Source: a virus. Taken from it: 30,553 nt of DNA. Positions within the stretch are counted from its first letter, which is position 1. Every line of letters begins with the position of its first letter. This document shows positions 1 through 30,553 of this stretch, one piece after another. Where the stretch lies: IMG/VR virus record IMGVR_UViG_3300040802_000002, positions 1-30,553 of that record. One strand, written 5' to 3'. Both the position numbers and the translations under genes were made by a program. The notes beneath the pieces were generated by a model, which worked only from the letters and a program-made list of their open reading frames with translations, had not been told where the DNA came from and made no database searches.

Positions 1-398
1 AGCAAGGTAATGACGGCAATGTTTTACTTAGAGCCGACCGACATCAACACATTAGATTTCCGCGACCAAATCATAATAGATAACAGTTACTGGAGGCTCA
101 ACAAAGTAATGAATTACAACCCTTTCAAGGAGGGGTTAACGAAGGTTGAGTTGATTAAAATCAAAGAGCCTGTTACATTCCAAAAGTCGGACAGAAGCCT
201 TAACGCTGGTGGTTATTTAGGCAAGGAAAAGATGCCATCTCCTTCCACCGAAATCAAGACCAACGGCAACAAGTACCCGCCATTTCAGGGAAAGGTGAGC
301 GGAGCGGAGAATAACGTAGGGCAGAGCGTTACAGCTTTTAAAGTGGTCGGAAGTCGTAACACTATCGGGGAAGGCTCGAAGAACATTACCATATTCGG
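1..398 (+). repeat. Left copy of divergent terminal repeat
   Basis: Bases 1-398 align without gaps to 30156-30553. I count 24 mismatches, all within bases 15-291; bases 292-398 are identical (107 bp). Only two mismatched codons change an amino acid (Pro to Ala and Gln to Lys, right copy relative to left). This is allelic variation of one gene end, not an exact terminal repeat. Confidence 0.95.
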
Positions 399-654
399 CA
401 ATGACAACGAGGTAATTGGAGGACTTCACAACGTCCAACTCATTAACACCAATGGCGTAATTGTTACCCAGTCAAACACCACTTACATCAACGGAAAGGA
501 ACAGGACAACGTGGAGGTCTTGGAGGGTGGATTAAACGAAGTGCGTGCATTAAATGGAGGCACTAACATCTTCACGGTTGACGGTGGCGAGGACATAGTG
601 CAGACACAATTTTCAGAAATAGCTATTTACACAATAGAAGGGGGCGAACAATAA
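1..654 (+). CDS. Tail-tip/baseplate protein, C-terminal part (5' end missing here)
   Basis: The frame is open from base 1, and an in-frame ATG at 10 is internal rather than a true start. The same protein sequence recurs at the end of the window (from 30156) in frame with the large gene beginning at 27843, so this is the 3' end of that gene on a circular or permuted genome. From about residue 95 of this piece the sequence is rich in N-x-V/I and G turns (NNVGQSV, RNTIGEGSKNITIFGNDNEVIGG), which looks like a right-handed beta-helix stem or fibre-like end. It probably sits at the tail tip. The next gene starts at 654, sharing one base with the TAA. The partial nature is certain; the exact role is inferred. 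Confidence 0.8.
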   Translation, partial: SKVMTAMFYLEPTDINTLDFRDQIIIDNSYWRLNKVMNYNPFKEGLTKVELIKIKEPVTFQKSDRSLNAGGYLGKEKMPSPSTEIKTNGNKYPPFQGKVSGAENNVGQSVTAFKVVGSRNTIGEGSKNITIFGNDNEVIGGLHNVQLINTNGVIVTQSNTTYINGKEQDNVEVLEGGLNEVRALNGGTNIFTVDGGEDIVQTQFSEIAIYTIEGGEQ

Positions 655-1232
655 TGGCAACACAAGATTCAAGAATCAAGATTAAACGGTCAACGATTAC
701 TGGTACCGTTCCAACCGTTCCAAGTTCAAACGACCACACCGATGGGACTTGGATAGCTACGGACATCTACAAAGGAGAACTCTTCTACAACCAAGCTGAT
801 GGCGTTCTGTGGACACGAGGCGACTCAGGAATTGAGTGCATACAAGGAACGGCAAAACTCACAATTGCAAGTGCCGATGTTCTACAATTGAACTCAACGC
901 CTTTAACGATTGTTCCTGCTCCAGGAGCAGGGTATGCAATTGAGGTTATTAGCGCAAGTGTTAAGATTGATTTCAACACAACGGCTTATGCTACTAGCAC
1001 TAATCTTTTAATATCAAACTCATCATCAAATACAGACCAATTTAGAGGGGGAGGTGTATTAGCGTCAACAGTTTCAACTTTTAAGAGGTTTATTTTGACC
1101 GACCCTACTGGAGCAACAGACACTCAAATAATTGAGAATGATTCTTTGATAATTCGGTGCGATTCAGCAGACCCAACGGCAGGAGATAGTGACATTACAA
1201 TCTACGTTACTTACCGAATTATAACGCTCTAA
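654..1232 (+). CDS. Putative tail fibre / receptor-binding-associated protein
   Basis: 192 aa. The N-terminus (KIKRST, then GELFYNQADGVLWTRGDSGI at about residues 41-60) resembles the short module that opens many phage fibre proteins (kikrst...GEL.yN..dg.lytr). The rest is Ser/Thr/Asn-rich, alternates hydrophobic and polar residues, and looks beta-structured. No enzyme motif is visible. It starts on the last base of the previous stop codon and is followed two bases later by the tape measure gene, so it lies in the tail operon. Assignment as a fibre or tail-tip accessory is inferred from the N-terminal motif and position. Confidence 0.5.
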   Translation: MATQDSRIKIKRSTITGTVPTVPSSNDHTDGTWIATDIYKGELFYNQADGVLWTRGDSGIECIQGTAKLTIASADVLQLNSTPLTIVPAPGAGYAIEVISASVKIDFNTTAYATSTNLLISNSSSNTDQFRGGGVLASTVSTFKRFILTDPTGATDTQIIENDSLIIRCDSADPTAGDSDITIYVTYRIITL

Positions 1233-1233
1233 G

Positions 1234-3156
1234 ATGGCTACAAAGGTTGCAATAGAAGTAGACGTTAAAACGGGTGAAGCCAATGACGACATAATAGCGT
1301 TAAGGGAAGAACTCGAAAAGGTCAAGCAGACTCAGAAGGAAATGAGCGACCAGTTTAAAGCTGGTTTCAAGGCTGCAGAAAAAGGAGCAAAGGGGGCGAG
1401 TCAAGGGATGAAAGGCTTTGGCACTTCAATAGGTGGAGTGCTTAAATCTTTGGGGCTTATTGGGCTTGCTTTGGAGGTATTCAACTTCCTGAAGGAGTTG
1501 TTAATGAAGAACCAAAAGGTAGCCGACACTTTAGCCATTGCACTTAAAACTATCGAGGTTCTTTTCAATCAACTATTTAAAGCCGTTGAGCCTTTGGGCG
1601 ATGCAATGATGGCTGCATTTGACGACCCTAAACAAGCTATTGTTGACCTTGTAAGCGGAATCTTTAACAGATTCGTAACTAGTCTAAAGGGAATAGGAGT
1701 AGTTGCTGAAGGTGTTGGAATACAACTCAAGGGTGCTTTCACTTTAGATTGGGATGAAGTTCAAAGAGGTCTAAGGCAAACGGCTCAAGGTGTCGCTCAG
1801 GTAGTAAGTGGATATGACATAGAACAACAGAACGCATTTGTTGATGGAGTTGTTAAAGCTGGAACGGAAGCACTAGACACGGCAACAAAAATAGAGACAC
1901 TTAGAAAAGAGGTAAAACTTGCAGAGGCTCAACAAGGTCTCTTGATGCTTCAGTATCAACGAGAGGCAGAACTTCAAAGACAGATTCGGGACGATGTATC
2001 GTTGACTATTGAGGAGCGACAAGCGGCAAACAAAGCACTCGGAGAAATACTTGACGAGCAATCTCAGGAGGAGTTAAAGTTAGCCAACAAGCGTTTGGAG
2101 TTGGCACTACTTGAGCAGTCAATCAACAAAGACTCCGTTGATGCGGAGATTGAAGTAATCAATGCGCGAAAGGAAATAGCTGACATCAACGAGCGTATAA
2201 CGGGTCAAAGGTCGGAGCAGTTGACCAACGAGAACGCATTAAAGAAGGAAGGAATTGAAATCTCGAAAGAACGAATAAAGATTTTAGAGGAAGAAGCGGA
2301 AGCAGAAAGGGTTGCGGCTTTTAAGATTGCGGAGGCAAAAGCCGAGGCTCAAAAGGTTCTTGATGATTATTTAGCAGATAGAGAATCATTGTCCAGAGAG
2401 GGGATGATTCAAAAAGAAATTGACGATGCACTCGCGGTTGAGGAAGCGAAATTCCAAGCGGCAGTTCAAGCGGCACAAGAACAAGGCGTTTTACTTGAAG
2501 AACTTGATGCGTTAGAACTTGCGAGAGAAGAGGAAAGGCTTAGGCTTGAAAATGAGATAAGGGAGAAATACGCACAGGAAGATTTAGAGCGAGAAAAAGA
2601 AATTGCAGATGCACTTGCAAAGGTAGAAGAGGATAATGTTAAAGCAGTCAAAGAAGCGGAGAATGCTAAACGCAAACTAAGAGAAGACGGTCTTACTGCG
2701 GCTGGTTCTATTCTTGGAGCAATTGACCAACTTGTTGAGGCAAGCGGCAACCAATCGAAAGAGGCTGTGGCACTTCAAAAGACTTTAGCCATTGCTCAGA
2801 TTGCCATTGATACGGCAAAGGCAATAGTCGGGGCGATTGCACAGGCGCAAAGCGTACCTTATCCGGGTAACTTAGTAGCCATTGCTACGGGGGTCGCGGC
2901 AGTTGTAGCGGGTATTGCTTCGGCAGTTTCAACACTCAACTCTGCTAATGTGCCGGGCGGAAGTGCGGCAACGCCAACCGCTCCACAAGTGGCAACTGCT
3001 CCAGCTATCCAACAAGCAACTGCTGGAACAACCGAACTCGGAGGAGTGGAACAAGCCCAACTCGCACCTATTCAAGCCTATGTCGTGGAGACAGAAGTAA
3101 CAGGAAATCAGAATAACGTAAACCAAATTGAATCACAAGCAACATTCGGAGGATGA
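1234..3156 (+). CDS. Tail tape measure protein
   Basis: 640 aa. It sets tail length and occupies the tail lumen before DNA ejection. Visible layout: a Lys/Glu-rich start with a short coiled coil (about 20-50), Gly/Ala-rich and hydrophobic segments (about 55-170), a long Glu/Lys/Arg/Ala-rich coiled coil (about 220-520), then a hydrophobic alpha-helical region around 535-585 (ALQKTLAIAQIAIDTAKAIV and VAIATGVAAVVAGIASAVS), typical of the C-terminal part of tape measure proteins in Bacteroidetes phages. At roughly 0.15 nm per residue it would fit a tail of about 95 nm, an estimate only. It is unusual in lying downstream of the distal tail genes and directly upstream of the capsid protease. Confidence 0.85.
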   Translation: MATKVAIEVDVKTGEANDDIIALREELEKVKQTQKEMSDQFKAGFKAAEKGAKGASQGMKGFGTSIGGVLKSLGLIGLALEVFNFLKELLMKNQKVADTLAIALKTIEVLFNQLFKAVEPLGDAMMAAFDDPKQAIVDLVSGIFNRFVTSLKGIGVVAEGVGIQLKGAFTLDWDEVQRGLRQTAQGVAQVVSGYDIEQQNAFVDGVVKAGTEALDTATKIETLRKEVKLAEAQQGLLMLQYQREAELQRQIRDDVSLTIEERQAANKALGEILDEQSQEELKLANKRLELALLEQSINKDSVDAEIEVINARKEIADINERITGQRSEQLTNENALKKEGIEISKERIKILEEEAEAERVAAFKIAEAKAEAQKVLDDYLADRESLSREGMIQKEIDDALAVEEAKFQAAVQAAQEQGVLLEELDALELAREEERLRLENEIREKYAQEDLEREKEIADALAKVEEDNVKAVKEAENAKRKLREDGLTAAGSILGAIDQLVEASGNQSKEAVALQKTLAIAQIAIDTAKAIVGAIAQAQSVPYPGNLVAIATGVAAVVAGIASAVSTLNSANVPGGSAATPTAPQVATAPAIQQATAGTTELGGVEQAQLAPIQAYVVETEVTGNQNNVNQIESQATFGG

Positions 3157-3713
3157 ACAAGCTACCAGTAATTTACCTGACAATTGACGAAGACCACGAA
3201 ACGGGTCTTGATGCCATTTCACTCGTTGACCATCCAGCCATTGAGCGTAATTGGATGGCGTTTAACAAGAAGCAGAAGTTTTCGCTAAATGAAGAGAAGA
3301 GAGTCGTAAGCGGTGCTGCAATGGTTGCCGATTACCCTATCTATCGCAAAGATGAGGATGGGCGAGAGTATTACGTTGTATTCGATTCGGATGCTATTCG
3401 CAAGATAGCCTACAAGTTTATGAAGGAAGGCAAGACGAACGCAACAAATTTAGACCACTCAACAGATGTGGAAGGGGTGTTTATGTTTGAATCTTTCCTA
3501 ATTGATGAAATGAAGCCAACGCCAAAGGGATTTGACAAGCTACCGAACGGTTCTTGGTTCGTGAGTTATAAGGTCGATAATGATGACGTTTGGGCGCAAG
3601 TAAAGGACGGCACTTTTAAAGGGTTCAGCGTTGAGGGCGTGTTCAGCGAAAGCCGACAAATGGACGTAGACAAGATGATTATCGAAGAGGTGGAGAAAGC
3701 ACTACGGGCATAG
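3153..3713 (+). CDS. Prohead protease, XkdF-like (S78-type)
   Basis: 186 aa. Signature features of the XkdF-like prohead protease family: the N-terminal ISLVDHPAIERNWM motif (about 23-36), the NLDHS segment (about 98-102, with a candidate catalytic His), and the C-terminal KDGTFKGFSVEGVF motif (about 150-163, containing the candidate nucleophile Ser). The family cleaves scaffold and capsid protein during head maturation. Its ATG overlaps the tape measure stop (ATGA). The next genes encode a scaffold-like and the major capsid protein, which is the expected context. Catalytic residues are assigned from family knowledge and were not tested by alignment. Confidence 0.8.
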   Translation: MNKLPVIYLTIDEDHETGLDAISLVDHPAIERNWMAFNKKQKFSLNEEKRVVSGAAMVADYPIYRKDEDGREYYVVFDSDAIRKIAYKFMKEGKTNATNLDHSTDVEGVFMFESFLIDEMKPTPKGFDKLPNGSWFVSYKVDNDDVWAQVKDGTFKGFSVEGVFSESRQMDVDKMIIEEVEKALRA

Positions 3714-3716
3714 CCA

Positions 3717-3746
3717 AGTGGCACACCTTCCAAGAATTGCTATTTA
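3717..3746 (+). promoter_or_regulatory. Candidate late promoter (GGCAC ... GCTATTTA)
   Basis: GTGGCACAC followed, 19 bases from GG to GC, by TTGCTATTTA, ending about 15 bases before the ATG at 3762. The same arrangement occurs at 5965-5994 and, with a weaker upstream box, at 24906-24935. The TATTTA part resembles the Bacteroidetes -7 box. The start site is not known. Confidence 0.5.
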
Positions 3747-3761
3747 CTAAAAAAACAACGC

Positions 3762-4340
3762 ATGAACATTTCAGAACTTGTGGGTAAGAAATTGCCCGAA
3801 ATCAAGAAACTACTTTTCAGCGAGACAACCGAAGAGGCTTTCGTTGATGCTAAACTCGTTGATGGTACTATCGTCCGAGTAGAACCAGCTTTGGAAATAG
3901 GCGCATCTGTTGCCGTTATCGGAGAGGATGGCGAAACCGTACCAGCACCTGATGGACAACACGAACTTGAAAGCGGTGAAGTTGTAAGAACTGAAGGAGG
4001 TGTTATCGTTGAAATCCTTGAGCCTGAAGTAGAAGAGGAAGCTGGAGAGGATAAAGAGGAAGAAATGGCGAGCGAAGAAAAGTTCGATGCTGAAGGCTTC
4101 AAAGCCGACATCCTTTCTGCTGTATCTGAATTGATAAAGTCAGAAATCGCTGCGGCTCAATTCGCCAAGACCGAGAAGGTTACGGACATCGAGAAAGCTG
4201 TCGGTCTAATTACAGACATCGTTGAGAAGATGGCAGCCACTCCAAAGGAAGAGCCTTCTAAGAAGGTTGCTAACCCATTCAACAAAGGCATCGACTACTC
4301 AGAGATGGTAGAGAAGATGCGCGCAATAACCAAGAAATAA
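3762..4340 (+). CDS. Capsid scaffold-like protein
   Basis: 192 aa, very acidic. The N-terminal third (about 25-85) holds beta-type repeats of the kind VDAKLVDGTIVRVE and GEDGETVPAPDGQHELESGE, followed by an acidic stretch rich in Glu (about 86-103) and an Ala/Lys/Glu helical C-terminal half. It lies between prohead protease and major capsid protein, the standard place for a scaffold. A decoration or head-assembly protein is an alternative. The start is preceded by an A-rich leader (aaaaaaacaacgc) and by a candidate promoter. Confidence 0.6.
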   Translation: MNISELVGKKLPEIKKLLFSETTEEAFVDAKLVDGTIVRVEPALEIGASVAVIGEDGETVPAPDGQHELESGEVVRTEGGVIVEILEPEVEEEAGEDKEEEMASEEKFDAEGFKADILSAVSELIKSEIAAAQFAKTEKVTDIEKAVGLITDIVEKMAATPKEEPSKKVANPFNKGIDYSEMVEKMRAITKK

Positions 4341-4360
4341 ACCTATAAACACTATAAAAA

Positions 4361-5320
4361 ATGGCATTTGATGTATCGGGCTTAACCGCCTACATTGAGG
4401 AACAAAACTTTCCTCTAATCACAAAAGCAGTAACTGGAGGTCGTACAGCTTCACTTATGGAGAAGCAAGTAGGCGTAAAGGGCAAGACCAAAATCAACCT
4501 AATGGATGTTGATGTAAACTTCCAAGATGGTAGCGGTTGCGCGTTCAACGCTGATGGCGATGTAACTTTTACTCAGCGTGAGATTGACCCAGCAAAATTG
4601 AAGTTGAACATGGAGTTTTGCCCAAAGACTTTGGAGGGTTACTACCTACGTTCGCAACTTCCAAGCGGGGCGCATTACGAGTCTATTCCTTTCGAGGAGC
4701 AGTTCGGTGCTTACTTGATTGAGAAAATCCAATCAGAGTTGGAGGTTATGATTTGGCAGTCTGACTCTACATTGGTATCAGGTAACCTTCAGTTTTTCGA
4801 TGGTCTTATTGACGTAATTGGAGGTGGTTCTTACATCAATGCAAATACAACTGCATTTGGTTCGGGTACTGCTCTTACAACTGCGTTGACTGCAAACAAC
4901 ATGGTTGAGGCTGTTCAGCGAGTTTACGAAGCGGCTGCTGCTGCTATCGTTGACAAGGCTGACGCTAAGATTTTCGTTGGATATGATTCCTTTAGAGCGT
5001 TGGCACTTGGTCTTCAGAACGGTCTTGGAATCGTTACTGCTGGCGGTCAACTTCAAAACGCTCAGAGTTCATTCGCTGACCTTACAATGGTTCTCCCAGG
5101 TACTAACATTGAAATCATCGCTGTTAACGGTCTAACAGGAACTAACGATGTGTACTGTATGAGAACAAGCAATATGTTCTTGGGAGTTGACCTTGAGGAC
5201 GATGCTTCTAAAATCGAGGCATGGTACTCTAAGGATGACAGAAAGTACAAGGTAGCTGTTGACTTGACACTTGGTGTTCAAGTTGCATACCCTGACCAAA
5301 TCTCTGCGGTAATTCTTTAA
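4361..5320 (+). CDS. Major capsid protein
   Basis: 319 aa. Starts MAFDVSGLTAYIEEQ. It has an N-terminal helical arm region, an acidic/beta central part (FEEQFGAYLIEKIQSELEVM, about 109-128), a mid-protein Ala-rich helix (VEAAVQR-like, about 180-200), a spine-type segment DAKIFVGYDSFRALALG and a C-terminal domain ending AYPDQISAVIL. Length, fold pattern and position after protease and scaffold fit an HK97-fold major capsid protein of Bacteroidetes phages. A GC hairpin follows the stop codon. I recognise it by context and general pattern rather than a single motif. Confidence 0.8.
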   Translation: MAFDVSGLTAYIEEQNFPLITKAVTGGRTASLMEKQVGVKGKTKINLMDVDVNFQDGSGCAFNADGDVTFTQREIDPAKLKLNMEFCPKTLEGYYLRSQLPSGAHYESIPFEEQFGAYLIEKIQSELEVMIWQSDSTLVSGNLQFFDGLIDVIGGGSYINANTTAFGSGTALTTALTANNMVEAVQRVYEAAAAAIVDKADAKIFVGYDSFRALALGLQNGLGIVTAGGQLQNAQSSFADLTMVLPGTNIEIIAVNGLTGTNDVYCMRTSNMFLGVDLEDDASKIEAWYSKDDRKYKVAVDLTLGVQVAYPDQISAVIL

Positions 5321-5327
5321 TCTAATC

Positions 5328-5349
5328 GGGGCGGCTTTCGGGTCGCCCC
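5328..5349 (+). terminator. Hairpin after the capsid gene
   Basis: GGGGCG (5328-5333) pairs perfectly with CGCCCC (5344-5349) around a 10-base loop. Only a short T-poor tail (ttcactct) follows, so it may be a partial terminator or an mRNA 3' stabiliser that lowers downstream expression relative to capsid. Confidence 0.6.
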
Positions 5350-5370
5350 TTCACTCTAAAAACTAAAAAC

Positions 5371-5892
5371 ATGGCATATACTGGATGCGCACTCAGCTAC
5401 TCACATGATCTTGACTGCCGCGATACAGTAGGCGGAGTGAAGAGCTGTAGATTTGCGAACCTTGCTGACTATCTTGCATTAACACCTGTTGTATCTGCTG
5501 GAGCGGTTACTTCAATCACAGGAACGCCTACATTCTACAAGTACGAGCAACTAAAGGAAACTTCCTCGTTGACCGAGACCATCAACGGTAACAGTCAGAA
5601 CGGAACGGTTTACTTCACGCCTGAGGTGGTTGTAGTGCTTTCAAAGTTGGACGTAGACAAGCGAAACGAAATCAAAGTTCTTGCTCAGCAGCGTTTGGTG
5701 GCTATCGTTGAAACTAACGACGGGTCATATTGGGTCGTTGGTTACCAAAACGGTCTTGAATTGAACGCTGGAACTTCTGCAACGGGTACGGCTTTCGCTG
5801 ACCTTTCGGGTTACTCTTTGACGTTTAGCGGAATGGAAGCGGAGCAAATGCTTTCCATCGGTTCAGCAGACGTTACTGCGATTACCAACTAA
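5371..5892 (+). CDS. Probable major tail tube protein
   Basis: 173 aa, beta-rich, without catalytic motifs. Visible features: CALSYSHDLDCRDTVGG at the N-terminus, a central region with FYKYEQLKETSSLTETINGN, VYFTPEVVVVLSKLD, and a C-terminal FADLSGYSLTFSGMEAEQM, a pattern seen in tail tube proteins (ending ...LTF.G.E). It sits between the major capsid gene and the portal, flanked by two hairpins, which suggests a separately controlled, highly expressed structural protein. The alternative is another virion structural protein such as a head decoration protein. Confidence 0.5.
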   Translation: MAYTGCALSYSHDLDCRDTVGGVKSCRFANLADYLALTPVVSAGAVTSITGTPTFYKYEQLKETSSLTETINGNSQNGTVYFTPEVVVVLSKLDVDKRNEIKVLAQQRLVAIVETNDGSYWVVGYQNGLELNAGTSATGTAFADLSGYSLTFSGMEAEQMLSIGSADVTAITN

Positions 5893-5937
5893 TTCGTATA
5901 TTTACACTTTCTCTTTTTCATTTGTTCTGTTGGGGAG

Positions 5938-5962
5938 GGGTCGGCTAACGCTGACCCTTTTT
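5938..5962 (+). terminator. Rho-independent terminator
   Basis: GGGTCGGC (5938-5945), loop TAAC, GCTGACCC (5950-5957): an 8-bp stem with one G-T wobble followed by TTTTT (5958-5962). This is a textbook intrinsic terminator. It ends the capsid/tube transcript just before the promoter-like element at 5965. Confidence 0.85.
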
Positions 5963-5964
5963 CG

Positions 5965-5994
5965 TTTGGCACAAAAACGAACTTTTGCTATTTA
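5965..5994 (+). promoter_or_regulatory. Candidate late promoter (TTTGGCAC ... GCTATTTA)
   Basis: TTTGGCAC at 5965-5972 and GCTATTTA at 5987-5994, with 19 bases from GG to GC. TTTG plus a TA-rich box about 20 bases downstream matches the general Bacteroidetes layout (TTTG / TAnnTTTG). It is placed immediately after a strong terminator and 13 bases before the ATG at 6008. Confidence 0.6.
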
Positions 5995-6007
5995 AAGAAA
6001 AACAAGC

Positions 6008-6460
6008 ATGGCATCGACCGTAACACCAGCAACCGCAACGGTTCAAATTGTAGAATCTCTAACACTCGGAGGAGTTGACAGAGGAGGCACACACACACGT
6101 TCAATTTCAAACGTGGCAGAAGCTGACCGCAGAGTGATGACAATCGACTCAGCGAACGAGATTGACATCATCGAACTCAACACCAACAACGGTCAGGGGA
6201 AGTTCATTCGTTCAGCTATCCGTTACATCCGCATCACTAACTTGGACAACACTAACTTCATTCGGGTAAGGTTCAAGAATAGCGGTGCAGAAACCGCAGA
6301 CGTTAAGGTTGATGCTGGGGCTACCTTCATGCTATCGACTGGCTCAATGGATGCAGACACAAGTGCTGGAGCATTCAGCGCATTCGTTGACATTGATGTG
6401 ATAAGCGCACAAGCTAACACAGCAGACTGTGATATCGAATATGTGGTATTTGCGGTTTGA
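6008..6460 (+). CDS. Virion structural protein of unknown role
   Basis: 150 aa, beta-rich, Thr/Ala/Asp-rich, no membrane segment. Segments such as AIRYIRITNLDNTNFIRVRF and a GATFML turn look like a jelly-roll or fibre-shoulder protein. It starts in the A-rich leader gaaaaacaagcATG behind its own terminator/promoter pair. It is followed by a gene overlapping its stop, so the two are translationally linked. I do not recognise a family; location between tail tube and portal suggests a head or neck component. Confidence 0.55.
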   Translation: MASTVTPATATVQIVESLTLGGVDRGGTHTRSISNVAEADRRVMTIDSANEIDIIELNTNNGQGKFIRSAIRYIRITNLDNTNFIRVRFKNSGAETADVKVDAGATFMLSTGSMDADTSAGAFSAFVDIDVISAQANTADCDIEYVVFAV

Positions 6461-6843
6461 TAAACATCGCACGAAATACGGCTAATGATGTGGCGTTAAC
6501 CCTTACGGAAAAGGGAACGGCTACTTACTACCTCTTTAAGTTCCAATCGGATAACACAGAGGCGGTGGAGTACTGCATTGCTACGGATTCAAGCCTTTAC
6601 CCTGACCGCTTTAACAAGTTCATCATCACGGAAACGTCAACACCTGACAATCTAAATGCGGAGGTGGAACTACCAACAGAGGGGCAATGGCGGTATTTCG
6701 TTTATGCGAACTCTTCAAGTTCAAATTTAGACCCGACTGGACTGACCGAATTAGAATCGGGAATCGTGAAAGTAACGGGAACATCAACACCAGTTACCAC
6801 CTACTCAGGTGGCAACTCTAACTATGTAGTGTATGGCTCTTAA
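6457..6843 (+). CDS. Small structural protein of unknown role
   Basis: 128 aa. The start is TTG at 6457, overlapping the upstream TGA; no ATG lies near, so coupling to the upstream gene is likely. The sequence is beta-rich with the form of an immunoglobulin-like or fibronectin-like fold (GTATYYLFKFQSDNT, EGQWRYFVYANSSS, ESGIVKVTG), ending in SNYVVYGS. Bacteroidetes phages carry similar short proteins near head genes. No enzyme motif is seen. It overlaps the portal start by 11 bases. Confidence 0.55.
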   Translation: MINIARNTANDVALTLTEKGTATYYLFKFQSDNTEAVEYCIATDSSLYPDRFNKFIITETSTPDNLNAEVELPTEGQWRYFVYANSSSSNLDPTGLTELESGIVKVTGTSTPVTTYSGGNSNYVVYGS

Positions 6844-8893
6844 AATTCTAAACTTCGGAGCGCATAAAGTGCCTACCTTCAAAGAAGCAAAGGGCAAAGA
6901 TTGGATTCTCTTTGGAGACGAAGGGGAATACAAGAACCGCTATCCTGAGTACCTTCTGAACCTTTACCGCAGAAGTGCGAAGCATCACGCCATCATCAAC
7001 TCAAAAAAAGACTACGTAGTTGGTCAGGGATGGGCTGTTAACGCTGAAGGATTGGACACGATGGGGCTTGCAAGACTTCAGCAGTTCATTCAAGAGCCGA
7101 ACCAATATGAGTCTTTAAACGACATCTTGGAGAAGGTAGCACTTGATTACGAGTTATACAACGGCTTCGCGTTAGAAATCGTTTACAACCAACTGAACGA
7201 CAAGATTGCGGCTATTTATCACGCTGACTTTGCGCGTTATCGGTCAAACGAGGACGGCACGAAATACTACTATTCGGAAGATTGGAAGAAGCACAACCCT
7301 GTCGTTGAAGAAATAGATGCTTTCAACTGGAAAGAGCCAAGCGGCAAGCAGCTACTTTATGTCAAAGGATACTCTCCTGACTGCAAATACTACCCGCTTC
7401 CTACATATCTTGGGTCAACGGGTTACATTGAGTTAGACGTAGAGATTGCCAACTTCCACCTTAACGCGGTTAAGAACAACTTTGTCGGAGGGACAATCGT
7501 GTCTTTCTACAATGGAGAGCCGACTCTTGAAGAACAAGAGGAAATCGAGCGACAGATAAAGGACAAGTTTACGGGAACTGACAACGCTAACTCTATCGTT
7601 CTAAACTTTGCAGATTCAAGGGACAGAGGAGTCGAGATTCAGCAGTTGAATGGCAACGACTTCGACAAGCGTTTTGACATCTTAAACAAGACCGTACAAA
7701 GGGAAATTTATGCTGGGCATTCGGTAACTGACCCTGCACTCTTCGGAATCAAAGAGGACGGAATCTTCACGAGCAGAAACCAACTGGTAGACAGCTTTGA
7801 GTTGTTCCAAAACACCTACGTAAACAACCGACAGCAGTTCATCGAGAGGGTATTTAATGACCTTGCCGCAGTTCAAGGGTTATGGAATCGTTTGTTTATA
7901 CAAGACACAGAACCGATTAGCGTACAATTCTCAGAGTCTACGGTTACTTCTGTAATGACAGAGGCGGAAATACGTGAGAAAGTAGGGCTGCAAGTTGTTC
8001 AAACTAAGGAAGATTCTACGGTTGACAGCAAGACCAAAGATGCACAAGCTGCACTTAAAGGGTCAGTCGGTGGTGTTAGCGGTATCATTACGTTACTTCA
8101 GAACGTCAAAGAGGGTCTTATCGCTGAGAACTCCGCTATCGCTGTACTTGTTGAGTTGTACGGCTTCAGTCCTGAGATTGCAAGGTCTACAATTACGGGC
8201 GAAGTTATCCCTGAGAATGTGGCGGCAGAGATGCGAGCGGTATTCGAGAAGCAAGACGAGGACGCTATCCTTGTTGAGTACTTCAAGAACTGCGGCTCGA
8301 CTGACTACGAACCCGTAGGGAATGGCAAGGCGTTAAACTTTGAAAGCGAAACCTCCGCAAGATTACACGAGGAACTGAATAGAAAGTATTGGTTCGCTGA
8401 GATAGACCCGTTGGACACGGCTATTTTGAACATCCTAAAGGAGAATCCAGCTACTCCGTTTCTTGCGATTGCAGAACAGCTACAACTTTCAATTGAAAGG
8501 GTAATGGCTGGGCTTCAAAGACTGAACGAAGCCAACGCTATCAAGATAGCCATCGACAACGTACTGGACTCAACGCAACGAGCCGTAGAAGTAACCAAAG
8601 AAGGCGAGCGACTACTTGAGCAGGTACCACCAGTAGAGGAGGAGTTCGTTATTCGTTACGTTTACTCCAAACGACCAGAGGCAAGCGGTGCGGCTATCAT
8701 TCCAACTACGCGACCATTCTGCCGCGAACTCGTAACGGAAACAGAAGCTGGTAAGAGTTGGAAGTTGACCGAGATTCAAAACATCGGAGTAAGCCAAAAT
8801 AGAAACGTATGGATGCGAGGCGGTGGATTTTGGGGTAAATCATACCATTGCCGACACTACTGGGAGCAGAAACTTATGAAGATTAAGAAGTAA
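6833..8893 (+). CDS. Portal protein with C-terminal winged-helix-like and Cys/His extension
   Basis: 686 aa, longer than the usual 400-500 aa portal. Residues about 25-375 look like a portal core: YRRSAKHHAIINSKKDYVVG, the LDYELYNGFALEIVY segment, LDVEIANFHLNAVKNNFVGG and EIYAGHSVTDPALFG, with the DNA-facing region later. Residues about 525-575 form a probable helix-turn-helix (LDTAILNILKENPATPFLAI, AEQLQLSIERVMAGLQRL). Residues about 605-680 carry RPFC (C630), WMRGGGFW and CRHYW (C673, H675), a motif set I associate with minor head / MuF-like C-termini in Bacteroidetes phages. No separate minor head gene is present, so this part may replace it. It overlaps both neighbours. Confidence 0.8.
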   Translation: MALKILNFGAHKVPTFKEAKGKDWILFGDEGEYKNRYPEYLLNLYRRSAKHHAIINSKKDYVVGQGWAVNAEGLDTMGLARLQQFIQEPNQYESLNDILEKVALDYELYNGFALEIVYNQLNDKIAAIYHADFARYRSNEDGTKYYYSEDWKKHNPVVEEIDAFNWKEPSGKQLLYVKGYSPDCKYYPLPTYLGSTGYIELDVEIANFHLNAVKNNFVGGTIVSFYNGEPTLEEQEEIERQIKDKFTGTDNANSIVLNFADSRDRGVEIQQLNGNDFDKRFDILNKTVQREIYAGHSVTDPALFGIKEDGIFTSRNQLVDSFELFQNTYVNNRQQFIERVFNDLAAVQGLWNRLFIQDTEPISVQFSESTVTSVMTEAEIREKVGLQVVQTKEDSTVDSKTKDAQAALKGSVGGVSGIITLLQNVKEGLIAENSAIAVLVELYGFSPEIARSTITGEVIPENVAAEMRAVFEKQDEDAILVEYFKNCGSTDYEPVGNGKALNFESETSARLHEELNRKYWFAEIDPLDTAILNILKENPATPFLAIAEQLQLSIERVMAGLQRLNEANAIKIAIDNVLDSTQRAVEVTKEGERLLEQVPPVEEEFVIRYVYSKRPEASGAAIIPTTRPFCRELVTETEAGKSWKLTEIQNIGVSQNRNVWMRGGGFWGKSYHCRHYWEQKLMKIKK

Positions 8894-9453
8894 TGGCTAA
8901 CGTCTTATTCATATCGGAAACATTCCTCAAGGACAACACTTTGCTCCACGAGAATATCGACTTCAAGTACTTGCGACCTGTGGTTTTGATGTGTCAGGAC
9001 ATCCACATCCAGCACAAAATTGGGACTACATTATACAACGAACTCAAGACACAGATAACCAACTCTACGTTAACGGCTGCGAACCTTACACTTTTGGAGG
9101 ATTACATACAGCCAGCTCTTTTGCATTGGGTTCAAAGCGAAGCACCGACAGCCATTAGCTACAAGTTTCTGAACAAAGGGCTACACCAACAAAGTTCTGA
9201 GAATAGTTCGAACGCTTCTTTGGACGAAATAAACTTTATTTCCAAGCGGTACAAGGACAAAGCAGAATGGTACACCGAGAGGCTCGTTACTTTCCTTTTA
9301 GAAAACGAATCCAATTACCCAGCGTACGCTAACCCTGACGATGGTCTTGATATAATCCAGCCTGACACGAGAACCTACACGACTGGAATGTTCTTAGGGC
9401 GCAGACCGAAGTTTATTTCATTGGAGGATAAATATGAGTACAAACGCAAGTAA
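8893..9453 (+). CDS. Head-tail connector (DUF6712-like)
   Basis: 186 aa. Starts MANVLFISETFLKDNTLLHENID and contains a helical core (VVLMCQDIHIQHKIGTTLYNELK, ...LLEDYIQPALLHWVQSEAPTAISYKF) that resembles the gp6-type DNA-packaging adaptor family as it appears in Bacteroidetes phages (DUF6712-type). The start overlaps the portal stop by one base, and the tail-completion gene follows, which is the usual neck-gene order. The family name is from memory, so treat it as likely rather than certain. Confidence 0.6.
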   Translation: MANVLFISETFLKDNTLLHENIDFKYLRPVVLMCQDIHIQHKIGTTLYNELKTQITNSTLTAANLTLLEDYIQPALLHWVQSEAPTAISYKFLNKGLHQQSSENSSNASLDEINFISKRYKDKAEWYTERLVTFLLENESNYPAYANPDDGLDIIQPDTRTYTTGMFLGRRPKFISLEDKYEYKRK

Positions 9454-9479
9454 GAGAAATCAAGCGAAGCTAAAAGCAT

Positions 9480-9908
9480 ATGTACACGCTCAACGAAATA
9501 CTAACCATAATCGAAACTCAGGCGAACGCTCACCTTCAAGTGAAGCAGTACGGTCAGGGGGACGTTTGGGAAATCAACCCAAAGGAACTTGATTACCTTG
9601 TTCTGTGGGCGATAGAGGAGAGCGTTGTATTATCGGAAAGGACATTGACCTACAACATCCGACTTTTAGCAATGGACAGAGTCTTACCTGGCGAAGATAA
9701 CGAGCAAGAAGTGATGAGCGACACCATACAAGTTCTACTGGACTTCGTTGCTTACTTCCGACAGTTGCACACGACAGATTTAAGTATACAACCGAGCGTA
9801 ACTCTTGAACCATTTACCGAACGCTTTGACGACAAGGTAAGCGGTCATTCTTGCGTATTATCAATTACACAACCTTACGACTACAACAAGTGTCAAATAC
9901 CAAACTAA
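9480..9908 (+). CDS. Putative tail-completion / neck protein
   Basis: 142 aa, mixed alpha/beta: an N-terminal helix MYTLNEILTIIETQANAHLQ, a WEINPKELDYLVLWAIEES strand-helix pair, a YNIRLLAMDRVLPGEDNEQEVMSD segment and a C-terminal beta stretch with SCVLSI. Size and position just after the connector fit a tail terminator or head-tail stopper. The start chosen is the ATG at 9480; an upstream 52-codon frame from 9434 overlaps it and is probably not used. Role inferred from order and size. Confidence 0.5.
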   Translation: MYTLNEILTIIETQANAHLQVKQYGQGDVWEINPKELDYLVLWAIEESVVLSERTLTYNIRLLAMDRVLPGEDNEQEVMSDTIQVLLDFVAYFRQLHTTDLSIQPSVTLEPFTERFDDKVSGHSCVLSITQPYDYNKCQIPN

Positions 9909-9909
9909 A

Positions 9910-10176
9910 ATGACTGAATCACAAAAACTAATCGGAACGCGCGGCTGCAAACTCCTTACAGGAACGGGAGCGTTGACAGGCTTAAAAGGCTACGCTTTCA
10001 TCGCGCAAGAGGACACCGTTCTAACTACATTCGAAGTGGATGGAGTTGATGCCCTTGCCGCCTTTGGACTTTCGGGCGCAACCTTAAAAGCTGGAGCGTA
10101 CATCGTAGTCCCTTCGGGCGATGCCATCACAGCCATCACCATGTCAAGCGGGAGCGTTGTAATCTATAACCAATAA
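9910..10176 (+). CDS. Small virion protein
   Basis: 88 aa, starting MTESQKLIGTRGCKLLTGTG and continuing with YAFIAQEDTVLTTFEVDGVDA. Compact beta-rich proteins of this form are common in Bacteroidetes phages immediately upstream of fibre-like genes; I regard it as a decoration or fibre-base protein without proof. No signal peptide or membrane segment. It begins one base after the upstream stop codon and is followed by the poly-Gly fibre-like protein three bases later. Confidence 0.5.
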   Translation: MTESQKLIGTRGCKLLTGTGALTGLKGYAFIAQEDTVLTTFEVDGVDALAAFGLSGATLKAGAYIVVPSGDAITAITMSSGSVVIYNQ

Positions 10177-10179
10177 GCT

Positions 10180-11310
10180 ATGCCATCAATTCTAACAAGA
10201 CCAAGTGGCGGTGGTGGCGGTGGCGGTGGTAGCATAGCCATAAGCTATTCAAACAACACGCCAACATACGGGGATACTATCACTATTGCTGCAACACCGA
10301 CTGGTATAACACCAACATCTTACACGTTCATTATTGCGGGTAATATTGACGAGACTATTACTGTACAGGCTGGTAACACTTTGAGTTGGGTTGTAAACAC
10401 CTTGAATCCAACTATCTATGTACAAGCAACTGATGCAATTTCCTTTGCGGCAAGTGTTGATAGTTCATTGACAGTATCATCCATAACAGAAGCTGGAACA
10501 TTTATAACAGCACTCGAAACGCTTACATCTGACACGATGGGCGGTAGACAGAAAGATGCCGTTAACCGTTTGGTGTGGATGCTTAATGGAAATGATACGA
10601 CAAACTCTACCGACCTTTGGACAATGTTAACGGCAACCAACGCAGCTTGGTATATCTACTGCCCTAATGATGATTCAACTGCTTATTTCGATGGTTACAA
10701 GATAGACCTACTCGACCCAACTCACACGGGTACTTTCATAAATATGGTAGCGGGTGATATTAGCGTGGAAGGCGTTAAAGGTGGTGCGGGTAAGGCTTTG
10801 AACATGGATGTGCAGCCTGCTGACTTTGATCTTAATAATATAATGTGTCACTTCTACCAATCTAAGTACGGGTTTGAATTGTTAACAGTACCTATGGGTG
10901 CTCACATTACGGATCAAAACTCAGATGGTGTAAGTGCTTTTTGGCAGTTTAATCAAACAGCGGCTGTTATAAGAGTTAACAATGCTGGCGGTGGAAGTTC
11001 TGCATCAAAAAAATCAATAACAGGGGTAATGTCGTTTGGTAGGGATAATGCAACTCAGGTAAAGATAGCTACAAATGGTAATTATGATGGAACTGCTGGT
11101 GCGGCATCTAGCAGCGCAATAACTGAGGATTTCTACGCTCATGGTTATCATAATGCTTCAACAGGCGTTTCTACAAACCCATCAGCCAATACATATGCAG
11201 GCTTTGCCGTAACGCCTTGGTTAAGTGCTAATGAGTATTTAGATTTTAGTGAGGCGTGGGATGAGTTTAACAAGATAGTAATTACAGATGGAAGAAAGTG
11301 TAACATATAG
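10180..11310 (+). CDS. Putative tail fibre / adhesin-like virion protein with poly-Gly linker
   Basis: 376 aa. Begins MPSILTRPS followed by eight consecutive glycines (residues 10-17), then a beta-rich domain of about 85 residues, suggestive of an Ig-like fold (SYSNNTPTYGDTITIAATPT ... SSLTV), and a Gly/Asn/Ser-rich C-terminal region of roughly 250 residues. N-terminal RPSGGGG linkers precede virion-surface proteins in several Bacteroidetes phages. From about 10800 the sequence is locally more A/T-rich than its neighbours, as often seen in receptor-binding genes. Host-binding function is inferred. Confidence 0.5.
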   Translation: MPSILTRPSGGGGGGGGSIAISYSNNTPTYGDTITIAATPTGITPTSYTFIIAGNIDETITVQAGNTLSWVVNTLNPTIYVQATDAISFAASVDSSLTVSSITEAGTFITALETLTSDTMGGRQKDAVNRLVWMLNGNDTTNSTDLWTMLTATNAAWYIYCPNDDSTAYFDGYKIDLLDPTHTGTFINMVAGDISVEGVKGGAGKALNMDVQPADFDLNNIMCHFYQSKYGFELLTVPMGAHITDQNSDGVSAFWQFNQTAAVIRVNNAGGGSSASKKSITGVMSFGRDNATQVKIATNGNYDGTAGAASSSAITEDFYAHGYHNASTGVSTNPSANTYAGFAVTPWLSANEYLDFSEAWDEFNKIVITDGRKCNI

Positions 11311-11488
11311 TATGTTGGCGTTGGATGCCAATATTGAACCTTTCGTGTCATCTTGGGGCGCGGAGTGCAGACCGTCTTACGATGACACGCTTGATAAATG
11401 GTTATTGCCGTTAGGCTGGGAATCAGAATTGACTGCAAGAGGAATTGATTTTGAAACGGTTGAAATTGAAATAATACACGAACCATAA
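11288..11488 (+). CDS. Small protein of unknown function
   Basis: 66 aa, acidic and Trp-containing (MEESVTYSMLALDANIEPFV). It overlaps the 3' end of the fibre-like gene by 23 bases in another frame, which suggests coupled translation. No recognised family; it could be a fibre chaperone or accessory virion protein by position. Context is the end of the structural operon. Confidence 0.45.
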   Translation: MEESVTYSMLALDANIEPFVSSWGAECRPSYDDTLDKWLLPLGWESELTARGIDFETVEIEIIHEP

Positions 11489-11521
11489 CCAGTCGCGAAT
11501 TGAAAACAAATTACAACATAG

Positions 11522-11758
11522 ATGACTGGGATGGATGCAATAATTGAAGCGTTAGCGAGTTACGGAATAGCTGGAATCTTCCTTGCTGTTTTGGTTTACT
11601 ACCTTAACAAACTGACCGACATACACAGAGATGAGCGCAAGGAATGGCAAGTTGCTAATGATAAGCACGTAGAGAAGTTCAGCGACGTGATTGCGGAGAA
11701 CACGAAGGCATTGGTTGAGATGCGTGGCGAACTAAAAGAGAATAGGTGCAAGGTGTAA
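11522..11758 (+). CDS. Holin-like small membrane protein (BhlA/UviB type)
   Basis: 78 aa. One N-terminal membrane segment (about 12-28, YGIAGIFLAVLVYYLNKL) followed by a highly charged helical tail (HRDERKEWQVANDKHVEKFS ...), the form of BhlA/UviB-type holin-like peptides. It lies 39 bases upstream of the endolysin, the usual holin place. Holins permeabilise the inner membrane to release endolysin. No functional proof beyond topology and position. Confidence 0.6.
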   Translation: MTGMDAIIEALASYGIAGIFLAVLVYYLNKLTDIHRDERKEWQVANDKHVEKFSDVIAENTKALVEMRGELKENRCKV

Positions 11759-11797
11759 AGTGGTGCGCTATTGCACCAAGAGAATGTAATTGTAAAG

Positions 11798-12283
11798 ATG
11801 GAAACTGCGAAGAAAAAGAACCGAAGCGCGGCAAAGATAGCCGCAGAGGTAATAAAGGAGTTCGAAGGGTTTGAAAGCAAGCCTTATCTGTGCCCAGCTA
11901 ACGTACCCACAATTGGCTACGGAAATACCATGTACCCGAATGGCGAACGGGTAACTATGGACGACACTGAGATAACCGAAGAGCAAGCTACGGAGATGCT
12001 CATGGACACCATTAAATCAGTAGAAAAGCAAGTGAAAAACGTGGTGGAGGTCAAGCTTCCAGCGCATAAGCTGGCGGCTCTAATCTCCTTCACTTACAAC
12101 GTAGGCATCGGCAACTTTTCAAACTCTACTCTATTGGCTTGGCTTAATTCAAACCCTGAGTTTCCTCGTATTCCTGAGCAATTCAGAAGATGGAACAAAG
12201 GAGGCGGCAAGGTGCTGAACGGGTTAATAAGAAGAAGGGAAGCAGAAATCGAACTTTGGGAAGGGACATCGCAATACATTTAG
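11798..12283 (+). CDS. Endolysin, GH24 phage lysozyme
   Basis: 161 aa from the ATG at 11798 (a TTG at 11771 would add nine residues; I prefer the ATG). GH24 muramidase motif: catalytic E23 in KEFEGFESKPY, then C32 and T38 in LCPANVPTIGYGNT. The spacing matches the E-8x-D-5x-T triad of T4 lysozyme but the Asp position is Cys, a variant known in the family. Further family features: AALISFTYNVGIGNF and a C-terminal GLIRRREAEIELW. It cleaves host peptidoglycan at lysis. No signal peptide; export would rely on the upstream holin. Confidence 0.9.
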   Translation: METAKKKNRSAAKIAAEVIKEFEGFESKPYLCPANVPTIGYGNTMYPNGERVTMDDTEITEEQATEMLMDTIKSVEKQVKNVVEVKLPAHKLAALISFTYNVGIGNFSNSTLLAWLNSNPEFPRIPEQFRRWNKGGGKVLNGLIRRREAEIELWEGTSQYI

Positions 12284-12846
12284 TTAAGGTCTACACGCCT
12301 TACCTTTTGGCGTTCTTGCTGGGTGTTATCGTAGCTTGGCAAGGCTGCGGAAGCGGTGAAATTGAAACCGTAACCATCGAGAAGCCAGTCCACACAACCA
12401 AATACGTTGACCGATGGAAGGTTGACACCGTTAGATTCGTACGAAGAGAACTAATTACTCGTTATGACACTATCTACTCGGAAAAGATAGTTATTCGTTT
12501 AGACACAATGTTAAAGGTAGACACGGTTAAGATAGTCGAAGCATGGCTAACTGAGGTCAACTGTTATGACACTACGGTCAATGATGTCAGGGTAAGGTGG
12601 CAGAACTACCAAAACGTAACCGAGAAGTTAGTAATCGACTATTTACCAAAGAATGGAGGTGCAAAATTTGCACTTGGCATACACGGTAACGTGGGGTTGA
12701 TTTCTGATTTTGAAAGCCAGTATGTCCCAATGTTCGGGGTCGGTTTGCTTGGGTCAATTAAAAAAACCTACATTAGCGCAAACTATGGCTTCAATGGTCA
12801 GCACTATGTAGGTGTTGGCATTGGTCTGACAATCATAAGTAGATGA
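12190..12846 (+). CDS. Spanin-like membrane-anchored protein
   Basis: 218 aa from the ATG at 12190, which lies inside the endolysin gene (94-base overlap); a later TTG start near 12256 is possible. A basic N-terminus precedes one membrane segment (about 37-53, YLLAFLLGVIVAWQGCG) ending in a Cys that could be a lipobox. The remainder repeats V-D-T-V-like strands (KVDTVRFV, RYDTIYSEKIVIRLDTM, KVDTVKIVEAW) and ends with a glycine/beta region resembling an outer-membrane beta-hairpin. Nested overlap with the endolysin is typical of spanin genes, and similar proteins (DUF6808-like) follow lysozyme in Bacteroidetes phages. Spanin role is inferred. Confidence 0.5.
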   Translation: MEQRRRQGAERVNKKKGSRNRTLGRDIAIHLVKVYTPYLLAFLLGVIVAWQGCGSGEIETVTIEKPVHTTKYVDRWKVDTVRFVRRELITRYDTIYSEKIVIRLDTMLKVDTVKIVEAWLTEVNCYDTTVNDVRVRWQNYQNVTEKLVIDYLPKNGGAKFALGIHGNVGLISDFESQYVPMFGVGLLGSIKKTYISANYGFNGQHYVGVGIGLTIISR

Positions 12847-13052
12847 ATTACTACTATTACCAAGATGCTGAAGTTCGCGAACAGATAGACGAACTGCTCC
12901 AACAAAATGCCACAATCCAAGCTAACTTAGGGACAGACTCCACAGCCGAAGAGCGAGAAGAAGCCAAACGGCAATGGATGGAACTGGCTAAACAGATTCG
13001 TGAAATCGACCCGAAGTTCTATCGTGAACGAATAATGGCACAACACAGATGA
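12843..13052 (+). CDS. Small helical protein of unknown function
   Basis: 69 aa, highly charged and helical, with an N-terminal Tyr cluster (MNYYYYQDAEVREQIDELLQ) and a coiled-coil-like body. It overlaps the spanin-like gene by four bases (ATGA) and the metallophosphoesterase gene by four bases, so it is part of the same transcript. It may be a structural partner or regulator of the next gene; no family recognised. Confidence 0.5.
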   Translation: MNYYYYQDAEVREQIDELLQQNATIQANLGTDSTAEEREEAKRQWMELAKQIREIDPKFYRERIMAQHR

Positions 13053-14050
13053 AAGGAGAAATCGTAAAAGAGTATTTGGAGCATCCTGAATGGGGAAGCC
13101 TTCCGAGTTTAACGCTTGCACGTTTGATATACAAGGACAACGTGGAGGTCTTTAAAGATGTGGATGATGTACGTGGAAAGATACGTTACTATCGTGGTCA
13201 GCGAGGCAAGGCACAACGCCACAGGGCAACCCATAAGGCAGAGCCAGCAGAACACGCTAAAGCGTTAGGAGTTGCTAACCCGTTCGGACTACCTGAATCA
13301 GACGAAGAGGATTGGGAGCCGTTCGTGTTACCCGAAGGCAACAACCGCATCCTTTTATTGTCGGACATTCATGTGCCTTACCACAACATCCAAGCACTCA
13401 CGAAAGCTATTGAGTACGGAAAAGAGAAGAAGGTCAACGCTGTGGTTTTGAATGGCGACACGTTGGACTGTTACGCTCTGAGCAGATACGAGAAAGACCC
13501 ACGAAAAAGAGGCTTTGCTGCTGAACTTGAAGCCTGTCGTCAACTGCTTGGTATTTTGAAACGTGAGCTTGACTGTCCAATTTACTTCAAGCTGGGAAAC
13601 CACGAGGAACGATACGAGGCTTACCTTAGAACCAAAGCACCTGAGTTGCTTGGTACTTCGGAGTTCACGCTTGACACATTGCTAAAGTTCGGGGAGTTCG
13701 GGGTTACCTTAATTCAAGACAAACGGATAATAAAAGCTGGTAAGCTGAACATCTTACACGGACACGAGTTCGGGCGGTCTGTATTCTCTCCAGTTAACCC
13801 AGCGCGAGGATATTACATGAGAGCCAAAGCGTCCGTTATCTGCGGACACAACCACCAAACAAGTGAACACACCGAGAACAACTTGGAAGGCAAGATAGTA
13901 ACTACATGGTCTACTGGTTGCCTTTGCGAAATGAATCCGATGTATATGCCCATAAATAAGTGGAATCATGGCTTTGCTTTCGTGCAGATTTCAGAGGGTG
14001 GAGACTTCGAGGTTGATAACCTCCGCATCATCAACGGGAAAATAAGATGA
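13049..14050 (+). CDS. Calcineurin-like metallophosphoesterase
   Basis: 333 aa. All five metallophosphoesterase blocks are visible: SDIH (D106, H108), NGDTLD (G135-D140), GNHE (173-176), HGHE (237-240) and GHNH (266-269). These bind the two metals that hydrolyse phosphomono- or diesters. Residues 1-95 form a basic N-terminal extension (KIRYYRGQRGKAQRHRATHK) which may bind nucleic acid. Similar enzymes recur next to late genes in Bacteroidetes phages; a DNA-related phosphatase or a cyclic-nucleotide phosphodiesterase that counters host signalling are both possible. Confidence 0.85.
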   Translation: MKGEIVKEYLEHPEWGSLPSLTLARLIYKDNVEVFKDVDDVRGKIRYYRGQRGKAQRHRATHKAEPAEHAKALGVANPFGLPESDEEDWEPFVLPEGNNRILLLSDIHVPYHNIQALTKAIEYGKEKKVNAVVLNGDTLDCYALSRYEKDPRKRGFAAELEACRQLLGILKRELDCPIYFKLGNHEERYEAYLRTKAPELLGTSEFTLDTLLKFGEFGVTLIQDKRIIKAGKLNILHGHEFGRSVFSPVNPARGYYMRAKASVICGHNHQTSEHTENNLEGKIVTTWSTGCLCEMNPMYMPINKWNHGFAFVQISEGGDFEVDNLRIINGKIR

Positions 14051-14247
14051 TAGTCTTTCTTTTAACGTCTATTCTATTTCTAATTCTATTGCTGGTCGGT
14101 CTGCTGGTGTACCTTCTTTATGCTGTCAGGGCAATCATCGAAACTCAAGACGTAATCTTCGATGCTGCGGTCAATGCGGAGGAGATGTACAACGAGATTC
14201 AAACCAACCAAGAGGCTATTCTCAACGCCCATTTTCGGCAGAATTGA
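14047..14247 (+). CDS. Small membrane protein
   Basis: 66 aa. The N-terminal 26 residues are strongly hydrophobic (IVFLLTSILFLILLLVGLLV), followed by an acidic helical tail. It overlaps the phosphoesterase stop by four bases and ends the late operon before the T-run and promoter at 14257-14320. Possibly an additional holin or pinholin-like protein or a membrane anchor; not determinable from sequence. Confidence 0.5.
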   Translation: MIVFLLTSILFLILLLVGLLVYLLYAVRAIIETQDVIFDAAVNAEEMYNEIQTNQEAILNAHFRQN

Positions 14248-14256
14248 GTTCAAACT

Positions 14257-14277
14257 GAAAATATTTTCACTTTTTTT
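14257..14277 (+). terminator. Weak terminator (palindrome plus T-run)
   Basis: Palindrome GAAAATATTTTC (14257-14268) followed by seven T residues (14271-14277). A/T-only pairing makes the stem weak, but the position after the last gene of the late operon and before a promoter supports termination. Confidence 0.4.
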
Positions 14278-14280
14278 GAT

Positions 14281-14320
14281 CTAAATGTTGTGAATATTCA
14301 AAAGAATAGTTTTATATTTG
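14281..14320 (+). promoter_or_regulatory. Candidate middle/early promoter P1
   Basis: TATATTTG at 14313-14320 matches the Bacteroidetes -7 consensus TAnnTTTG. Bases 14281-14304 match 16543-16566 at 22 of 24 positions, including CTAAATGTT and ATATTCAAAAG. The transcript would begin about 10 bases downstream, near the ACGGGGTAA motif (14332), and serve the recombination operon. Confidence 0.65.
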
Positions 14321-14360
14321 AGCCATCATTAACGGGGTAACCCACTAAAAACAGAACAAA

Positions 14361-14492
14361 ATGACAACTCAAGAACAAGTAGAAAAGCTATTCATTCAGA
14401 TGGTTAAGGCAGAAATGGCAATAAGCGGAAACGACTGGAATCAAAGCAAGGTTGTAGTTAAAGAATGGATAAAGCAGAAAGGCTTAATGTAA
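14361..14492 (+). CDS. Small protein, first gene of the recombination operon
   Basis: 43 aa, starting MTTQEQVEKLFIQMVKAEMA and ending KGLM. Its leader ctaaaaacagaacaaaATG has the same AACAGAAC motif found before the ATGs at 14541 and 14817. Basic C-terminal part (WIKQKG). No family recognised; its position directly behind a promoter suggests an early or middle small protein. Confidence 0.5.
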   Translation: MTTQEQVEKLFIQMVKAEMAISGNDWNQSKVVVKEWIKQKGLM

Positions 14493-14498
14493 AACTAA

Positions 14499-14524
14499 AC
14501 GGGGTAACGGGTAATGCCGACCCC
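14499..14524 (+). promoter_or_regulatory. Stem-loop in mRNA leader
   Basis: GGGGT (14501-14505) pairs with ACCCC (14520-14524) and CGG (14508-14510) with CCG (14517-14519), leaving loop GTAATG and an AA bulge. It ends 16 bases before the ATG at 14541. It could stabilise or time translation of the gene. Confidence 0.45.
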
Positions 14525-14540
14525 ATCAAACAACAGAACC

Positions 14541-14783
14541 ATGAACCATTTACAATTCGAACTTACAATGTCAAACGAGCAGATACCAGCGTTTATTCGG
14601 TTGGTTGCTCGCAAAGCACTCACCGACCTACGTAATGGCGGAGGAACTACCCATGTCGAGCCGTACATCTTTTGGCAACTGGTCAGGCACTCAGAAGCGA
14701 CAGCCGTCAAGTCAGGGCTTTATACCTTTGTCAGGGTGGTCAACGATGAAAATTATGTTGACATTCAAACTTTAAATTCGTAA
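14541..14783 (+). CDS. Small protein of unknown function
   Basis: 80 aa from the ATG at 14541; a start at 14514 would fall in the stem-loop, so I reject it. The leader caacagaaccATGaacc matches those of the neighbouring genes. Contains SNEQIPAFIRLVARKALTDL and a Gly-rich turn, then WQLVRHSEATAVKSGLYTF. No motif I can assign. It lies in the recombination operon, 33 bases before the next gene. Confidence 0.55.
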   Translation: MNHLQFELTMSNEQIPAFIRLVARKALTDLRNGGGTTHVEPYIFWQLVRHSEATAVKSGLYTFVRVVNDENYVDIQTLNS

Positions 14784-14816
14784 ATTCAATTTTTATTAAT
14801 CATCAAAAACAGAACG

Positions 14817-15218
14817 ATGAACGAAACACAGAAAGAGAGGTTGCAACACCTCGCAAAAGAGAACGGTCTGACAAAAGACCACTTCTTCAAAAGCCCTCAA
14901 GGGTTCGTAATTATAACCCGACAAGGCATTGAGCGAATCCAAGCGCACAAGGGAATCCGAGTTAGGTATGAGATGGTACACCTGACAGACGACTGCAAGT
15001 TCGTGGTCATCAAAGCCATTGGCGAAATGTCCAACGGTCAGGGTCTACCCGTTCAAATGGAAACCTTCGGGGAATCGGCACCAGCTAACACGCGCCAAAC
15101 CTATCCAGTAGCGATGGCGGAGAAACGCGCACTATCAAGAGTAGTGTTAAAACTGTCAGGACTTTACGAAGTTGGCGTATTTGGAGAAGATGAATCTGAT
15201 GACTTTAAACGAGCGTAA
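14817..15218 (+). CDS. Conserved phage protein, probable recombination partner of YqaJ
   Basis: 133 aa. The C-terminal half contains FGESAPANTRQTYPVAMAEK followed by RALSRVVLKLSGLYE and GVFGEDE, a conserved block I recognise from phage proteins encoded just upstream of YqaJ-type exonucleases. This context suggests a role in single-strand annealing or DNA recombination, but no RecT, ERF or Rad52 motif can be shown by eye. It is followed one base after its stop by the exonuclease start and shares the AACAGAAC leader. Confidence 0.5.
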   Translation: MNETQKERLQHLAKENGLTKDHFFKSPQGFVIITRQGIERIQAHKGIRVRYEMVHLTDDCKFVVIKAIGEMSNGQGLPVQMETFGESAPANTRQTYPVAMAEKRALSRVVLKLSGLYEVGVFGEDESDDFKRA

Positions 15219-15219
15219 G

Positions 15220-15849
15220 ATGGAAGATATATTCGAAGCAATCAGCAACACTCAGCAGAGGTCGGAGGAATGGCACGCGCAAAGGTTAGGGAAGTTTACG
15301 GCTTCCCGCTTTGGCGACCTTATGACCAACGGACGAAAGAAAGACGAGGTACTTGGGCAGACAGCTATCAGCTACATCTACGAGAAGGCTGCAGAATTAC
15401 TGACAGGGCAAAGAACCGAAATCTTCGGCAAGGCGTTAGACTGGGGCAATGAGTACGAACCAATCTGCAAAACGTATTACTCAGAATTGAAAGGCGTAAC
15501 CATTGAAGAGATGCCGTTCGTTGAGATAAACGAATACTCAGGGGCTTCGCCCGATGGTATGGTAGATGGCGAACTGATAGAAATCAAATGCCCGTACAAC
15601 ACAGCAAACCACCTCAAGACCGCTTTCGAGGGTTACATCGACCCGAAGTATGTGTGGCAGATGCAAGGGCAAATGCTGGCAACTGGAGCAACGGCTTGTC
15701 GGTTTATTTCATTCGACCCACGCATTCAAGACGAACGCTTCAAACTCATCGAGATTCGAGTCGAGCAAGACCTTGAGATGCAAGAACAACTCCGCGAACG
15801 GTTAGCGTTTGCAAATGATTATCTTAGTAACCTTTTAAACTCTAAATAA
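15220..15849 (+). CDS. YqaJ-type viral recombinase (lambda exonuclease family)
   Basis: 209 aa from the ATG at 15220; a TTG at 15172 would overlap the previous gene by 47 bases. Motifs of the YqaJ/lambda-exo nuclease: QRSEEWHAQRLGKFTASRFG (residues 13-32), GNEYEP (E78, E80), the active-site SPDG (D112) and ELIEIKCPY with E121-x-K123. The enzyme degrades one strand of duplex ends for annealing-type recombination or genome concatemer processing. Neighbours: a conserved partner protein, an SSB-like protein and NinG. Confidence 0.9.
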   Translation: MEDIFEAISNTQQRSEEWHAQRLGKFTASRFGDLMTNGRKKDEVLGQTAISYIYEKAAELLTGQRTEIFGKALDWGNEYEPICKTYYSELKGVTIEEMPFVEINEYSGASPDGMVDGELIEIKCPYNTANHLKTAFEGYIDPKYVWQMQGQMLATGATACRFISFDPRIQDERFKLIEIRVEQDLEMQEQLRERLAFANDYLSNLLNSK

Positions 15850-16139
15850 TGGAAAGTAAAGTAGTATTCGTGGACGGCTTGAACGTCTACACACCATCAA
15901 CCAACGCTCCTGACTGGGTGAAAGCTGACATGGTTCTGAACCCGACCAAGCTAATCAAGTGGCTACAGGAAAACGACCAGTACCTCAAAGAAGGTAAACA
16001 TGGTCTTGAGGTTCGACTACAAGTAAAGCAGTCAGCACAGGGCAAGTTATACGCAAGCGTTGACACCTACGAGCCGAAGTTGAAAGCGGAGGTAACTGCC
16101 AAAGCGGTAACGGTAGACGATGGCGACCTCCCGTTCTAA
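15849..16139 (+). CDS. SSB-like protein with acidic C-terminal tip
   Basis: 96 aa. The C-terminus DDGDLPF matches the acidic, Phe-ending tip of bacterial SSB (DDDIPF) that recruits recombination and replication proteins. The body (LEVRLQVKQSAQGKLYASVD, then TYEPK) is beta-rich, but an OB fold cannot be demonstrated by eye. It sits between the YqaJ exonuclease (one-base overlap) and NinG (20-base overlap), a fitting place for a ssDNA-binding protein. Not a canonical SSB by length or sequence. Confidence 0.5.
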   Translation: MESKVVFVDGLNVYTPSTNAPDWVKADMVLNPTKLIKWLQENDQYLKEGKHGLEVRLQVKQSAQGKLYASVDTYEPKLKAEVTAKAVTVDDGDLPF

Positions 16140-16509
16140 GGTAGTAAAAGATTTAGATGCCGCCTTCAGCCGTTACATTCGGTTGAGGGCGGTTAATCTT
16201 GACGGCTTTGTAGAGTGCTACACTTGCGGACGTTCCTACGAATGGAAGAAGATTCAATGCGGACACTTTATGAGCCGCGCACGTTACGCTACGAGATGGC
16301 ACGAAGATAACTGCCGACCGCAATGCTACGGATGCAACGTGATGCAACAAGGTCGCCAATACGACTTTGGCATTAACTTAGACCGAGAACGCGAAGGGTT
16401 GGCTGAAGAGATGCACCAGCTTAGCTTAACGACCGTAAAGTTTGCAACGTGGGAACTGGAGGAGATGCTCAAAGAGTATAAACAGAAGGTCAAATCCTTA
16501 GAATCCTAA
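16120..16509 (+). CDS. ninG: NinG/Rap-like recombination nuclease
   Basis: 129 aa. NinG pattern: YIRLRA (19-24), CYTCGRSYEWKKIQCGHFMS with C33, C36, C47 and H49, then ATRWHEDNCRPQCYGCN with C65, C69 and C72. These residues form the zinc-binding/HNH-like core of lambda NinG (Rap), a branched-DNA nuclease of the Red pathway. It follows the SSB-like and exonuclease genes. A weak hairpin/T-run and a promoter follow. Symbol is by family, not strain homology. Confidence 0.85.
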   Translation: MATSRSKVVKDLDAAFSRYIRLRAVNLDGFVECYTCGRSYEWKKIQCGHFMSRARYATRWHEDNCRPQCYGCNVMQQGRQYDFGINLDREREGLAEEMHQLSLTTVKFATWELEEMLKEYKQKVKSLES

Positions 16510-16516
16510 ACTTCCT

Positions 16517-16540
16517 AAACATCCTGAGTGTGTTTTTTTT
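16517..16540 (+). terminator. Weak terminator
   Basis: AAACA (16517-16521) can pair with TGTTT (16531-16535) across a 9-base loop, followed by a run of eight T residues ending at 16540. It mirrors the T-run before the promoter at 14281 and precedes the similar promoter at 16543. Confidence 0.4.
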
Positions 16541-16542
16541 GC

Positions 16543-16580
16543 CTAAATGTTTTGGATATTCAAAAGTTATTTAGATATTG
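16543..16580 (+). promoter_or_regulatory. Candidate promoter P2, paralogue of P1
   Basis: CTAAATGTTTTGGATATTC (16543-16561) then AAAAG repeats the P1 block with two changes. TTTG at 16551-16554 is a good -33 box; TTAGATATTG (16571-16580) is a degenerate -7 box. Drives the regulator operon beginning at 16632. Confidence 0.55.
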
Positions 16581-16597
16581 CACCAATCAAACGGGGG

Positions 16598-16616
16598 TCG
16601 CGCATCCGTAACGCGA
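16598..16616 (+). promoter_or_regulatory. Stem-loop in mRNA leader
   Basis: TCGCG (16598-16602) and CGCGA (16612-16616) form a perfect stem around a 9-base loop, directly after ACGGGGG (16591-16597) and 15 bases before the ATG at 16632. It corresponds in place to the GC-rich stem-loop at 14499-14524. Confidence 0.4.
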
Positions 16617-16631
16617 GAAAAAACAAGAACA

Positions 16632-16799
16632 ATGATAGACGATTTTAGATGGACTTACAGAGAGTGCTGCGGAAAGCGAATAAGGGAGTGCGATGACTGC
16701 GACTGCAACTACTGCGAGGACTGCGGAGAAGTAACCATCAACGAAACCAAATGTGAAACCTGTTTAGATTATTACCATGCTGAACATTATCAAGATTGA
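16632..16799 (+). CDS. Cys-rich zinc-ribbon-like small protein
   Basis: 55 aa from the ATG at 16632, with the leader aaacaagaacaATG. Eleven Cys in the stretch 11-44 (ECCGKRIRECDDCDCNYCED, then CGE...KCETC), arranged mostly as CxxC pairs, suggest one or two zinc sites. Small zinc proteins of this type are common early phage gene products and may bind nucleic acid or host proteins. No named family. Confidence 0.55.
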   Translation: MIDDFRWTYRECCGKRIRECDDCDCNYCEDCGEVTINETKCETCLDYYHAEHYQD

Positions 16800-16956
16800 C
16801 GAAGTGATAGCGGAGGCGAACGCCAAGAAGATAACCGCTTACCGAATAGCCAAAGACACGGGGCTATCAACTCAAACCGTGTACGCTTACTTCGCTGGCG
16901 ACAAGGTCAGCGTAAGAACTCAGGAAACAATTATTAACTACATAAACAAACAATGA
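16777..16956 (+). CDS. Helix-turn-helix DNA-binding protein (XRE/Cro-like)
   Basis: 59 aa. Classical helix-turn-helix: ITAYRIAKDTGLSTQTVYAY (residues 19-38) with the conserved A, G and TVY positions, followed by SVRTQETIINYIN. The size matches Cro-type repressors. It overlaps the upstream Cys-rich gene by 23 bases and the next gene by four (ATGA), so it is translationally coupled. It may regulate the phage promoters in this region, e.g. P1 and P2. No integrase or CI partner is present. Confidence 0.7.
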   Translation: MLNIIKIDEVIAEANAKKITAYRIAKDTGLSTQTVYAYFAGDKVSVRTQETIINYINKQ

Positions 16957-17351
16957 AAAAGACAACAATCAAGTACGCGGCAATGCTGCAAGAAGTGAAA
17001 GAAGCTTGCAAAAATAACGAGCGAATCGTTGGCAAAGAACTCGGAGCTAAGTACAAAGCAACGAACAACATGATATGCAGCTTAAAAAGAATAGGATGGA
17101 TTGAAAAGGTTGGAACTGCGAAGTACAAATGGACAAGAGGAGAAGTAACCTTAGGTATGGCTACTCAGTTGGCAGACTTTATGAACGAGCAGACCAACGG
17201 CAAGCGACCAACAAAAGAACCGCAGCTAAAGGTTGATTTCAAAGAACCGAAGGCGCAACCGAAGGCGAATAAGACAAATAAAATTGAATCAGTAAAGACA
17301 GAAACTACTTCTTGGTTTTGGGGACTTTACACAAAGACCGTGAAAGGATGA
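16953..17351 (+). CDS. Small basic protein of unknown function
   Basis: 132 aa, basic. Residues about 10-60 look like a winged-helix-type domain (MLQEVKEACKNNERIVGKEL, ...MICSLKRIGWIEKVGTAKYKW); residues about 80-115 are a Lys/Pro/Glu-rich linker; the C-terminus ends in SWFWGLYTKTVKG, a hydrophobic tail that could be a protein-binding peptide. Overlaps both neighbours by four bases. A regulatory or replication accessory role is inferred from the operon. Confidence 0.5.
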   Translation: MKKTTIKYAAMLQEVKEACKNNERIVGKELGAKYKATNNMICSLKRIGWIEKVGTAKYKWTRGEVTLGMATQLADFMNEQTNGKRPTKEPQLKVDFKEPKAQPKANKTNKIESVKTETTSWFWGLYTKTVKG

Positions 17352-17656
17352 ACTATTACAACACGAACAACGAAGTTGGGACAGAGCTCAAGAAGTCCCA
17401 AGAGAAAGCGAAAAGTCAGGACGAACTTGTCTTGATTTACTTCCGAAACCATGACCAGCTCGGAGTAACGCCTGAGAGGGTTCTGCGACACTTCAGAATA
17501 ATGGAGCCGTTATCATCTGACAGATGGGCAAACACTCCTATTACTTCCATAAGAAGGTCCTTTTCGAACCTCCACAAGAAGGGCTTAATCGAGAAGGCTG
17601 GCTACAAGATAGAAGGAGATTTCGGTAAACAAATAAACGTATGGAGATGCAAGTAA
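17348..17656 (+). CDS. Winged-helix-like protein of unknown function
   Basis: 102 aa from the ATG at 17348 (ATGA overlap with the previous gene). Residues about 25-90 resemble a winged helix: LVLIYFRNHDQLGVTPERVL, TPITSIRRSFSNLHKKGLIE and a wing YKIEGDFGKQINVWRCK. Proteins of this form in Bacteroidetes phages precede replication genes. Probably a DNA-binding regulator or replication factor; no name can be given. Confidence 0.5.
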   Translation: MNYYNTNNEVGTELKKSQEKAKSQDELVLIYFRNHDQLGVTPERVLRHFRIMEPLSSDRWANTPITSIRRSFSNLHKKGLIEKAGYKIEGDFGKQINVWRCK

Positions 17657-18084
17657 TACGACTATCACAAAGCCTAAAGGAGCAGCTAATTAACATCATC
17701 GACCTACATCAAGGTTACTTCGGGGAGGATTGCCAAACGCTACTAGCTGCAATTCAAGGAGTTTACTGCGAGAAGCACATCGACAAAAGTTGCAAAGACA
17801 TCATTAACAGAGTTGAGCAAGCTACAGGCATCGGCTATTCAGCGATGAAAGCACGGACACGAATGAGGAATGTAACCATTGCTCGGCAGTACGCTATCTA
17901 CAGAGTGCATCGGGAGTTATACGGAAGCGGGTACTCTTTGCAAGACATTGGCAAGATGTTCTACCGAGACCACTCAACGGTGCTGTATTCCATCAAGACG
18001 ATGAGGCACGCTCTTCAAGTTCAAGACAAGTTAGTTAAATCAATTCACACGAAATATGGAGAACTGGAAAGTGAGGGTGCTTGA
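17641..18084 (+). CDS. DnaA domain IV-like DNA-binding protein
   Basis: 147 aa from the ATG at 17641 (a second ATG lies at 17647). Residues about 75-130 match the DnaA C-terminal DNA-binding domain: ARQYAIYRVHRELYGSGYSL, QDIGKMFYRDHSTVLYSIKT, with DHSTVLYSI equivalent to the DnaA signature DHTTVLHAI. The AAA+ domain of DnaA is absent. It could bind DnaA boxes to recruit or block host DnaA, or act as a transcription factor. It overlaps the previous gene and precedes the replication block. Confidence 0.8.
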   Translation: MEMQVIRLSQSLKEQLINIIDLHQGYFGEDCQTLLAAIQGVYCEKHIDKSCKDIINRVEQATGIGYSAMKARTRMRNVTIARQYAIYRVHRELYGSGYSLQDIGKMFYRDHSTVLYSIKTMRHALQVQDKLVKSIHTKYGELESEGA

Positions 18085-18145
18085 TTTCATTATGTGGAAT
18101 CTTGGCTATGAACGAGAAAAATGATTTCCAAGTGGAACAATTTTG

Positions 18146-18153
18146 TATATTTG
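18146..18153 (+). promoter_or_regulatory. Candidate promoter -7 box
   Basis: TATATTTG at 18146-18153 is a full match to TAnnTTTG and is identical to the P1 box. A TTTC at 18125-18128 lies 17 bases upstream as a possible -33 box. It faces the structured region that ends in the T-run at 18286. Confidence 0.55.
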
Positions 18154-18159
18154 CTACTT

Positions 18160-18294
18160 ACTAATGAACGCCTGACAAGTGTTTATCTGAAACTCGAAGA
18201 AATGAAGAAACTACTTTACGGGGTTAAAACAAACGGACGGCTACTTCGAGGGCTGAACGGGAGGGGCGCAGTCAACGCCAACCCCTTTTTTTTT
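18160..18294 (+). ncRNA. Candidate structured RNA or long leader ending in a terminator
   Basis: Between the -7 box and the nine-T run there is no convincing gene. GGGGTT (18220-18225) can pair with AACCCC (18280-18285), enclosing an inner stem GGCG (18265-18268) / CGCC (18276-18279) and the GC-rich stretch between. The transcript would be about 130 nt. It could be a small RNA or an attenuator in front of the HNH/replication genes. The 5' end is inferred, and a leaky terminator is equally possible. Confidence 0.4.
18263..18294 (+). terminator. Terminator with nine-T tract
   Basis: GGCG (18265-18268) / CGCC (18276-18279) hairpin inside a longer GGGGTT/AACCCC pairing, immediately followed by nine T (18286-18294). 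The HNH gene begins five bases later. Confidence 0.6.
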
Positions 18295-18298
18295 CAAA

Positions 18299-18757
18299 AT
18301 GCCAAGAACTAAAAATGCTATACTTGATGATATATTAAAAATCAAGTGGGATATAGACGATTCTTACGGTCAGTCATACCTGACTTATAATAACCAATTG
18401 AAGTATTGTGATTTACTTAGAGAAGGTAGTACATTACAAGTTTTTACTGACCACGAATACATTGTTTTAAGAACAATATTTGATACAGGTGTTCGTCATC
18501 TATCAGAACTCAAAGCACATTTAAGAAATCAGCCAAGACGAGATGCTCAGGCATTTATTGGCAAAAAGAACATTAGACTATGGCTATTTAAAAGAGACGG
18601 CTGGAGGTGTTTGTGTTGTGGTTCTAATAAGAAATTGACTGCTGACCATATTGTACCAGTAAACAAGGGTGGAAATAACACACTTAGCAACTTGCAAACT
18701 TTATGCGCAAGTTGTAATTCAAGAAAGAGTGATTCATTTATAGATTACAGAATATGA
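18299..18757 (+). CDS. HNH endonuclease
   Basis: 152 aa. The C-terminal half is a clear HNH nuclease: CLCCGSNKKLTADHIVPVNK then GGNNTLSNLQTLCASCNSRK, with two CxxC pairs, the DH of the first HNH block, and N/H positions following. N-terminal half (about 1-95) is not recognised. Composition is low GC (32% in bases 18301-18400) compared with its neighbours, which with its position inserted behind a terminator suggests a mobile or homing-type gene. It overlaps the next start by four bases. Confidence 0.8.
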   Translation: MPRTKNAILDDILKIKWDIDDSYGQSYLTYNNQLKYCDLLREGSTLQVFTDHEYIVLRTIFDTGVRHLSELKAHLRNQPRRDAQAFIGKKNIRLWLFKRDGWRCLCCGSNKKLTADHIVPVNKGGNNTLSNLQTLCASCNSRKSDSFIDYRI

Positions 18758-19410
18758 GCGGCTACGACTTATCACGAAACTGGTTTGATTGGTGCTTCGA
18801 GAATCCTGAGAAGATAAAACCAAACCACACGGCTCTATATTTCTTTGCGGTTGAACATTGCAACCGATTAGGCTGGAAGAAGAAGTACGGAATGCCGACC
18901 ACGATGGCAATGGAAGCTATCGGAATCAAGTCTTACAATACTTACATCAACACTTTAAACGACCTTGTGGAATGGGGCTTTATTTCAATGGTTCAAAGGT
19001 CAAAGAATCAATACTCTGCTAACATAGTTGCCCTATCAAATTTTGACAAAGCACTTGACAAAGCACTTGACAAAGCATTGATAAAGCACGGGACAAAGCA
19101 AAGTGAAAGCATTGATAGTATAGATAAACAAGAAACAAGTAAACCAATAAACAAGGAACAAGCACCACCATCGCTTGAAGAAGTAATTTCGTACTTTGAT
19201 GAGAACGGTTACACTAAGGAATCAGCTACCAAGATGTTTGAATATTACGAGGAAAGCAGAAAGCCTCGCGGAATAGTTTGGAAGGATGGCAGAGGCAACA
19301 CCGTAAAGAATTGGAAACAGAAAGCCCGAAGCATTTGGTTTAAAGACGATAATCTCAAGAAGAACCAGCAGTATGATTTTAAGAACTTTGAAAACGTAGA
19401 ATACCCATGA
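18754..19410 (+). CDS. Replication initiator-like protein (winged helix, phage O-like)
   Basis: 218 aa. The N-terminal about 95 residues (YDLSRNWFDWCFENPEKIKP, then NHTALYFFAVEHCNRLGW, TYINTLNDLVEWGFI) form the winged-helix domain of replication initiator proteins in Bacteroidetes phages. The middle holds three DKAL repeats and an acidic Ser/Lys linker; the C-terminal part contains a folded helical segment (about 140-215, FDENGYTKESATKMFEYYEE and KARSIWFKDDN) typical of helicase or loader-interacting regions. It directly precedes a DnaC-like loader, an O/P-like arrangement. Confidence 0.75.
   Translation: MSGYDLSRNWFDWCFENPEKIKPNHTALYFFAVEHCNRLGWKKKYGMPTTMAMEAIGIKSYNTYINTLNDLVEWGFISMVQRSKNQYSANIVALSNFDKALDKALDKALIKHGTKQSESIDSIDKQETSKPINKEQAPPSLEEVISYFDENGYTKESATKMFEYYEESRKPRGIVWKDGRGNTVKNWKQKARSIWFKDDNLKKNQQYDFKNFENVEYP
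19045..19103 (+). repeat. Iteron-like 12-bp tandem repeats, candidate origin
   Basis: GACAAAGCACTT occurs at 19045 and 19057, followed by GACAAAGCATTG (19069), ATAAAGCACG (19081) and GACAAAGCAAAG (19092). They lie inside the initiator gene and are followed by an A/T-rich stretch (19104-19160). This is the layout of lambda-type origins embedded in O, but the repeats also encode DKAL, so protein selection could explain part of it. Confidence 0.45.
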
Positions 19411-20051
19411 GAATAGACGACTACATTAGCAGAATTGAGAAGGGGCAAGATGCTCGTTACCAGCTTCGAAAGTACGAAGAGCATAATTTTGAAACCGCAC
19501 GGCTCGCATTTGAAAAGTGCTGCCGATATGTTCTTCCGAAGTGGCAAGACAAGCACCCTGAGTTAACTGACCAAATTGTGAGATACGCTCTTCAGTTGGA
19601 CTCCTTCAACGGGGACACCGACAAAGGTTTAATTCTGATGGGTTCTACTGGTGTCGGGAAAACGGTTTATTTGAAATCTCTGAGTTTATTTATGGGCTAC
19701 GCTCAGAAGTTCAAGTTCAAGATTTACACGGGGTTTGAAATGGAGCGGATATATCAAGCAGAAGGCGAGGACTTGTTCAGTTTAGAAACAGCAATGAAAT
19801 CCAAGATGTTCGCCATTGATGACATCGGAGAAGAGCATACGACAATTAAACGCTACGGCACTGAGATAAATGTCGGAGTTGATGCGTTGACACAGCGACA
19901 CCAGCTATACACGAACAAGGGTTACCTTACCTTTGCTACTACCAACCTCAACGCTGAGATGATTGGCAAGAAGTACGGCAAGCGAATCGAATCACGTATC
20001 TACGAGATGTTTAATTTTATCGGTGTAAAAGGAGAAGATTTAAGGAAATGA
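19407..20051 (+). CDS. DnaC-like helicase loader ATPase
   Basis: 214 aa. AAA+ motifs: Walker A GSTGVGKT (79-86), Walker B MFAIDDIGEE (134-143), sensor I LTFATTN (174-180) and a candidate arginine finger region KRIESRIYEMF (192-202). An N-terminal helical part (1-60) has two Cys (C38, C39) but no zinc cluster. Loads the replicative helicase at the origin. It overlaps the initiator gene by four bases and the following gene by four. No phage helicase gene is visible, so it would load the host DnaB. Confidence 0.85.
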   Translation: MRIDDYISRIEKGQDARYQLRKYEEHNFETARLAFEKCCRYVLPKWQDKHPELTDQIVRYALQLDSFNGDTDKGLILMGSTGVGKTVYLKSLSLFMGYAQKFKFKIYTGFEMERIYQAEGEDLFSLETAMKSKMFAIDDIGEEHTTIKRYGTEINVGVDALTQRHQLYTNKGYLTFATTNLNAEMIGKKYGKRIESRIYEMFNFIGVKGEDLRK

Positions 20052-20305
20052 AAGAGTACAAAACAACGATCAAAACAATGGTGTACGGGCAGTTATTCGT
20101 TTACGCACTGGACGAAATGCGAGGAAGTAACCATTTCAAGCAGCAGCTAAAAGCAAAGGGTAACTCGTTTCAGAAGGAAGTGGAGAAGTTCCTTAACACA
20201 GCTTACGGAGGTGGCAATACTGACCTGACGATAATCGAACTTTTAGAACATTGTCAGAACAAGATTGACGAGATAATAGAGAACGAGGTAACTTTTGTAG
20301 AATAA
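20048..20305 (+). CDS. Small protein of unknown function
   Basis: 85 aa, helical, starting MKEYKTTIKTMVYGQLFVYA and ending in an acidic tail (DEIIENEVTFVE). It overlaps the helicase loader by four bases, so it belongs to the replication operon. No family recognised; by position a replication accessory protein. Confidence 0.5.
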   Translation: MKEYKTTIKTMVYGQLFVYALDEMRGSNHFKQQLKAKGNSFQKEVEKFLNTAYGGGNTDLTIIELLEHCQNKIDEIIENEVTFVE

Positions 20306-20342
20306 TGCTTTAGATGGCAAGAAGTAGTTTTATTTTATTGTG

Positions 20343-20390
20343 TACAACGTCCAGCTAAAGAATCGTGCAGTGTTCTTTAGCTTAGTTGTA
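20343..20390. promoter_or_regulatory. Long dyad (10-bp perfect stem plus outer 6 bp)
   Basis: AGCTAAAGAA (20353-20362) and TTCTTTAGCT (20373-20382) are perfectly complementary around a 10-base loop, and TACAAC (20343-20348) with GTTGTA (20385-20390) extends it. There is no T-run, so it is less likely a terminator than an operator or a structured RNA end. The region 20306-20474 holds no gene. Confidence 0.55.
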
Positions 20391-20392
20391 AG

Positions 20393-20439
20393 ATTTACGG
20401 GGTTAATTTAAATGAAAGCCGTAACATTTACGGGGTTAA
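20393..20439 (+). repeat. Direct repeats ATTTACGGGGTTAA, 33 bp apart
   Basis: Two identical 14-bp copies at 20393-20406 and 20426-20439, start to start 33 bp (about three helical turns). TTTACGGGGTTAA recurs at 18215-18227, and ACGGGGTAA at 14332 and 14499. Placed upstream of the sigma-like gene, they look like binding sites for a phage or host regulator. Confidence 0.6.
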
Positions 20440-20461
20440 CTCAACGTTTAAAATAAATCAC

Positions 20462-20469
20462 TACATTTA
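20462..20469 (+). promoter_or_regulatory. Candidate -7 box upstream of sigma-like gene
   Basis: TACATTTA (20462-20469) followed by AGCC parallels TATATTTG-AGCC of P1. The GTG start at 20475 lies only five bases downstream, so the transcript may be leaderless. No clear -33 box. Confidence 0.4.
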
Positions 20470-20474
20470 AGCCC

Positions 20475-20999
20475 GTGAAAGAGCAAGCGGCAATCGACCT
20501 ACTATCTGACCAAGAGTTATATGAACTCGCGCAGAAGCTATGCAATTGCCCTGACGACCTTATACAAGAGGTGGTTCTTCTTTTACTGGAGATGCCCGAA
20601 GAGAAATGGCAACAGATAAACGAAGGCGGATACTTGAGGTTCTACATCGTGAGGACGATGATGACAATGGCGACCAGTAAACGCTCCAGCTTTTCAAAAC
20701 TCTACGACCTCCACAACCATAAGAAGGTAGACCACGAGCGGGAAGATTACGACTGGGATAAGGAAAACGACATTACCCTTTTAGAGATTCTAATCGAGGA
20801 ACTTCATTGGTACGACAAGGAGGTTCTTAAACTATGGCTGGAAGAAGGCAGCTACCGAAAGGTAGGCAAGAAGGTAGATATACCTTATAAGTCAATTGGA
20901 AACACAGTTAATAAAGCACTTGAACAACTTAGAGACAACTACTATGCTATACATCTTGAGCGCATTATCCGCGAGCGTTGTCGCTTACCTTTGGATTGA
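20475..20999 (+). CDS. Sigma-70-like regulator
   Basis: 174 aa from GTG at 20475. Residues about 12-75 resemble sigma region 2 (DLIQEVVLLLLEMPEEKW, YLRFYIVRTMMTMATSKRSS); residues about 100-155 resemble region 4 with its helix-turn-helix (LLEILIEELHWYDKEVLKLW, EEGSYRKVGKKVDIPYKSIG). The conserved acidic/aromatic segments of a full sigma factor are not clear, and the protein is short like ECF-type sigma factors. It could redirect host RNA polymerase to late promoters. It lies just before the terminase/tail block. Confidence 0.65.
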   Translation: MKEQAAIDLLSDQELYELAQKLCNCPDDLIQEVVLLLLEMPEEKWQQINEGGYLRFYIVRTMMTMATSKRSSFSKLYDLHNHKKVDHEREDYDWDKENDITLLEILIEELHWYDKEVLKLWLEEGSYRKVGKKVDIPYKSIGNTVNKALEQLRDNYYAIHLERIIRERCRLPLD

Positions 21000-21198
21000 G
21001 GTTTTCGGAATCGACCTACTTCTGAAAAGGTGGATGGGAATGGACGAGAGCTATTCGTTTAAACCTTTGGACTGTCGGCTGTGTATGTCCTTTTGGTTCG
21101 GCATGGTGATGTGCTGCTTTCACGAACCTGAGGCTCTTCTTTACGTTCCTCTTCTGAGTGTGTTCTTTGAGCGATTGATGTGGAAATTCGAACTATAA
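20944..21198 (+). CDS. Small membrane protein with C-x-x-C motif
   Basis: 84 aa from the ATG at 20944 (inside the sigma-like gene, 56-base overlap). Two hydrophobic segments: about 2-20 (LYILSALSASVVAYLWIEV) and about 48-75, with the DCRLCMSFWFGM motif. Phage proteins with a C..C..FW core of this sort are common in Bacteroidetes phages, but the function is unknown to me. The following gene overlaps its end. Confidence 0.5.
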   Translation: MLYILSALSASVVAYLWIEVFGIDLLLKRWMGMDESYSFKPLDCRLCMSFWFGMVMCCFHEPEALLYVPLLSVFFERLMWKFEL

Positions 21199-21521
21199 CC
21201 GACTACCTGAAGGAAAACGGGTGGTATGAAATTCTAAGCATGGACAAAAACGAAGTTTTGCTATTTATAGCCGAGAGGCTCGAAACAATAACGATGATGG
21301 CGCAAGGGCGTTATTCGGGAAAGATAACAAGAGATGAACAGAAGCTTTACCAAGAGGCTTGGAGTTACATCGACCCGAAGGCGAAGGTCTGTTTCACTTG
21401 TGGGAGGAGTCCTCAGTTGATGAGTGCAGCACTATTGAACTTCTACCAATTGCAAACTGTGGAAACAGAGAAGCCAAAAAGGAAACGGAGAAGGCGAGCA
21501 TCGAAATCAAAAGAAGGTTAG
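21180..21521 (+). CDS. Basic protein of unknown function
   Basis: 113 aa from GTG at 21180, overlapping the previous gene by 19 bases. N-terminal alpha/beta segment (IRTITDYLKENGWYEILSMD), a conserved FTCGRSPQLM (about 71-80) and a strongly basic C-terminal tail (KPKRKRRRRASKSK), which suggests nucleic-acid binding. I recognise no family. In the operon with the sigma-like gene. Confidence 0.5.
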   Translation: MEIRTITDYLKENGWYEILSMDKNEVLLFIAERLETITMMAQGRYSGKITRDEQKLYQEAWSYIDPKAKVCFTCGRSPQLMSAALLNFYQLQTVETEKPKRKRRRRASKSKEG

Positions 21522-21713
21522 ATGAGGCAAAACGAAAAGCATGAGAACTACGGGCTTTACATTACCCAAAACACCTACCAAATGAAATGGTATTGTTTTG
21601 ATAGGAAAGCCGCAGACGATTACTGGAATGGCAAACCATGCAAGAAAGCCGTAGGAGCAACACAACAAGAAGCACTTTCAAACTACAAGAATGGAAAGTT
21701 TACAGATAAGTAA
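21522..21713 (+). CDS. Small protein of unknown function
   Basis: 63 aa, Tyr/Lys/Asn-rich (NYGLYITQNTYQMKWYCFDR). It starts right after the previous stop (TAGATG) and overlaps the ParB-like gene by 23 bases. No recognisable domain. Confidence 0.45.
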   Translation: MRQNEKHENYGLYITQNTYQMKWYCFDRKAADDYWNGKPCKKAVGATQQEALSNYKNGKFTDK

Positions 21714-22401
21714 AGTCAGACCCAACTCGGACAATCCGAGATACATAAAGGACGAGAAATTCAAGAAGCTGGTTCAATCGCTTCGTGACTTTCCTGAGAT
21801 GGCTAACGTCCGTCCGATAGTGGTCAATACAGAGATGGTTGTGTTGGGCGGTAATATGCGACTCAAGGCGATGCAAGAAGCTGGCTGGTCAGAAGTACCC
21901 GTTCAGGTTGTGGACTGGAGCGAAGAGAAACAGCGCGAGTTCATCATAAAAGACAACGTAGGCTTCGGAGAATGGGACTGGGACGAACTGGCTAATACTT
22001 GGGATGCGGAGGAGTTGGACCGCTGGGGTTTGGATGTGCCAAAAGAAGAGGAACAAGACGAGGCTTACACGACTAAAATTGAAAGCCCTATTTATGAACC
22101 AAAAAACGAACGCCCAAATGAATCAGAACTATACGATACAAAAGTTTACGATAGACTGATTAAAGAAATTGATTCGTCAACGTTAGACGATAAAGAAAAG
22201 GAGTTTTTAAAATTAGCGGCAACTCGCCATATTGAGTTTGACTATCGCAAAATAGCTGACCTCTATGCTCATTCAAGTAATGAACTACAAAGCCTAATGG
22301 AGAACTCAGCACTTGTAATAATCGACTATGACAAAGCGATTGAACTTGGTTTCGTTAAGTTATTCCACGAATTAGAAACACTTGCGGAACTGGATGACTG
22401 A
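21691..22401 (+). CDS. ParB-like nuclease-domain protein with distinct C-terminal domain
   Basis: 236 aa. N-terminal ParB/Srx domain: NSDNPR (12-17), RPIVVNTEMVVLGGNMRLKA (41-60, with the GGNMR motif for nucleotide binding), VPVQVVDWSEEKQREFIIKD (69-88), ending near WDAEELDRWGLD. From about residue 125 a different domain begins (YTTKIESPIYEPKNERPNES, ...FDYRKIADLYAHSSNELQSL, ENSALVIIDYDKAIELGFVK), of a kind I remember next to base-modifying glycosyltransferase genes. Bases 21961-22060 are 55% GC, 22081-22180 only 33%, so the C-terminal part was probably acquired with the next gene. Confidence 0.7.
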   Translation: MESLQISKVRPNSDNPRYIKDEKFKKLVQSLRDFPEMANVRPIVVNTEMVVLGGNMRLKAMQEAGWSEVPVQVVDWSEEKQREFIIKDNVGFGEWDWDELANTWDAEELDRWGLDVPKEEEQDEAYTTKIESPIYEPKNERPNESELYDTKVYDRLIKEIDSSTLDDKEKEFLKLAATRHIEFDYRKIADLYAHSSNELQSLMENSALVIIDYDKAIELGFVKLFHELETLAELDD

Positions 22402-23245
22402 TTTTGTTGTTTTTATATTAACTAACGGCAGACCAAATAACGTTCATACGGCAAGAAGTTTGCGTAATCACGGATACACGGGAAAAATAATTTTAGTTAT
22501 TGATGACGAGGACAAAACGGCAGAAGAGTATTTAGATAAATTCGAAGATGTTGAGATTTTCAGCAAGAAGGAAATCTCTAAAGAGTTTGATGAAGCCGAT
22601 AATTTCGATGACCGTAGGGCGATTGTTTATGCAAGAAATGCTTGTTTTAAAATAGCTGAAAAGCTGGGGGCTAAATACTTTGTTCAAATGGATGACGACT
22701 ACACTCGTTTTGAATATCGAGTATACACTAAAGAAAGACAGAAGCCTTCTTTTATTGCAAATTTAGATTCTGTATTTGCTGCTTTGCTCAACTTTTATAA
22801 GTGTAGTAATTTCTCAACTATTTCAATGGCTCAAGGCGGAGACTTTATCGGAGGCAAAAATAATAGAATGGCAAAGCGACCGACTTTGTTTCGAAAGTGT
22901 ATGAACTCTTTCATATGCTCAACACATAGACCGTTTAAATTTGTTGGAAGAATCAATGAAGATGTTAATACATACGTAAATAAGCAGAGTATTGGCTTGT
23001 TAATGGGTACTATACCGTTCGTATCTTTAGTTCAGAACCAAACTCAATCAAATAAGGGTGGTATGACTGAGTTATACTTAGATAACGGAACTTACGTTAA
23101 ATCTTTTTACTCTGTAATTTTCAGCCCGTCAAGTGTTTACATCAAACCGATGGGCGATAAGCATCTAAGGTTACACCATCACGTTAAATGGGACAATGCA
23201 GTACCAAAATTCATCGCTGAAAAACACAAGAAAACAGAGACATAA
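22394..23245 (+). CDS. TAGT-like glycosyltransferase, probable DNA base modifier
   Basis: 283 aa from the ATG at 22394 (a TTG at 22382 is less likely). Features of a GT-A fold as in the TET/JBP-associated glycosyltransferases: FVVFILTNGRPNNV (4-17), KIILVIDDEDKTAEEYLDKF (31-50), YARNACFKIAEKLGAKYF, and the DDD-containing metal/nucleotide-sugar motif QMDDDYTRFEYR (98-109). C-terminal His cluster RLHHHVKWDN. These enzymes are predicted to glycosylate hydroxymethylated bases in phage DNA. It overlaps the ParB-like gene by eight bases and is A/T-rich. No hydroxylase or hydroxymethylase gene is visible in the window. Confidence 0.7.
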   Translation: MTDFVVFILTNGRPNNVHTARSLRNHGYTGKIILVIDDEDKTAEEYLDKFEDVEIFSKKEISKEFDEADNFDDRRAIVYARNACFKIAEKLGAKYFVQMDDDYTRFEYRVYTKERQKPSFIANLDSVFAALLNFYKCSNFSTISMAQGGDFIGGKNNRMAKRPTLFRKCMNSFICSTHRPFKFVGRINEDVNTYVNKQSIGLLMGTIPFVSLVQNQTQSNKGGMTELYLDNGTYVKSFYSVIFSPSSVYIKPMGDKHLRLHHHVKWDNAVPKFIAEKHKKTET

Positions 23246-23247
23246 CA

Positions 23248-23643
23248 GTGGCGAAAGAAGACAACCTAAAACCCTTCAAGAAAGGCGAGAGCGGCAACCC
23301 TAAAGGGCGACCGAAGAACGTGGAGACGCTGCTAAAGGAACATTTCTTGGACGAGCATAACGTCAAGCTATCGAAGGGGCAAGTGCAAGACATCATAAAG
23401 AACGTACTCGGAAAATCAAGAAGCGAGTTGGTGGAGTTGGCAAAGAATGACCAGCTACCTTTTTGGATTGCTCTGATAGCGAAGAAAGCACAAAGGGATT
23501 ACGAGAAAGGAAGCATCCACATTCTCGATGTGTTATTCGATAGGGTCTATGGCAAGCCAAAAGAAGAAGTAGAGCAGACCGTTAACGGTGGAAAGCCTGA
23601 CAAGATTGAGATTGTCATCCATCGACCTGACAAAACCAAGTAA
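23248..23643 (+). CDS. terS: Terminase small subunit-like protein (DUF5681-type)
   Basis: 131 aa from GTG at 23248. The N-terminus KPFKKGESGNPKGRPKN is the DUF5681 motif seen in many phage small terminase-like proteins; the rest is helical and charged (GQVQDIIKNVLGKSRSELVE). It sits immediately upstream of the large terminase, the standard terS position, so it likely recognises the packaging site. Codon use differs from the preceding glycosyltransferase. Confidence 0.7.
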   Translation: MAKEDNLKPFKKGESGNPKGRPKNVETLLKEHFLDEHNVKLSKGQVQDIIKNVLGKSRSELVELAKNDQLPFWIALIAKKAQRDYEKGSIHILDVLFDRVYGKPKEEVEQTVNGGKPDKIEIVIHRPDKTK

Positions 23644-23664
23644 ATTGTCAACCTATAACCTGAC

Positions 23665-24849
23665 GTGAAAATTGAAGGAACTGGCGTATTTGATGACCTC
23701 TGGGCTGCCCTTAATGATAAATCCATTCGGGGAATTGTGCTTGAGGGTGGCTCACGTTCCTCGAAGACGTGGAGCATCTGCCAAGCTATCTACCTTACAG
23801 GACTACAAGAACCGAAGAGAATCGCAATTGCGAGGTTTCGGAGGACGTGGATTAAACCGACCGTACTCGACACGTTCAAGAAGGTACTCCAAAGCCTTGA
23901 GGTATGGGAGGATGAGGCGTTCAACAAGACCGATTTAATCTACTCCGCTCACGGGTCAACGTTTGAGTTCTACGGGCTTGACGATTCGCAGAAGCTACAC
24001 GGTATCGAGACCGATTACTTTTGGCTCAACGAGGCGATTGAAACCAGTAAGGATGACTTCGACCAACTGGAGCAGCGTTGTAAGGGCAAGTGGATTCTCG
24101 ATTACAACCCTTCCACCGACGAGCATTGGATTTACGATAACGTCTTGAAACGGGACGATGTGGTCCTGATTCACTCCACGATGCTGGACAACACCTTCCT
24201 GGACCAGCACATCCGGGACAAGATTAACTCCTACGAACCAACACCTTTTAATGTATCACGAGGCACGGCTGATGAATACAAGTGGAAGGTCTACGGGTTA
24301 GGGCAAAGGTCAAGAAGAGAAGGTGCGATTTACGAGAACTGGCAAGAGGTCAAAGATTTTCCAACGGGCTACAAGTGGAAAGCCTACGGGCTTGACTTCG
24401 GGTTCACTAACGACCCGACCGCACTCGTGGAGGTACTCTACCAAGATGGCAAGCTGTGGGTTCGTGAGGTGCTTTACGAAACAGGGTTAACCAACGCGGA
24501 CATAGCGAGAAAGTGCGGACTTCAGCGAAGTGATGAGATTATCGCAGACTCCGCTGAACCGAAGAGCATTGAGGAAATCCGAAGGGCTGGTTTCAGAATC
24601 CGACCAGTCGCCAAAGGTCAAGACAGCGTAAGGTCAGGTATCGATAAGCTGAAATCTGTGCAGATTATGGTACATCAAGACTCGGTCAACATCATCCGAG
24701 AGTTGAGAAACTACGCTTGGAAACGAGATTACAAGACCAACGCAGTAACCAACCAACCCGAAGATGACAATAACGATGCACTCGATGCCGTGAGATATGT
24801 AGCTACGGAGAAGCTGAAGGCGAACGCTGGCAAGTATACCCTTCGGTAA
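23665..24849 (+). CDS. terL: Terminase large subunit
   Basis: 394 aa from GTG at 23665. ATPase: Walker A GGSRSSKT (28-35), Walker B DYFWLNEA (117-124, with Asn before the catalytic Glu), coupling motif LDYNPS (145-150). Nuclease (RNase H fold) acidic residues: D244 in YGLDFGFTND, D295 in IIADSAEP, D371/D374 in NNDALDAVRY. The GGSRSSKT form and length fit PBSX/Terminase_3-type enzymes. It packages DNA into proheads together with the portal (6833-8893). The portal is unusually far away, across the tail module. Confidence 0.95.
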   Translation: MKIEGTGVFDDLWAALNDKSIRGIVLEGGSRSSKTWSICQAIYLTGLQEPKRIAIARFRRTWIKPTVLDTFKKVLQSLEVWEDEAFNKTDLIYSAHGSTFEFYGLDDSQKLHGIETDYFWLNEAIETSKDDFDQLEQRCKGKWILDYNPSTDEHWIYDNVLKRDDVVLIHSTMLDNTFLDQHIRDKINSYEPTPFNVSRGTADEYKWKVYGLGQRSRREGAIYENWQEVKDFPTGYKWKAYGLDFGFTNDPTALVEVLYQDGKLWVREVLYETGLTNADIARKCGLQRSDEIIADSAEPKSIEEIRRAGFRIRPVAKGQDSVRSGIDKLKSVQIMVHQDSVNIIRELRNYAWKRDYKTNAVTNQPEDDNNDALDAVRYVATEKLKANAGKYTLR

Positions 24850-24872
24850 TTCGTTACCTTTACAACACTTAG

Positions 24873-24899
24873 CTATGCGCTCGTTTTAATGGCGCATAG
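24873..24899. promoter_or_regulatory. Hairpin between terL and the next gene
   Basis: CTATGCGC (24873-24880) pairs with GCGCATAG (24892-24899) around an 11-base loop, and CAACA (24863-24867) with TGTTG (24904-24908) can extend it. There is no T-run. It may separate terminase mRNA from the tail operon. Upstream, TACCTTTA (24855-24862) resembles a -7 box. Confidence 0.5.
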
Positions 24900-24905
24900 G
24901 TGCTG

Positions 24906-24935
24906 TTGGAAACACTTTCCCGATTTCGCTATTTA
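24906..24935 (+). promoter_or_regulatory. Candidate late promoter (TTGGAAAC ... GCTATTTA)
   Basis: TTGGAAAC (24906-24913) and GCTATTTA (24928-24935), with the same layout as the elements at 3717 and 5965, lying eight bases before the ATG at 24944. Confidence 0.5.
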
Positions 24936-24943
24936 TTACTGAG

Positions 24944-25285
24944 ATGCTTGAACGACTGAACAAAATATGGCGTATGCAAGAGGCTTACACGGATTACCCG
25001 AAGGCAGCTTCTGAGAACGCCAAAGCCGCTCTAAATTGGGCGGAGAAGAACGGATGGAAAGGTTGCGGTACTGCCGTAGGAAAGGCAAGGGCTAACCAAT
25101 TAGCGAACCGTGAGCCAATCAGTTTAGAAACCATTGAGCGAATGGCTGCATTTATCCGACACAAACGTAACTCTACCCGAAAGCTGGGCGAAGGTTGTGG
25201 ACGTTTGATGTGGTTAGCTTGGGGCGGAGATGCTGGGGTCAATTGGGCAATCAAGAAAATAGAGCAGATAAAGAATGAAGATTGA
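24944..25285 (+). CDS. Conserved phage domain protein between terminase and tail genes
   Basis: 113 aa. Contains a block I recognise from many phage proteins: AALNWAEKNGWKGCGTAVGK then ARANQLANREPISLETIERM, AAFIRHKRN, and LGEGCGRLMWLAWGGDAGVN ending WAIKK. The same block often forms the C-terminal part of larger structural or protease-like phage proteins; here it stands alone. Its function is not known to me. It has its own candidate promoter and overlaps the tail chaperone start by 11 bases. Confidence 0.6.
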   Translation: MLERLNKIWRMQEAYTDYPKAASENAKAALNWAEKNGWKGCGTAVGKARANQLANREPISLETIERMAAFIRHKRNSTRKLGEGCGRLMWLAWGGDAGVNWAIKKIEQIKNED

Positions 25286-25895
25286 GTTACCTAATAGCTG
25301 GGCGGGTGTAACTGTTAAGCAGTTCCAAGCACTCCAGCGAATACTCGCAGAAAAGGGGGAAGAGTACCCGACAAACGTGGCTATAATTTCCATCATGTCA
25401 GGCGTTCCAGTTGACGAGATAGAAACATACTCCTTAAAGACATATGCTAAGTGTATGCAGACGCTTTCATTTCTTACGGAGCAACTTGTCGGAGAGGTAC
25501 AGAAGGTGGTGGAATTTGGAGGCGTTAGATACGATGTTATCACAGACGTTTACAACCTAAATGGAGGGCAGTACATTACCTTGATGCACTTGATGAAAGA
25601 CCCTGACAAAGTTATCGACCAGCTCCACGAGGTCATGGCGGTATTCTTAGTTCCCAAAAAGAGAACTTGGTACGGATGGAAGAAAGGCAAGTATGACCCT
25701 GAGAAACACAAGGAAGTTTCGGAGGCAATGCTGCAAGCACCAATGACAATCGTGCAACCGTTGTCGGCTTTTTTTTTAAGCAGTTATCTCAAGTCCGCCA
25801 AACATATACTGGAATCTTCGGTCAGGAAAGCGGAGAAAATCAAGAGACAAGCGGAAAGAAGGTTGAAACTTTTGAATCGAAATACGGCTGGCTGA
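25275..25895 (+). CDS. Tail assembly chaperone G-type protein
   Basis: 206 aa when read in the zero frame. Helical protein starting MKIELPNSWAGVTVKQFQAL, a pattern of gpG-type chaperones, with an acidic/hydrophobic middle (DEIETYSLKTYAKCMQTLSF) and Lys-rich end. It contains T TTT TTA at 25772-25778, where ribosomes can slip back to produce a GT fusion with the downstream frame (25778-26044). Such chaperones coat the tape measure until tail tube polymerisation. It lies upstream of the neck and distal tail genes, as expected. Confidence 0.75.
   Translation: MKIELPNSWAGVTVKQFQALQRILAEKGEEYPTNVAIISIMSGVPVDEIETYSLKTYAKCMQTLSFLTEQLVGEVQKVVEFGGVRYDVITDVYNLNGGQYITLMHLMKDPDKVIDQLHEVMAVFLVPKKRTWYGWKKGKYDPEKHKEVSEAMLQAPMTIVQPLSAFFLSSYLKSAKHILESSVRKAEKIKRQAERRLKLLNRNTAG
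25772..25778 (+). promoter_or_regulatory. Programmed -1 ribosomal frameshift site (T TTT TTA)
   Basis: Inside a nine-T run (25769-25777) the zero frame reads gct ttt ttt tta, giving the classical heptamer T TTT TTA. The -1 frame is open from 25703 to the stop at 26042-26044, so slippage yields an 88-codon extension. The same heptamer is the slip site of HIV-1 gag-pol. Confidence 0.8.
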
Positions 25896-26044
25896 ACGTG
25901 GTTAACAACCTATCTAATAACGATGCGACCAAGTGGGGGTATTTCTTCGCTCTTCCTCTTCGGGAGTTCCTCAACCTTATCTCTTTTCAGAAGGCGAAAC
26001 AGAACCACGAATATCATCAAATGAAGCAGAATGGCGTTCGATAA
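25778..26044 (+). CDS. T extension of tail assembly chaperone (-1 frame)
   Basis: 88 codons read only after -1 slippage, giving a GT fusion of about 256 aa. It starts KQLSQVRQTYTGIFGQESGE and continues with KYGWLNVVNNLSNNDATKWG, YFFALPLREFLNLISFQKAK, a helical domain matching the general T pattern (K-W-x-x-L ... EFL..L). Without it, 25896-26030 would be a coding gap between tightly packed genes. No start codon is needed. The T domain recruits tail tube subunits in lambda-type phages. It overlaps the next gene by 14 bases. Confidence 0.7.
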   Translation, partial: KQLSQVRQTYTGIFGQESGENQETSGKKVETFESKYGWLNVVNNLSNNDATKWGYFFALPLREFLNLISFQKAKQNHEYHQMKQNGVR

Positions 26045-26561
26045 GTTAATAGATGCTCTGAACGAGTTTCGGGGTGAGTACACCAAAGCGTTAGCCGATT
26101 CGTTACAAGGCGGCTCAACTTTAGGAACTGGCGAAGGTCAGGGTTACGTTGCATCTGGAGATTTGCTGAACAGTTTGGGGTTGGATGTCCAGCCAAAGGT
26201 CAAATTATTCGGGCAGATATACCGTATGCAGATACGCATGGCGGAACATGGTGAGTACTTAGACAAAGGAAGAAAGCCAGGAAAAGGATTGCCTCCTGGA
26301 GTTCTTGAAAAGTGGTTGAGACTTCCTAACGTATTGGCGAGAATAACGGGTCAGGATGCAAGGCTTAAAGATTATCAAATTAATTCTTTGGCGTTTGTAA
26401 TCAATAGAAGCATCAAGCAGAAAGGAATCAAGCCTAAGAACTGGCTACAACCAGCCTTTGACAAGGTAACGCCTAAGATTGCTGGAGTTGTAGAGGCGGC
26501 AATTGCTGAAGACATAGAGTTGACATTTGAACAAATAAAGAAACTAATCGAAACCAAGTAA
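26031..26561 (+). CDS. HK97 gp10-like / tail completion protein
   Basis: 176 aa. Contains GDLLNSLGLDVQPKVKLFGQ and a YLDKGRKPGKGLPPGVLEKW segment (about 75-94), the hallmark of gp10-like/gpZ-type neck proteins, followed by FVINRSIKQKGIKPKNWLQP and a C-terminal helix. These proteins finish the tail and join it to the head. It overlaps the GT extension and shares one base with the next start. Nomenclature by family pattern. Confidence 0.7.
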   Translation: MAFDKLIDALNEFRGEYTKALADSLQGGSTLGTGEGQGYVASGDLLNSLGLDVQPKVKLFGQIYRMQIRMAEHGEYLDKGRKPGKGLPPGVLEKWLRLPNVLARITGQDARLKDYQINSLAFVINRSIKQKGIKPKNWLQPAFDKVTPKIAGVVEAAIAEDIELTFEQIKKLIETK

Positions 26562-27850
26562 TGGCTATCTTCCTTACTCAGAACGGAGAACCTGAGCAGT
26601 ACGGGCTTGTCTACAATGACAACGCCTATGTAATCAAAACAACCAACTACACGCCAACGGTTCGGTTTAGAGTTGCAATCCTTCCAATTGACTACCCAAT
26701 TTCTGCGGCTATTGGTCAGGTCAGAGTTTACCCTACTCGTTCAAATGATGGGCAATATTTAGATAGAGCGTTCTTCGACCCTTCACGGTTTCTTCAGTCT
26801 TACGTCAAAGGTCAGGTGGACATAAAGGGCGCAAACCATAATGGGTTTTACGTGTCTAATCAGATGCACAAGGAGTACTATTTAGCCATTCAAGAGGAGG
26901 AGAAAGATGCGAGTGGTGTCTATCAGAATGGCGACCTATTCATCTCGAAGGTTAAGAGCGTGTGGAATGGGGTACGTAACGAAATAGAATGGCTGGACTT
27001 CGACTACACCGACTACACCGTAAACAACACGCCAAGTGTTACTAAGAAGTTTCTGACCGATTCTCCGCGTACAATCCGAATAGACTCAAACCAAAGCTAC
27101 CACCTTTACTTCATAGCTAACGAAAGGTTCGGGGCTTACCAGTACAATATCAAGGCTTACTCAGGCTATAACGGTACTGGGTCGCTTTTAGCGGATGGCA
27201 TCGTAGACAACAATATCTCGGTCGCTGACTCTTGGGATAAGATTTACTTCCGTATACCAGTCGGAACTTACGACATAGGGAACATAGACCCAGCACTCTA
27301 CACCGACTCACTACTTGGCTCGACACCTTCAACGGCTCTTGTTGGTGCTGCAAGCTACACCATCCACTTAGAAGATAACACCAATCAACAAACATCAGAG
27401 GCTTTCACCTTCAACGTCAACCAAACTTGTTCAAAGTACAACGAGGTGCGGGTTCATTGGCTTAACCGTTTGGGCGGCTACGATGCGTTCAACTTCTACA
27501 TGAAGTCCATCCACACGACAGACATCAAGAAAGACAAGTACGACCAGCAGCACCATGATTGGACAGGCAACACATACAGCTATGACAAGCAAGCAAGAGG
27601 AACGACAGAATACAACGTGGCACTAAACAAAAAGGTTACGGTTAACACAGACTATTTGAGCGAGGACGAAAGCCTTTGGCTGGAAGATTTGGCAACATCT
27701 CCGAGCGTATACATCGAGGAAGGTAACGAACTGATAGCGGTTAACATTGACCCGCGAAGAATCCAACGCAAGACGAGCCTTAATGATAAGTTGATGCAGT
27801 ACACTTTCGAACTGAATTACTCACTATCAAATCGCAGACAACGTGGTTGA
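26561..27850 (+). CDS. Distal tail (Dit-like) protein
   Basis: 429 aa. Beta-rich; contains FRVAILPIDYPISAAIGQVR, FNVNQTCSKYNEVRVHWLNR then LGGYDAFNFYMKS (about 285-315), a motif typical of distal tail proteins in Bacteroidetes phages, and a C-terminal LMQYTFELNYSLSNRRQRG. No catalytic motif. It probably forms the hub between tail tube and tip. It overlaps the next gene start by eight bases. Confidence 0.65.
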   Translation: MAIFLTQNGEPEQYGLVYNDNAYVIKTTNYTPTVRFRVAILPIDYPISAAIGQVRVYPTRSNDGQYLDRAFFDPSRFLQSYVKGQVDIKGANHNGFYVSNQMHKEYYLAIQEEEKDASGVYQNGDLFISKVKSVWNGVRNEIEWLDFDYTDYTVNNTPSVTKKFLTDSPRTIRIDSNQSYHLYFIANERFGAYQYNIKAYSGYNGTGSLLADGIVDNNISVADSWDKIYFRIPVGTYDIGNIDPALYTDSLLGSTPSTALVGAASYTIHLEDNTNQQTSEAFTFNVNQTCSKYNEVRVHWLNRLGGYDAFNFYMKSIHTTDIKKDKYDQQHHDWTGNTYSYDKQARGTTEYNVALNKKVTVNTDYLSEDESLWLEDLATSPSVYIEEGNELIAVNIDPRRIQRKTSLNDKLMQYTFELNYSLSNRRQRG

Positions 27851-30553
27851 GGTTAGAATAGAGGGGCGTAAATTAGACGTATTTGAGGGGTTCGATTTCT
27901 CCTTCAACTACGGCATTGCCGACATACGCAACCCTGAGAAGAGAAGCACGGAGTACTCCAAGACCATCAAATGCCCAGCTACGAAGAACAACGACGAACT
28001 CTTCGGGCATATATACGACGTTAACATCTCAAACAATCACGATGCTAACACTACTAACATTAGCGTTAATTTCAACCCTAATAAGAAAGCTGAAGCGCGA
28101 GTAATAGCCGATGGGGTGGAGGTCATGGCTGGAGTTGTCCAACTCCGCAAGATAGTTCAGAAGGGACACGCCTACACATATGAGGTGGTGTTTATCGGAA
28201 AGCTGCTAAACATCTTTTCGGTACTTGGCGACAAGGAACTTAATGGGGTCGATGAGAATGGAAACCCTTACATAGATTTCAGCGACCTTAACCACGCATA
28301 CAACTACGCCAATATTACCAGCAGTTGGAACTTCACGGATGACTACGTTTACCCGATGTTGGACAATGGCACGAGTTTCGAATACAATGGGTCAGGTGAG
28401 CGCATTTACGGAGTAACTCAGTTCAAGCCATTCTTGAAACTAAAAAGCGTTATCAATCGAATCTTCGACTTTGCTGGGTTCAGTTATACCAGTTCATTTT
28501 TTAACTCAGCATTATTTGAACGGTTGATTATTGGCGAAGTAAAAGAGAACCTTCTGTCGGATGCTCAAGCCGACCTCCGCAACGCAGAGGTAACGGTCAC
28601 AAGTCCAGACGTTCTTGATTTGACGTACCTTACTTTCAGCGCACTTAATGGCTATACCCACCGTTTCGATTTTTCGACAGTTGTTTATGATGCTGGCAAT
28701 AACATAGACATAAACCAAGACATATACTTCACTTCATTCGAGTCGGTGTCTACGGTTACCAGCGTTGTAGACTACGAAGTAACGCGAACAAAAAGGACAT
28801 TCTTTAGCTGGTCTGCTGCGGGTGGAGTCCCGATTACATACCGTTATGAGATTTTACCGAATGGTAATTGTGATGTATATAATCATTTGACTGGCGCGCA
28901 ACTTCAAAGCAATGTCTCAACAAACCAAACGCTTACAACATTAACTGGAGACCTTGATGCGGGAGTTGATTCGGACGCGGAACTTCAATACATAATTGAC
29001 AACTGTATTGCGAGCCAATCATATAGGGACTCTGTTGGGCTTGCGTTTACTGGTTTCGATTGTCTTTATGGTTCGATGGCTGCCCCATTATTTAAACACA
29101 ACATCAAGCGGTTCGACAGTATTCAAGGGTATGTTAACGAGAACTCTACGGACTTCGTTCTATTTCCAAACATGGCTCTCGGTGCAACTGTAAGCCAAAC
29201 ATCTTACGCGAGTGCCGAAAGCGTTAACATAAATCAAGGGAACTACCTATATACAGAACTCTTTATTCCAAACGTATTCGTTACAACTGGTTTCTTTGGT
29301 GGTGATGGGGTGTTTACCGATGTGATTTTTGACGAGTACGAAATGGAGGCTAACGGCTTCTTCAGAGTCACGGCTGAAAACAACACTCTACTGGAGCATC
29401 AAGATGTTGACTTCAATGCCATCGTCCCAATTGTTGAGATGAGCGAATTGTTCACTTCGGTGCTTCAGATGTTCAACCTTTATGTTGAGGTCGACCCGAA
29501 CAACGAGCGAAACCTACTGATTGAAACAAGGGACACATTCTACTCTCAGGGTGGAACAAAGGACTGGACGTATAAGCTGGCAAGGGACAAAGACATAACG
29601 CTTGAACCGCTCGGAGTTCTAACCGACCGCGAATACATTTACACCTACTCGGAAGATGGGGACTATTATAACGAACGCTACCAATCCAACAGAGGACACG
29701 TTTACGGAAGGGCAAGAATCGAAATAGATAACGACTTCGTACAGAGTTCAAAGGAAACCGAAATAATATTTTCGCCTACTCCGCTCATAAACGACAATCC
29801 ATCGAGCCGAATAATAGGAGCAATTTACGACTCAGACATTGAGGACGGTTTTAAGCAGACGGACTCAAATGTCCGAATCTTGCAATGGGGAGGAATGCTT
29901 CCAAGTAATCCGCAATGGGTTTTTGCTTACTCCAACGCTAACCAGCAGAATATACCTTTGTTGGCAGCTTTCAACACCTACCCTTATGCGGGACATTGGG
30001 ACAACCCGATAACGCCAACGATAGATATCAACTTCGGGCTAACCTATGAATTATATTACCAAGCTAATGCATTCACGGGAACGCTCCAAGTAACTAACGC
30101 GAACCTTTACAACATTTATCACCGCAACTATATCAACGAGGTAACGGACAAAAACAGCAAGGTAATGACTGCAATGTTTTACCTTGAACCAACGGACATC
30201 AACACCTTAGATTTCCGCGACCAAATCATAATAGATAACAGTTACTGGAGGCTCAACAAAGTAATGAACTACAACCCTTTCAAGGAGGGGTTAACGAAGG
30301 TTGAACTCATCAAGATAAAGGAGGCGGTTACCTTCAAAAAGTCGGACAGGAGCCTTAACGCTGGTGGTTATTTAGGAAAGGAAAAGATGCCATCTCCTTC
30401 CACCGAAATCAAGACCAACGGAAACAAATACCCGCCATTTCAGGGCAAGGTGAGCGGAGCGGAGAATAACGTAGGGCAGAGCGTTACAGCTTTTAAAGTG
30501 GTCGGAAGTCGTAACACTATCGGGGAAGGCTCGAAGAACATTACCATATTCGG
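27843..30553 (+). CDS. Large tail-tip protein, N-terminal and central part (continues past window end)
   Basis: The frame is open from after a stop at 27813-27815; I chose GTG at 27843, which overlaps the upstream stop by eight bases. The window encodes 903 codons; joined with 1-654 it would total about 988 aa. N-terminal segment VVEVRIEGRKLDVFEGFDFS and NPEKRSTEYSKTIKCPATKN, followed by a long beta-rich region; the last 133 codons duplicate those at 1-398. This is the likely Tal/tail-tip protein that contacts the host. Sites with SDAELQYIIDNC and FTGFDCLYG contain Cys but no clear enzyme motif. Confidence 0.75.
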   Translation, partial: MVEVRIEGRKLDVFEGFDFSFNYGIADIRNPEKRSTEYSKTIKCPATKNNDELFGHIYDVNISNNHDANTTNISVNFNPNKKAEARVIADGVEVMAGVVQLRKIVQKGHAYTYEVVFIGKLLNIFSVLGDKELNGVDENGNPYIDFSDLNHAYNYANITSSWNFTDDYVYPMLDNGTSFEYNGSGERIYGVTQFKPFLKLKSVINRIFDFAGFSYTSSFFNSALFERLIIGEVKENLLSDAQADLRNAEVTVTSPDVLDLTYLTFSALNGYTHRFDFSTVVYDAGNNIDINQDIYFTSFESVSTVTSVVDYEVTRTKRTFFSWSAAGGVPITYRYEILPNGNCDVYNHLTGAQLQSNVSTNQTLTTLTGDLDAGVDSDAELQYIIDNCIASQSYRDSVGLAFTGFDCLYGSMAAPLFKHNIKRFDSIQGYVNENSTDFVLFPNMALGATVSQTSYASAESVNINQGNYLYTELFIPNVFVTTGFFGGDGVFTDVIFDEYEMEANGFFRVTAENNTLLEHQDVDFNAIVPIVEMSELFTSVLQMFNLYVEVDPNNERNLLIETRDTFYSQGGTKDWTYKLARDKDITLEPLGVLTDREYIYTYSEDGDYYNERYQSNRGHVYGRARIEIDNDFVQSSKETEIIFSPTPLINDNPSSRIIGAIYDSDIEDGFKQTDSNVRILQWGGMLPSNPQWVFAYSNANQQNIPLLAAFNTYPYAGHWDNPITPTIDINFGLTYELYYQANAFTGTLQVTNANLYNIYHRNYINEVTDKNSKVMTAMFYLEPTDINTLDFRDQIIIDNSYWRLNKVMNYNPFKEGLTKVELIKIKEAVTFKKSDRSLNAGGYLGKEKMPSPSTEIKTNGNKYPPFQGKVSGAENNVGQSVTAFKVVGSRNTIGEGSKNITIF
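30156..30553 (+). repeat. Right copy of divergent terminal repeat
   Basis: Aligns to 1-398 without gaps. Diverged over its first 291 bases (24 mismatches, 22 without effect on the protein) and identical over the last 107. Both copies are in the same reading frame of the tail-tip gene. Confidence 0.95.

Follow-up and report, generated by a model that had tools for sequence, protein, structure and literature searches.

Introduction

TET/JBP-TAGT hypermodification systems, reportedly described by Iyer et al. in 2013, contain a glycosyltransferase of the TAGT family. Mammalian GREB1, which is linked to protein modification, has been placed in the same family. The phage gene ggt of T2/T6 is taken to add a second sugar, glucose, to the glucosylated hydroxymethylcytosine (hmC) of phage DNA (PMC13216743, PMC13390438). 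T4 alpha-glucosyltransferase, which likewise glucosylates DNA, is a binding partner of the sliding clamp gp45, and this contact is not the main determinant of its share of glucosylation (PMC13216743). Many phage ParB-like domains are linked to DNA-modifying enzymes, in a role stated to be unknown (PMC12783734).

The window analysed here, an IMG/VR virus record of 30,553 bases, carries a TAGT gene (ORF B) behind a gene (ORF A) for a ParB_N domain joined to a C-terminal domain (C-domain). With T6 Ggt, a phage enzyme that scores 35.8 bits against PF20691, ORF B shares this Pfam family; however, T6 ggt adjoins the dCMP hydroxymethylase gene, the T6 stretch that was searched showed neither C-domain nor ParB, and T6 ggt gave no match to the profile of the present TAGT subfamily. 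T4 alpha-glucosyltransferase binds the clamp, and stand-alone relatives of the C-domain carry a putative clamp-binding motif; the T4 enzyme, in contrast, belongs to PF11440, works on hmC and makes its clamp contact itself rather than through a partner protein. Phage ParB-DNA methyltransferase fusions have a related ParB domain and a phage DNA-modifying context (PMC12704722, PMC12783734), but a methyltransferase where the module has the C-domain and a separate TAGT. From TET/JBP-TAGT systems the module differs in that no TET/JBP was found near it or in the records, by a search that also matched no control genome. It shares ParB_N with ParABS partition, but ORF A has no HTH match and parA is missing from the conserved neighbours. 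We propose that ORF A and ORF B probably form a two-component, DNA-tethered phage DNA-glycosylation module whose acceptor is neither hmC nor hydroxymethyluracil (hmU).

Gene layout of the window

Both genes lie on the plus strand (Table 1) and are followed by a DUF5681 protein and then the large terminase, so that the pair adjoins the packaging genes. Purifying selection was found on both (dN/dS 0.06-0.12 against near relatives; 0.07-0.12 for ORF A), and with 562 relatives in IMG/VR this places the pair far beyond chance. The TTG of ORF B is probably not the real start; ATG 22394, giving 283 aa, was preferred because it yields an 8-nt overlap with the ParB stop (22399-22401) and because most homologues start there.

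Table 1. Features of the module and its neighbours, in window coordinates.
Feature	Position	Strand	Evidence
ORF A, ParB_N + C-domain protein, 236 aa	21691..22401	+	PF02195, PHROG 620, dN/dS
ParB/Srx-fold domain, proposed DNA tether	21694..21960	+	Pfam; ParB/Noc/Srx structures
P-motif G54-N-M-R57 in ParB domain	21850-21861	+	R57 in 38/42 rows
C-terminal domain, TAGT-subfamily partner	22060..22374	+	alignments A1, A3; reciprocal searches
ORF B, TAGT glycosyltransferase, 287 aa from TTG	22382..23245	+	PF20691; AlphaFold; Foldseek
DDD motif, predicted metal/nucleotide-sugar site, TAGT residues 104-106	22691..22699	+	alignment
N192-E193-D194, candidate catalytic base motif of TAGT	22955..22963	+	alignment
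DUF5681 / small-terminase-like protein, neighbour	23248..23643	+	PF18932 E 4e-10
Terminase large subunit	23665..24849	+	PF04466 4e-22, PF17288 5e-18

Elsewhere in the window, a sigma-factor-like ORF (20475-20999; PHROG 1740, 3e-4) lies upstream of the module; near relatives, and also some of the more distant loci, have homologues in the corresponding position. The portal protein (6833-8893) has an AsnC-type winged helix in its C-terminal part (PF13404, residues 524-564), an unusual combination. A 903-aa open frame (27843-30551) runs past the record end; the virus record is therefore incomplete at that end.

The two proteins of the module

ORF B had been assigned to TAGT in an earlier note on this DNA, and the assignment held. 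ORF B matched PF20691 at E 1.4e-32 (113.8 bits; cut-off 27.5) and PHROG 842 at 4e-65, with QMDDDY at residues 102-107 and NGRPNNV near the N-terminus. DDD is invariant in 46 aligned TAGT rows and occurs in 195 of 212 TAGT ORFs; N192-E193-D194, invariant in the same 46 rows, is a candidate catalytic base motif by analogy with GT-A enzymes. The AlphaFold model (pLDDT 79.5, pTM 0.83) was compared with the PDB using Foldseek. GT-A enzymes led (COLGALT1, SunS, glycogenin, chondroitin polymerase), with E down to 9e-6 and low TM-scores of 0.3-0.46. These model-based matches support the TAGT fold and say nothing for the substrate: hits to generic GT-A enzymes at such TM-scores do not decide between a protein or cell-wall role and a DNA role. 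Sequence search of solved structures with the TAGT family profile gave no match. The PHROG 842 name, 'beta-glucosyl-HMC-alpha-glucosyltransferase', has been copied onto RefSeq phage records of this TAGT subfamily; no hmC pathway was found in the records so named.

ORF A consists, as previously noted, of a ParB part and a second domain. Residues 2-90 matched ParB_N (PF02195, E 5e-8), the whole length matched PHROG 620 (9e-32), and structural comparison bore out the ParB half, which matched ParB, Noc, Srx and SerK structures. The P-motif arginine R57 is conserved in 38 of 42 rows, giving a ParB_N with NTP-binding motif; in other ParB-fold proteins, mutation of this arginine abolished nucleotide binding (PMC12704722). 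The domain resembles the ParB of phage DNA methyltransferases (PHROG 498, 2.6e-26; PADLOC type II MTase, 2e-11). Pfam and PHROG gave no HTH match in ORF A, which has the C-domain in its place. No parA family was found among the conserved neighbours of the module, and no other ParABS feature (parS) was seen for it.

The C-domain (~105 aa) is predicted to be helical and has invariant Y126, Y135, R179, Y192, E204 and D212 (alignments A1 and A3). It has no Pfam family. Searches gave no consistent or confident Pfam or PDB match, and Foldseek matched the ParB half only.

Pairing of the C-domain with TAGT

The TAGT query retrieved the 562 relatives in IMG/VR. Eighty TAGT loci were kept, and the ParB/C-domain gene is directly upstream wherever the contig has room. 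For the reverse search only the C-terminal 105 residues (alignment A3) were used as query. This search led to a TAGT in 79/79 viral loci and 36/36 bacterial genome loci, nearly always overlapping or adjoining the C-domain gene. Pooled, 200 loci have both C-domain and TAGT and four have TAGT only; some contigs are shared among these loci, and 112 TAGTs are distinct at 95% identity (viral and phage-isolate set). Three of the four exceptions are contig-end cuts, and in the fourth (L167) the C-domain DNA is present with no intact ORF called. The functional pairing proposed in the earlier note is thus borne out by 200 loci, and it is the C-domain, not ParB, that this TAGT subfamily has as its obligate partner. 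No account of the pair was found in the literature searched.

Vibrio pv27 was tried as a partnerless TAGT and rejected, as a stand-alone C-domain is encoded at L086:7465-7884. A very divergent ParB/C-domain and TAGT pair adjoins the terminase in Porphyromonas phage phage005b (L088:7124-8906; TAGT 26% identity).

Exchange of the proposed DNA tether

A fusion to ParB_N occurs in 119 of 165 distinct C-domain proteins; a further 39 have just a short leader (15-37 residues), and 7 are cut at the contig start. A clamp-type motif is present in 35 of the 39 leaders (QxxLF in 29, such as QINLF, QLNMF and QFDLF; QxxLx[IM]F in 6) and in 0/119 ParB-fused forms; shuffled leaders gave an expectation of 1.2 for the pentapeptide. 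The beta sliding-clamp binding consensus is QL[S/D]LF, and E. coli UmuC has QLNLF (PMC3716654, PMC4549789). Judged from its sequence, the leader motif of the stand-alone C-domain relatives, as distinct from the window protein, is a beta sliding-clamp binding motif. When the ParB and clamp-motif states are mapped onto the TAGT tree, no fewer than 8 switches are required, and well-supported branches make 5 of these unavoidable. Given the ParB-less relatives with a clamp motif and these repeated switches, ParB looks like an exchangeable DNA tether rather than the source of the chemistry. The idea that the ParB domain supplies the chemistry was accordingly rejected as the main reading, since ParB is missing from 39 of the 165 proteins and the putative clamp-binding peptide stands there in its place. 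The C-terminal domain, for which the same had been suggested, may supply it. Literature coverage was partial, and within it no published mention of the clamp-motif exchange was found.

The large terminase is a conserved neighbour of the ParB form. It was found within 4 kb in 67/83 ParB-form versus 2/15 clamp-form loci, with query terminases that were themselves drawn from ParB-type loci, for which reason the association is retained in weak form. In an unbiased terminase family search the clamp form was mostly located 1.3-8 kb upstream of the terminase. An association test of the tether forms with replication genes was circular and was discarded.

Putative donor genes and the search for base-preparing enzymes

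Thirteen loci have a gap between the C-domain gene and TAGT, and in 12 of them the insert encodes a histidine phosphatase joined to a cytidylyltransferase-like domain (PF00300+PF01467). At the 13th (L130:3107-5477) a CofD-like/HAD protein and a MobA-like NTP transferase are encoded between a clamp-type C-domain gene and TAGT. By their annotation, the inserted genes could serve to make an activated sugar locally. Six genome loci have TAGT in two or three tandem copies (PF20691 confirmed for three), as would be expected if more than one sugar were added.

The window record was searched for TET/JBP, thymidylate-synthase/hydroxymethylase and C5-methylase families, and none was found, in agreement with the earlier statement that no recognisable base-hydroxylating enzyme is present; the TET search matched no control genome. 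PF00303, the family of thymidylate synthases and hydroxymethylases, had no match in 36 of 37 records, among them six isolate genomes with the ParB form; many of the IMG/VR records are fragments. The one positive record is Vibrio pv27, and its enzyme resembles ThyA, not gp42; records with the ParB form yielded no enzyme of the dCMP/dUMP hydroxymethylase type. TET/JBP matched 0/37 records in the same search that matched no control genome, and C5-methylase gave partial matches in 5. No candidate handle enzyme appears among all the annotated genes of Lactobacillus c5, jlb1 and a Rac-type coliphage. Since the known handle enzymes were not found with the module, and T6 ggt adjoins dCMP hydroxymethylase, hmC or hmU is an unlikely acceptor. 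The options left are that the C-domain makes or exposes the acceptor, that the sugar is placed directly on an unmodified base, or that the acceptor is other than DNA.

Proposed function and alternatives

In the proposed mechanism, TAGT would move a sugar from a nucleotide-sugar donor, while its obligate partner, the C-domain, would present the DNA base or prepare it. The tether on the C-domain, a ParB-type NTP-binding domain here and a beta sliding-clamp docking peptide elsewhere, would bring the pair to newly made phage DNA before packaging, presumably after replication. The sugar-coated DNA would then be guarded against host nucleases. This reading draws on the TAGT membership shared with T6 Ggt, the reciprocal pairing and the tether exchange, and further on the methyltransferase-like ParB, the donor-type genes, the tandem TAGTs and the clamp precedent of T4 alpha-glucosyltransferase. 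Counted against it were the nearest solved folds, which are protein glycosyltransferases (COLGALT1, SunS, glycogenin), together with GREB1, and the failure of the subfamily's own profile to detect the T6 enzyme. We also know of no hydroxylated base in E. coli or Lactobacillus DNA, which leaves the acceptor unexplained. On balance DNA is rather likely to be the substrate, and the DNA-modification reading of the earlier note is upheld with DNA as the inferred acceptor. More tentatively, and somewhat short of an even chance, the pair would glycosylate a base without hydroxymethyl, either on an amino or ring position directly or on a handle made by the C-domain.

The nearest solved folds, glycogenin included, would also suit a protein target: the C-domain itself, glycosylated, like glycogenin, at an invariant Tyr (Y126, Y135 or Y192), or a protein brought within reach by the tether (terminase, portal or host replication protein). 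The lack of a known DNA acceptor hydroxyl and the membership of GREB1, linked to protein glycosylation, point the same way. Repeated exchange of a DNA tether between ParB and clamp peptide, however, makes little sense for such a target, the adjoining terminases are from several families and offer no shared one, and the ParB resembles that linked to DNA methyltransferases; we consider a protein target unlikely. We give little credence to a T-even- or TET-like route in which TAGT sugars a hydroxymethylated base that some unrecognised enzyme of phage or host provides, even though the characterised phage TAGT, that of T6, uses glucosylated hmC as substrate and is encoded beside dCMP hydroxymethylase (PMC13216743). 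The sole PF00303 enzyme (Vibrio pv27) is unlike gp42, the gene lists of c5, jlb1 and the Rac-type coliphage offer no handle enzyme, and no TET was found by the search that matched no control genome. A host-derived hydroxymethylated precursor, one of the sources considered in the earlier note, is unlikely for a module found in viruses of E. coli, Lactobacillus, Nocardia and Haloarcula, and the occurrence of the module in both E. coli and Haloarcula, hosts very distant from each other, argues against the hydroxymethyl route in general. Very improbable, finally, is a partition, regulatory or packaging-signal ParB that merely neighbours a cell-surface-modifying glycosyltransferase. The ParB_N fold and terminase adjacency would allow for it, but no ParA, HTH or parS feature was seen, ParB is dispensable in many relatives, C-domain and TAGT are paired in 200/200 loci, and there is no link to surface-polysaccharide genes.

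Overall, then, the earlier note stood with respect to TAGT, the pairing, the missing hydroxylating enzyme and DNA modification, and did not with respect to ParB chemistry; a host precursor is unlikely. If DNA glycosylation is correct, a large class of phages and prophages, the Rac-type of E. coli included, glycosylates its DNA outside the hydroxymethyl-pyrimidine route; if a base without hydroxymethyl is the acceptor, the chemistry would be one so far undescribed for DNA modification, with interchangeable sliding tethers. The exchange also suggests that phage ParB-like domains on DNA-modifying enzymes may be DNA tethers interchangeable with beta-clamp docking.

Distribution and the K-12 remnant ynaK

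The module is common to many unrelated phages, those of E. coli, Lactobacillus, Nocardia and Haloarcula among them; hosts and sources comprise Bacteroidota, Bacillota, Pseudomonadota, Verrucomicrobiota, Kiritimatiellota, Nocardia, Vibrio and the archaeon Haloarcula. Of the 5,426 complete E. coli genomes searched, 992 have the TAGT, and in 867 (~1 in 6) 80% or more of the gene is present. In E. coli the module is located in Rac-type prophages, between trkG and the small-terminase gene.

No account of ynaK function was found in the literature searched. In K-12 MG1655 Rac (L098:6378-6981), ynaK (b1365; 87 aa) is the deletion-truncated ParB of the module and matches residues 1-86 of the full-length ParB/C-domain protein with 98.8% identity. 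It shares the N-terminal ParB residues with the module, but C-domain and TAGT are gone: an 11.6-kb deletion took both, together with terminase and head genes. The proposed function, if true, would explain ynaK. K-12 ydaY was considered as a TAGT remnant and rejected for want of a match. The PGAP/RefSeq label 'ynaK incomplete' in many E. coli is an annotation artefact; the full 263-aa ORF is open in 7/7 loci read.

What the first reader, a model, noticed from the sequence alone, without database searches (positions are those of the whole stretch)
25769..26044. Canonical -1 frameshift creates a G/GT tail chaperone pair
The zero-frame gene ends at 25895, leaving an apparent gap to 26031. The -1 frame is open from 25703 to 26044, and T TTT TTA lies in exact register at 25772-25778. 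The extension contains a T-like helical domain (KYGWLNVV, EFLNLISF). This explains the gap and gives two products of 206 and about 256 aa.
Basis: partly seen in the sequence, partly recalled or inferred. Interest (0 to 1): 0.65.

Follow-up and report, generated by a model that had tools for sequence, protein, structure and literature searches.

The report
Two-frame phage tail-chaperone gene, T9 slip
A virus of (probably) Bacteroidota bacteria makes a short and a long version of what is very likely a tail-building helper protein by slipping one letter at a run of nine T's, and the same nine-T run is kept in 21 of 22 divergent lineages, including a phage in culture, so the gene pair is real and it can be tested whether RNA polymerase rather than the ribosome does the slipping.

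Summary
The 206-aa gene (25275-25895) and an 88-codon -1-frame extension (25778-26044) are both open in all complete relatives apart from one with a separate 1-nt indel. Past the zero-frame stop, variable columns fall by -1 codon position as 10/45, 3/45 and 37/45, so the -1 frame is translated; the overlap is dual-coded (P=9e-5). The shift site is a run of exactly nine T (25769-25777): 114 of 115 distinct slip contexts have T9 and one has T10, across 22 clusters at 70% aa identity, in two codon registers. It includes the cultured Nonlabens phage P12024S, where the two halves were annotated as separate genes. Tail-chaperone identity is supported by fold (best VIA-align match: HK97 tail assembly chaperone, Z 3.9, weak), recurrent sub-threshold Phage_TAC_7 hits and the two-product architecture. 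I favour transcriptional slippage (about 0.55) over ribosomal frameshifting (about 0.40). No experiment decides.

The parts
25275..25895 (+). zero-frame gene: 206-aa short product (tail-chaperone-like, 'G-like')
   Evidence: predicted structure mean pLDDT 84.6
25769..25777 (+). run of nine T: the conserved shift site
   Evidence: T9 in 114 of 115 distinct slip contexts, T10 in one
25769..25775 (+). in-register U UUU UUU heptamer (zero-frame codons 25770-25772 and 25773-25775), the better ribosomal candidate
   Evidence: sequence; motif ranking from PMC4066793
25778..26044 (+). -1-frame extension: 88 codons plus TAA; long product 256 aa
   Evidence: purifying selection by codon position; alignment A7 over divergent families
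25778..25892 (+). dual-coded overlap of the zero and -1 frames
   Evidence: reduced third-position variability in both frames, Fisher 8.7e-5 and 5.4e-8
26031..26561 (+). downstream neck / tail-completion-like gene; its ATG lies inside the end of the -1 frame, so the long frame overlaps it by 14 nt
   Evidence: PHROG_5 weak; synteny
23665..24849 (+). terminase large subunit, upstream neighbour in conserved order
   Evidence: Pfam Terminase_3; synteny
1234..3156 (+). tape-measure-like protein (640 aa), the presumed partner; not adjacent to the slip gene
   Evidence: PHROG tape measure E 1.5e-8; synteny
5371..5892 (+). possible major tail (tube) protein, presumed second partner (my assignment from sequence character; PHROG function unknown)
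   Evidence: phrog_19091, unknown function; homologue in P12024S

Best explanation
A two-product tail assembly chaperone of the lambda G/GT and P2 E/E+E' type. The zero frame makes a 206-aa short product; a fraction of expression moves to the -1 frame at the T9 run and makes a 256-aa long product with an extra helical C-terminal domain ('T-like'). Shown here by comparison: both frames are translated and selected, and T9 is the invariant feature of the junction. Inferred: the long form bridges tape-measure and tail-tube proteins, the short form coats the tape measure, and the ratio is set by the slip. Most likely mechanism: mainly transcriptional, RNA polymerase adding one U at the nine-T template so that T10 transcripts read GCT TTT TTT TTT AAG (A-F-F-F-K) and continue in the extension; deletion of one T gives a stop at once (GCT TTT TTT TAA). 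Confidence in a real two-product gene with a -1 transition at T9 about 0.95; chaperone function about 0.8; transcription as the main step about 0.55. The figure below is for the whole statement, polymerase step included.
For: Frames. Run length: 114 of 115 distinct contexts T9 in two codon registers, 22 clusters at 70% aa identity; in the 18 lineages examined T9 is the longest coding T run, and the only one of 8 or more except in L190, even where TTT is only 16-29% of Phe codons. In the close clade 37 of 39 fourfold sites vary but Ala third base 25769 does not. No stimulator: fold z near 0 except in one clade; SD-like motif upstream in 4 of 115. E. coli RNA polymerase: insertion about 5% at T7 and 10% at T8, none below T7 (PMC6260861); bacterial heptamers without stimulator shift at only 2-10 times a 0.055% background (PMC4066793). 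Chaperone: VIA-align best match HK97 tail assembly chaperone 2ob9, Z 3.9, 2.9 A over 61 residues (weak); Phage_TAC_7 hits below cut-off in several divergent relatives; conserved order in phages with a tape measure.
Against: P2 E/E+E' is an established tail chaperone with a ribosomal shift at TTTTTTG and no hairpin (PMC3091744), so T-rich ribosomal sites work without stimulators. Every T9 here also contains an in-register U UUU UUU, and part of the T9 invariance can come from F/L side chains in both products. Slippage numbers are from E. coli, not Bacteroidota. Z 3.9 is weak by the tool's own yardstick and the Pfam hits are below the gathering score; direct comparison with P2 E finds nothing. 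The gene is not next to the tape measure. No RNA or protein data.
Confidence: 0.5

Rival explanations
1. Same two-product tail chaperone, but by programmed -1 ribosomal frameshifting on the T run, most likely at the in-register U UUU UUU (25769-25775; junction A-F-F-F-K) rather than the reader's U UUU UUA (junction A-F-F-L-K).
For: In-register U UUU UUU is present wherever T9 is and belongs to the efficient U_UUU_UUY class in E. coli; the tail-chaperone recoding with experimental support named in the sources read is ribosomal.
Against: No conserved hairpin or SD; seven T would be enough, yet the run is nine in both registers; without stimulators such heptamers shift rarely in E. coli.
Confidence: 0.4
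2. Sequencing or assembly artefact: the true genome has T10 (or another indel) and one ordinary 256-aa gene.
For: Homopolymers are error-prone; one relative (L051) does carry a 1-nt indel elsewhere in the gene that fuses the frames.
Against: T9 in 114 of 115 distinct contexts from many independent metagenomes plus the cultured P12024S genome; zero frame past the site is under selection.
Confidence: 0.02
3. Two separate genes: the downstream frame is translated from its own start, as annotated for P12024S gp38/gp39.
For: GenBank annotates P12024S_39 from an internal ATG.
Against: The window's -1 frame has no ATG before the residues conserved in the families of the window's superclade (Y10, F14, G15 of alignment A7), and conservation starts at the T9 itself.
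Confidence: 0.03
4. The two products are real but are not a tail chaperone; for example a neck or head-completion factor or a regulator.
For: Position between terminase and a neck-like gene, far from the tape measure; fold and Pfam matches are weak.
Against: The best VIA-align match and the recurring Pfam family are both tail chaperones; a short/long -1 architecture is the hallmark of these genes.
Confidence: 0.18

Closest known systems
Phage P2 E / E+E' (Pfam PF10109 Phage_TAC_7)
   Same: short and long product by -1 shift on a T-rich site (TTTTTTG), no hairpin (PMC3091744); several relatives hit PF10109 weakly
   Different: P2 run is T6 and the gene adjoins the tape measure gene T; proteins are 91/142 aa against 206/256; no direct similarity to P2 E
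Phage lambda G / GT
   Same: two-product logic, extension in the -1 frame
   Different: ribosomal, about 30:1 ratio (PMC5009743); different shift site (from memory); here the short product continues for about 38 dual-coded codons and the gene is not next to the tape measure
HK97 tail assembly chaperone (PDB 2ob9)
   Same: best VIA-align match to the N-terminal 69 residues of the model (Z 3.9)
   Different: only 61 residues aligned at 10% identity; the rest of the model is barely tested by that search
Nonlabens phage P12024S gp38/gp39 (phrog_32199)
   Same: same family (hhalign E 3.5e-7 for the zero-frame protein; phrog_32199 hit), T9 at 23578-23586, -1 extension, terminase upstream
   Different: annotated as two hypothetical proteins; CTT TTT TTT TAT register; short product has 24 codons after the site
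Shigella spa13 and other type III secretion genes expressed by RNA polymerase slippage
   Same: slippage during transcription gives a C-terminal extension on 25-30% of product (PMC5009743)
   Different: secretion genes, not phage; no homology claimed

Membership tests
Two-product tail assembly chaperone (G/GT, E/E+E' type) | short and long products sharing an N-terminus, long form reached by a frame transition near the 3' end | tested here: met
   both frames conserved and selected; comparative, not biochemical
Two-product tail assembly chaperone (G/GT, E/E+E' type) | chaperone fold or family in the N-terminal domain | tested here: inconclusive
   HK97 chaperone best match Z 3.9; PF10109 E 0.0011-0.056 in several relatives, below the gathering score
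Two-product tail assembly chaperone (G/GT, E/E+E' type) | position directly upstream of the tape-measure gene (customary, not defining) | tested here: not met
   slip gene at 25275, tape-measure-like gene at 1234 of a record with overlapping ends; four genes between in relatives
Two-product tail assembly chaperone (G/GT, E/E+E' type) | binding to tape measure and tail tube; needed for tails; absent from virions | not testable with these tools
   needs experiment
Programmed -1 ribosomal frameshifting | in-register X_XXY_YYZ heptamer | tested here: met
   U UUU UUU at 25769-25775 and U UUU UUA at 25772-25778; conserved as U UUU UUU
Programmed -1 ribosomal frameshifting | conserved stimulator (downstream structure or upstream SD); usual, not universal and not defining | tested here: not met
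   fold z-scores near 0 in the window and most families, one clade -3.1; SD-like in 4 of 115
Programmed -1 ribosomal frameshifting | long product made from unedited (T9) mRNA | not testable with these tools
   needs RNA and protein from infected cells or a reporter
Programmed transcriptional realignment | homopolymer of 8 or more A/T at the junction, conserved in length | tested here: met
   T9 in 114 of 115; criterion from PMC3711429
Programmed transcriptional realignment | mRNA of mixed length at the run | not testable with these tools
   needs RNA from infected cells

The most novel reading that the evidence does not exclude
In a broad group of aquatic phages, some infecting Bacteroidota, the short:long ratio of the tail chaperone is set by RNA polymerase slippage on an invariant nine-T run rather than by the ribosome: a transcriptional G/GT switch. 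I found no report of this for any phage tail chaperone in the literature searched.
Probability: 0.5. Interest if true: 0.65.

Novelty: new variant of a known kind. Interest (0 to 1): 0.5.

Why it matters
It reveals an unannotated tail-chaperone family in aquatic phages with a simple sequence signature (T9 plus a -1 extension) that gene callers split into two hypothetical genes. If polymerase slippage does the shifting, a dose-critical virion assembly ratio is fixed by the host RNA polymerase at the RNA level, and the cultured phages P12024S and P12024L make this directly testable. The T9 signature can be searched for in other phages.

Tried and rejected
PDB search by profile: no match. Foldseek PDB: no match at E 0.001 or better; the extension alone gave no useful PDB match. 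tblastn of P0001, P0003 and the L104-type proteins in cultured phages: nothing; P12024S was found through structure search. Bacterial genomes: no relative. hhalign with P2 E: nothing. Early idea that a stop in the +1 frame directly after T8 is conserved: true in the window's close clade only, dropped. First argument that T at 25769 is unnecessary for ribosomal slippage: wrong, because U UUU UUU at 25769-25775 uses it; the codon-frequency product 4e-6 therefore shows selection for the run, not for the mechanism. Phocaeicola phage BV739P1 after the terminase: no comparable T run. Riemerella RAP44, Olleya Harreka_1 and Bacteroides BS-TP2 have the portal gene after the terminase, and Cellulophaga phiST small hypothetical genes, so they were not comparable. 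P2 relatives fetched as a control were too alike to be informative.

Full report
What was claimed. A zero-frame gene ending at 25895 and a -1 frame open to 26044 would be joined by a ribosomal slip at T TTT TTA (25772-25778), giving a lambda-like G/GT tail chaperone pair.

The sequence. The zero frame 25275-25895 encodes 206 aa. The -1 frame is open from 25703 to 26044 and gives 88 codons after the slip; the long product is 256 aa. The site is a run of nine T at 25769-25777. By itself a T9 is unremarkable in this window (two found, 2.0 expected).

Close relatives. A search of viral contigs returned 53 loci. In all loci that cover the site the T9 is unbroken; the complete ones without an indel have a 206-aa zero frame and an 88-codon extension. 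One (L051) has an extra base in an upstream A-run, T9 intact. In 36 distinct sequences the region after the zero-frame stop varies at 10/45, 3/45 and 37/45 of the first, second and third positions of the -1 frame: textbook purifying selection. In the overlap, -1 third positions vary at only 15/38 (Fisher 8.7e-5 against downstream) and zero-frame third positions at 15/39 against 137/164 upstream (5.4e-8), so both frames are constrained there. The zero-frame stop is kept as TGA or TAA. Across divergent lineages the zero frame stays open for at least 34 codons past the site in 15 of 18 and for 32, 32 and 24 codons in the others, where resampling of synonymous -1 codons would often close it (lineages are not fully independent).

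Distant relatives. Profile searches and a search with the homologue of the cultured phage P12024S gave many divergent families. Every one that covers the site has the same layout, with the extension always in the -1 frame. Over all loci there are 115 distinct 320-nt slip contexts: 114 with T9 and one with T10 (L299), in 31, 22 and 12 clusters at 90, 70 and 50% aa identity. Two codon registers occur: NNT TTT TTT TTN with N = A, G or C (GCT, TCT, ACT, GAT before it) and NTT TTT TTT TNN (GTT, CTT, ATT before; TGC, TAT or TAC after). (One further context counted in a third register is the L051 sequence with its separate indel.) Among 18 lineages examined, T9 is the longest coding T run, and the only one of 8 or more except in L190 (an additional T8), also in GC-rich ones where TTT is 16-29% of Phe codons.

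Cultured member. Nonlabens phage P12024S was found by Foldseek (E 2e-11). Its gp38 (after the terminase) ends in CTT TTT TTT TAT with T9 at 23578-23586, and the -1 frame continues into the ORF annotated as gp39. The zero-frame protein aligns with the window family (hhalign E 3.5e-7; the extension only weakly), and phrog_32199, the family of gp38, hits the window protein. P12024L has nearly identical proteins.

What the protein is. The zero-frame model (pLDDT 84.6) has the slip inside a long C-terminal helix. Among 610 PDB chains re-aligned by VIA-align, the best is the HK97 tail assembly chaperone (2ob9, Z 3.9, rmsd 2.9 A over 61 residues of model 1-69). This is weak by the tool's own yardstick, but Pfam independently gives the P2 E family (Phage_TAC_7) in several divergent relatives over nearly the same residues, always below the curated cut-off (best E 0.0011). 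The extension is predicted helical (pLDDT 75). Gene order terminase - (113 aa) - slip gene - neck-like - 429 aa - 903 aa - 192 aa - tape-measure-like is conserved. So 'works like a tail chaperone' is likely; strict membership is not proven, and the customary position next to the tape measure is not met.

Which machine slips. For the ribosome: in-register U UUU UUU is always there, UUY heptamers are efficient in E. coli, and P2 uses TTTTTTG without a hairpin. For the polymerase: the run is nine, not seven; its length is constant while register and downstream codon change; no stimulator is conserved; E. coli polymerase inserts a base in 5% at T7 and 10% at T8, whereas heptamers without stimulators shift at 2-10 times a 0.055% background. 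A nine-T run should therefore slip in transcription at several percent or more if Bacteroidota polymerase behaves like that of E. coli, which is unknown. Amino-acid constraint (FF followed by F/L in the long form) explains part of the T9, so I hold transcription at about 0.55 and the ribosome at about 0.40; both may act.

Novelty. Two-product tail chaperones are well known; this family was unannotated (PHROG 'unknown function'), its T9 signature differs from the known sites I could check, and a transcriptional version has not been reported in the papers I could search (subscription journals are largely missing). The host is not known from the window; Bacteroidota is inferred from the relationship to the Nonlabens phages and the weak terminase match to Phocaeicola phages.

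Noticed in passing
window 1-398 and 30156-30553: The record's two ends overlap by 398 bases at only 94% identity, so the genome is probably circular or terminally redundant, and the assembly joins two strain variants (or the repeat is truly imperfect). The ORF from 27843 continues across the join.
   Followed up: partly
window 18286-18294: A second T9 lies just before the start of an HNH endonuclease gene (18299), inside a small ORF in another frame; it is absent from the two relatives checked (L285, L286).
   Followed up: yes
L283 23136-23830 (phage P12024S) and L355 (P12024L): GenBank splits the two-frame gene into two hypothetical proteins (gp38/gp39; gp40/gp41 in P12024L).
   Followed up: yes
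L132, L134, L135, L138, L306, L322: In several families the zero frame stays open to 239-250 aa, nearly as long as the long product, so a clear size difference between the two products is not conserved.
   Followed up: partly
L118 3630-3709: The clade of L104-L129 has an unusually stable RNA fold right after the run (z -3.1 in the one member folded), not seen in the other families; a possible clade-specific stimulator.
   Followed up: no
L299, T run near locus position 2920: The only T10 among 115 contexts (ATC TTT TTT TTT TAT), explained by a single C-to-T difference in the preceding codon with all frames kept.
   Followed up: partly
L284 (Flavobacterium phage 6H), reverse strand, positions 36052-36940 of the reverse complement: A structurally similar 191-aa protein is followed by a C-terminal open stretch in the -1 frame, but the junction has only T6 and a -1 stop; a different site or a sequence error.
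   Followed up: partly
window 6833-8893: The portal gene carries an AsnC-type helix-turn-helix region at its C-terminal side (Pfam PF13404, residues 524-564), unusual for a portal protein.
   Followed up: no
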